Below, one piece after another: positions 1 through 40,691 of a stretch of DNA of 40,691 bases; position 1 is the stretch's first letter, and every line of letters starts with the position of its first letter. The notes under the pieces were generated by a model. The model had not been told where the DNA came from. It did not search any database and was given only the letters and a program-made list of their open reading frames with translations. This stretch comes from Candidatus Zixiibacteriota bacterium (GTDB taxonomy: Bacteria; Zixibacteria; MSB-5A5; RBG-16-43-9). The stretch lies in contig JALHSU010000244.1 in assembly GCA_022865345.1 (NCBI GenBank), positions 1-40,691 of the forward strand. The letters are read 5' to 3'. The position numbers were made by a program, and so were the translations under genes.

Positions 1-234
1 AGTGGGACAGGTACAGTGCAGGCCAATGGTGGTAATGCAGATAATAGCTGGTTTACGAATTATTCCGGTGGCGGAGCAGGAGGTAGGATAGCGATACGCT
101 GGCAGACCGGGAGTATAGATGGCTGGACACTGAAGGTGCAGGGAGGGAGTCCTGCTTACGGTGGCAGCACGGCAGGTGGTGCAGGAACGATTTACACATA
201 TAACGGTCTTAAAATATTAGGAGAAAGAAGGTGA
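1..234 (+). CDS. C-terminal end of a glycine-rich surface protein (partial)
   Basis: The frame is open from the first base of the window, so the gene begins upstream. The visible 77 codons are rich in Gly, Ser and Asn, with segments such as [10 protein letters not shown] and GGAGTIYTY. These are typical of long repetitive beta-structured secreted proteins of FCB-group bacteria. No catalytic motif is visible. The stop codon overlaps the start of the next gene, so the two are probably co-transcribed, and the partner is a cohesin-dockerin protein; an extracellular or surface role is inferred. The glycine-rich repeats make any specific family call unsafe. Confidence 0.6.
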
Positions 235-914
235 TGGAGATGAGAATACTTAAAAAAGCAATTCTTCTGGGATTAGTATTGTTTGTAATTTATGCAGTCC
301 CATTGTACGGTTCATCAATTGTTGTTTCAAATAAGTACGCAACCCCGGGAGATACAGCGGTTTTGATCAAAGTTTCTCTGAATAATACAAAACCCTATGC
401 TGGATTCGAATTTGGCCTGAATTTTAATTCCTCGCTACTTAATCTAAATAGGATCGAAGCCGCTTCCAGATTATCAGGACAGTCTGGGACCGGTTATTAT
501 GAGTTCTCTACCGGAAAAGCATCCCTTGTCGTGTTCGATTATAGCGGTGCAAGTTTACCCGCTGATTCCGGCATCATCTTCAATCTCTATTTTGATGTTA
601 CCTCCCAAACCACCAACGCCTATTCTATGATATCTATATCAGATGTGACCGCTGTTACAAACGACCTTCAGTATGATACAGTGGTCGTCAAGAATGGCGT
701 AATCTTAGTTGGACGTTCCTATGGTGACGCTAACGCAGACCAGAAGATAACGGTCGCAGACGTCGTATATATAGTGAATTATCTGTTCAAAGGAGGCCCT
801 GCACCTGTTCCACTTCAGGTCGCAGATTGTAATTGTGATGGTCAAGTGACTGTTGCTGACGTGATCTACTTGATCAACTACCTGTTCAAATTCGGCCCAA
901 AGCCGGGTTGCTGA
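231..914 (+). CDS. small secreted cohesin-dockerin protein
   Basis: This is a 227-residue exported protein. Residues 4-28 form a signal peptide. Residues about 30-160 look like a cohesin-type beta sandwich ([12 protein letters not shown], then [13 protein letters not shown]). Residues 164-224 are a type I-like dockerin with two calcium loops, around D166-D177 and D199-D210, each followed by a VADV(V/I)Y(I/L)(V/I)NYLFK helix. In cellulosome-like systems cohesin binds dockerin; here both are on one short protein, suggesting self-assembly or docking to a partner, which is inference. The first start, GTG at 231, overlaps the upstream stop. ATGs at 234 and 240 are alternatives; an AGGAG at 219-223 suits the first two. 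Confidence 0.75.
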
Positions 915-938
915 AAGCAGTTTAGAGTTTGTAGTTTG

Positions 939-963
939 CTGTAGGGGCGAGGTTCCCTTGCCC
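939..963. repeat. imperfect palindromic repeat (GGGC...GCCC type)
   Basis: A short imperfect inverted repeat (GGGCGAGG / CCCTTGCCC) lies between two convergent genes. It resembles the other intergenic palindromes of the window but is a single degenerate copy. Confidence 0.3.
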
Positions 964-1005
964 AAGTTATTGAGATGAAGAAACCCTGTCTCTATTAAAT
1001 AAACT

Positions 1006-3012
1006 CTATCCCCCCAACTCTTTCATCTTCGCACTTATATCCTGAATCATCTTATCATCCAAATTCTGGTTATGTCCGCCGAAGCTTTTATCCTTTTCCA
1101 ATAAATCCAGTCTTTCCTGGATATATTCTATCCCCTTTTTCTGTTCAGAGGTCAATTTCTCTTTCTTCCTTTCCTGCAAGACGAACTCGTTAATCTTTAT
1201 TAACTCATCCTTAATCTCTTTCTGCTTATCATCCAGCATCTGGACGTAATCTTTCTCGTGACAGTTCGTGCACACGCTCCGGACTATCTCTGCGGTCTGG
1301 TTGAATTTTATCTCGGTGTGACAATCACGACATCCCAAATCCGGCATCAAAGGAGCTATAGGCTGGTAATCTAAGACCCTGGTACCTTTACGGAAAGCTT
1401 CCTGAACCGGATGACAGCTTTCGCAGTCCTGCCTTTTGTTGTGGTGGCAGTTATTGCAGCTTTCAGCAGACAAGATTAGCTCTCCATGTTTCCTCTGGTT
1501 GGAATGACAGTTCACACAGGGAAGATTTGCCTTGACCAGATGTACCTGATGAGAGAAAGTCCTGCCAAAAGCTGTTCCTGTCTTGGTCTCTATCCCCAGG
1601 TGACAGCTGTAACATTCCGATTTGGGAGTAATCGAGGGTAAAGATAAAACTGGAACCTGATAGCTGGAGCCTATTGCCTTCATCCCTTCTTTCAACTTTT
1701 GGTTGGCAACCTGCAGAAGCTGGATAGAATATTTCACATTGTGGACTCCTTTACCCTCTCTGACCAAATCTATATTTCCCTTAGCCTCCTCAATTAACGA
1801 TTTGCTTTTCAGATAAGCCTCACCTTTCTTCTGTGTTACCTTCAGCTCGTTCTCTGCTCGATTCAAAGCCGGTATCATTTGAGAAAGCCCTTGACCTATG
1901 ACCTTCTTCCATTCCTCTAAAATCTGTCCGTAATTTCCTCCGTGGCAGGAAACACAGGCAGCCGGTGAGGCGAACGCGCTTGTTCCTTTGAGCTGATCTC
2001 CTTTATGAGAAATATGACATCCAGTGCAGCTCACTCTCATCAAAAACATAGGATCCGGCATTTGCTCCGTCCCTGTTCCACCCGTGCCCAAGAAAAGCTC
2101 CTTTTGTGCGGCATGATGCCCGGGATGGCAGGAATTGCAATCCACTTCTATAGTCTGAGCCATCGAAACCATCTTATGTTTGATCTCGTCGTGGCACCTG
2201 AGGCAATCGACCTTGTGCTTAGTCACGTGATACATATGCATAAGCAAAACGTCATTATATTTTTCCAGACGTTCAGGCTCAGTATGACAGTTAAAGCACT
2301 TTTCTTTAGACACGTTACCCTCTCCCTGAACCACCTGGAGATGGCATTTCATACAGTCTATTCCTAATTTGACCCCTTCCTGATGGTCGAATTTTACTCC
2401 CTGATATTCCACCACTGAGGTCGGGGCGCCGTGACAGGAAGGACACCCGCCCAGAGGTTTCTCGCCTTTCACTTCCTTGAAATGACAGAGAAAACAGGTG
2501 TTGGTGGTAACGGTCATATGGACCCTCTGGACAATCTGGGAATGACAACTGGTGCAGCGCAGTTTTTTACCCCTTTTCATCTCAGATAGATGCGGGGTAT
2601 GGTCAAACAGGATGTTCCCGAAGCTCACTTTCCCCTGAAGTAGCCTTCTTTCGTGACAGTCCGGCCTTAAGCAGCTCTGGTCAGAAATTTCCACCCAGGG
2701 CCTGCTCTTTCCATAAGTTCCGGTCATATATTTCGCTACCGAGACTATTGCTTCGAATTTGCCTCTCAGCTCATTCTGCACACCAGGTGGATAATGGCAA
2801 TCCACACAGGGGACCCTATTATGGGTAGAGGTCTTCCAGCCATCATAATAGGGCTGCATATAATGGCAGGTGATGCAGAACTTTGGTTTGGCAGTATATT
2901 CCACTCCGATGAAGGTAAGGATTATCCCGAAAACCACCAGGACTATCATGATCTTGACCAGCCTGACCATTGTCCTTTTGAATTTCTCTTTTTTGAAGAA
3001 ATCTAATTTCAT
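1006..3012 (-). CDS. membrane-anchored NapC/NirT-type multihaem cytochrome c, about 18 haems
   Basis: This 668-residue protein has one N-terminal membrane helix (about residues 17-38) and then a periplasmic part holding 17 CXXCH motifs plus one CX4CH (CLRPDCH), so about 18 covalent haems. The opening layout (helix, then CITCH, then CVDCH) is that of the NapC/NirT/NrfH quinol-dehydrogenase family, but the protein is several times longer than a 4-haem NapC. Two haem-free helical stretches, one between haems 12 and 13 and one at the C-terminus, look coiled-coil-like. It is last in an operon with a Rieske/cytochrome b pair. A role as an electron conduit from the quinol-oxidising core to a periplasmic or extracellular acceptor is inferred. 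The ATG at 3012 has only a weak ribosome site. Confidence 0.85.
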   Translation of the reverse strand: MKLDFFKKEKFKRTMVRLVKIMIVLVVFGIILTFIGVEYTAKPKFCITCHYMQPYYDGWKTSTHNRVPCVDCHYPPGVQNELRGKFEAIVSVAKYMTGTYGKSRPWVEISDQSCLRPDCHERRLLQGKVSFGNILFDHTPHLSEMKRGKKLRCTSCHSQIVQRVHMTVTTNTCFLCHFKEVKGEKPLGGCPSCHGAPTSVVEYQGVKFDHQEGVKLGIDCMKCHLQVVQGEGNVSKEKCFNCHTEPERLEKYNDVLLMHMYHVTKHKVDCLRCHDEIKHKMVSMAQTIEVDCNSCHPGHHAAQKELFLGTGGTGTEQMPDPMFLMRVSCTGCHISHKGDQLKGTSAFASPAACVSCHGGNYGQILEEWKKVIGQGLSQMIPALNRAENELKVTQKKGEAYLKSKSLIEEAKGNIDLVREGKGVHNVKYSIQLLQVANQKLKEGMKAIGSSYQVPVLSLPSITPKSECYSCHLGIETKTGTAFGRTFSHQVHLVKANLPCVNCHSNQRKHGELILSAESCNNCHHNKRQDCESCHPVQEAFRKGTRVLDYQPIAPLMPDLGCRDCHTEIKFNQTAEIVRSVCTNCHEKDYVQMLDDKQKEIKDELIKINEFVLQERKKEKLTSEQKKGIEYIQERLDLLEKDKSFGGHNQNLDDKMIQDISAKMKELGG

Positions 3013-3090
3013 TGTTGCCTGTATGGAATAAAACCGACACCCTTTTCCTTAAAGAATGCCGGTTTCAAAATTCAAAACATCTCTGGGAGA

Positions 3091-4347
3091 CTAAGCTTTC
3101 CCTTTTTCTTTTTCCTTTTCCAATTCATATTCCTCATCTGCCCTTTTTACCTTCAGATAAAGAACCACCACCACAAAAAAGATGAAAAGCCAGACTATAC
3201 CTAAGCCTACTCTTCTCATGCGCAGCGATTCCAGATAATTATGGACGGATGAGGTTATGTCTCCGGCCACGCTCCTTGCACCATTGGTAACTGGCTCCAC
3301 CTCAGACAGGAGCAGAGTATGGGATACTGGCTCCACCTGCAGCATATCAGTGTTCGCTTGTTCTAACTGAGTCTCATATTCTGATATATCCTGCCCTTTG
3401 GCTTTTGCCTTCCTGATTAGTCCCTTGGCTTTATCGATCTGATCGTCTGCTTCCAAGATCAAGGCTTTTATCTGCTGGCCTCTCTTGTAGGCACCAGAGC
3501 TGGTATCATGGCATTTGGAGCAGGTGTTATCAAACATCGACAGATCAGGATACTGGATAGCATGATTACTGTGACAGGAAGTACACTGAGACATTTTCTT
3601 CTTCTGCATCGCTTCAAAATGAGGGCTCTTGGCAAAATAGGTTTCCGAATTGATATGGCATTTTCCGCACACGTTCCCAACCTCTGAAACTCCAGGGGGA
3701 GCTGCCCCGTGGTTTCCATGACAGCTTGCACAGGTGGGAGCTGACCTGTCATTCTTTTCCAAAAGAGCTTTGCCGTGAACTCCAGAGGCATATTCCTCCA
3801 AGGTATTATAAGGAAGTTTATATTCTCCCATCAGCTTTTTGTTTGAATGGCAAACCGCACAGGTCTTCGGAAGGTTAACCGGGAAGACCTTATTCAGAGG
3901 GTCTTTGATTGAGGTGATGGTATGGCTGCCATGGCAGTCTACGCAGCCGGCCACATTGGCATCGTTCTTTTCAAAAAGAGCTATCCCGTGCTGACTGGTT
4001 CGATAATATTCTAATTGGTCAGTCAAGATGCCATACTGCCTCATCTTCTTTTTGTCCGCGTGACAATTGCCGCATAAGAGGACTAATTCCTTTTTGGAAG
4101 GCTTCCCCTTGAACCCTGCTCTGGAGGACATCGAGACTTCCGGGTCTAAACTATTCGGATCTCCGCCGTGACAGTCAGTGCAGAGGATACCTTTGTCAAA
4201 ATGTATGCTTTTCAGGTATTCGACTTTCTTCTCCCCGTGGCAGACCATACAGGAATAAGACTCTAAATCTATGGAAAAAGTTAGGGCAGGAAAAAGTAAG
4301 ACCGCAAATATGATCAGGCTGATTACTTTAAAAAGTTTCATTTTCAC
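3091..4347 (-). CDS. nine-haem membrane-anchored cytochrome c
   Basis: The protein has about 418 residues, with a signal peptide at residues 1-25, nine CXXCH motifs between about residues 33 and 280, a helical haem-free region at about 290-370 and a single C-terminal membrane helix near 382-402, followed by a charged tail. Repeated HG...LFEKND and CXXCHGSH-type blocks supply extra histidines that probably ligate haem iron. The gene overlaps the upstream subunit IV gene through a GTG start (GTGA overlap); an ATG two codons later starts just after that stop and is equally possible. Its place right after cytochrome b suggests that it replaces cytochrome c1/f as electron acceptor of the Rieske protein; this is inference. 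Confidence 0.85.
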   Translation of the reverse strand: MKMKLFKVISLIIFAVLLFPALTFSIDLESYSCMVCHGEKKVEYLKSIHFDKGILCTDCHGGDPNSLDPEVSMSSRAGFKGKPSKKELVLLCGNCHADKKKMRQYGILTDQLEYYRTSQHGIALFEKNDANVAGCVDCHGSHTITSIKDPLNKVFPVNLPKTCAVCHSNKKLMGEYKLPYNTLEEYASGVHGKALLEKNDRSAPTCASCHGNHGAAPPGVSEVGNVCGKCHINSETYFAKSPHFEAMQKKKMSQCTSCHSNHAIQYPDLSMFDNTCSKCHDTSSGAYKRGQQIKALILEADDQIDKAKGLIRKAKAKGQDISEYETQLEQANTDMLQVEPVSHTLLLSEVEPVTNGARSVAGDITSSVHNYLESLRMRRVGLGIVWLFIFFVVVVLYLKVKRADEEYELEKEKEKGKA

Positions 4348-4871
4348 TTGTTTTTCGGCTCCTCAACTTTTTGAGAACCGCCTTCCTTTTTTACCGGTTC
4401 AACTTTATGAGGTATCCCTTTCAGATCGAAATGATATTTCTTTCCCAGAATTGTCCGGGTCGATTCAGAGATATATCCGAGAAAGCCAAAGATGAATGCG
4501 AAAATTATGACGATTATCCCGATAGACCAGGCTAACCTTCTTTTAGAAGGTTCTCTGTCCGGCTTTTTCTCTATGAAGGGGATTAATAGAAGGATTATGA
4601 GGGCAATTCCTATTCCCAGAATTCCCAGGATCTTGGGCACGTATTTGAGAAGCTGGTACCCTGCCAGAAAATACCATTCCGGCTTGATCCCCTCAGGGGT
4701 CTGGAACGGGTTTGCCTTTTCCTCCAGGCCGAAAGAGAAAAGCACTGCCAGGGAAAGCAGAACCCCGAAGAGAAGAAAGGCAACGATAACCTCTTTTAAG
4801 AGATGGTTCGGAAAAAAAGGTTTCCCTTCTTCTGTCTCTTCTTCATTCTTTTTATTTAATTCTTCTTCCAT
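4344..4871 (-). CDS. cytochrome b subunit IV-like protein (C-terminal half of split cytochrome b)
   Basis: This 175-residue protein has three predicted membrane helices (about 28-48, 79-99 and 114-134) and a PEWYFL segment at residues 64-69. PEWY is the quinol-oxidation-site signature of the cytochrome b C-terminal domain. In the b6f complex and in some bacterial complexes this domain is a separate polypeptide, as here. A charged N-terminus and a Lys/Glu-rich C-terminus flank the membrane part. It follows the b6-like gene after a 128-bp gap filled by a dispersed repeat, and it overlaps the 9-haem gene. The arrangement supports a b6f-type quinol:acceptor oxidoreductase core. Confidence 0.9.
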   Translation of the reverse strand: MEEELNKKNEEETEEGKPFFPNHLLKEVIVAFLLFGVLLSLAVLFSFGLEEKANPFQTPEGIKPEWYFLAGYQLLKYVPKILGILGIGIALIILLLIPFIEKKPDREPSKRRLAWSIGIIVIIFAFIFGFLGYISESTRTILGKKYHFDLKGIPHKVEPVKKEGGSQKVEEPKNK

Positions 4872-4887
4872 AATTATTGAGTATTTT

Positions 4888-4956
4888 TGGAGTGTACATC
4901 TTCAGGTTTACCCTTGCATAAGCTTTACAAAGATAAAGCTAAAGCTTTATACTCCA
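4888..4956. repeat. dispersed palindromic repeat family 1, copy inside the cytochrome operon
   Basis: TGGAGT is followed by a degenerate hairpin, then ATAAAGCTAAAGCTTTAT (a perfect palindrome with a 2-nt centre at 4933-4950), then ACTCCA. The terminal TGGAGT and ACTCCA are inverted. Related copies lie at 12103, 12220, 13456 and 40283. It sits between the cytochrome b6-like and subunit IV genes. Confidence 0.7.
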
Positions 4957-4999
4957 GTCTTTTCGTCTCACGTCTTACGTCCCACTTTTCCCGTCTTTT

Positions 5000-5743
5000 T
5001 TACAGAGGCTTTGCCACTCCCTGCCTTTTGATCATAGCGAAATGAACTGCTAAGAACATGGCAGTTATCCAAGGGAGAATGAGAACGTGCACGGAATAGA
5101 AACGGGTCAGGGTGTCACCGGTTACGTTCTGGCTGCCTCTTAACAGTACCAGAAGATAGCTGCCGATTAAGGGCACACCGCCTGCCACCTCAGTTCCTAT
5201 GGTAGTTCCCCAGAACGACTTCTGGTCCCAGGGAAGCAGATAGCCGGTAAATCCAAAACCCATAGTCAGAGCAAGTAGAACCACGCCCACCATCCAGTTT
5301 AACTCCCTGGGGTTTTTGAAGGCTCCGTGGAAATAGACCCGGCCCATATGGATTAAAACCGTTATTATCATCAGGTTTGCGCCCCAGGCATGAATCTGTC
5401 TTATCAGCCATCCCAGAGGAACCGTATTGGTGATGAATTTCACGCTGGTATAGGCGTCTGCAGCGGATGGTTTGTAGTAGATGGCCAAGAGGATTCCGGT
5501 AACAACCTGGATGACAAATAACAGGAAAGTCATCCCGCCGAAACAGTACAGAAAGTTGAGTCTCTTTGGAACCGGTTTCTTGAGAAGTTTCTGCAGACCT
5601 TCTTTAACATCCAGCCTTTGATCCAGCTCTCCGTAGATTACCGGGAATATATCTAAGAGCACCCCCACCATTTGCCTTAAATTCAACCGCTCTTCGGTCC
5701 AGCGTCTTATCTTCGGACCTAAATTCTTTTCCTTCTGATCCAT
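5000..5743 (-). CDS. cytochrome b6-like protein of a Rieske/cytochrome b complex
   Basis: This 247-residue protein carries four membrane helices and the haem-ligand histidines of cytochrome b: H118 and H132 in one helix, H219 and H234 in another. The 15-residue step between the second pair is the b6 type rather than the bc1 type. LNFLYCFGG places Cys67 where cytochrome b6 has Cys35, which covalently holds the extra haem ci. LPWDQ and the RFYSVH segment also match b6. The N-terminus is about 32 residues longer than plant b6. It begins one base after the Rieske gene ends. It probably oxidises menaquinol in the inner membrane. Confidence 0.92.
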   Translation of the reverse strand: MDQKEKNLGPKIRRWTEERLNLRQMVGVLLDIFPVIYGELDQRLDVKEGLQKLLKKPVPKRLNFLYCFGGMTFLLFVIQVVTGILLAIYYKPSAADAYTSVKFITNTVPLGWLIRQIHAWGANLMIITVLIHMGRVYFHGAFKNPRELNWMVGVVLLALTMGFGFTGYLLPWDQKSFWGTTIGTEVAGGVPLIGSYLLVLLRGSQNVTGDTLTRFYSVHVLILPWITAMFLAVHFAMIKRQGVAKPL

Positions 5744-5744
5744 T

Positions 5745-6197
5745 TTAAGCTAATCCTGCGACATAGATTACGTCTTTTGCTACCTCAACTTTATATTGAG
5801 GCAAAGGCTTGGGTGCGGGTCCTGAGATCACCTTGCCCTGATAATCGAAAAATGCGGCATGACAAGGGCATTTTAAAGTTTGCGAATCGGTTTCCCATTC
5901 CACCATACATCCTAAATGAGTGCATTTCATATCCACCGCAAAAAATCCTGCCTGAACGTGCATCACCATAACGTTTTTCCCCTGATAGACCACCGGCTTG
6001 GCTTTTCCGACAGGTAAATCACCCACTGGTCCCGCCTCTACCTTTTCCGCCTTTTCCGCTCCCCCTTCCTTCCTCGGGGGATAAACGTAGGTGAAAATCG
6101 AGCCCAGAACTGCCAGAGCAGACACAACTATAGAGCCACCAAGCGCATAATCCAGAAAAGTCCTGCGGGAGATCTTCTTTTCGTCTTTTAGATCCAT
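5745..6197 (-). CDS. Rieske iron-sulfur protein with altered cluster-binding loop
   Basis: This 150-residue protein starts with a twin-arginine-like anchor (SRRTFLDY, then a hydrophobic helix at about 17-40) and ends in a Rieske fold. The 2Fe-2S ligands are in CTHLGC and CPCH. After CPCH the usual G-S-x-Y pattern is A-A-F-F, so both the serine and the tyrosine that hydrogen-bond the cluster in mitochondrial proteins are missing. Loss of these bonds is known to lower the redox potential, which fits a menaquinol-based chain. It is the first gene of the five-gene operon, with a strong promoter upstream. Confidence 0.92.
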   Translation of the reverse strand: MDLKDEKKISRRTFLDYALGGSIVVSALAVLGSIFTYVYPPRKEGGAEKAEKVEAGPVGDLPVGKAKPVVYQGKNVMVMHVQAGFFAVDMKCTHLGCMVEWETDSQTLKCPCHAAFFDYQGKVISGPAPKPLPQYKVEVAKDVIYVAGLA

Positions 6198-6263
6198 CGA
6201 TTTAAACTCTCTTTTCGATCCATCCTTGTTACTTTTTTCACAATCAGGACAACTTAAGTAGAC

Positions 6264-6291
6264 ATTATATTAAAAAACAAGAATTTGTCAA
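6264..6291 (-). promoter_or_regulatory. sigma70-like promoter of the Rieske/cytochrome operon
   Basis: On the minus strand TTGACA (6286-6291) and TATAAT (6264-6269) are separated by 16 bases. Both boxes match the consensus perfectly and lie about 65 bases upstream of the Rieske start at 6197. Confidence 0.75.
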
Positions 6292-6530
6292 GCAAAAAAG
6301 TTTAACTATTTTATACTTTTACGATTTTGTTACTCCAGAACGCATTGTTAAAACGGTTGGTCAGCAGACTTCGCATCTTCCATAACTGCAAGCTCACCTG
6401 TCTTGATGCCTCGACTGGTCTCAAAAAAGAGAACTAACCTCCACAGTTTTTATCAGATTGATGAATTATTATTGATTTTTTCTATTTATTTTCATACCCT
6501 TTAGATCAAAATAAATTGGGACTTGAACAA
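6292..6530. other. rest of the intergenic gap between the cytochrome operon and the glycosyltransferase
   Basis: The gap between divergent genes at 6197 and 6531 is 333 bases. Apart from the promoter above, I see no open frame, repeat or clear RNA structure. It must hold the promoter of the plus-strand gene, but no clear one could be picked. Confidence 0.4.
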
Positions 6531-8324
6531 ATGAACATCGCCTTAATCTTATCCCAGCTTGAAGTAACCGGAGCTGAAGCCTACGCAGTCTCTCTGGCTG
6601 ACTATCTTATCAGGCGCGGTCATACGGTCACAATCGTATCTGATACCCTGACTCTTAAGACCTCTGCCCAATACCTGAAAATGGATCTGAACCACAGGTC
6701 CTTTCCGAACCGGCTCAAGCATATATACCTGCTTTCCAGGTTAATAAAAGAAAAAGATGTCGACATTCTTCACGCCTTTTCCCGTGCTTCTGGCTGGGTT
6801 AGCTTCTTCGCCTCCAGGATTTGTGGAATACCTCTTATTACCACTGTCCATGGGAGGCAGCATCTACACCTCTCTAGAAAAATCTTGAAGGGATTTGGCA
6901 ATTACATAATCGCCGTCTGCGAAAACATAAAAGACCATCTAGTCGAGGACTTAGGTGTGAAGGAGAAAAAAATCGAGGTTATCAGAAACGGTTTTGATTT
7001 TGAGGAATTCAAAAAATGTGCAGAGATAAAACCTGAGGAAAACTTAGTCTCACTTATCGGAAGATTGTCTGGTCCAAAAGGAGAGGTCGCTTATCAGATA
7101 ATAAAAGAAGTTTTATCAAATGTCCCGGGAATAAAAGTCAACGTAATTGGAGGTAGCCCCGCACCAGAAAGGTTCAAAAAACTATCCAGAACCAATCCTG
7201 AAATAAACTTCCTGGGATTCAAAGAAGACATTTTACATCAAATCAGCAAATCTCAAGTCGTCATCGGGTCTGGCAGAATTGCCATCTCCAGCCTTGCCCT
7301 CGGAGTTCCAACTATTGCTGTCGGGGAATCCTGTTCAATCGGGCTGGTTACCAGAGAGAATATATCCGAAGCCTTAAAAAGCAATTTTGGAGACATCGCC
7401 AAAACCCCTTCTTTCGATTATGGGAAAATCAGAGCAGATCTAATCTATGCTCTCAAAGAAAAACCTGATGATTCAGGTCTAAAGGCGATCATCCAGGAAC
7501 AATTCGACATCGAAAAGGTGGGAAAAAGAATTGAATCCATCTACCGGAAATTGATCGCTTACAAGAAAAAGAAAGAAATACCTATCCTCGCCTATCATAG
7601 AGTAGTTGAAAGTTCATCCGAAGCTGGAAGGCATGGAATTTATGTAACCAGAGAAAACTTCGACTGGCAGATGGAGTATCTGAAAAAGAAATGGTTCGTC
7701 ACCCTGACCTTCAGAGATTATGCCAATTTAACCGAAGAGCAAAAAAAATATGGAAAATATATTTTTCTGACTTTTGATGATGGGTATGAGGACAATTACC
7801 GGGTCGCTTTTCCGATATTGAGAAAATACGGGTTCAAAGCCACGGTTTTCCTGGTGGCTGACAAACAGACAAACGAATGGGACAGGGCCGAATCCTCTGA
7901 GCCGGAAGTGAGATTGCTTTCAAAAGGAGAAATCTTGGAGATGAAAAAACACGGAATAGAATTTGGCTCCCATACCCTGACCCATTCAGACTTGACCAAA
8001 ATCCCGCTCGAAGCAGCAAAAAAGGAAATTTTTGAATCCAAAAAGAAAATAGAAGAAATTATACAAGATGAAGTGATAACTTTTGCCTATCCTTATGGAA
8101 AGCTGAACCAGAATTTAAAAGAATTCGTCAAACAAGCGGGCTATAAATTTGGAATAGCCACAGATTCAGGTTCGGCAGCCCTGGATGTGGACTGGTATGA
8201 AATAAGAAGGATTCTCCTCTTCCCCAAAACAGGCAAAAGAAGCTTCAGGCGAAAAGTAAGCGGCCGTTATAATTTCTGGAAGAGGAAAGAGAAGAAAATA
8301 AATCAAATTAAAGAAAATACTTAG
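6531..8324 (+). CDS. glycosyltransferase (GT4-like) fused to a NodB polysaccharide deacetylase
   Basis: From the ATG at 6531 the protein has 597 residues; an in-frame TTG at 6516 would add five. Residues 1 to about 345 look like a GT-B glycosyltransferase: MNIALILSQLEVTGAEAYA resembles the GT4 N-terminal loop, and HGRQHLHLS and VIRNGFDFEEF follow. Residues about 352-590 are a NodB-type deacetylase: the metal-binding TFDDG lies at 414-418, the HXXXH pair at H481 and H485, then FAYPYGK. Both halves keep their key residues. Inferred role: transfer of an N-acetylated sugar and its deacetylation in making a cell-envelope polysaccharide or glycolipid. No signal peptide is visible, so it would act in the cytosol, unusual for NodB enzymes. 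Confidence 0.85.
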   Translation: MNIALILSQLEVTGAEAYAVSLADYLIRRGHTVTIVSDTLTLKTSAQYLKMDLNHRSFPNRLKHIYLLSRLIKEKDVDILHAFSRASGWVSFFASRICGIPLITTVHGRQHLHLSRKILKGFGNYIIAVCENIKDHLVEDLGVKEKKIEVIRNGFDFEEFKKCAEIKPEENLVSLIGRLSGPKGEVAYQIIKEVLSNVPGIKVNVIGGSPAPERFKKLSRTNPEINFLGFKEDILHQISKSQVVIGSGRIAISSLALGVPTIAVGESCSIGLVTRENISEALKSNFGDIAKTPSFDYGKIRADLIYALKEKPDDSGLKAIIQEQFDIEKVGKRIESIYRKLIAYKKKKEIPILAYHRVVESSSEAGRHGIYVTRENFDWQMEYLKKKWFVTLTFRDYANLTEEQKKYGKYIFLTFDDGYEDNYRVAFPILRKYGFKATVFLVADKQTNEWDRAESSEPEVRLLSKGEILEMKKHGIEFGSHTLTHSDLTKIPLEAAKKEIFESKKKIEEIIQDEVITFAYPYGKLNQNLKEFVKQAGYKFGIATDSGSAALDVDWYEIRRILLFPKTGKRSFRRKVSGRYNFWKRKEKKINQIKENT

Positions 8325-8434
8325 CCAATTTATTCTTGACAAATAGAGGATTAGGTAGCTTTCTTGTAGAAAAAGTTGATAATGAAAAATGCAAAAAATA
8401 TAGGCAAATAACAACTTTGAAAAACTCACTGAAA

Positions 8435-10684
8435 ATGAAGATATCAGACCTGGCTCCATTTTTCTCTAAAAAATGGTTAATCATCAAAAATAGGATTTAT
8501 CTAATTTTTCCACTTATAAGACGTGTTTTGGTATCAGTACTCATTGTAATCTTTTTAGTTATTTCATTTTACATACTCAACAAATATTATGGACAAATTA
8601 AGGCATACTTTATTAGATTAAACATAGATTCTAACGGTAATTCCACTGGCTTTTTCTCATCTCTTTTTATGACACTTGGGGCATCTGTACTTACTGTTCT
8701 TGCGATTACGTTTTCACTGTCACTTTTCGCGATACAACAGGCTGCTGATAAACATACCCCAACTATTTTAAGAACTTCTTTAAAGGGTAAGGTTAACAGG
8801 GCTATTTTTTTGATCATTGCTTTTATTACCTTTGCATTTTTTCTATTCGCCTTATTTCCTATCGATTCGCTTCTGATTTATGAAGTAATTCTTGGGTTCT
8901 TCTTTTTAATCTTAATTTTTTACTTACTACGAAAGCAGTACAGCCATACTGCAGATCTTGTCAATCCCATTTACCTAATAGACTATTATCATATCAAAGG
9001 TACTAAGTCGCTTAATAAAATCGATAAGCATATAGATGCATTGATTAAAGCAAAAGTTGTTCGTCCAGGTCCAGAAAGCGATATTGAGAATCGCAGTAAA
9101 GAGGAGCAAAGGGATTTACTAAGAACGCGTGTATTATTTGGCCTTCCAAACTTGTTTGATCGAGTCAAAAACTGTTTGAACCAGATTTATGCTCTTATAC
9201 AAACCTATCAAAAACGCAAGGACTATCAAGTTACTGACAGAGGTTTTTATAGGATATATTCACTTGTTCATAGATACGTAGAGGTAAAAAACGGGACTTT
9301 CTTTCCATCTTCGATAATACAAGAACTTGATTATTCCCACGACGATTTTTTAGAAGGGATTTTAGAGAAGTTAACCACAATTCAACGAACTGCGTCTAAA
9401 GAAAAAGATTTCGAAATTTCAAAACAGATTGTGGATTGCTTCTTCCAAATAGCTATTAAATGTACAGAAATACGTTATAGAACTAATCCGTTGAATGAAT
9501 ATAGTCATTGCATGCTTACTACAGGATATCTGAAGCAGAATATTCTAGAAGGTTTAAATGCTGGGCTGATTGACATGGGAATACAAGGTTCCAATAGATT
9601 AAGAACTATTGGTCAAGTTCTTATTGCAAAAGGCTCTGCAACAGATACCAACCTGATTTTTGAATATCTATCTGAGATTGCCATATATGGATTACTACCG
9701 AATACAAGCTATCTGATAGCAAGTCCAATAAAGGCCTACAGCATCCTATTAAGAGCTATTCTTTATAATAAAAATATTGACCATCAGTTGTTATCAAAAA
9801 GAATATTGGAGAAGGCACAATATATAATCGGTTCGTATGTCAGAATGAAAGAAATAGGTATTGTATTAGTAGAAATGGAGTTTTCTATAGGTGATTTTGT
9901 AGTTCTGTCAAAACGGACAGCTATACCTTATATTTTTGATGAGATTTATAACAAAATTCAGGATCCCAAAACTTCCAATCAAGACAAAAAGCAGTTTATT
10001 AAAAAGATAATAGACTTTGGAGGCGATGTTTGGAATTTCTATGATGAATTATCAAGATATGCTGCAGAAAAAGAATCCTTTCTCATTCATTATATAGATG
10101 CAAATCTTGAACATATTACAACTATTCTATTGAAACTGTATCAGATGGATATTTTGAATCAGGAACAAAAAAAGGAAATTCTTAACGATATCAATTGGAT
10201 CATTTCAGTCTACTGGAGAATTTATGAATATCATAAGGAGATAACCAAAAGCTACGAAGATCAAATACTTTGGAACTTATTGAAAATTGGAAGTGAATTC
10301 AATAAACTTTCTCTCGTAAAAGAATTGAATGAAGTTATAAATATCATCGTTTCGATTGCCAATTCATTCTTGGAAAAACAGAAGTGGGATCAAGGTTTCG
10401 ACCCTATCCGTATTCTTGAAAAAGCCGCATATTTATGTATTTTTGATGGTTCTGAAGAAGTTTATACTAATTTTTTAAAGCAGATCAAAGATAAATTCTG
10501 GATTGAGTGCTGTAAAAAATATCCTGAACATAAGGCTCTTCTGTTTAATGAGTTACTCCAAATCGATCCTGTCGATTTAAAGCTAAACAGGCCACATTTG
10601 ACTTTTGAAGATGAGTTACTTTGCCAGCTAAGTAAAGAGGATATTAGTAAGTTTGTAGGTAGGCTTAGAAACGACCTCGCATGA
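8435..10684 (+). CDS. DUF2254-like membrane protein with long helical C-terminus
   Basis: The open frame begins with TTG at 8336, but the ATG at 8435 is a more likely start (749 residues); neither has a good ribosome site. Four predicted membrane helices occupy roughly the first 175 residues. The segment SSLFMTLGASVLTVLAITFSL followed by LFAIQQAADKHTP resembles the core of DUF2254 membrane proteins. The remaining 570 residues are mostly alpha-helical and cytosolic, without a recognised motif. Coding is visibly richer in A and T than the two glycosyltransferase genes around it, a possible sign of transfer. Function unknown; a mechanosensing or transport role would be a guess. Confidence 0.65.
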   Translation: MKISDLAPFFSKKWLIIKNRIYLIFPLIRRVLVSVLIVIFLVISFYILNKYYGQIKAYFIRLNIDSNGNSTGFFSSLFMTLGASVLTVLAITFSLSLFAIQQAADKHTPTILRTSLKGKVNRAIFLIIAFITFAFFLFALFPIDSLLIYEVILGFFFLILIFYLLRKQYSHTADLVNPIYLIDYYHIKGTKSLNKIDKHIDALIKAKVVRPGPESDIENRSKEEQRDLLRTRVLFGLPNLFDRVKNCLNQIYALIQTYQKRKDYQVTDRGFYRIYSLVHRYVEVKNGTFFPSSIIQELDYSHDDFLEGILEKLTTIQRTASKEKDFEISKQIVDCFFQIAIKCTEIRYRTNPLNEYSHCMLTTGYLKQNILEGLNAGLIDMGIQGSNRLRTIGQVLIAKGSATDTNLIFEYLSEIAIYGLLPNTSYLIASPIKAYSILLRAILYNKNIDHQLLSKRILEKAQYIIGSYVRMKEIGIVLVEMEFSIGDFVVLSKRTAIPYIFDEIYNKIQDPKTSNQDKKQFIKKIIDFGGDVWNFYDELSRYAAEKESFLIHYIDANLEHITTILLKLYQMDILNQEQKKEILNDINWIISVYWRIYEYHKEITKSYEDQILWNLLKIGSEFNKLSLVKELNEVINIIVSIANSFLEKQKWDQGFDPIRILEKAAYLCIFDGSEEVYTNFLKQIKDKFWIECCKKYPEHKALLFNELLQIDPVDLKLNRPHLTFEDELLCQLSKEDISKFVGRLRNDLA

Positions 10685-10807
10685 AGCTCTATCCATCCGC
10701 AAACTACAGATTTCATCTTTACCCCCTTGACTTTTTGAAATCTTAAGATAAATTAACAAAACCGCCTGAGTCGGACTGACCCAAGGGGAAAAAATGGAAA
10801 CGATTTT

Positions 10808-10833
10808 CCGACCAGGTCAGGGGACCTGGTCGG
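10808..10833. repeat. perfect palindrome in the intergenic region
   Basis: CCGACCAGGTC and its exact reverse complement are separated by 4 bases. No T-tract follows on either strand, so it is more like a mobile palindromic repeat than a terminator. Confidence 0.55.
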
Positions 10834-10870
10834 CACAGTGACGGATTGTCAAAATGGAGCGTAGGGTTTC

Positions 10871-12058
10871 ATGCCCGACGCCAGAGTTCTAATCTCAGCC
10901 AATTATCTAAGCGACTTGAGCCTAATAAATTCAATCCTTTTCATCTTAATCCTCATCACCTGTTTTTGCTGTTTGCTTATCCTCTACAGCGTCTTCAGCA
11001 TGACCAAAAAATCGATTCTCCCCGCACAGGGCAAAGTGAATACCCCTCCTGTTTCCATCTTAAAACCGCTGCAGGGAATCTCTCCGGAGCTAAAAGGAAA
11101 TCTTGCCACTTTCTGCAATCTGGATTATCCGGAATACGAGCTAATCTTCTGTGTGGAAAAAAAAGAAGACCCGGCGCTTCAGGTGGTAAAGGAACTTCAA
11201 ACTGAATGCCCGCAAGCGAAAATTAAAATTGCCACTGAGGATAGCCATCCGGGTTATAATCCAAAGGTCAGGAACCTCATCCGGGGGATGAATAAAGCCT
11301 CTTATGATTTAATCCTGATAAGCGATGCAGACGTTCGTGTGGAGAAGAATTATCTTCGTGACTTGACCACTTTGATTGAAGACCTGAAAGTTGGGATTGT
11401 AACCAATCTGATCCGGGGAAAAGGAAATAGTTCCTTAGGCTCGATCCTGGAAAATCTGAATTTAAACTTTTTTGTTTTGGGAGGAACCTGTTTTCTTTAT
11501 CATTTCTTCGATTATACCTGTATTACTGGTAAATCCATCCTATTTAGAAAAGCTGAAATAGAGAAAATGGGTGGTTTTCCCAGTATAAAAAATTTCCTGG
11601 CAGAAGACCAGATTTTGCAAAAGAAGTTCGAACGTTTTGGGAAAAAAGTAATCCTTTCCCCTTGCCTGATCACCAGCAACACCAGTCAGAGAACCCTGGT
11701 AAGATTCTTCAAACGAAACGTGCGCTGGTCCCAGATGCGCGTGCAGTTAGGTGGAATAGGGTACCTCTCTGAGCTTATGGTCAACCCGGTCCTGTTTGCT
11801 ACGCTCCTTTGTTTTATTTCCTTATTTTCTGCTTTTTCCCTTAAGGTTCTTGTAGCGATCAGCATTTTCAAGATAATAGTTGAATCGACTCAAGGAAAAC
11901 TCATCCAGACGCAAGCAGGATTTTTCTCATATCTTCTGGTTCCACTAAAAGACCTCCTGATAGGGATAATCTGGTTTTCACCTTTTTTCAAAACCTCAGT
12001 CGAATGGCGCGGGTCCAAATTCAAGCTGAGAAGATATACTGAATTGGAACCCCTTTAG
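10871..12058 (+). CDS. GT21-type lipid glycosyltransferase (ceramide glucosyltransferase/HpnI-like)
   Basis: This 395-residue membrane enzyme has an N-terminal helix at about 17-42, a GT-A catalytic domain, and two or three C-terminal helices from about residue 300. VSILKPLQG opens the domain. The acidic residues expected in the family are present: D100, the SDAD motif at 151-154, and AED at 244-246. A KRNVRW segment ends at W286 in place of the (Q/R)XXRW motif. The family moves a sugar from a nucleotide sugar to a membrane lipid (ceramide, or hopanoid in HpnI). The acceptor here is unknown. The fused glycosyltransferase-deacetylase two genes upstream hints at a shared lipid or polysaccharide pathway. 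Confidence 0.82.
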   Translation: MPDARVLISANYLSDLSLINSILFILILITCFCCLLILYSVFSMTKKSILPAQGKVNTPPVSILKPLQGISPELKGNLATFCNLDYPEYELIFCVEKKEDPALQVVKELQTECPQAKIKIATEDSHPGYNPKVRNLIRGMNKASYDLILISDADVRVEKNYLRDLTTLIEDLKVGIVTNLIRGKGNSSLGSILENLNLNFFVLGGTCFLYHFFDYTCITGKSILFRKAEIEKMGGFPSIKNFLAEDQILQKKFERFGKKVILSPCLITSNTSQRTLVRFFKRNVRWSQMRVQLGGIGYLSELMVNPVLFATLLCFISLFSAFSLKVLVAISIFKIIVESTQGKLIQTQAGFFSYLLVPLKDLLIGIIWFSPFFKTSVEWRGSKFKLRRYTELEPL

Positions 12059-12102
12059 ACCAGGCGTTAGGAATGAAATGCTCTAACTCTCATGGCCAAA
12101 TG

Positions 12103-12160
12103 GTAAAGCTGAAGCTTTACACTCCAAACGATGGACTGGAGTATAAACCTTTAGGTTTAT
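12103..12160. repeat. dispersed palindromic repeat family 1, complete copy
   Basis: GTAAAGCTGAAGCTTTAC (perfect palindrome), then ACTCCA, a 10-base spacer, TGGAGT, then ATAAACCTTTAGGTTTAT (perfect palindrome). The ACTCCA/TGGAGT pair is also inverted, so the unit can fold into three stems. Confidence 0.8.
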
Positions 12161-12194
12161 CAGGGAAAAGCCTGTAGTCATCACTGCTGAGGCC

Positions 12195-12240
12195 GGAGTT
12201 CAACTCCTGCCCAGCATGTGAAGCTGAAGCTTCAAACTCC
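12195..12240. repeat. partial copy of repeat family 1
   Basis: GAAGCTGAAGCTTC (palindrome, 12220-12233) followed by AAACTCCA is half of the family 1 unit. A GGAGTTCAACTCC palindrome lies just before it. Confidence 0.55.
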
Positions 12241-12242
12241 AG

Positions 12243-13400
12243 TTATTGAAAGCTCAGCTTAATATTCACAATTTCAGGGATGGTCCCAATGCGTATCGGT
12301 GGACCCCAGGTGCCAGCACCGGAGGAGACGTAAATCTGAGTATTCCCTTTTTTCTTATAGCCACAGCTCACTTCATAAATCAAGTCAGTTATGTAAGTCA
12401 ACGGCCAGATTTGACCGTGATGAGTATGCCCGGAGATCTGGAGATCTGCGCCGCTTACCACTGCTTGCGACAGGTTAAGCGGCTGGTGGTCAAGCAGAAT
12501 AATGGGATAACTTTTGTCGACCTGCGCCATTAGTTTTTCCAGAGGCTTACGCTGCTTGCCAGTAAATCCTTTTATCGATCTGTCCTCTCTTCCCACAAGG
12601 TAAAAACTGTTATTCACTTTCAAGATGCTGTCCCTCAACATTAAGACATTATGATCAGCCAGATACTTACAGGCTTTTTCAACGCCTCCAATATATTCGT
12701 GATTCCCGGTGATGGCGACTACTCCAAACACAGATTTTATGTTCTTCAATGTCTCACCTAAGTTCTGTTTGATCACCGGACCAAGATCCTCATCAACTAT
12801 ATCTCCAGGCAAGATGACTATATCCGGATGCAACTGGTTGATTCTATCAACGATACGGTTAAATCTTGAGCTGCCGACAATCGTACCCAGGTGAATGTCC
12901 GATACAACCGCAAGATTCACCGTTCTCAGGCCATTTGCTTTTTTAGGAATAGTCAGATTAAGAGTTCTGATTCTGGGATTCAAAGCGTTAATATAACCTA
13001 CGAAAACTGTAATCGCCACAACCCCGATAGCAACCAGAGCGGCAACCTGTTTTGTTCTCACGTAGTTTGACGTGATAAATGTTGGGAAAAGCGGGAACCA
13101 GTGGTTGAGCAATCTTAAAAAATCTAAAAGCAGCACAATTAACAGGAAATAAACCATGGCGCCCAACCAGAAGGAGCCGACCCAGATCAAAATTTGGCTG
13201 ATTTTGGAAAACCAGAAGCCTTCCATAATTCTGCCAAGAATGAACGAGAGCACCGCGAACCAGAATATAATCGGGTAATATATTCTGAGAGCGGAAGCGT
13301 GTGGAATAGCCTGCAATCCCCGAATGAAAATATAATAATTTATCAGCCCATAAATTGTGAGGACAATTATGAAAAAAAGGAGGAAGTGCATTATTTTCAT
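12243..13400 (-). CDS. membrane-anchored metallophosphoesterase
   Basis: Four hydrophobic helices in the first 145 or so residues precede a calcineurin-like phosphoesterase domain with all five metal-binding blocks: SDIHLG, PGDIVDED, GNHEYIGG, LLDHQP and SGHTHHGQ. This matches the YkuE-like group of membrane-tethered metallophosphoesterases; the substrate is unknown. The frame can be extended to an ATG at 13445, but that extension runs through a palindromic repeat (13413-13437), so I place the start at the ATG at 13400 (385 residues). The 3' end faces the GT21 gene across repeat-rich DNA. Confidence 0.85.
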   Translation of the reverse strand: MKIMHFLLFFIIVLTIYGLINYYIFIRGLQAIPHASALRIYYPIIFWFAVLSFILGRIMEGFWFSKISQILIWVGSFWLGAMVYFLLIVLLLDFLRLLNHWFPLFPTFITSNYVRTKQVAALVAIGVVAITVFVGYINALNPRIRTLNLTIPKKANGLRTVNLAVVSDIHLGTIVGSSRFNRIVDRINQLHPDIVILPGDIVDEDLGPVIKQNLGETLKNIKSVFGVVAITGNHEYIGGVEKACKYLADHNVLMLRDSILKVNNSFYLVGREDRSIKGFTGKQRKPLEKLMAQVDKSYPIILLDHQPLNLSQAVVSGADLQISGHTHHGQIWPLTYITDLIYEVSCGYKKKGNTQIYVSSGAGTWGPPIRIGTIPEIVNIKLSFQ

Positions 13401-13412
13401 CTTTAAACGGTA

Positions 13413-13437
13413 GGTCAGGAGCCTTGCGCTCCTGACC
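13413..13437. repeat. dispersed palindromic repeat family 2 (GGTCAGGAGC type)
   Basis: GGTCAGGAGCC...CTCCTGACC forms a stem at the 5' edge of the metallophosphoesterase gene. Related copies lie at 18254, 36308, 36439, 37161 and 39721. Confidence 0.7.
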
Positions 13438-13455
13438 CAATTCATTTGTCTATTC

Positions 13456-13506
13456 TGGAGTATAAACCTACAGGTTTATCCGGGTAAAACTGAAGTTTTA
13501 CACTCC
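13456..13506. repeat. dispersed palindromic repeat family 1, permuted copy
   Basis: The order here is TGGAGT, ATAAACCTACAGGTTTAT, CCGGG, TAAAACTGAAGTTTTA, CACTCCA. The two hairpin modules are present but swapped in order compared with 12103 and 40283, with TGGAGT/ACTCCA now as terminal inverted repeats. Confidence 0.75.
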
Positions 13507-13517
13507 AGCTGCAGTAA

Positions 13518-13991
13518 TCACTTAAAATTCCTGATAAAATTTATTATCTCGTTTATATCCGGCAGCTTGCTTATTTCATACACTTTGAAGAAAATAATCT
13601 TCTGGTCTTCGTCCAGAATTATGTTTGACCTTTCAGAGGATCCATGTCTCTCCCGGAAAATCCCGTAAGCTTTTGCCACCTCGCCGTGAGGCCAGAAATC
13701 TGATAATAACGGGGTCTCCTTTATTCCCAGACTTTCGGCCCAAGCTTTCTTTGAAGGGACCGTGTCAACGCTCAAACCGAAGGCAACAGTGTTCAAAGAG
13801 TCCAGAGCACCTTTGTTATCCTCCAGCGATTTCATCTGCTTAGCGCACACCTCAGTCCATGCCAGGGGATGGAAAGAGAGAAGAACCTTTTTACCCTTAA
13901 AGAACGACAGCTTGAATTCCTTGCCGTTCTGGTCTTTGAGCATAAAGTCGTTAGCCTGCTTGCCTATCTCTTGTTTTCTTTCCTCGTCCAT
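13518..13991 (-). CDS. 1-Cys peroxiredoxin (AhpC/TSA-BCP family)
   Basis: This 157-residue thioredoxin-fold peroxidase has the peroxidatic motif PLAWTEVC, with C49 in the PXXXTXXC context, and no other cysteine, so it must be recycled by an external thiol. It probably reduces hydrogen or alkyl peroxides in the cytosol. The ATG at 13991 is chosen over the in-frame GTG at 14003 because a GAGGAG ribosome site lies within the longer version, about five bases before the ATG. No partner reductase is visible nearby. Confidence 0.85.
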   Translation of the reverse strand: MDEERKQEIGKQANDFMLKDQNGKEFKLSFFKGKKVLLSFHPLAWTEVCAKQMKSLEDNKGALDSLNTVAFGLSVDTVPSKKAWAESLGIKETPLLSDFWPHGEVAKAYGIFRERHGSSERSNIILDEDQKIIFFKVYEISKLPDINEIINFIRNFK

Positions 13992-14112
13992 CTTACTCCT
14001 CACTTTTATAGGTTTTTGATTCTTGATTAATCAGAAAAATACACAAAAAAATATGCCTGTCAAACCCTTTTTGAGGGGATTTGCAGAAATTGATTTCCCG
14101 TGAAGAAAAGTG

Positions 14113-14148
14113 ATAAAAAAAGAACCTGTCAAATCCTTGTCGACAGGT
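14113..14148 (-). terminator. rho-independent terminator after the tandem-repeat helical protein gene
   Basis: ACCTGTC (14124-14130) pairs with GACAGGT (14142-14148). On the minus strand the stem is followed by TTCTTTTTTTAT, the expected U-tract. It lies about 55 bases after the stop at 14204. Confidence 0.75.
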
Positions 14149-14203
14149 CCTTATATTTCTGACGATCACAACTGCGGGTTAAAGACCATAAGCTCTGATT
14201 TCC

Positions 14204-14953
14204 CTATTCAGCTTCGAAAACTGCATCCAGTTCCTGATAAGCAGTGTGCATTTTATCCAGTTTTTCTTCTATCTTCTTGTTATCCTTACCGTTACAAGCC
14301 TTAACCAGATCATCTACTGAGGCTTTCAAAGCTTTTCTTTTCTCGGTGAATTTGGGAGCGATCTCCTTGGATTTCTCAGGCAGCTCCACCTTCATAAGTA
14401 CGTCCATCTTCTCCTGTAGAGCAGGAGTTGAAGCTTTGATCGCTTTATAATCTTTATTAGGTAAAGCCTCATGCCAGAGAGGATATAGAACTAAATGAAA
14501 ACCTTCCAATTCCTTGACCCGGGGAGCGAAAACCCGAACCAGTTGTTCGTAGCAGGTGTGAAGATTTTCAGTTGCTTTGAGTAATGCTTCATTATCAGTC
14601 CCTTTTGATTTCTCTTCTAAGTCCAGAACTGCTTTGGCTAAAGCTCCTCTTTTCTTCTTGAAATCATCTTTCTTCTCTCTGTAGAATCCTGGAAGCTCTG
14701 CCTTTTGAATCAACTCCATCTTCTCCTTGAAAGCCGGAACTGCATCCCTTATTGCCTGATAATCTTTTTCAGCATAAGCCATATGCCAGACAGGCTGAAG
14801 AACCTCATGGAACTCCTTTAAACCCTCTAACCTAGGCTTGCTCATCCCGGTAGTTTGCTGAGTGCCTGCTGAGGTCTGGGCTAAAACAGAAGAAACTACA
14901 AAAAACAAAACAAGCAGGAATGAAAGAAAAGCAACCTTTTTAAATGATAACAT
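14204..14953 (-). CDS. exported tandem-repeat alpha-helical protein with conserved histidines
   Basis: This 249-residue protein has a signal peptide at residues 1-25, followed by two repeats of about 100 residues. Each repeat contains FH(E/L)VL(Q/Y)P(V/L)WH near its start, then a KDY(Q/K)AI helix, a ...EKM(E/D) helix, a lysine-rich helix and a (N/K)(L/M)HT(C/A)Y(E/Q)(Q/E)L helix. Three histidines per repeat are at matching places, suggesting two metal- or cofactor-binding four-helix bundles in the periplasm. The overall style is similar to cytochrome b562/c-prime bundles, but no CXXCH is present. A GGGAGG ribosome site sits seven bases before the ATG, and a terminator follows. I do not recognise a named family. 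Confidence 0.75.
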   Translation of the reverse strand: MLSFKKVAFLSFLLVLFFVVSSVLAQTSAGTQQTTGMSKPRLEGLKEFHEVLQPVWHMAYAEKDYQAIRDAVPAFKEKMELIQKAELPGFYREKKDDFKKKRGALAKAVLDLEEKSKGTDNEALLKATENLHTCYEQLVRVFAPRVKELEGFHLVLYPLWHEALPNKDYKAIKASTPALQEKMDVLMKVELPEKSKEIAPKFTEKRKALKASVDDLVKACNGKDNKKIEEKLDKMHTAYQELDAVFEAE

Positions 14954-15265
14954 GAAAAACCTCCCGTTAAGTTTTTTTAAGTTTTCGTCACCTTTAGATT
15001 GATATTTCTCCCGTCTTTAGCTCAAATGCACCTTCTCAGTCAGATTCTCTCCTTTCCCTTCGTTTATATTTGACGGATTTTTTTAAAAATTATTTGTGCA
15101 AGCTTGTGAAAATATTCTCAAAAAGAATTATATTTCGCATAACTTCTGTGATTTTTATTAATCCTTTAGTTTCTATGAATTCTGCAGGCGAAGTTTTTAA
15201 AATGACCAAAGGGGAGAAATTCGCTGTGACATAGGAAAAAACATTTGAAGAAAATCTGAGAAAAA
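14954..15265. other. AT-rich intergenic stretch
   Basis: This lies between the helical-protein gene and the tRNA-Glu terminator. A 62-codon frame on the minus strand has no ribosome site or recognisable content, so I leave it uncalled. No repeat was recognised. Confidence 0.35.
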
Positions 15266-15299
15266 AAGTGCCCGTCAAGTCTTTTTTTGACAGGCACTT
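15258..15299 (-). terminator. terminator downstream of tRNA-Glu
   Basis: AAGTGCCCGTCAA (15266-15278) pairs with TTGACAGGCACTT (15287-15299) with one mismatch. On the minus strand a T-run follows (the complement of AGAAAAA). It is less than 10 bases past the tRNA 3' end. Confidence 0.75.
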
Positions 15300-15307
15300 A
15301 AGTTTCT

Positions 15308-15383
15308 TGGTAGCGCTACGGGGAGTCGAACCCCGGTTTGATGGCTGAGAACCACCCGTCCTGGGCCACTAGACGATAGCGCC
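15308..15383 (-). tRNA. tRNA-Glu (anticodon CTC)
   Basis: On the minus strand the 76-nt sequence folds as a cloverleaf: acceptor GGCGCTA/TAGCGCT with a G-U pair at the end, D-arm with TCGTCTAGTGGCC as in other tRNA-Glu, anticodon loop TTCTCAG (anticodon CTC, codon GAG), T-arm with GGTTCGACTCC. The CCA end is encoded. A terminator hairpin follows directly. Confidence 0.93.
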
Positions 15384-15401
15384 GCACGAGCAAGCTGGTT
15401 A

Positions 15402-15475
15402 ATGGCTGATGGTGGATAGTTTATGGTCAAAAAAAATCTGGGATTGACCATCGACTATCAACCATCCACCAGTCT
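15402..15475. repeat. long imperfect inverted repeat upstream of tRNA-Glu
   Basis: ATGGTGGATAG...TATGGTCAA on the left is mirrored by TTGACCAT...ACTATC...CATCCACCA on the right, with a central A/T-rich loop. It could fold into a 25-30 bp stem with small bulges. Its function is unknown. Confidence 0.55.
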
Positions 15476-15484
15476 GCGGACACA

Positions 15485-15771
15485 ATATAATAATGGTTTC
15501 AAATTAGGCAAGAAAAAAATCGAAAATTGACAGATAAATACCTTCAGTAGCAAGTGACTCCTGACCCACCAGTCATTAATCACTAAAGAACCCCGGAATT
15601 CTGACAAAAAACTCGTTTCAGGAGCACTACACTCTTGAATCGTTACAGAATTCTTACAGAAAATGGAAACTTTTCTCCGAATCATCAGTATATAAAAGTT
15701 GAGGCACATTTTTTGAAAAGATGAGGAAGCCTCTCAACTGATTGTCGTGAAATTCAAACTGGGAGAACAGA
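15485..15771. other. remainder of the gap before the DUF5916 gene
   Basis: Around 15491-15527 a segment (TTTCAAATTAGGCAAGAAAA) matches the right-hand flank of repeat family 4 at 19.3 and 22.0 kb, so this is a partial copy. No gene is seen. Confidence 0.4.
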
Positions 15772-18201
15772 ATGAAAAATCGAAAAAGGTTTCTTAGTTT
15801 ATTTTCCCTGTCTCTTCTTCTCCTTTTTATTCCTGCAAATCTGTTTGCTAATCAAGTTGAAGAAGATAGTGTAAAAAGCATCACCGCTTACAGGATTAAT
15901 GGCGGGGTGAAGATCGACGGGGTATTGGATGAAGACTGCTGGAGCAAAGAGGAAAAATCAGGAGGTTTCGTGCAGGCCGACCCGCATGACGGCGAGCCTG
16001 CCACTGAATCTACCTACGTGCAGGTGTGTTATGACAACCAGGCGCTTTATGTAGCTGTTACCTGCATGGAAAACGAGCCGGATAAGATTTTGGAAATCCT
16101 TACCCGCAGGGACCGCTTCAGCTCAAGCGATGCAGTCAATCTGGGGATCGATTCCTACCACGATCACCAGACCGGCTACATGTTCAAGACTTATTCTTCA
16201 GGCACCCAGTGCGACATCTATTATTTTAACGACGGTGCGGAGGACGACTCCTGGGATGCGGTGTGGGAATCTGCAGTTAAAATCGGAAAAGACCTCTGGA
16301 CAGTTGAGTATAAGATACCTTTTTCCTGTTTGAGGTTTTCCAAAGGCGACAACTACACCTGGGGATTTTATGTCTCACGTAACCTGATGCATAATCAGGA
16401 AACTGATCGCTGGGTGAGGATTCCTTCAAATCAAGCCGGATATGTGTCCAGATGGGGACATCTGACCGGAATAAAAGACATTGACCCTCCTGTGCATTTA
16501 GAGATTTTGCCCTACGTAGTCTCCACGGAAAAAACAGAGCCTGAGAGACTGGGAAACCCGGATGGAAGGGAGTTTTTCGGAAATGTCGGTGTCGATTTAA
16601 AATACGGATTAACCCCGAATTTGACTCTGGATGCTACTGTCAACCCTGATTTTGGGCAGGTAGAAATCGATGAGATCGTTTTAAACCTCTCCAATTATGA
16701 GACTTTTTATCAGGAAAAAAGACCATTTTTCTTAGAAGGTGCCAAGATTTTCGAGCCGATCCAGACCGACCTGTGCCAGCTTTTCTATTCGCGAAGAATC
16801 GGCAAGGACCCTGGTTATGATGACTCGGCTGAATATTACTACCATCGCCCCGCCTCGACAACTATATTAGCCGCTGCAAAAATTACCGGTAAGACAAAAG
16901 GAGGGACAACTATTGGATTTCTCAATGCGGTAACTGACCGGGAAAAAGCCGATTTCTGGCATCTGGACGGATATCGCACCAAAAGAGTAATCGAGCCAGA
17001 AGCAAATTATAACGTCATTAGACTCAGCCAGGATATCTTCAAGAATTCCGTAATAGGAATTATGAGTACGGCGGTCAACCAGAAGGGAAAAACCCCTTCT
17101 TATGCCGCTGGTCTGGACTGGAACCTGCGTTTCCTGAAACAAAACTATTCTTTTATAGGTCAGACCTACGGGAGCTCTAACGGAGAAAGGGAAAGGGGTG
17201 TGGGGTATTTGACTGCCCTGGGAAAAGAAGGAGGGGAGCACTGGAGAGGGAACGTTGTCTGGTTCTATCTGGATAAAAAGATCAATACCAATCGCCTGGG
17301 ATATATGAAAAGGAACGATCTGCAAGGAGGCAGCATATGGATTCAATATAAAACCCAGAAGGAATCCTGGATAATAAGAAACTCCTGGAACAATTTTAAC
17401 CTATCCTATGATGCCAATTTGAATCACGATCGCCTGGATTGGGGTTTCAATTTCAACAGCTCAGTTCAATTGACCAATGGCTGGAATGTCGGAGGAGGGT
17501 TCTACAGCGACTTAGGAGTGACTTATACTGACTGGGAAATCCCTTCCCAGCTTTTGAAAATCCCGATCGGAAGAAGCGGTTGGTTCAATCTAAACACGGA
17601 TGAAAGAAAAAAAGTTTCCGGAGGTATTAACTACGAGCTGGGAAACTATTGGGACGGGGTTTCCGAGAGCATTGATCTCTGGGTGACCTTGAAGCCACGC
17701 TCAAATCTTGAGCTTATCCTGGAGCCGAACTGGAACCGTATGCGGGATATAAGCCGGTTCGTGGGATATGCTCAGGATGCCTCTGATTCCTCCTCCCTTT
17801 ACATCTTCGGAAAACAAGCAGTTGACCGGGCAGGTCTGGACTTTAGAGGAACCTACACCTTTACCAGAGATTTGACTATTCAGCTTTACACCCAATTCTT
17901 TTTCGCTACGGGAAAATATACTGACCTTGAGAGATTCTATCCGGCAGACAGGTTTTCTCCTCTCGGAAACATTATCAATTTCAGCCAATTTCGAAATGAT
18001 TTTCACAGACGGGAGTTTGCTTCGAATCTGATTTTGAGATGGGAATATAGGCCAGGCAGCACTTTGTATTTAGTCTGGACACAGGGCAGGTACAATTATG
18101 AAGCAGGTGATTTCAATCTTAGAAAGGACTTCTCCAAATTGTTCGATACGATTTCAGACAATATCTTCTTAATCAAAACCAATTATTGGTTCAACCTGTA
18201 G
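15772..18201 (+). CDS. CBM9-like plus DUF5916 outer-membrane beta-barrel protein
   Basis: This is an 809-residue exported protein. The signal peptide is at residues 1-26. Residues about 40-240 resemble the family 9 carbohydrate-binding fold (KIDGVLDEDCWSK, ALYVAVTCMENEPDKI, WGFYVSRN). Residues about 245-809 look like DUF5916, with NPDFGQVEIDE, the strong FYQEKRPFFLEG motif, and alternating strands ending in a terminal aromatic-type strand (NYWFNL), typical of outer-membrane barrels. A GGGAGAA ribosome site precedes the ATG. The family is common in Bacteroidetes and related phyla. Its role is not established; glycan binding at the cell surface is plausible. Confidence 0.85.
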   Translation: MKNRKRFLSLFSLSLLLLFIPANLFANQVEEDSVKSITAYRINGGVKIDGVLDEDCWSKEEKSGGFVQADPHDGEPATESTYVQVCYDNQALYVAVTCMENEPDKILEILTRRDRFSSSDAVNLGIDSYHDHQTGYMFKTYSSGTQCDIYYFNDGAEDDSWDAVWESAVKIGKDLWTVEYKIPFSCLRFSKGDNYTWGFYVSRNLMHNQETDRWVRIPSNQAGYVSRWGHLTGIKDIDPPVHLEILPYVVSTEKTEPERLGNPDGREFFGNVGVDLKYGLTPNLTLDATVNPDFGQVEIDEIVLNLSNYETFYQEKRPFFLEGAKIFEPIQTDLCQLFYSRRIGKDPGYDDSAEYYYHRPASTTILAAAKITGKTKGGTTIGFLNAVTDREKADFWHLDGYRTKRVIEPEANYNVIRLSQDIFKNSVIGIMSTAVNQKGKTPSYAAGLDWNLRFLKQNYSFIGQTYGSSNGERERGVGYLTALGKEGGEHWRGNVVWFYLDKKINTNRLGYMKRNDLQGGSIWIQYKTQKESWIIRNSWNNFNLSYDANLNHDRLDWGFNFNSSVQLTNGWNVGGGFYSDLGVTYTDWEIPSQLLKIPIGRSGWFNLNTDERKKVSGGINYELGNYWDGVSESIDLWVTLKPRSNLELILEPNWNRMRDISRFVGYAQDASDSSSLYIFGKQAVDRAGLDFRGTYTFTRDLTIQLYTQFFFATGKYTDLERFYPADRFSPLGNIINFSQFRNDFHRREFASNLILRWEYRPGSTLYLVWTQGRYNYEAGDFNLRKDFSKLFDTISDNIFLIKTNYWFNL

Positions 18202-18253
18202 AATCTTTATCCTGTTATTGATCCAACTCTTCTCTAAGAATAAGAAAAGGCCT

Positions 18254-18316
18254 GTAGGTCAGGAGCCCTGTGCACCTGACAGAGAGAGTGTCAAGAGCCT
18301 GTGGCTCCTGACCTAC
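18254..18316. repeat. repeat family 2, compound copy
   Basis: GTAGGTCAGGAGCC (18254-18267) is exactly inverted at 18303-18316. Between them lie two inner half-copies (CACCTGAC, GTCAAGAGCC). The unit lies between convergent genes and could also act as a transcription stop, but no T-tract is present. Confidence 0.7.
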
Positions 18317-18319
18317 TAC

Positions 18320-19132
18320 TTATCGGACTAATTCCTCTCTAAGGATGCGAAAAAACTCTTCCCTGGCTTTTTGCTCTATCCAGGGGTTATGCCCACAGTT
18401 TTTTAGCAGGATGAATCGAAAGTCCTTCAAGACAGAAGACAGAGGCTTTTGAACACCTTCAGCCGGATGCGGATCGTAATCTCCATGGATCGCAACCACC
18501 GGGCACTTGATAGATTCTCCAAGTTGCAGAAGCTTTCCGCTTCTTCTCAGCTTTTCAGCCTCTTTCCATACTCTTTGAAAAATATCGACCCGAAAATCAA
18601 TAGCTTCTGATTCCTGAGTAACCGGATCATAGGCATCGGTTCTTAAAAATAATTCTCCTAACCGGCTGAAAACTTTGCCTTTGTCTTCAGCCGCTGGGTC
18701 ATTGAGAACCCTAATCAGAGATTCTGCCTCTTTTCTATCCTTCTGGCTAAGACGGTTTAATCTTGTCTTCTGAATACCTACAGCGTATTTCTCTTCAAAA
18801 GGACCGCTTCCGACAAGTATCAGTTTTCTTAAGAATGCAGGATAATTAGCAGCAAAGATGAAGCTGAGCCATGCTCCCCAGGAAAAACCTATCAAGATGA
18901 CTGGAAAGACTCCATTTTCCTCCAGAACAGTTTTTAACTCTTGCACCTGCCCATTGATAGAGTTCTCGGTCTGAAAAGGTTCCAGAACACCCCAGTTGGA
19001 TTTGAGCTCACGCGCCACAGGCGCCATCTCTCCAGCCGCACCTGGACCACCGTGAATGACCGCTATACTGAATGGCGGCTTTCCGTATTTCCTGAGGTTT
19101 TTCACGGGATACTGTTGGGAGCTTGGAGCCAA
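18320..19132 (-). CDS. alpha/beta hydrolase
   Basis: This protein of about 270 residues has the alpha/beta hydrolase fold signature: an HGGPG oxyanion motif near residue 25, the nucleophile elbow GFSWG, an acid in HGDYD, and the catalytic histidine in CGHNPW. It resembles proline iminopeptidase/epoxide-hydrolase-like enzymes; the substrate cannot be told. No signal peptide is seen. The TTG at 19130-19132 is the first start of the frame and lacks a ribosome site; an in-frame GTG at 19105 would shorten it by nine residues. The gene stands alone between repeat-rich gaps. Confidence 0.8.
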   Translation of the reverse strand: MAPSSQQYPVKNLRKYGKPPFSIAVIHGGPGAAGEMAPVARELKSNWGVLEPFQTENSINGQVQELKTVLEENGVFPVILIGFSWGAWLSFIFAANYPAFLRKLILVGSGPFEEKYAVGIQKTRLNRLSQKDRKEAESLIRVLNDPAAEDKGKVFSRLGELFLRTDAYDPVTQESEAIDFRVDIFQRVWKEAEKLRRSGKLLQLGESIKCPVVAIHGDYDPHPAEGVQKPLSSVLKDFRFILLKNCGHNPWIEQKAREEFFRILREELVR

Positions 19133-19194
19133 ACTATTTTGCGGAGGTAACAGGGGGGACGTTGATCTTCCCGGAGGACCACTCCAGCTTCCCT

Positions 19195-19222
19195 AATCAC
19201 CAATCACTGATCACTAATCACT
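19195..19222. repeat. short tandem AATCACT-like units
   Basis: AATCACC, AATCACTG, ATCACTA and AATCACTT occur in a row in the gap after the hydrolase gene start. A related AATCACTAA is seen near 15576. Confidence 0.4.
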
Positions 19223-19224
19223 TC

Positions 19225-19285
19225 CTTAACTGGGGGTAGTGGACGATTTTAGAACTTTTTTAGTTCAAAATCCCCAGTTCGTTGC
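19225..19285. repeat. repeat family 4, left copy of a 61-bp direct repeat
   Basis: All 61 bases appear identical to 21913-21973. The unit has nested inverted arms: AACTGGGG pairs with CCCCAGTT, and ATTTTAGAACT pairs with AGTTCAAAAT. A less conserved right-hand flank (GAAATTAGGCAAGAAAAAAA) extends the similarity by about 50 bases. Confidence 0.85.
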
Positions 19286-19480
19286 TACCAATAAAACATT
19301 CTTTTGAAATTAGGCAAGAAAAAAAACAGGTTTCAAGGGTCACCAGATGGATGAGTTTAAAACTACTTGACGATAGCAAGGGTGGAGAAGATTTTCATTA
19401 AGTCAAGAATCCAAATTGATTCAATGTATCTTCCCATATTTGAGGTTCTAAAGTCACATAAACCCACGTATGAACAAACA
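19286..19480. other. gap before the terminator of the secreted-protein gene
   Basis: This is the right-hand flank of repeat family 4, followed by unassigned DNA. A 71-codon frame at 19367 on the plus strand has no support. Confidence 0.35.
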
Positions 19481-19514
19481 AAAAACCCTCCGGTTTTGAA
19501 GTCGGAGGGTTTTT
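19481..19514 (-). terminator. bidirectional rho-independent terminator
   Basis: AAAAACCCTCCG pairs perfectly with CGGAGGGTTTTT across a 10-base loop, giving T-tracts on both strands. It lies 20 bases after the stop of the minus-strand secreted-protein gene. Confidence 0.9.
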
Positions 19515-19533
19515 GCTTCCAGATTAAAGCTGC

Positions 19534-21351
19534 TTATTTCGCTAGCACCATTTTCTTAACCTGGACTAAACTGCCAGCCTGAATCCTATAGAAGTAAACG
19601 CCAGCAGATATCTCTCGACCCTGATCATCCTTCCCGTCCCAGGTTACAGATCTGTATCCAGCACTTTGATACTCATCTACTAGAACCTTAACTTTCTGAC
19701 CAAGAATATTATAGATGCCGAGTTTTACCTGACAGTCATTCGGAAGTGCGTATGCGATCACACATGTCGGATTGAAGGGATTAGGATAGTTCTGGCTTAT
19801 TGAGAACTCGCGGGGTAAGGCCACTGGTATTCCCTGCTTCCCTACACCACAGGATTTCACGTAAAGCTCTTTTTGGCACCAGTTTTCACAACCATCCACA
19901 TCCGTGACCCTTAGTTGATAAATACCAGCTATTCCAATTGGTCCAGTGCATTGAGTTGTAGCACTAAATCCCTCCGGACCATCCCAAAGATAGGCACTCA
20001 TCCCCGAAGGAGCGCAGAACTCAGTGGTAGAACCATCACAGATCGTGTCGGCACCAGTGATCTCACAAGCGGGTTTGTACACTGGAAAAAGTTTTTTGGT
20101 GCAGGTGTTTTCACAACCATATGGATCAACGATCGTCACTGTATAATAACCAAGAACTCCAATTGGTCCGGTGCACTGAGTAGTAGCACTGAATCCATTA
20201 GGACCACTCCAGGAATAACTGCTCATCCCGGCGGGAGCACAGAACTCTGAGGTAGTGCCAGCACATATCGTATCGTCACCGGCAATGCCACAAGCCGGCT
20301 CTGCTGTTATGACTAAAGTGCCTGAACCCTGTCCTTCACAGCCATTTGAACCGGTTACTGTAACTGTATAAGTACCTGCTACTGTTGGGTCGATGCATTC
20401 GGTATTGGCTGAGAATCCACCAGGCCCGCTCCAGCTATAGGTTAACGGCAGAGCACCGCCAATCACTGTGGCACACAAGTGACCTGAAAGACCTCCACAT
20501 ACTGAATCGTCATTAACTGTTACCTGTGGCTCAGCCGGAAAACCACTCATTGCGAAATCCTTGAGTTCTGCGTTCACCGATTGGGAAGAACGGGTTTCCA
20601 CTAAGAATTCAGAAAAACAGGCCTCAATCCCAAGTGCACCTAAATCTAAGCCTCCCTCGAAAAAGGCATTTGCCGGGAAGATTCCCGGTGTACCTTGTTT
20701 GGGTGTATAGGGCCAGGGTGAAGGTGAACCACTGGGGTTTACAATGGCAAAGGCGGTTGAGGGATTAACTGGAATAGAGTCCAGAGTACCATGAGTGCCC
20801 CCTGATCCTACCCACATGAAGACCTGAATATTAGGTACCCTACCTCCCCTGGTGAAGTCACTGAGAATCAGGATATCACCGATGGCGTGAAGACCAGCAA
20901 ATCTCCCTTTCCCATCTACAGTGATAAGAGAAACAGGATTCTTAAACAACCAGAACCCTATCTGAGCATCACCATTAGTGGCGTATCGGTCCGCACCGAA
21001 GTAAAGCAGGTTTCCCGCATAAAGGGCAGCGTAGGCGTTAGTGATCTGATCCTTAGGCGGGGAGGCTTGATTGTCCCAACCCCATTCATCCAGATCAAGC
21101 ACATCCTTGGAACCTTCGGTAAAACGAGTCGAATCAGAAGGGTCTACCAAAACCCCGGTATGAACCTCAGAAGAACCGCCGGTTGAGTTTACCAGATCCC
21201 AGTCCTCGCCTGGCTTGGACCCTTCTGAAATGGCATTGCCATCCAGTTCAAATGTGGTCTGAAGCTGGGCTACAGCATCACCAGTCAGTCCAAGTAAGAA
21301 GATGATCCCGATAAATAACGCAGTTTTTGAAACTTCCTTCCAACTAAACAT
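19534..21351 (-). CDS. secreted protein with three PKD/SprB-like repeats and T9SS-type sorting domain
   Basis: From the ATG at 21351 (GGAGGA ribosome site seven bases upstream) the protein has 605 residues; a TTG five codons earlier is less likely. After a signal peptide comes a domain of about 240 residues of unknown type, then three Ig/PKD-like repeats of 70-78 residues with conserved cysteines (EFCAP, WSGPNGFSATTQC, GCEN). The C-terminus has SQNYPNPFNP followed by a FlgD-like strand domain (YNILGQKVKVLVDE, GVYFYRIQAG, KKMVLAK), the type A sorting signal of type IX secretion. It is therefore probably exported to the cell surface or outside. No T9SS machinery gene is in the window. Confidence 0.88.
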   Translation of the reverse strand: MFSWKEVSKTALFIGIIFLLGLTGDAVAQLQTTFELDGNAISEGSKPGEDWDLVNSTGGSSEVHTGVLVDPSDSTRFTEGSKDVLDLDEWGWDNQASPPKDQITNAYAALYAGNLLYFGADRYATNGDAQIGFWLFKNPVSLITVDGKGRFAGLHAIGDILILSDFTRGGRVPNIQVFMWVGSGGTHGTLDSIPVNPSTAFAIVNPSGSPSPWPYTPKQGTPGIFPANAFFEGGLDLGALGIEACFSEFLVETRSSQSVNAELKDFAMSGFPAEPQVTVNDDSVCGGLSGHLCATVIGGALPLTYSWSGPGGFSANTECIDPTVAGTYTVTVTGSNGCEGQGSGTLVITAEPACGIAGDDTICAGTTSEFCAPAGMSSYSWSGPNGFSATTQCTGPIGVLGYYTVTIVDPYGCENTCTKKLFPVYKPACEITGADTICDGSTTEFCAPSGMSAYLWDGPEGFSATTQCTGPIGIAGIYQLRVTDVDGCENWCQKELYVKSCGVGKQGIPVALPREFSISQNYPNPFNPTCVIAYALPNDCQVKLGIYNILGQKVKVLVDEYQSAGYRSVTWDGKDDQGREISAGVYFYRIQAGSLVQVKKMVLAK

Positions 21352-21912
21352 TGGTGTCTCCTCCAATTTTTAAAGATTAGTGTAAAAACTGTATGAGATC
21401 TCATCCATGAGTCCCCCTGCAAGATAAACTGTGACTAAGAATCTGGCCTTACCTCCTTTTTTTAGAAGTGTAAATTCCCCCTCCATTCTCAATTTGAGCA
21501 GATGAATTACCCGCCAGACTTTCGTTAGCTGGCAGGTGATCTTGGGCAACACCTCCTTTGACTGCTATCAAGGTTTAATGGCTATCAAAAAATCCTCCGG
21601 TGTCTAAAAGAAAAAACAGTAAACCAGTAAAAAGAATCTGGGATACTCGGAGCTTGACTCCCCCTCACTTACAGAAGCCTACTAAATGAAATTCTGATTA
21701 TAAAATAATCATCCTCTTTCTATTGTCAAGTAAAAAATCCGGATCTGTCCGCATTGTACGCCGTACTGGTCTTTGGTTATTTAGATTCTGACTAAAGTGA
21801 ATTTTGACGCTAAGGTAGAAGATTAAAATGAAGTAATCGAAGACGCTTCGCATTTCTCTTTTACCATGTCAAGCGTAAGTTGTTAGGAGACAAATATTTC
21901 TACTCAAAAACT
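21352..21912. other. gene-poor stretch, first part
   Basis: A 60-codon minus-strand frame (21370-21552) ends just upstream of the secreted-protein gene. Its GTG start overlaps a GGAGGT sequence, and nothing in its product is recognisable, so it may be a remnant or an untranslated leader. No other content was found. Confidence 0.35.
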
Positions 21913-21973
21913 CTTAACTGGGGGTAGTGGACGATTTTAGAACTTTTTTAGTTCAAAATCCCCAGTTCGTTGC
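21913..21973. repeat. repeat family 4, right copy of the 61-bp direct repeat
   Basis: It appears identical to 19225-19285 and has the same orientation, followed by a diverged right flank (GAGATTAGGTCAGAAAAAAA). The two copies enclose 2.6 kb. Confidence 0.85.
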
Positions 21974-22621
21974 CGCTAATATAGCAACTATTTGAGATTA
22001 GGTCAGAAAAAAATCGGGTCTTCAAATGCGTCCCCTGAAGGACGAGATTCGAACTTTTGTGTTATCACAAAAGGAAGGTTTTCGGGGTTCTTTACTTGAT
22101 TTTTAGCACTGTTAGCAAACTTGCGTTGGACAATCTTTAAAAAGAGACGCAACCAAATAAACCAGATCAGAAAGGGTTACCTATCCATCACAATAGATAT
22201 CTCTATCGATAGAATAACGATATTAGCAAAAAGACGACCTCCCCATCAAACTCAATTGGGATATAAAGAGAAAACCTTTGAGTATTCTGCGGTTCTTTCT
22301 CAACGTCGAGAAGAAGGCCTCTATCTATTCTAAACTCTACAATGTGAAACACCAATGACCTTACTCAGAATTTGGGAAATCAGTAAGAGAGGTTCTTCTG
22401 GACTAAAGTTTGATCAGGCTTAAAGAGAAAGGGACATTAGGTGGTACAGGGAAAAACATCTGGCTTTGGATGACACGACGACTTGAGTGATTGTGGCGGC
22501 AGAGAATCGAAACGGTTTAAAACTTTTAGAGTTATAGGACTATCCATACCTGAGCCTGGCTCAGGGGCTAACGCATAGTACTATAACAATTGGTCACACT
22601 GCAAAGAGTACCACTAAATTT
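21974..22621. other. gene-poor stretch, second part
   Basis: It contains the right flank of repeat family 4, a 70-codon plus-strand frame at 22121-22333 without ribosome site or recognised content, and a perfect 8-bp palindrome CCTGAGCC-T-GGCTCAGG at 22549-22565. It is probably decayed sequence; no gene is supported. Confidence 0.4.
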
Positions 22622-25432
22622 CTATTTATTTTGTAGACTAATCTCTCCTTCGTCAATAATCTTAACAGGTCGGAGGCTAGGCAAAACCTTTATTCCAACT
22701 TTTTTCGCTTCCCCTGGTCCTATTTCGATTTGGAACTCCTCCTGCTCCAGATAATGGTGGGCCGGCAGGTTCTGATTGTAGACTTTCAGAGTCCATTTGC
22801 CTGATCTCATATTGTCAAAGGAAAACCCACCTTCTTCATCCGTAACCTGCTGTAAAATTTCTTGTCCTTTAGTAATTTGTACTATAATGCCCTTTAACCC
22901 CAGTTCCTTCTCCTTCACCTCGCCGGAGCCTTCCAAAAACAGACTGTTGTTAGGTATACCATCCTCGTGATTCAGCTTTTTATTGGAGTCGCTTGCAAAA
23001 ACTGCCACCGTGCCTGAGATTGTACAATAGCTCACCACACCAATCTCGATCTCAGTGGTTTTCCCACCTTCTACTTCTACTAGGATGGGGAGCCTTTCGC
23101 TGGTGACTCGATTGAGTCCGATTGAGCTCATCTCTACCTGGAGGCGGTGGGCTCCCGGGACCAGTGAAGGAAATATGAACTCGCCGTTATTGTCTGTGAT
23201 CGCGGTCGCTCCATTAACTGTTAGAAGGACTTTTGGAATGGGTGGTCTTCCTGGTTTTTCTTCATCATAAACCCTGCCCTTAAGAACTCCTGTGCTCTTC
23301 TTCTTGCTTACAGGTATTTTTCCATGAATGGTATACATCAAAAAAAACAAGAGCTCTTCCTTTCTGTTCTCTCCACTCTTAGACCATTGAGTTCTAAAAA
23401 TTAGTGCATGGCGATTTTTAAAGGCATAGGTAAAAGTGGAAAAAATATCGTCTCTTTCCTCGCTTCTTTCAGAACCAGCCTTCTCCTTCCTATAGTCAAG
23501 GCTAAAAGAAATGATATCCCTAATATTCCAAGAACTCGAAATACCGAGGCTTTTCGTTCTTTTCGGGCTCCCGGCAAAGCTACCATGCCCAATTCTGGTG
23601 TAAAGGCTGTAGCTGTGAATGTAACTCGGACGAAAAGAGGCATAAAGGCCATACCTTTCTAAATTATCACTCCCTTTAGCTAAGAGCTTGTCTTCAAATT
23701 TCCCTCTTTCGATCTGCGTACTTAGGCTTAATTTGCCAAACGTCTGGTCTAGCTCCAATCTCCATTTTTCTTCCTCATAATTGTAATTTGCCGGAAAGAG
23801 ATAATCTTTCCTGATCAAATGTTCGTGGTCCAAAGAAATGTGAGTCCCGAATGGAAGAGAATATCTCATGCCTGCCCAGTAGGCTTTTTCTCGGTTAGCT
23901 ATCCCTCTGGTGGAGTCAATCTCGAGATTATTCTTATAGCTACGAAAACCGAGGTTTCCCAGCAGTTTACGGTAGATTGGAAAGGTTAGTGTTCCGTTAC
24001 CATAATCAGTATCATTGTAGTAACCAAAATACTTTGATCCCGCATAAATGTTTTCAAAAGAGTATGTGACCCGGCTACGTAGCTGGCCCTGAAGAGCCAT
24101 TCTAAAGGCTAACCCATTAGATTTGTCTTCCCTATCACTTTGGCAGAAACCAAACTCCAGGTCAAGGTCGAAGGCCTGATTTGGCTTCATTTCTGCCTGA
24201 ATACTGTATATTCTCGAGTCATAGTCTTTAGAAGTAAAGGCTGATCCTGTGGTTTTGCTCAAGAAGGTACTCTTTATCTGAAGCTTGTTATTGAATTGAT
24301 ATGTAAGATAGGCTCCCACTTGCTTTTTCTTTGGTTCTCCCCATCTAGTCTCCAAATAGAAAGCTCCGCTTCCAAACTTCCCGTGATAAATATTCGCCTC
24401 CACCCCCCTCCCATAGCTTAGTCTTTCAGTTAAGGGGGAAAGAGAATAACTCCTGTCGCCAAAATGCAGGTCTAAATGTTTTTGATGGTAACTTAGCCGA
24501 TACTCATCTCTGTACCCGTATCTGCTGACCTCTTGGATATCAGGAAAACGAAAGAGAAAATCAACCCCTCTTTTACCCTCTTCATCCAGGCTGCCGCGAC
24601 CGGAAAGCTCTGCTTGAAAGTCACCTTTTCCTGCTTGGCCTGCACCAATTAATGCTACTTTGATGGGTAATTTATGGTAAGGGTCAAATTCGCCGGTTAC
24701 CCGAGGAATAACGTCTACAGATACCGTTTGACAGGCAGAAGTGGCACCCCTTTTCAATTCTTCGGTCTCAACCTTTATTTCAACAATATTTTTGATTCTC
24801 TGTTTTAATTTCTCATCTGTCTTTATCTCAAGCTTTATAGATTGGGACTTTCCAGCTTCCAAAGTTAACTCAGATGGTTCCATCTTAAGGGGAAAGGCTG
24901 GATTTGATTTTGCAGCGAGTTTCATGCTGCTACTTCCATTGCCTTTGTTAACCAGGCTAAAACTTACCTCATAAACCTCTCCGGCGATCACGACTTCGGG
25001 TCTTGATTCTACTATGATTTCTAGATTTACTACCGGCAAAACCATAACCGATATACTATCGCTGTCTGCGATATTATAATCCCTCTGACTTCTGATCGAA
25101 TAGCCAATCTGGTAGCGTCCTGCAGGAGAGGATAGAGGAACGAAGAACGCGACTACTCGAACTTGTTGTTGCTCTGGTTTTAGCTTTAAAGAAAATTCGT
25201 TCGCGGCAACCTTCTGCCAACCATCTGGCAGCTTGAGTTCTTCGGCGAAGTCTTCCTCCTCACCGGTATAGTTGGAGATTAGGAAGCTTCCGGTAATGAT
25301 TCTACCTGGTTCCACCTCCACGATTTCAGGAGAGCTCGATCTCACTCTAACCCCACGGCTCTTATCTTCAGCCAGGGTTAAAGAAAATAAAAGAGTAAGA
25401 AAACAAAGAGATAAAAATGAAATCTTTTTCAT
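22622..25432 (-). CDS. usher-like outer-membrane barrel protein with Ig-like N- and C-terminal domains
   Basis: This 936-residue exported protein has a signal peptide at residues 1-21. Residues about 25-245 are two Ig-like domains of the NPCBM-associated/NEW3 style (PGRIITGSFLISNYTGEE; GEVYEVSFSLVNKGNGSS). Residues about 250-700 are alternating strands with many Tyr and Gly, consistent with a beta barrel. Residues about 705-925 are two carboxypeptidase-regulatory/SdrD-like domains (GRVYDEEKPGRPPIPKV, ITDNNGEFIFPSLVPG; VTDEEGGFSFDNMRSG). It is last in the operon and overlaps the chaperone-like gene by four bases. Place and architecture suggest a pore for the two subunit proteins, by analogy with FimD-type ushers; sequence similarity to ushers is not obvious. 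Confidence 0.65.
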   Translation of the reverse strand: MKKISFLSLCFLTLLFSLTLAEDKSRGVRVRSSSPEIVEVEPGRIITGSFLISNYTGEEEDFAEELKLPDGWQKVAANEFSLKLKPEQQQVRVVAFFVPLSSPAGRYQIGYSIRSQRDYNIADSDSISVMVLPVVNLEIIVESRPEVVIAGEVYEVSFSLVNKGNGSSSMKLAAKSNPAFPLKMEPSELTLEAGKSQSIKLEIKTDEKLKQRIKNIVEIKVETEELKRGATSACQTVSVDVIPRVTGEFDPYHKLPIKVALIGAGQAGKGDFQAELSGRGSLDEEGKRGVDFLFRFPDIQEVSRYGYRDEYRLSYHQKHLDLHFGDRSYSLSPLTERLSYGRGVEANIYHGKFGSGAFYLETRWGEPKKKQVGAYLTYQFNNKLQIKSTFLSKTTGSAFTSKDYDSRIYSIQAEMKPNQAFDLDLEFGFCQSDREDKSNGLAFRMALQGQLRSRVTYSFENIYAGSKYFGYYNDTDYGNGTLTFPIYRKLLGNLGFRSYKNNLEIDSTRGIANREKAYWAGMRYSLPFGTHISLDHEHLIRKDYLFPANYNYEEEKWRLELDQTFGKLSLSTQIERGKFEDKLLAKGSDNLERYGLYASFRPSYIHSYSLYTRIGHGSFAGSPKRTKSLGISSSWNIRDIISFSLDYRKEKAGSERSEERDDIFSTFTYAFKNRHALIFRTQWSKSGENRKEELLFFLMYTIHGKIPVSKKKSTGVLKGRVYDEEKPGRPPIPKVLLTVNGATAITDNNGEFIFPSLVPGAHRLQVEMSSIGLNRVTSERLPILVEVEGGKTTEIEIGVVSYCTISGTVAVFASDSNKKLNHEDGIPNNSLFLEGSGEVKEKELGLKGIIVQITKGQEILQQVTDEEGGFSFDNMRSGKWTLKVYNQNLPAHHYLEQEEFQIEIGPGEAKKVGIKVLPSLRPVKIIDEGEISLQNK

Positions 25433-26235
25433 TGCTCAATTTCTAAATCATATTGGGCACCGAAGACATATTCGTCTCCGTTGTCGACCATCACCAAGGC
25501 TTTATACTTCCCTATTGGAACATCGCCTAAATCAATCTTATGTCTTATAGAACAACCCGGATAGATGCGCAGCTGACGATTTCCAAAGCGCCCCATATTT
25601 TTACCGCCCTTATCATAAAGCTCTACCCAGAGAGTCGGACGAAGCCACCTTTCCCCGATATTCTCAATATCCATTTGAAGAGTTCTCCTCCCATCCTGGC
25701 TGATTAGCTTCTTATCCAAAAACTTTATCTTACGGTCTCCGGTATCACCGATATTGGTAACGATCTGAATACCGTAACGCAATACAGTCTTAATACCCAA
25801 CTTTACCTTTCCCGTTTCATCTTCAATATCTTTTGAACCTGTCTCGGAGGTAGGTTCTACCATTAACATACTCCAGTATGTGCCAATCAAGTCCGGTTGC
25901 TGGGGAACTTCGATGATATAATAGACCGATGCCATTTCTTTTGGTGGGATAGTTAGACGAGTTGGGCTTATCGAAAGCCAGCCTGCATTAGAACGAGGGA
26001 TTCTTCCCGATTCACCGTAGATGTTGCTCCCATCTGCATAGAACAGATAATCAGTCTTATAGATGGTCACCTCCCAGGAAGTTTCTCCTGTATTCTTTAA
26101 AGTAACCTTTCCTTCAAATTTCTCTCCAGGTTGCATGGTCTTTTCACGTGTGAGTTCTCCAATCAGCGAAACACCTGCAAAAGAAGACTCGCCTAAAACA
26201 AAGAGAATCAAAAACAGACAAGAAATCCTCTTCAT
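25429..26235 (-). CDS. PapD-like periplasmic chaperone candidate (two Ig-like domains)
   Basis: This 268-residue exported protein has a signal peptide at 1-20. The first beta domain (about 22-150) contains NAGWLSISPTRLTIPPKEMASV followed by YYIIEVPQQP and GTYWSMLMVEP; this succession resembles the G1-strand and proline-rich region of pilus chaperones, where a 'SP.r..l.P...q.' pattern is common. The second domain (about 165-268) is another sandwich with KFLDKKLISQDGRRTLQMDIEN. It overlaps the barrel gene start by four bases and follows the second subunit gene by nine bases. Function as a subunit chaperone is inferred from fold-like features and the operon. An alternative is a DUF916-like surface-binding protein. 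Confidence 0.6.
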   Translation of the reverse strand: MKRISCLFLILFVLGESSFAGVSLIGELTREKTMQPGEKFEGKVTLKNTGETSWEVTIYKTDYLFYADGSNIYGESGRIPRSNAGWLSISPTRLTIPPKEMASVYYIIEVPQQPDLIGTYWSMLMVEPTSETGSKDIEDETGKVKLGIKTVLRYGIQIVTNIGDTGDRKIKFLDKKLISQDGRRTLQMDIENIGERWLRPTLWVELYDKGGKNMGRFGNRQLRIYPGCSIRHKIDLGDVPIGKYKALVMVDNGDEYVFGAQYDLEIEQ

Positions 26236-26244
26236 TATTCCTCC

Positions 26245-26793
26245 TTATTGAATATCAACTACAGTGAAGGTAATAGTTGTGCTACGGTTACCTGGTGTAA
26301 TACCTACCGACATTCCGGTTAATTTATATTGAACAGTTATATTGTTTCTGTCCCCGCGGCCTTCGAAGAATTGTGAATCAATTGTTGGATTGATTTCAGT
26401 ATAAGAGAGCCCCCCAGATATACTACCTCCGCCCGTTCCATCTGAGGTTCTCCTTACATAAAGTATAAGACTGATAGGCCAGCTACCAGTATCATCCCTC
26501 TTCACGTCTACTTTCCATTCGTCTTGATCGTCTATGCAATTAGAGATATTTATGGTGCTAGCATTTGTGCTGCTTTCATATGTGTCAACTAGGTTACTAC
26601 CCGCTCCGGAGATCAAATCCGCCTCATTGACTGTTTTACTCCATCCACCGGTCGCAGATATATCTATCCCTTCAGCCTCAGTCAAAAACAACAAAAACAG
26701 ACCTACGAGAAAAAATAATCTCACTAAAAGAATGATGAGTGGGGTGGCTTGGCTTCCCAGCCACCCCAGGTTTGTCCTTGACTTACTAACCAT
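26245..26793 (-). CDS. small secreted protein, second (minor) subunit candidate
   Basis: This is up to 182 residues, starting at an ATG that overlaps the upstream gene by eight bases. An internal GTG at codon 28 gives a neat signal peptide (RLFFLVGLFLLFLTEAEG) and would place the hairpin at 26740-26768 outside the gene, so the true start is uncertain. The mature part is beta-rich with Asn, Ser, Thr and Gly and one cysteine. Its end, GNRSTTITFTVVDIQ, is closely similar to the end of the first subunit, which suggests paralogy. I infer a fibre or surface-layer component. No family was recognised with certainty. Confidence 0.65.
   Translation of the reverse strand: MVSKSRTNLGWLGSQATPLIILLVRLFFLVGLFLLFLTEAEGIDISATGGWSKTVNEADLISGAGSNLVDTYESSTNASTINISNCIDDQDEWKVDVKRDDTGSWPISLILYVRRTSDGTGGGSISGGLSYTEINPTIDSQFFEGRGDRNNITVQYKLTGMSVGITPGNRSTTITFTVVDIQ
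26740..26768 (-). promoter_or_regulatory. intercistronic hairpin between the two subunit genes
   Basis: TGGGGTGGCT (26740-26749) pairs perfectly with AGCCACCCCA (26759-26768), with a 9-base loop. It lies about 18 bases after the stop of the first subunit gene on the minus strand. It could block 3' decay of the first gene's mRNA and give it higher expression, as in pilin operons, or act as partial attenuator. No long U-tract follows. Confidence 0.55.
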
Positions 26794-27274
26794 CTGTCAG
26801 AGTAAGTGTTACTGTTCTTTGTGCCTGGCTTACCACGCCAGCAGCGACTGTAGCAGACAATGTATAAGTTATTGACAGGCCACTCTGTACTACCGTACTA
26901 ATCCCCGTGACCAGATCTGCAGCAGTAGCCAACAAAGTCACATAGCCGCTGCTGGAACCCCCTGTTGGAGCTCCCAGGTTTACCTGCAGAGTAATATTGG
27001 CCGGCATATTGGTATTAATTGCCCCGGTCATCTTTTTGTTGCTTCCATTAGTGGTCACAGCCCAGGTTGTGGTATTATCCGCATCAGCAACCGGCTGGGA
27101 ACCTGCGGTTGCAGTGTTAACGTCCAGGTTGCCAGGATTTCCGCTGGTGGAAATCTCATTAATGGCACTGACCTCAAATGTAACCGTTTGCTGAGCGGTG
27201 TTTGCGGCTATCGCCAGATTACATATGACAAGCACAAGCCCCAACACAACCATACTAACCATTAACTTCCTCAT
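26786..27274 (-). CDS. small secreted protein, first (major) subunit candidate
   Basis: This protein is 162 residues from the ATG at 27274; the in-frame GTG at 27283 lies inside the strong AGGAGGTGAG ribosome site, so I reject it. A signal peptide ends near ANTAQQ (about residue 24). The mature protein is Thr/Ser/Ala/Asn-rich beta sequence without cysteine, and ends QAQRTVTLTLTDG. It is first in the operon with the best ribosome site, as expected for a major fibre subunit. Distant similarity to spore-coat-U/CsuA or DUF4402-type subunit domains is possible but cannot be shown by eye. Confidence 0.7.
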   Translation of the reverse strand: MRKLMVSMVVLGLVLVICNLAIAANTAQQTVTFEVSAINEISTSGNPGNLDVNTATAGSQPVADADNTTTWAVTTNGSNKKMTGAINTNMPANITLQVNLGAPTGGSSSGYVTLLATAADLVTGISTVVQSGLSITYTLSATVAAGVVSQAQRTVTLTLTDG

Positions 27275-27283
27275 CTTTCTCAC

Positions 27284-27891
27284 CTCCTGCCGCCCCCCTA
27301 TGGTTTTACTTTTACTTTACAAACTAATGACAAAACATCATTTTGTAGTGTCGGAAGCCTGCAGAAAATCTAGTTGGATTATTGAAGGTAAGTCCACCCA
27401 TCTTGTTGAGCAAATATCTCACTTGCTTCTAATCCATAATAGATAATCTTTCTAAGGCAGACTCGATGAAATCAGATCCTCCTTTCCTCTTAAAGATTAA
27501 GCAGATACTATACTTACATTCCTAGCAACTTTCCTTTGCTCTTATTATCGGTTTTGTTTTCGAGACCTTTAAGGCATAAGGAAGGGATTATATAGGTTAA
27601 TTTTTTAGTCAAGATACTATATAAACCCGGCAAGATGCCGAATAGATTAACAACGTCGTGAGATTTTAGAGATCTATTCAAGATCAAAAAGTTTGTGTCT
27701 TCTGAAATGCGAAATTAAAATCCAGGTTACTGGAATTTTTCTGTCACCGTTTGGCGATAATGAGAAGCTGAAATCAATGGAGAAAAAAATAGCTACTGAG
27801 GTTATCCAGAACATCATCCTGACTTAGGTACCAGTATGCTTGAATTCATGAGGTGATAGAAAAAAGTAACCTATCAGAAAGGAGGTTGTAG
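27284..27891. other. long divergent intergenic region between the subunit operon and galT
   Basis: These 608 bases hold the promoters of two divergent units. I could not assign clear -35/-10 pairs. A short sequence TGTAGTGTCGGAAG near 27345 recurs at about 40440. AT-rich blocks lie near 27590-27620. No gene was found. Confidence 0.4.
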
Positions 27892-28926
27892 ATGCCAGAG
27901 TTAAGAAAAGATATAGTGACCAGAGAGTGGGTTGTTTTGGCTAAAGAAAGAGCAAAACGGCCTTCAGATTTTGCGCAAGAAAGGAAAATGCGAGTGATTC
28001 AAAAATATGATGCCAAATGTCCTTTCTGTTATGGAAATGAAGCGCTCACCCCTCAGGAGCTTCTTGCCTATCGTAAACCTGAGACGAAGCCAAACACCCC
28101 TGGTTGGAGAGTGAGAGTTATCCCTAATAAGTTCCCGGCTTTGGATATGGAAGGTGAGCTTAATCGAAGAGACATTGAGATTTATGACACGATGGACGCT
28201 GTGGGTTCCCATGAAGTTGTTATTGAAACACCAGATCACGGAAAATTCATTTCCCATATGGAAGAGCAAGAGGTTGAGGATGTGATCATGGCTTATTGTA
28301 ATCGTTATAAGGTTCTTAGAGAAGACCCGCGCTTGAAATATATCTTGGTCTTTAAAAACCACGGAGTGGAAGCGGGATGCTCTCTGGCTCACCCCCATTC
28401 TCAGATCGTTGCCACACCCATCATTCCGCAGAAGGTATGGGGAAAAATCAAAGGAGTGCAACAATATAAAGAATATAGAGACAGATGCGTCTACTGCCAT
28501 ATAATCGAACAAGAGATAAGAACTCGAGAACGCCTGATCACAGAAAACACAGGTTTCATTGCTTGTACTCCGTTTGCGTCTCGTTCACCATTTGAAACCT
28601 GGATTATCCCAAAGACTCATAGATCTTGTTTTGCCGACATGTTCAGACTTGAAGTGATGGAGTTTGCCCAAATTTTAAAGGAGACCATGTCGCGTCTTTA
28701 TTATGGGCTTATTGATCCGCCTTATAATTACGCACTATTAACTGCCCCTTGTGATTCTGATATGCTCGAGGATTTTCATTGGCATTTAGAAATAGTTCCG
28801 CGACTAATCACACCAGCGGGATTTGAAATGGGGACAAGCATCTATATTAACGTTGCCCCTCCTGAGCATGCGGCAAAATATTTGAGAGGGGTTACAATTC
28901 CAAAGGAGCAGGCTGTTACATTCTAG
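27892..28926 (+). CDS. galT: galactose-1-phosphate uridylyltransferase
   Basis: This 344-residue enzyme of the Leloir pathway swaps UMP between UDP-glucose and galactose 1-phosphate. The active-site HPHSQ (H167, H169) is intact, with H169 as the expected UMP-carrying nucleophile. CPFC at 43-46 and CVYC near 194-197 are candidate zinc sites. NKFPALD and GSHEVVIETPDH also match the family. A perfect AAAGGAGG ribosome site precedes the ATG. It stands alone, with no galK or galE beside it; some members in bacteria without galK act on other sugar phosphates, so the exact substrate is not certain. Confidence 0.92.
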   Translation: MPELRKDIVTREWVVLAKERAKRPSDFAQERKMRVIQKYDAKCPFCYGNEALTPQELLAYRKPETKPNTPGWRVRVIPNKFPALDMEGELNRRDIEIYDTMDAVGSHEVVIETPDHGKFISHMEEQEVEDVIMAYCNRYKVLREDPRLKYILVFKNHGVEAGCSLAHPHSQIVATPIIPQKVWGKIKGVQQYKEYRDRCVYCHIIEQEIRTRERLITENTGFIACTPFASRSPFETWIIPKTHRSCFADMFRLEVMEFAQILKETMSRLYYGLIDPPYNYALLTAPCDSDMLEDFHWHLEIVPRLITPAGFEMGTSIYINVAPPEHAAKYLRGVTIPKEQAVTF

Positions 28927-29092
28927 GGCACCTTGTGCTTACAGGTCTTTATCATAACTATGGGGAAATCGAAAGAGATGCTGGCATTGCTTCTCCACTG
29001 TCACTTAATACACTCACACTTTTTCTCTTCTTTCATTGTGGGCAGCGTTAAAGGAAAAGAAAGATTTTGAAGTCAACGTAAAAAAGTCGATA

Positions 29093-29163
29093 CTGGGGGA
29101 CAGGGATTCGAACCCCGGTTTTGTGGTCCAGAGCCACACGTCCTGCCTCTGGACGATCCCCCA
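29093..29163 (-). tRNA. tRNA-Gln (anticodon CTG)
   Basis: On the minus strand the 71-nt cloverleaf has acceptor TGGGGGA/TCCCCCA with discriminator G, anticodon stem TGTGG/CCACA with loop CTCTGGA (anticodon CTG, codon CAG) and T-loop TTCGAAT. The U1-A72 pair is typical of tRNA-Gln. CCA is not encoded, unlike the tRNA-Glu in this window. Confidence 0.92.
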
Positions 29164-29266
29164 GTGAAAGAATTATCGGTATCTGCCGATACTATATACA
29201 GCCATAAAGAGCTTTTTTTAAAATAAAACTTCAAACTTTTTTGTCAAGCATAATCTTGGAGGTTTT

Positions 29267-29665
29267 GTGGAAGAGTTAAAAAATATCTTAGTCGTAGATA
29301 ACCACCAGAATATCCTGGAACTCCTTAGTAATCTATTGCAGATGTACAAATATCAAACCTTCTGTGCCCTGGATACTCAGTCCGCGCTAAAACTGCTGGA
29401 TGAGGAAAAGGTCGACTGCGTAGTCACGGATGTGGAAATGCCCAAGCCTAATGGTTTCGACCTGCTGGATGAGATCAAGAATAGATACCCTCAGGTGCCG
29501 GTCATAATGATCTCCTCTTATGCCAATCCCAAAATGGAAAAACAGGCACATGAAAACGGGGCATCCGGTTTTACTGCCAAGCCTTTCAGCATCGAGACGT
29601 TGCAAAAGATGATCGAGAATGCTCTGGATAAAACCGTAAAGACCGAGAAAGTCCAGACTTGTTAG
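29267..29665 (+). CDS. stand-alone response regulator receiver (CheY-like)
   Basis: This 132-residue protein consists of a single receiver domain. The phospho-acceptor aspartate is in VVTDVEMPKPNG, the switch serine in MISSY, and the lysine in AKPF. The acidic pair near the N-terminus is VDNH, so one of the usual two acidic residues is Asn. No output domain is attached, so it would act through a partner. GTG start with GGAGGT three bases upstream. No kinase is nearby. A cytosolic signalling role is likely, target unknown. Confidence 0.88.
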   Translation: MEELKNILVVDNHQNILELLSNLLQMYKYQTFCALDTQSALKLLDEEKVDCVVTDVEMPKPNGFDLLDEIKNRYPQVPVIMISSYANPKMEKQAHENGASGFTAKPFSIETLQKMIENALDKTVKTEKVQTC

Positions 29666-29919
29666 GAATTTCATCCAACCGGGACAAGTTGTGTTAAGTC
29701 CCTGATGATTACTGGAAAAGGTTTCAGCCATGCATTTTTAATGCTTAAGAACAGGATAAAATCTCTCATCGGTTTTATTATTTAACCCACCAAATTTTTC
29801 AGTGGCATTGATTCCAACAAATTTGTATATTCTGTAAAATTTAGATCTCATTGATTTTTATTGATAAGAGTAAGTTTTTTTTCTAAGACGATCTTTTTCA
29901 ATTTAGGAAAACAAAAAAT

Positions 29920-31617
29920 ATGAACAAGCCTCCTTTAAGCCATCAAAAAGATTTCATCCGGGAGATCATCGACCAGGACCTGAAGACCAATAAATACGGC
30001 GGCAGGGTGCATACCCGATTCCCGCCGGAGCCGAACGGTTATTTGCACATCGGACATGCCAAATCGATCTGCTTAAATTTCGGCATTGCCAGAGATTATA
30101 ATGGTCTGTGCAATTTAAGGTTTGATGACACCAATCCCACTAAAGAGGAAGTTGAATATGTGGAATCGATCAAAGAAGACGTGCGCTGGCTTGGATTCGA
30201 CTGGGATGATCGGGAATATTATGCTTCTGACTATTTCGGTAAGTTGTATGAGTTCGCCCTGAAGTTAATCAAGAACGGAAAAGCATACGTTGATGACCAG
30301 AGTGCAGACCAAATCCGGGAGACCAGGGGCACTTTAACTGAGCCGGGAAAGGAAAGCCCTTATCGTAACCGTTCAATTGAGGAGAATCTGGACCTTTTCC
30401 AAAGGATGCAGAAGGGTGAATTCCCCGATGGCTCCAGAGTCCTTCGAGCCAAAATCGATATGTCTTCTGGAAATCTGAATATGCGGGATCCGGTTATGTA
30501 CCGCATTTTACATGCCTCGCATCACCGAACAGGAGATAAGTGGTGCATCTATCCGATGTACGATTGGGCACATGGGCAGTCGGATTCTATCGAAGGGATC
30601 ACCCATTCTATTTGCACACTTGAATTTGAGGATCATCGCCCCCTTTATGACTGGTTTGTTGAGCAATTGGGAATCCATCATCCACAACAGATCGAGTTCG
30701 CTCGATTGAACTTGAGTCATACAGTCCTGAGTAAGAGAAAGCTTCTGCAACTGGTAAATGAAAGTTATGTCAAAGGCTGGAATGACCCGCGAATGCCCAC
30801 CATCTCTGGTTTTCGCAGGAGGGGTTATACGCCTGAGTCGATTCGCGATTTCTGCGACCGGATCGGAGTAGCAAAGAGAGACAGCGTGGTCGATATCGCC
30901 CTGCTGGAGCATTGCTTGCGTGAGGATTTGAATAAAAGAGCGCCACGGGTAATGGCTGTGCTCAGACCTCTTAAGGTAATTATCGACAATTATCCTGAAG
31001 ATAAGGTTGAGGAGTTAGAGGCAGTCAACAACCCTGAAGATGAAAGTATGGGAACTCGCAAACTTCCTTTCTCACGAGTGCTGTATATCGAGCAGGATGA
31101 TTTTAGAGAAGTTCCGCCAAAAGGATTTTTCCGACTTTCACCTGGGAACGAGGTCCGCCTGAAGCATGCTTACATTATTAAATGTGAACGTGTAGTCAAG
31201 GATGAGAAAAACGGAGAAGTAGTTGAATTGCACTGTACTTATGATCCGGAGACCAAAAGTGGGGGACCAAAATCCGATCGAAAAGTAAAATCCACACTCC
31301 ACTGGGTATCCGCTCCGCACGCTCTTGAAGCTGAAGCACGTTTGTTTGACCATCTTTTCCTGATTTCCGATCCGGATGATGTCCCTGATGGACAGGATTT
31401 CAAAACCAACCTCAACCCGAAATCCCTTGAGGTCTTGACCACCTGCAAACTTGAACCCAGCCTGAAAAATGCAAAGCCAGGAGATAAATTCCAGTTCTTG
31501 CGCTTAGGCTATTTCTGTGTTGACCCGGATTCGACCAGAGAAAAACTAGTATTCAATCGAACAGTCCAATTGCAGGATACCTGGGCAAAAATGCAAAAAG
31601 CAGCAGGGAGCAGGTAG
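29920..31617 (+). CDS. glnS: glutaminyl-tRNA synthetase
   Basis: This 565-residue class I aminoacyl-tRNA synthetase is slightly longer than the E. coli enzyme. The HIGH motif is [11 protein letters not shown], preceded by the GlnRS-typical FPPEPNG, and the KMSKS-type loop is [35 protein letters not shown] and the C-terminal beta-barrel anticodon domain are all present, so this is a direct GlnRS, not GluRS. It charges tRNA-Gln, one gene for which lies just upstream on the other strand. A gap of 254 bases after the response regulator shows no evident leader structure. Confidence 0.95.
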
Positions 31618-31634
31618 CAAGGAGCGTTTTGAGT

Positions 31635-31654
31635 TTGGGAATTCCGATTCCCAA
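31635..31654. repeat. palindromic repeat family 5 (GGGAAT...ATTCCC)
   Basis: TTGGGAAT and ATTCCCAA are separated by TCCG. A longer copy lies at 38176-38201. No T-tract follows. Confidence 0.55.
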
Positions 31655-31808
31655 TACAGCAAAAAACATATTGACAATAATCGATAGTTGATTTATTCTA
31701 ATAACGCCAACAGTAAAAAAGATAAATGCATGATTCTGTTGGATCTATTTCTAGACAGTTTGCGTGAAGATCGCGTAGTAGAGTCAGATTACCTACTCGA
31801 AATATAGG

Positions 31809-33401
31809 TTGAAAATGCCAGAGGCTGATCAATTATTCACGATAAGGGAAGCTAGTCAATGGGCAACAGGGCATTTGGGGAAGACTGTAACACCTGCAAA
31901 CATTTCCTATCTCATCCAATACGGACGAATAAAGAAAATCGGATTTAATGGAACGACCCAGGTTTCCAAACAAGAATTAATCAGCTACTACAAATCTTAC
32001 AACGGGTATAGAGAACTTTCATGGAAAGACCAACTCGGAAGGGACTTAAACTGGGCTTTATCTTTTGACCAATACAAAGAAGCTGAAACAACAAAGCATG
32101 TTCACCGACTTCATCCTTACAAGGGCAAATTTATTCCGCAACTTGTAGAGTATTTCCTCGACAGCCATACTGACAATTTTAAAAATCAAGCCTACTTCAA
32201 AAAAGGCGATATCGTTCTTGACCCTTTTTCCGGTAGTGGAACAACAATGGTGCAATCTTGCGAACTTGGAATGCACGCTATTGGAATTGACGTTTCTGCT
32301 TTCAATGCACTAATCGGAAACTGCAAAGTAACCAAATACAATCTGGCGGATGTTCAAACCGAAATCGACAGAATAACTAAAGCACTCAAAATATTCCTTT
32401 CCAGTTCGCACACACTTCAGTTTGAGGAAAAACTCTTGCAAGCACTCTACGAGTTTAACAACAAGCATTTTCCTGTCCCTGATTACAAATACCGATTGAA
32501 GCGTGGAGAAATCAACGAGGATAAATATGGCGCAGAAAAGGAAAAAGAGTTTTTACCAACATTCAACAAACTTGTAAAAGATTACAAAATCAAATTAAGA
32601 CAAGATAAGACAGACACATTCCTTGACAAGTGGTACTCACAGCATATCAGAGGCGAAATTCATTTTATATTTGAAGAAATCAAAAAAATTAAAAATGCTA
32701 ACACAAAAAAAATCATCAGCATCATCCTGAGCAGAACTATTCGCTCTTGTAGAGCAACCACTCATGCGGACCTTGCTACTTTAATAGAACCGATAACAGC
32801 AACATATTACTGTTCTAAACACGGTAAAATGTGCAAACCTCTTTTCTCAATTCTAAAATGGTGGGAAACATACACGAAAGACACTGTTAAACGCCTCTTT
32901 CAGTTCGATAGATTGAGGACACAAACTTTTCAGGTTTGTTTAACAGGAGACAGCCGGTCAATTGACATTTTCAAGGAACTTGGAAAGAAGAATCTAACCT
33001 TCGCTGAATTAGCGAGAAAGCAAAAAATCAAAGGAATATTTTCAAGTCCACCATACGTAGGTTTGATTGACTATCACGAACAACATGCTTATGCTTATGA
33101 CCTATTTGGCTTTAAACGCAAGGATGAACTTGAGATTGGTCCTCTTTGTAAAGGACAAAGTAGAGAATCAAAGCAAAGCTACATTGAAGGAATAACAGAA
33201 GTCCTAAACAACTGCAAAAAGTTTTTAGTAGAAGATTACGACATTTTCCTCGTGGCAAATGATAAATACAATATGTACCCAAAGATTGCCGAAAATGCGG
33301 GAATGCAAATCGTTAATCAATACAAGCGACCAGTATTAAACCGCACCGAAAAAGATAAAGGTGCATATTCAGAAACCATTTTTCATATAAAGAAGAAATA
33401 A
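31809..33401 (+). CDS. DNA methyltransferase (N4-cytosine/N6-adenine type) of a restriction-modification system
   Basis: This is a 530-residue protein. Residues 1-65 look like a helix-turn-helix domain (FTIREASQWAT, ISYLIQYGRIKKI). The AdoMet-binding motif I is DPFSGSGTT at 138-146, and the catalytic motif IV is SPPY at 413-416, the form usual in N4-cytosine enzymes. Motif I precedes IV by about 270 residues, so the putative target-recognition part lies between them. It is the first of three tightly packed genes; its stop shares a base with the next start. A downstream TdeIII-type endonuclease makes this the protecting methylase. Confidence 0.88.
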   Translation: MKMPEADQLFTIREASQWATGHLGKTVTPANISYLIQYGRIKKIGFNGTTQVSKQELISYYKSYNGYRELSWKDQLGRDLNWALSFDQYKEAETTKHVHRLHPYKGKFIPQLVEYFLDSHTDNFKNQAYFKKGDIVLDPFSGSGTTMVQSCELGMHAIGIDVSAFNALIGNCKVTKYNLADVQTEIDRITKALKIFLSSSHTLQFEEKLLQALYEFNNKHFPVPDYKYRLKRGEINEDKYGAEKEKEFLPTFNKLVKDYKIKLRQDKTDTFLDKWYSQHIRGEIHFIFEEIKKIKNANTKKIISIILSRTIRSCRATTHADLATLIEPITATYYCSKHGKMCKPLFSILKWWETYTKDTVKRLFQFDRLRTQTFQVCLTGDSRSIDIFKELGKKNLTFAELARKQKIKGIFSSPPYVGLIDYHEQHAYAYDLFGFKRKDELEIGPLCKGQSRESKQSYIEGITEVLNNCKKFLVEDYDIFLVANDKYNMYPKIAENAGMQIVNQYKRPVLNRTEKDKGAYSETIFHIKKK

Positions 33402-34528
33402 TGAAATTATTACTTGAGAAACTTGGTGTTTCTATTCACCATTTGATATGTCTTGACAGAGTGTTCTCTGAAAATCACGATGAATATCAAAGGATAGAAA
33501 CCATTCTAAATTCGGATGAATTTAGACCAGTTTACTCGGAGATATCAAGAGAGTTATATGCTGGAGGGAAACAACCCTCAGGTAATATTAAATTAGCTCG
33601 TCAAATGATATTAGGAGATGTGATTGAATATATCTTCACTGGTAGGGCATACTATTATGCAGCAAAATCTGATGAAAATTTTAAGAATTTTCTCAAACTT
33701 ATTTTGTATTCTGTTAACCAGCTATTAATTTATGATTCAATAACAGTAGATAGCCATATTAGAAAACTATACATCGAAAAACTCGAAGAAGAAATTGACG
33801 GGAATTTACTTTATGAAAAACCAGGGGATGCTGTTATAGCTAACGATTTAAAAGAAAGCAAAACAGTGTTGAATGATGATAACTGGAAAAGGTTCGATTT
33901 TTTCATAGATTCAATTCTCCCTAAAACATTAGGATGCCCTAAAGAGCTAATAGTATTTGCAGAATTATTACGAACTAAGAAAGGAATAATAATACCTCTT
34001 TTACTAATTCAGCGCCTATTTGGAGATAAGAACCCAATTGCACCACCAGATTTTCTTTTAGCTAAGAGCAATAAAGAAATTTATGGTATTGAAGTGGGTT
34101 ATGCTAAAGAGGGGCAAAGCAGAGAATTTTCAATCAGAACTTCGGTTCCAACATTTGCTGTTGACCTTGAAAATAACATGCACAATAGATGCCCTAAATG
34201 TGGTGAAATCATTCTCTATTGTGATTATGTAATTAATGCATACTCAAATGGAACTTTAAATGAGCAACTTGATGAAAATTCAGGGAGATATTTGTGCAAC
34301 GGTTGTCCGAGTTTTGATAATGGTAATTGTAAATTCTCCAATTACTATGGTAGCTGGAAAGGAATAGAATTTAATGGAAAGGAAAGTGAGCAAAAATCAC
34401 TTCATTACCATTCAAGATGCGTAAAAGACGGAACTTATGATTACAGAAGGAGTGAAACAAACATTAGTGATCATTCTAATGAATTTTTCGCTCAATTACC
34501 TCTAATTCAAGGATTAGAAAATTTATAG
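33401..34528 (+). CDS. unknown protein between methyltransferase and endonuclease, possible nuclease
   Basis: This 375-residue protein has no family I recognise. APPDFLLAKSNKEIYGIEVG (D217, E231) resembles the D...ExK-type core of PD-(D/E)XK nucleases, but the lysine is replaced by Gly (EVG), so activity is doubtful. A cysteine-rich part follows: CPKC at 264-267, C274 and LCNGC...NCKF near 294-306, likely a zinc-binding structure. It overlaps the methylase stop by one base and ends two bases before the endonuclease start, so it should be translated with them. AT-rich coding matches the methylase. It may be a second restriction subunit or a control protein. Confidence 0.7.
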   Translation: MKLLLEKLGVSIHHLICLDRVFSENHDEYQRIETILNSDEFRPVYSEISRELYAGGKQPSGNIKLARQMILGDVIEYIFTGRAYYYAAKSDENFKNFLKLILYSVNQLLIYDSITVDSHIRKLYIEKLEEEIDGNLLYEKPGDAVIANDLKESKTVLNDDNWKRFDFFIDSILPKTLGCPKELIVFAELLRTKKGIIIPLLLIQRLFGDKNPIAPPDFLLAKSNKEIYGIEVGYAKEGQSREFSIRTSVPTFAVDLENNMHNRCPKCGEIILYCDYVINAYSNGTLNEQLDENSGRYLCNGCPSFDNGNCKFSNYYGSWKGIEFNGKESEQKSLHYHSRCVKDGTYDYRRSETNISDHSNEFFAQLPLIQGLENL

Positions 34529-34530
34529 TT

Positions 34531-35313
34531 ATGGCTCTATCTCCACAACAGATTGCAAATCTTGAGAATGTCTTACGCGACAGCCTGAGACATAAGTTCC
34601 AAAACTACAACCCAGAGCCAGCGTCAATGCCTTTTCACACGCGGCTACTTGGCCGTGACCGAATGGCTTTATTCTCCTTCATCCATTCACTGAACACAAA
34701 TTTCGGAACAAGTATTTTTGAACCTGTCGCGTTAGTATTAGCATCATCACGTTTTGCCACAGCTGCATCACACCAGACAGCAGGAACACAAATTTCATCA
34801 GAGGCACATAGAGTAATTCAAAACATCATGGATGGATTAGCAACGGCTAATTCATCTCCAAACAAACCAACGGAAATCAATGCTATCAGGGCAGTTTGCA
34901 GACAAGGAGAAATGAAAACCGTAAAGCTGACTAAAGTCGATCTTAAACTTGTTGCTCACGAGGGGACGATCTATCTCTTTGACCTCAAGACAGCAAAACC
35001 AAACGTCGGTGGTTTCAAAGAATACAAAAGGACTCTTCTAGAATGGATTGCTGCACTCCTTGCAACTGACCCAACAGCAACAGCACAATCGCTCATCGCT
35101 ATTCCCTACAACCCTTACGAGCCACAGCCTTATAACCGCTGGACAATGCGAGGAATGTTAGACCTTGATAACGAGTTGAAAGTTGCAGAGGAGTTTTGGG
35201 ATTTTCTTGGAGGTGCGGGTGCATATCAGGACTTACTTGATGTCTTTGAAAGAATTGGAATTGAATTACGACCAGAAATTGACGGCTTTTTTGAAAGACA
35301 CGAGCAGCAGTAA
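34531..35313 (+). CDS. TdeIII-family type II restriction endonuclease
   Basis: This 260-residue protein matches my recollection of the TdeIII family: MPFHTRLLGRDRMALFSFI, GTSIFEP, then KVDLKLV...IYLFDLKTAK with D137, D151 and K153 as the likely PD-(D/E)XK site, and IPYNPYEPQPYNRWT plus EFWDFLGG near the end. TdeIII-like enzymes recognise GGNCC; whether that holds here is not shown. The gene begins two bases after the unknown middle gene, which has a methylase before it, the usual arrangement of a mobile restriction-modification unit. Confidence 0.85.
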   Translation: MALSPQQIANLENVLRDSLRHKFQNYNPEPASMPFHTRLLGRDRMALFSFIHSLNTNFGTSIFEPVALVLASSRFATAASHQTAGTQISSEAHRVIQNIMDGLATANSSPNKPTEINAIRAVCRQGEMKTVKLTKVDLKLVAHEGTIYLFDLKTAKPNVGGFKEYKRTLLEWIAALLATDPTATAQSLIAIPYNPYEPQPYNRWTMRGMLDLDNELKVAEEFWDFLGGAGAYQDLLDVFERIGIELRPEIDGFFERHEQQ

Positions 35314-35384
35314 AATCCCGGAACACAGAAGTATACATATTACCACTGACCTCCTGAATATCCTAACCCAACTGGTGACAATCA

Positions 35385-35732
35385 ATGTTTGAACACCGTT
35401 CTCAACCATTACTTCCCAAACATCTTTTTATCCGACGTCTTTTGCGGCATGGGCTTCTGGCAGTATTGGTGATATTCATTTCGTTATTCATTGGCGTTGC
35501 CGGTTACCATTTTACCGAAGGTCTCCCCTGGCTGGATTCCCTCTTGAACGCTTCGATGATTCTGGGCGGAATGGGTCCGGTAAATGAGCTTCATACCAGT
35601 GGAGGCAAATTGTTTGCCTCTTTCTACGCGCTTTTTGCCGGAATCGTTTTCTTAGCAACCGCCGCCATACTCATAGCACCAGTCGCCCATCGATTTCTAC
35701 ATCGCCTGCACCTGGAGGGAAAAGAGAGTTGA
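35385..35732 (+). CDS. two-TM, ion-channel-like membrane protein
   Basis: This 115-residue protein has two membrane helices (about 22-45 and 76-100) joined by a loop WLDSLLNASMILGGMGPV that occupies the place of a K+ channel pore helix and filter. In true K+ channels the filter reads T-V-G-Y-G; here it is ILGGMGPV, so K+ selectivity is not expected. It resembles small bacterial proteins annotated as two-pore-domain channel-like. The ATG at 35385 lies 71 bases after the endonuclease gene. Its role is unknown. Confidence 0.65.
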   Translation: MFEHRSQPLLPKHLFIRRLLRHGLLAVLVIFISLFIGVAGYHFTEGLPWLDSLLNASMILGGMGPVNELHTSGGKLFASFYALFAGIVFLATAAILIAPVAHRFLHRLHLEGKES

Positions 35733-35764
35733 GGCTAAGATGGTAGTGCCTAATGTTCCACTCA

Positions 35765-35860
35765 AGCTGGATGTCCATTTGGATCCATTGGGTTATCATC
35801 CAGCTTAGCAATTGGCGATGACAACATCCGCCGAGAGCAGGAACCCGACGACCACAAAAA
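35765..35860. repeat. palindromic repeat family 6 (CTGGATG...CATCCAG), copy before the ATL gene
   Basis: CTGGATG...TATCATCCAGC, then GACAACATC-CGCC-GAGAGCAGGAAC. A similar series (GCTGGATGTTATCATCCAGC, then GATAACATCTGCCAGAGAGC) lies at 37290-37352. Confidence 0.5.
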
Positions 35861-35876
35861 CCAATGCATAGTTAAT

Positions 35877-36236
35877 ATGAGGACAACTCGACCAAGAACA
35901 TCTGAAGCATTGTCTTTCACCCGGAAAGTAAAAGAAATCATCAAGAAGATATCTCGTGGCAAAGTCGCTACCTATGGTCAAATAGCTGCCTATGCTGGTA
36001 ATCCCCGTGCTGCCCGTCAGGTTACATGGATTCTGCATTCATCTACTTCAAGAGATAAATTGCCCTGGCACAGGGTCATAAACCGTCAGGGGAGGATCTC
36101 GCTCAAACCGAACTATGGTTATGAAATTCAAAAAGCCTTATTGCATAAGGAAGGTATAAAATTCAACAAAAACGATAGAATTGATTTTGAGCGTTATCTC
36201 TGGACTCCCCATTTTCAAGGTAGCCGCAGGCTTTAG
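35877..36236 (+). CDS. alkyltransferase-like protein (ATL, MGMT family without cysteine)
   Basis: This 119-residue protein has the DNA-binding half of O6-alkylguanine-DNA alkyltransferase: VATYGQIAAYAG, the arginine finger region RAARQV, and the active-site segment PWHRV at 63-67. Tryptophan (W64) replaces the acceptor cysteine of PCHRV, as in E. coli Atl (YbaZ). Such proteins bind alkylated bases and feed them to nucleotide excision repair instead of repairing them directly. The C-terminus (EGIKFNKNDRIDFERYLW) is echoed by a gene remnant near 37.2 kb. Start at ATG 35877 with no clear ribosome site. Confidence 0.88.
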   Translation: MRTTRPRTSEALSFTRKVKEIIKKISRGKVATYGQIAAYAGNPRAARQVTWILHSSTSRDKLPWHRVINRQGRISLKPNYGYEIQKALLHKEGIKFNKNDRIDFERYLWTPHFQGSRRL

Positions 36237-36472
36237 CCTGCGTTAGCATAGCCTGAATATAATGGCTATCTTAAATATGGTGGAACAGGCATCTTGCCTG
36301 TTCTAATGTGTCTCAGGAGTCTCGCGCTCCTGACTTAAATATTATTCTGCTAAAACTCACCCCCCTTAATCCCCCTCTCTTACTAATACTAAGAGAGGGG
36401 GAACCTAGGGTGAGTTCAAAAAAATCTTTTGCATTAGAATAGTGTCAAAAGCATAGAGCTCCTAACCTACAT
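36222..36472. repeat. cluster of palindromic repeats (families 2, 3 and others)
   Basis: In order: CCGCAGGCTTTAGCCTGCG (36224 on), GAACAGGCATCTTGCCTGTTC (36283 on), a family 2 copy near 36308-36334, a family 3 copy at 36356-36420 (AACTCACCCC...GGGTGAGTT around CCCCCTCTCTTA...AAGAGAGGGGG), and another family 2 half-copy at 36439-36471. The whole gap between ATL and DUF6886 genes is repeats. Confidence 0.75.
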
Positions 36473-36479
36473 TACTCAG

Positions 36480-37037
36480 TTAGGGCAATGGGTGATAAGC
36501 CGCATAGCCTTCCGGCGGAGCCTGAGCTTTGTTCATGCGAATGATGGAATACCCAAGTGTGGAATTTATTACGGCATCTCTCAGCTTCCACAAGAACGGC
36601 ATAATTCGCAGCTCAACATCATGTTCCAATAATGCAGCAAGAATATTATCCATTTTAGCCTCAGCAATGGGGATGGCCGGTTTGCGTGAAATCCAGTAGC
36701 CAGCAACTTCGTCAACCAAGGTGAAGTCCTTGGGATCGAACTCATATTGATATAGACATTGCTTTTGAATCTCAGTCAACCAACCGGATTCTATGGCTAC
36801 AACATGCTTCGCTGAAGTTCCGCCCATTAACCTCTTTACATCTTCAGGAGCACTGTTTGGTGCGGCAAAAAAGGCCACTCTGGGGCAATCTCGTGGGAGC
36901 AGATAATTGTGCAGATGCTCAAAATCAATAGCCCAGACCATCAAGCCTTTTTGCTTGGCACTCGGGTGCGGTGCGGGTCGAGGATCAAACAGTTTAATCC
37001 CTGGCTTATCGCTGATATGATACAGTCTGATATTCAT
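36480..37037 (-). CDS. DUF6886 family protein
   Basis: This 185-residue protein begins MNIRLYHISDKPGIKLFDPRP and contains KGLMVWAIDFEHLHNYLLPRDCPRV, VDEVAGYWISRK and VELRIMPFLWKLRDAV. This pattern matches, from memory, the DUF6886 family found in Bacillus and others, whose start (YHfSe...F.PR) recalls ADP-ribosyl/RES-like folds, but no function is established. It has no signal peptide or membrane helix, so it is cytosolic. It lies alone between two repeat clusters. Confidence 0.75.
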   Translation of the reverse strand: MNIRLYHISDKPGIKLFDPRPAPHPSAKQKGLMVWAIDFEHLHNYLLPRDCPRVAFFAAPNSAPEDVKRLMGGTSAKHVVAIESGWLTEIQKQCLYQYEFDPKDFTLVDEVAGYWISRKPAIPIAEAKMDNILAALLEHDVELRIMPFLWKLRDAVINSTLGYSIIRMNKAQAPPEGYAAYHPLP

Positions 37038-37084
37038 CTGTTGTCAAATTGGATTTACAGGTCAAACGTTTCTTGGTCTATTAA

Positions 37085-37145
37085 AACTCACCCCCTTCAA
37101 TCCCCCTCTCTTACTAAGAGAGGGGGAACGGGGTGAGTTCAAAAA
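37085..37145. repeat. repeat family 3 copy (AACTCACCCCC...GGGTGAGTT)
   Basis: AACTCACCCCC, then CCCCCTCTCTTA/TAAGAGAGGGGG, then GGGGTGAGTT: nested inverted arms. The other copy is at 36356-36420. Confidence 0.75.
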
Positions 37146-37160
37146 CTTTTTTACACCAGT

Positions 37161-37192
37161 ATAGTGTCAGGAGCACAAAGCTCCTGACCTAC
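37161..37192. repeat. repeat family 2 copy next to the ATL remnant
   Basis: GTGTCAGGAGC...GCTCCTGACCTAC. It ends about 11 bases before the ATL remnant begins. Confidence 0.65.
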
Positions 37193-37202
37193 ATCTACTG
37201 TT

Positions 37203-37275
37203 AAGGAGAGAAGGTATAAAATTCGACAAAAGCGACACTATAGATTTCGACTGTTTTCTCTGGCCTCTATCATAG
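37203..37275 (+). pseudogene. remnant of a second ATL gene, C-terminal end only
   Basis: One frame reads REGIKFDKSDTIDFDCFLWPLS then a stop. Over 53 aligned bases 43 match the end of the ATL gene at about 36150-36203, with no gap. The protein match is 12 of 18 residues, with mostly conservative changes. The rest of the gene is missing and a family 2 repeat lies directly before it. Confidence 0.75.
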
Positions 37276-37289
37276 ATATTTCCGCTCCC

Positions 37290-37352
37290 GCTGGATGTTA
37301 TCATCCAGCAGATTAAATGATAACATCTGCCAGAGAGCAAGAACAATTTAAA
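37290..37352. repeat. repeat family 6 copy after the ATL remnant
   Basis: GCTGGATGTTATCATCCAGC (palindrome, 37290-37309), then GATTAAATGATAACATC, which mirrors GATGTTATCAT, then GCCAGAGAGCAAGAAC. Related to 35765-35860. Confidence 0.6.
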
Positions 37353-37401
37353 TGAAACCTTCCTTTATATTTTTCGTAACTAATTTCAAGGAAGGTCAAG
37401 A

Positions 37402-38136
37402 ATGGAGAATCAGACCCCTCAGAAAATCAAATTAAGTTTGAAGGAGATCTGTTTAGCCTGGTTTGGGCTAATTTTCAGCTCGCTTGTTATAGGAATCATC
37501 GCTGCTTCCGCCCTGGGACCCCCTGAACCAGTGGTCTTGAAATGGGGTATTGGTGATTTCTCCATTTTTGCAATCAGTCTTTATTGCATAGGCTCACTCA
37601 TCGCTGTTGGAGTTCTTTATTTACTCCTGAAGGAGCGTGGACTTAATTTAAAAGACATTGGTTTAAAGGGTAAGTTGTCTCTCCCCTCTTTGGGTTACGC
37701 CTTAATTGCTGTGATTGTCGCATTCATTCTATATCCCTCAATTGAAGCTCTTTTGAAAACTATGAGTGTAAGTATGTTCTGGAGACCTGAAAAAGTCACA
37801 CCACTTAAATTGATTTCTGTATTCGATTTCCTTTTGGTACTTCTCTTCGCAGTTATCCTCGGCCCTATAGTTGAAGAGATTATTTTTAGAGGTTATATAT
37901 TTACAGCATTCCTGCAAAGAATGAAAAAGCCAATATTTGCTTTTTTTCTTTCAGCTCTGATCTTTACCAGTGTTCATATCTTCTTAGGACCTGGAGTGAT
38001 GGTTTTTATCTTCTTCTGGTCATTTATTCCTGCCTATCTCTACTTAAAGTTCAATAGCTTGTATCCAGCAATTCTATTCCATATGGTGAACAATTTCATA
38101 GCCTATATAGTTTTTCCGCTATTCTTCTATAGATAG
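37402..38136 (+). CDS. CPBP-family intramembrane metalloprotease
   Basis: This 244-residue protein has about seven or eight membrane helices. The three family motifs are present: EEIIFR (E158, E159, R163), FTSVH (H192) and HMVNN (H227, N231). These make up the metal-binding active site of CAAX-type and ABI/bacteriocin-immunity proteases. An AAGGTCAAG-type sequence precedes the ATG. There is no associated prenylated or peptide substrate gene nearby, so the target is unknown. Confidence 0.88.
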   Translation: MENQTPQKIKLSLKEICLAWFGLIFSSLVIGIIAASALGPPEPVVLKWGIGDFSIFAISLYCIGSLIAVGVLYLLLKERGLNLKDIGLKGKLSLPSLGYALIAVIVAFILYPSIEALLKTMSVSMFWRPEKVTPLKLISVFDFLLVLLFAVILGPIVEEIIFRGYIFTAFLQRMKKPIFAFFLSALIFTSVHIFLGPGVMVFIFFWSFIPAYLYLKFNSLYPAILFHMVNNFIAYIVFPLFFYR

Positions 38137-38175
38137 AAAAAATTAAGCTTAGGAAATGCCGAAGCAAACCTTTGA

Positions 38176-38201
38176 GCATCGGGAATTCTTATTCCCGATG
38201 C
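38176..38201. repeat. palindromic repeat family 5, longer copy
   Basis: GCATCGGGAAT and ATTCCCGATGC are exactly inverted around TCTT. It lies between the convergent CPBP and gltX genes and may stop transcription from both sides, although it lacks T-tracts. Confidence 0.6.
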
Positions 38202-38215
38202 ATCAGAAAAGAGTT

Positions 38216-39664
38216 TTAACTAAACTTTGCCCGAATAAATTCTATTGCCCTTTCAATCCTTCTTATCACTTCCTCTTTCCCCAAAAGCTCTAAGATATCG
38301 AAAAGCGGCGGTCCACCTGAGACTCCGGTGGTTGCTAAACGAATAGCATGAATCAATTGGGCTGGCTCAATTTTCAACTCCTCTGCTAATTTACGAAGGG
38401 CATCTTCGATTTTTTCTTTTTTGAAATCATCCAAAGAAGATATCCTTTCGGCAAATTTATTCAGTCTATCAGCGACCTCAACTGAGTTGAAGGTCTTACT
38501 CACTGCTTTCGATTCATATTGATAGTCAAACGAAAAAAGGTATTTACCTCTCTCAGCAAATTCCTTCAAAGTCTTTGCTCTTTCCTTAAACAGCGGGATA
38601 TATTTCAAAAGCCACTCTCTTTTCTCTTTCCCAATCTCGGAGGTTATCAAATTCTCCTGAACAAGAAAAGGAATTACCTGGTCGAGTAGCTTTTCGTTAT
38701 CATAAGCCCGGATATATTCACCGTTCATCCATTCTAATTTCTGCATGTCAAAAATCGGGTTGGCCTGGCTGACACCTTCTAAAGAGAAAGACTGAACCAG
38801 CTCTTCTCTGAACATTATCTCCCTTTCATCCTTTGGAGACCAGCCTGAGATTGCCAGGAAATTGACCATAACCTCAGGCAGAAAACCTGCATCTCTGTAG
38901 TCGGTTATCGCCACTGCTCCCTTTCGCTTGGAGATTTTCTGCCGGTCCATTGCCAGGTTCAATGGCAGGTGAGCAAATGCAGGCATCTCCGCATCCAAAG
39001 CTCGATAGAGCAAAACCTGCTTGAAGGTATTGGCGATATGGTCATTTCCACGGATCACGTGAGAAATCTTCATATCCAGATCATCCACCATGCAGGCAAA
39101 ATTGTAAGTGGGTCTGAAATCCGAACGCAAAATTACGAAATCGTCCAGTTCTTTGTTCTCTTTTTTCAGGTCTTTGTAGACTATATCATAAAAGGTGGTA
39201 TCCCCTTCCGGAATAAAAATTCGCACAGCTTTCGGTGTGTTTTTTCTTTCTAATTCAGTTTTTTCCTGTTCGGATAATTTCAAGCAGGTGCGATCATATA
39301 CCCAGTTTATTTTTTTTTGAGCAGCCTCTTCCCTTTTTCTCTTTAAAGTTTCTGGAGTGCAGTAACAGAAGTAGACTTTATTTCTTTCGAGAAGAATCTG
39401 AGCATATTTCTTATAAAGCTCCATCCTCTGGGATTGATAATAAGGACCCTCATCCCAGTCCAGGTCCAGCCATTTTAAGCTCTCAAGGATGACCTCTACC
39501 ATTTGAGGATCAGAGCGGGCAATATCCGTATCCTCGATCCTCAGGATGAACTTCCCCTGGTTGTGCCTGGCGAAAAGCCAGTTACAAACCGCCATCCTTG
39601 CAGTGCCGACGTGCAGATAGCCAGAAGGGCTGGGTGCAATCCTTACTCTTACTTCGTTATTCAT
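38216..39664 (-). CDS. gltX: glutamyl-tRNA synthetase
   Basis: This 482-residue class I synthetase has the HIGH motif as SPSGYLHVGTAR and the KMSKS loop as KISKRKGA. The GluRS-typical LRIEDTD, DEGPYYQSQR and VYFCYCTPE segments are present, and the C-terminal helical anticodon-binding domain is complete. It charges tRNA-Glu in the cytosol. Because glnS is also in the window, tRNA-Gln need not be charged by GluRS here, so this is probably a discriminating enzyme; sequence alone cannot prove it. The ATG at 39664 has no strong ribosome site. Confidence 0.95.
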   Translation of the reverse strand: MNNEVRVRIAPSPSGYLHVGTARMAVCNWLFARHNQGKFILRIEDTDIARSDPQMVEVILESLKWLDLDWDEGPYYQSQRMELYKKYAQILLERNKVYFCYCTPETLKRKREEAAQKKINWVYDRTCLKLSEQEKTELERKNTPKAVRIFIPEGDTTFYDIVYKDLKKENKELDDFVILRSDFRPTYNFACMVDDLDMKISHVIRGNDHIANTFKQVLLYRALDAEMPAFAHLPLNLAMDRQKISKRKGAVAITDYRDAGFLPEVMVNFLAISGWSPKDEREIMFREELVQSFSLEGVSQANPIFDMQKLEWMNGEYIRAYDNEKLLDQVIPFLVQENLITSEIGKEKREWLLKYIPLFKERAKTLKEFAERGKYLFSFDYQYESKAVSKTFNSVEVADRLNKFAERISSLDDFKKEKIEDALRKLAEELKIEPAQLIHAIRLATTGVSGGPPLFDILELLGKEEVIRRIERAIEFIRAKFS

Positions 39665-39720
39665 AATATAGATTTTAAGCTTTATCTATGGACTCAATCC
39701 TGGGGTTAACTTAAATCAAG

Positions 39721-39750
39721 CAGGTCAGGAGCCCTGGGCTCCTGACCTAC
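39721..39750. repeat. repeat family 2, perfect copy
   Basis: AGGTCAGGAGCC and GGCTCCTGACCT are exactly inverted around a 3-base centre. It lies between gltX and the DUF3566-like gene, both on the minus strand. Confidence 0.75.
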
Positions 39751-39766
39751 ACTTCATTTATCGACT

Positions 39767-40135
39767 TTATTCATACTTAAAACTTGCCTGGGATTCTTCA
39801 CTTTTCAGCACGGTCTTCTCACCTTCAAACTCGAACTTGACACCTCCTGCTATTTTCGCAAAAACGTTATAGAGCCAAGCGAATATCGCAGTGAAAATGG
39901 AACCTATCACCGCGTAAAAAATAGCCAGGAAAAAAGCCATGAACACACCCAGAAAACCAGTGAAAAGCCCGCTGAAAGAGCCAAACTCTTTTCCTCCAAA
40001 ACTGCTCAGTATCCCTCCTAAAAAGGTCAAAAGAATAGCATAAAATATCCCGATGGCTAACCCGAAAATCCCGTACAGGATGAAAGATATTTTTATGCAG
40101 GACCAGATGTCGATTTTCCTAAGCTCTAAGTTCAT
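39767..40135 (-). CDS. DUF3566-like small membrane protein
   Basis: This 122-residue protein has two long hydrophobic segments (about 14-45 and 55-90) and a charged C-terminus. The opening LRKIDIWSCIKISFILYGI and the closing IFAWLYNVFAKIAGGVKFEFEG resemble DUF3566 transmembrane proteins. A GGAGG lies almost directly before the ATG, closer than ideal. A promoter is visible about 55 bases upstream. Function unknown. Confidence 0.7.
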   Translation of the reverse strand: MNLELRKIDIWSCIKISFILYGIFGLAIGIFYAILLTFLGGILSSFGGKEFGSFSGLFTGFLGVFMAFFLAIFYAVIGSIFTAIFAWLYNVFAKIAGGVKFEFEGEKTVLKSEESQASFKYE

Positions 40136-40189
40136 ACCTCCCTCGATTTTTAAAGGTTAAGTTGGAAATTTCGTTTCATCACAACTCTG

Positions 40190-40218
40190 AATCTATGTTC
40201 AGCCAATTCAGTTGTCAA
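40190..40218 (-). promoter_or_regulatory. promoter of the DUF3566-like gene
   Basis: On the minus strand TTGACA (40213-40218) and TAGATT (40190-40195) are 17 bases apart. This predicts a leader of about 50 bases before the ATG at 40135. Confidence 0.55.
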
Positions 40219-40282
40219 GAAAATCCTTAGCATTTTGTGGCCATTGCGAACTTGTGGATAAAGCAATCTGTCCACTATTAAG

Positions 40283-40341
40283 GTAAAGCTGAAGCTTTAC
40301 ACTCCAAGAACAAATTGTGGAGTATAAACCTTTAGGTTTAT
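40283..40341. repeat. dispersed palindromic repeat family 1, complete copy
   Basis: GTAAAGCTGAAGCTTTAC, ACTCCA, an 11-base spacer, TGGAGT, ATAAACCTTTAGGTTTAT. It is nearly identical to the copy at 12103-12160, apart from the spacer. Confidence 0.8.
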
Positions 40342-40344
40342 TAA

Positions 40345-40371
40345 GTGGAGGCGGGGTAACCCCGCCTCCAC
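40345..40371. repeat. perfect GC-rich hairpin next to repeat family 1
   Basis: GTGGAGGCGGGG and CCCCGCCTCCAC around a TAA loop: a 12-bp stem directly after the family 1 copy. No T-tract follows. The 40372-40515 stretch that follows contains nothing else I recognise, apart from TGTAGTGTCGGAAG, also seen near 27345. Confidence 0.65.
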
Positions 40372-40515
40372 AATTACTCAAATTCACCTCTTAAAAGATT
40401 TTCTGCCAAATCCCCATTGGTTAAATTAAAATCTTATTGTAGTGTCGGAAGTTAAATCTTAATACCCCTTTCTCCCGACAGCACCCAAAATTCTATCTTT
40501 AATCGTAAAATCCAA

Positions 40516-40544
40516 TTGCTTAAAACTAAACTTTCGTATATAAT
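40516..40544 (+). promoter_or_regulatory. promoter of the last gene
   Basis: TTGCTT (40516-40521) and a perfect TATAAT (40539-40544) are 17 bases apart, about 34 bases before the ATG at 40578. Confidence 0.65.
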
Positions 40545-40577
40545 ATCAATCTTTGAACCTTTTTGAAAGGAGAGGAT

Positions 40578-40691
40578 ATGTCCATTTCCCGTAGATTTAC
40601 CTGGTTGATACCTGTCATCTTTATATTCTTACTCCCCATCTCAGCCTTTGGAGTAAGCAAGGAAGCTCAAAAACATTTTGATGAAGCTATG
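40578..40691 (+). CDS. start of an exported protein (partial, runs off the window)
   Basis: Only 38 codons are visible. MSISRRFTWLIPVIFIFLLPISAFG is a signal peptide; SKEAQKHFDEAM follows and resembles the first helix of a tetratricopeptide repeat. An AAAGGAGAGG ribosome site precedes the ATG. A periplasmic TPR protein is likely but unproven. Confidence 0.7.
   Translation, partial: MSISRRFTWLIPVIFIFLLPISAFGVSKEAQKHFDEAM

Follow-up and report, generated by a model that had tools for sequence, protein, structure and literature searches.

The four genes at positions 22622–27274 on the minus strand of the window (the whole 40,691-nucleotide stretch of DNA analysed here, from a Candidatus Zixiibacteriota bacterium) are likely an operon for a deeply divergent variant of chaperone-usher (CU)-type fibre assembly, in which the chaperone is of WxLIP type and the barrel has no plug; the function is inferred, and no complex was modelled. 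The sequence itself shows that the operon is conserved, that its proteins have signal sequences, that the subunits are of two kinds and that a hairpin is present, while the WxLIP/PapD-type two-Ig-domain chaperone and the 26-strand barrel with its usher-like domain order rest on structure prediction. We count the system as a new variant that would work like the CU pathway because Pfam membership, the plug, the anchoring arginine and WxL motifs are unmet.

The original prediction of an undescribed surface-assembly system is thus supported in the form of a likely divergent CU variant of inferred function. We found no published account of the operon in the literature searched, preprints and most subscription journals being outside the search. 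Closeness to WxLIP, absence of a plug, the segment-less subunit type, the hairpin and a sister system were not part of that prediction.

Operon layout and gene starts

Four open reading frames, of 162 or 165, 182, 268 and 936 codons, are all present on the minus strand in the order subunit(s)–chaperone–barrel, and all four proteins carry a hydrophobic N-terminal signal segment. The predicted set of four packed genes, encoding two small exported proteins, a two-Ig-domain exported protein and a 936-residue barrel, therefore held, on the evidence of the signal segments and the models.

The subunit 1 gene (26786..27274, minus strand) encodes the strand-bearing protein, a candidate major fibre subunit of 162 aa when read from ATG 27274; an upstream alternative, GTG 27283, would give 165 aa. 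ATG 27274 is the probable start because an AGGAGG ribosome-binding motif (27283..27288, minus strand), seen directly in the sequence, stands 8 bases ahead of it, and GTG 27283 overlaps that motif. The subunit 2 gene (26245..26793, minus strand, 182 aa) is of a short type without the N-terminal segment, a candidate tip or initiating subunit. Its true start is probably GTG 26724 rather than ATG 26793, because three relatives start the gene about 22 codons later, leaving gaps of 59–69 bases after subunit 1; the gap from GTG 26724 would be 61 bases. The chaperone gene (25429..26235, minus strand) encodes a two-domain Ig-like protein of 268 aa, predicted to be of WxLIP/PapD type and without a C-terminal membrane helix, and the usher-like outer-membrane protein gene (22622..25432, minus strand) encodes 936 aa. 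Of the predicted spacings, the 9-base gap between the subunit 2 and chaperone genes and the 4-base overlap of the chaperone and barrel genes held; the 8-base overlap of the first two genes is probably a start-codon artefact.

Subunits

Between the cleavage site and the domain core, the strand-bearing subunits most often have 17 mature residues, cleavage sites having been placed by rule of thumb. In subunit 1 this mature N-terminal segment, ANTAQQTVTFEVSAINE (27155..27205, minus strand), is a candidate donor strand. Profile comparison (hhalign, probability 94%, E 1e-7) shows the two subunits to be homologous, and the alignment opens at subunit 1 residue 43, just past the N-terminal segment. Operons that have no subunit 2 encode a short protein of the subunit 1 type, lacking the segment, directly before the chaperone gene. 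A complete operon would thus combine donor-bearing subunits with one or more that only accept, as in tipped fibres; this is inferred from the anatomy of the proteins, and folds, complexes and donor function are inferred as well.

Tested one sequence at a time, the N-terminal segments showed no significant alternation of hydrophobic residues. No WxL motif is conserved in the subunit alignments, and the subunits have no SCPU match. Viral coat proteins, returned at E 0.04 or worse when PDB sequences were searched with the subunit profiles, were taken as chance.

Hairpin after subunit 1

An intercistronic hairpin, TGGGGTGGCTGGGAAGCCAAGCCACCCCA (26740..26768, minus strand), lies behind subunit 1 in a 65-nt intergenic stretch (MFE -24.4, z -3.3), and its window is the most stable among the 461 60-nt windows of the operon. 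Likewise, in 8 of 12 operons drawn from several phyla, the 60-nt window of highest stability in the whole operon sits behind a strand-bearing subunit gene. Among four Zixibacteria operons the letters of the stem differ and the pairing is kept. In pilin operons the gene for the major pilin is known to be followed by a stem-loop that raises that pilin's share of the transcript. By analogy, the hairpin may be placed as expected if the strand-bearing subunit is made in excess. T-runs resembling those of terminators trail some of the hairpins (L073, L068, L076).

Chaperone

The AF2 model of the chaperone (pLDDT 85.8) has two beta-sandwich domains in tandem-Ig chaperone topology. A Foldseek search of the PDB placed Enterococcus (E. 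faecium) WxLIP at the top (E 1e-15), followed by CfaA, CsuC, Caf1M, FimC and others; the CU chaperones score E 5e-11 to 4e-8 and make up most of the 50 best matches. The whole-model fit to known chaperones is only moderate (TM about 0.35–0.6). When the family profile was compared with all PDB chain sequences, WxLIP was the sole match (E 4e-4). The WxLIP Pfam domains DUF916 and DUF3324 match weakly in 4 and 2 of the 17 family members, not including the window chaperone, and none of the 17, the window protein included, matches PapD_N or PapD_C of Pfam. There is no C-terminal membrane helix: past residue 40, no 19-mer in the 17 members exceeds a mean hydropathy of 1.22. The model predicts, on these matches, a two-Ig-domain protein of WxLIP/PapD type.

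A candidate donor strand G1 is the last strand of domain 1, RYGIQIVTNI (residues 153–162; 25750..25779, minus strand), modelled as a strand at residues 154–162. Arg153 and Tyr154 are invariant (17/17) and are followed by alternating hydrophobic residues, as a donor strand should have, positions 156 and 158 being hydrophobic in all 17. As for the Arg/Lys pair in the cleft of classical chaperones (Arg8/Lys112 of PapD), Arg30 of the window chaperone is not conserved (7/17 members); for the invariant Arg153, equivalence to Lys112 is not established. The F1-strand arginine typical of archaic and alternative chaperones (CsuC Arg89; PMC4654587) is missing, the aligned position 123 being Met, Ile or Leu in 17/17.

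Barrel

The AF2 model of the barrel protein (pLDDT 85.5) begins with two N-terminal NEW3/Ig-like domains (residues 27–243; 24704..25354, minus strand), supported by weak Pfam NEW3/Ig matches and the strands of the model. These precede a predicted 26-strand beta-barrel (residues 252–710; 23303..24679, minus strand; strands and loops counted from DSSP of the model), and FimD and PapC have 24 strands. Two CarboxypepD_reg/transthyretin-like domains end the protein (residues 715–811 and 850–918; 22679..23290, minus strand), by the model and by PF13620, whose C-terminal match (E 2e-11) is over the cut-off. The large barrel, an N-terminal domain and two C-terminal domains are the usher features of the model. 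No plug domain is inserted in the modelled barrel, where the longest inter-strand loop is 13 residues.

The nine best PDB fold matches are all FimD (E 4e-17 to 7e-13, TM 0.28–0.41), with alignments spanning about 800 columns; PapC ranks lower, and neither usher gives a high TM-score (0.24–0.43 overall). AlgE, MtrB and LptD follow behind FimD at about 1e-7. The predicted architecture is usher-like, not a close match. Pfam Usher (PF00577) does not match the window barrel and matches only weakly (E 0.0013) in 1 of 21 members of the barrel alignment; NCBIfam gives nothing over its cut-offs for the window proteins, in which Pfam sees no more than the weak NEW3/Ig signals and the regulatory-like domains at the two ends of the barrel protein. 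Matches to NOMO, axoneme and CEP192 were set aside as generic Ig/transthyretin repeats.

Some relatives carry further domains. Pfam SPOR is added in three relatives' barrel proteins, and a SpoIID-like insert is visible between the two C-terminal domains in three, of which two match Pfam SpoIID; the position of these domains in the C-terminal part fits a periplasmic C-terminus near peptidoglycan. Pfam Porin_4 matches weakly in three barrel relatives.

Recurrence and distribution

Three further genomes of this taxonomic order have all four genes, arranged alike, at 55–71% identity (64–71% for subunit 1) between different flanks, and a fourth has the barrel gene at a contig end. The operon is patchily distributed, being absent from two genomes of the same genus and from a further member of the family (G003). 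In G003 the galT orthologue has no operon beside it; other genes near galT differ too, so that no insertion point can be demonstrated.

When the chaperone alignment was used for a pattern-led scan of 84,980 species genomes, 19 loci came up in about ten phyla, all metagenome-assembled, so that their taxon titles depend on binning. The titles are Zixibacteria (three, the same genomes as the same-order relatives above), Krumholzibacteriota, Pelobacter, Syntrophales, Deltaproteobacteria, Desulfobacula, Armatimonadetes, Riflebacteria, Spirochaetales, Atribacteria, KSB1, Ignavibacteria (two), Bacteroidetes, Rhodothermales, Elusimicrobia and one unplaced bacterium. In 19/19 loci the barrel gene lies 3′ of the chaperone gene on the same strand. 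Subunit genes lie upstream of the chaperone gene wherever the contig extends far enough (one contig begins at the chaperone), in 1–5 copies at the other loci. Conservation of the four genes is far beyond chance, because they keep 55–71% identity and their order between different flanks, and the order recurs in the 19 loci. Divergence of the chaperone tracks that of the barrel (r 0.86 across 16 loci, and 0.67 once intra-Zixibacteria pairs are removed). Genes are broken at two loci, L067 and L077.

Sister family and a weak link to E. coli

Zixibacteria genomes of the same class have a second, commoner operon type (L084–L091). Its subunits are DUF4402-like, its chaperone is about 290 residues long and matches PapD_N weakly, and its usher-like protein has about 860 residues. 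Compared as profiles, the window and sister chaperones match at a probability of 98.9% (E 1e-17) and the barrels at 81.6% (E 1e-5); we regard the chaperones as clearly homologous and the barrels as probably so. Subunit 1 matches the sister subunits over only 43 columns (43.6%), and subunit 2 does not match them. The sister profiles in turn match those of E. coli K-12 at 60% (E 8e-5) for chaperones and 36% (E 4e-4, colinear) for ushers. Reversed and column-shuffled controls for the window–sister and sister–K-12 pairs gave 0.5% or less, and those for the window–sister pairs alone did not exceed 0.4%.

Direct profile comparison of the window chaperone with the K-12 families was not significant, nor was that of the window barrel with K-12 ushers (13.7%, reversed control 5.7%). 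Because these direct comparisons are not significant and the reversed control is close, we claim the K-12 link solely through the sister family, and the tie of the window chaperone and barrel to E. coli chaperones and ushers remains weak. Pfam Usher has no match in 129 genomes of the class, the E. coli control being positive; an SCPU search across the class was also without a match, but its controls were equally silent, which makes this absence uninformative.

Comparison with known systems

The WxL cluster of Firmicutes resembles the operon in combining a protein of tandem Ig-like domains with two small exported ones, and its WxLIP (DUF916 + DUF3324) is both the best fold match and the sole PDB sequence-profile match of the window chaperone. 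In published modelling the WxL sandwich is completed by a strand from WxLIP (PMC10599100), and this is how donor-strand systems work. Unlike that cluster, the window system has no membrane helix at the C-terminus of its chaperone and no WxL motifs in its small proteins, and behind the gene for a chaperone of the window type there is always one for an outer-membrane barrel.

With the archaic CU systems (CsuC/CsuD) the operon shares gene logic, a tandem-Ig chaperone, several subunits and a large usher-like barrel with two C-terminal domains; it differs in lacking the F1-strand arginine, the plug and any Pfam Usher, PapD or SCPU match, and in its two NEW3-like N-terminal domains and 26 rather than 24 strands. 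Among the classical systems (FimC/FimD, PapD/PapC), FimD is the best barrel fold match and the chaperone topology is FimC-like, whereas no direct sequence homology is detectable and the window barrel is again set apart by its plug-less, 26-strand form with two NEW3-like N-terminal domains. The sister operons have the same gene order. Their chaperone, in contrast to that of the window, has weak PapD_N matches and the archaic arginine, which all sister chaperones share at the position aligned to residue 123; their subunits are of another type, and by Pfam their usher-like protein has only one C-terminal regulatory-like domain.

The original prediction had read the gene order as CU logic (subunit, subunit, chaperone, usher). 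That logic is supported, with polymerisation and export by the barrel remaining inferred. It had also noted that a classical usher or FimC motif was absent, which held, no window protein having a Pfam PapD or Usher match, and had assigned NEW3-type domains to the front and regulatory-like domains to the back of the barrel, which held by Pfam and model, the NEW3 matches being weak. Three possible objections were not borne out: against a barrel too small for export stand 26 predicted strands and FimD as best structural match; against a 268-residue protein lacking chaperone topology, a tandem-Ig fold matching WxLIP and then CU chaperones; and against homologues whose genes never occur together, their co-occurrence at all loci found. 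The structure search proposed for PapD-like and FimD-like folds found both (in the chaperone with WxLIP first, in the barrel at low TM), and the gene order recurs in other genomes, at 19 loci in about ten phyla.

Proposed mechanism and rival explanations

In the mechanism that we propose, subunits would cross the inner membrane by Sec, and the chaperone would complete each of them by lending the last strand of its domain 1 (residues 153–162). The N- and C-terminal domains of the barrel protein would receive the chaperone–subunit complexes, the N-terminal segment of an incoming strand-bearing subunit would replace the chaperone strand in the previous subunit, and the growing fibre would exit through the barrel; export and polymerisation are inferred. 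The short subunit is placed outermost, at the putative tip, because it has no donor segment. The hairpin would ensure an excess of subunit 1, and attachment would be the most likely role of the fibre. Against this reading stand the lack of Pfam PapD and Usher matches in the window proteins, the direct barrel comparison with K-12 ushers that hardly exceeds its reversed control, the low TM-scores of the barrel, the only moderate fit of the chaperone model and the non-significant alternation in the N-terminal segment. The barrel is also predicted to have no plug, which leaves closure of the pore unexplained.

A diderm counterpart of the WxL cluster could account for the same genes: the two small proteins and the WxLIP-like protein would form a non-polymeric complex that the barrel merely anchors at the outer membrane and peptidoglycan, with no fibre extruded. 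In its favour are WxLIP as the closest relative of the chaperone in both sequence and fold, the composition of WxL clusters, which likewise have two small proteins and one WxLIP (PMC10599100, PMC9772566), and the peptidoglycan-related domains on several barrel proteins. We consider it unlikely, however, as neither subunit has a conserved WxL motif, the chaperone is without a C-terminal membrane helix, up to five subunit paralogues stand ahead of the chaperone, and the division into strand-bearing and short subunits, together with the hairpin, suits a polymer. A known archaic (sigma) system merely too diverged for Pfam, rather than a separate variant, is also unlikely: order and folds do agree with archaic systems, already known outside Proteobacteria (PMC4654587), but the signature arginine is Met, Ile or Leu in 17/17 although invariant in the sister family, the barrel is plug-less with two N-terminal NEW3-like domains, and the subunits have no SCPU match.

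Least credible, and in our judgement very unlikely, is a reading of the barrel as a large porin or a polysaccharide exporter of the ordinary kind, with the other three proteins as accessory factors, so that the usher likeness would reflect only generic barrels and Ig domains. The low TM-scores to ushers, the weak Porin_4 matches in three relatives and the matches to AlgE and MtrB barrels speak for it. Against it, the E-values of FimD are better than those of AlgE, MtrB and LptD by about ten orders of magnitude, with about 800 columns aligned; a chaperone-type protein and small subunits constantly accompany the barrel; and there is the usher link through the sister family. A divergent CU variant remains our preferred reading. 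A bolder form of it, in which the operon belongs to a separate, undescribed CU-like class found in about ten mostly uncultured phyla and using a chaperone of the lineage to which WxLIP of monoderm bacteria belongs, is in our judgement somewhat less likely than not.

Implications

Chaperone-usher systems have mainly been described from Proteobacteria, the archaic ones also from Cyanobacteria and Deinococcus-Thermus (PMC4654587). We found no paper since 2018 treating WxL and chaperone-usher together in the literature searched. With this operon the CU principle would reach about ten more lineages, most of them uncultured, and would include a barrel of 26 strands without a plug. A shared origin of the Firmicutes WxL/WxLIP cluster and the CU pathway becomes testable, and, if the bolder reading is true, the WxL cluster and the Gram-negative CU pathway would be two descendants of one donor-strand system.

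Variation in the barrel protein

Three relatives of the window barrel protein (L013:7462-10737, L015:9383-12697 and L016:6269-8269; L-numbers denote loci in other genomes) have a partial SpoIID-like domain of ~150 residues inserted between both C-terminal domains, which resembles separate SpoIID proteins encoded by the same genomes; the window protein, in contrast, has no SpoIID-like domain. Additional C-terminal stretches are carried by the barrel proteins at L066:10814-14200, L075:2705-5824 and L081:3035-6091. Pfam matched SPOR (peptidoglycan-binding) in three members of the barrel alignment, and the match was confirmed individually for the L066 protein.

Broken and sister operons

Broken versions of the operon occur in Syntrophales (L067:1122-3916) and Desulfobacula (L077:1762-5922). 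The barrel gene is split in both, and in Desulfobacula the first part of subunit 2 is fused to the chaperone through a deletion.

The commoner operon type in the class of the window genome is a sister type (L084-L091), with several DUF4402-like subunits per operon, some lacking the N-terminal segment, and a chaperone with a weak PapD_N match and the archaic (F1-strand anchoring) arginine. Its usher-like protein, of ~860 residues, is not recognised by Pfam Usher.

Neighbouring genes

Sensor or response-regulator type genes adjoin or neighbour the operons at L066, L068, L070, L071, L073 and L074, and a stand-alone receiver domain is encoded 2 kb from the window operon (29267-29665). Adjoining the latter operon is a gene (19534-21366) whose exported product carries at its C-terminus a FlgD-like tail of sorting type, YPNPFNP...GVYFYRIQAG; the window also encodes a DUF5916 protein with a CBM9-like domain (15772-18201; Pfam E 5e-85). 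Elsewhere in the class, the gene for a 546-residue protein whose match to WxLIP_PGBD exceeds the Pfam cut-off (L083:5778-7418) directly adjoins a secretin gene.
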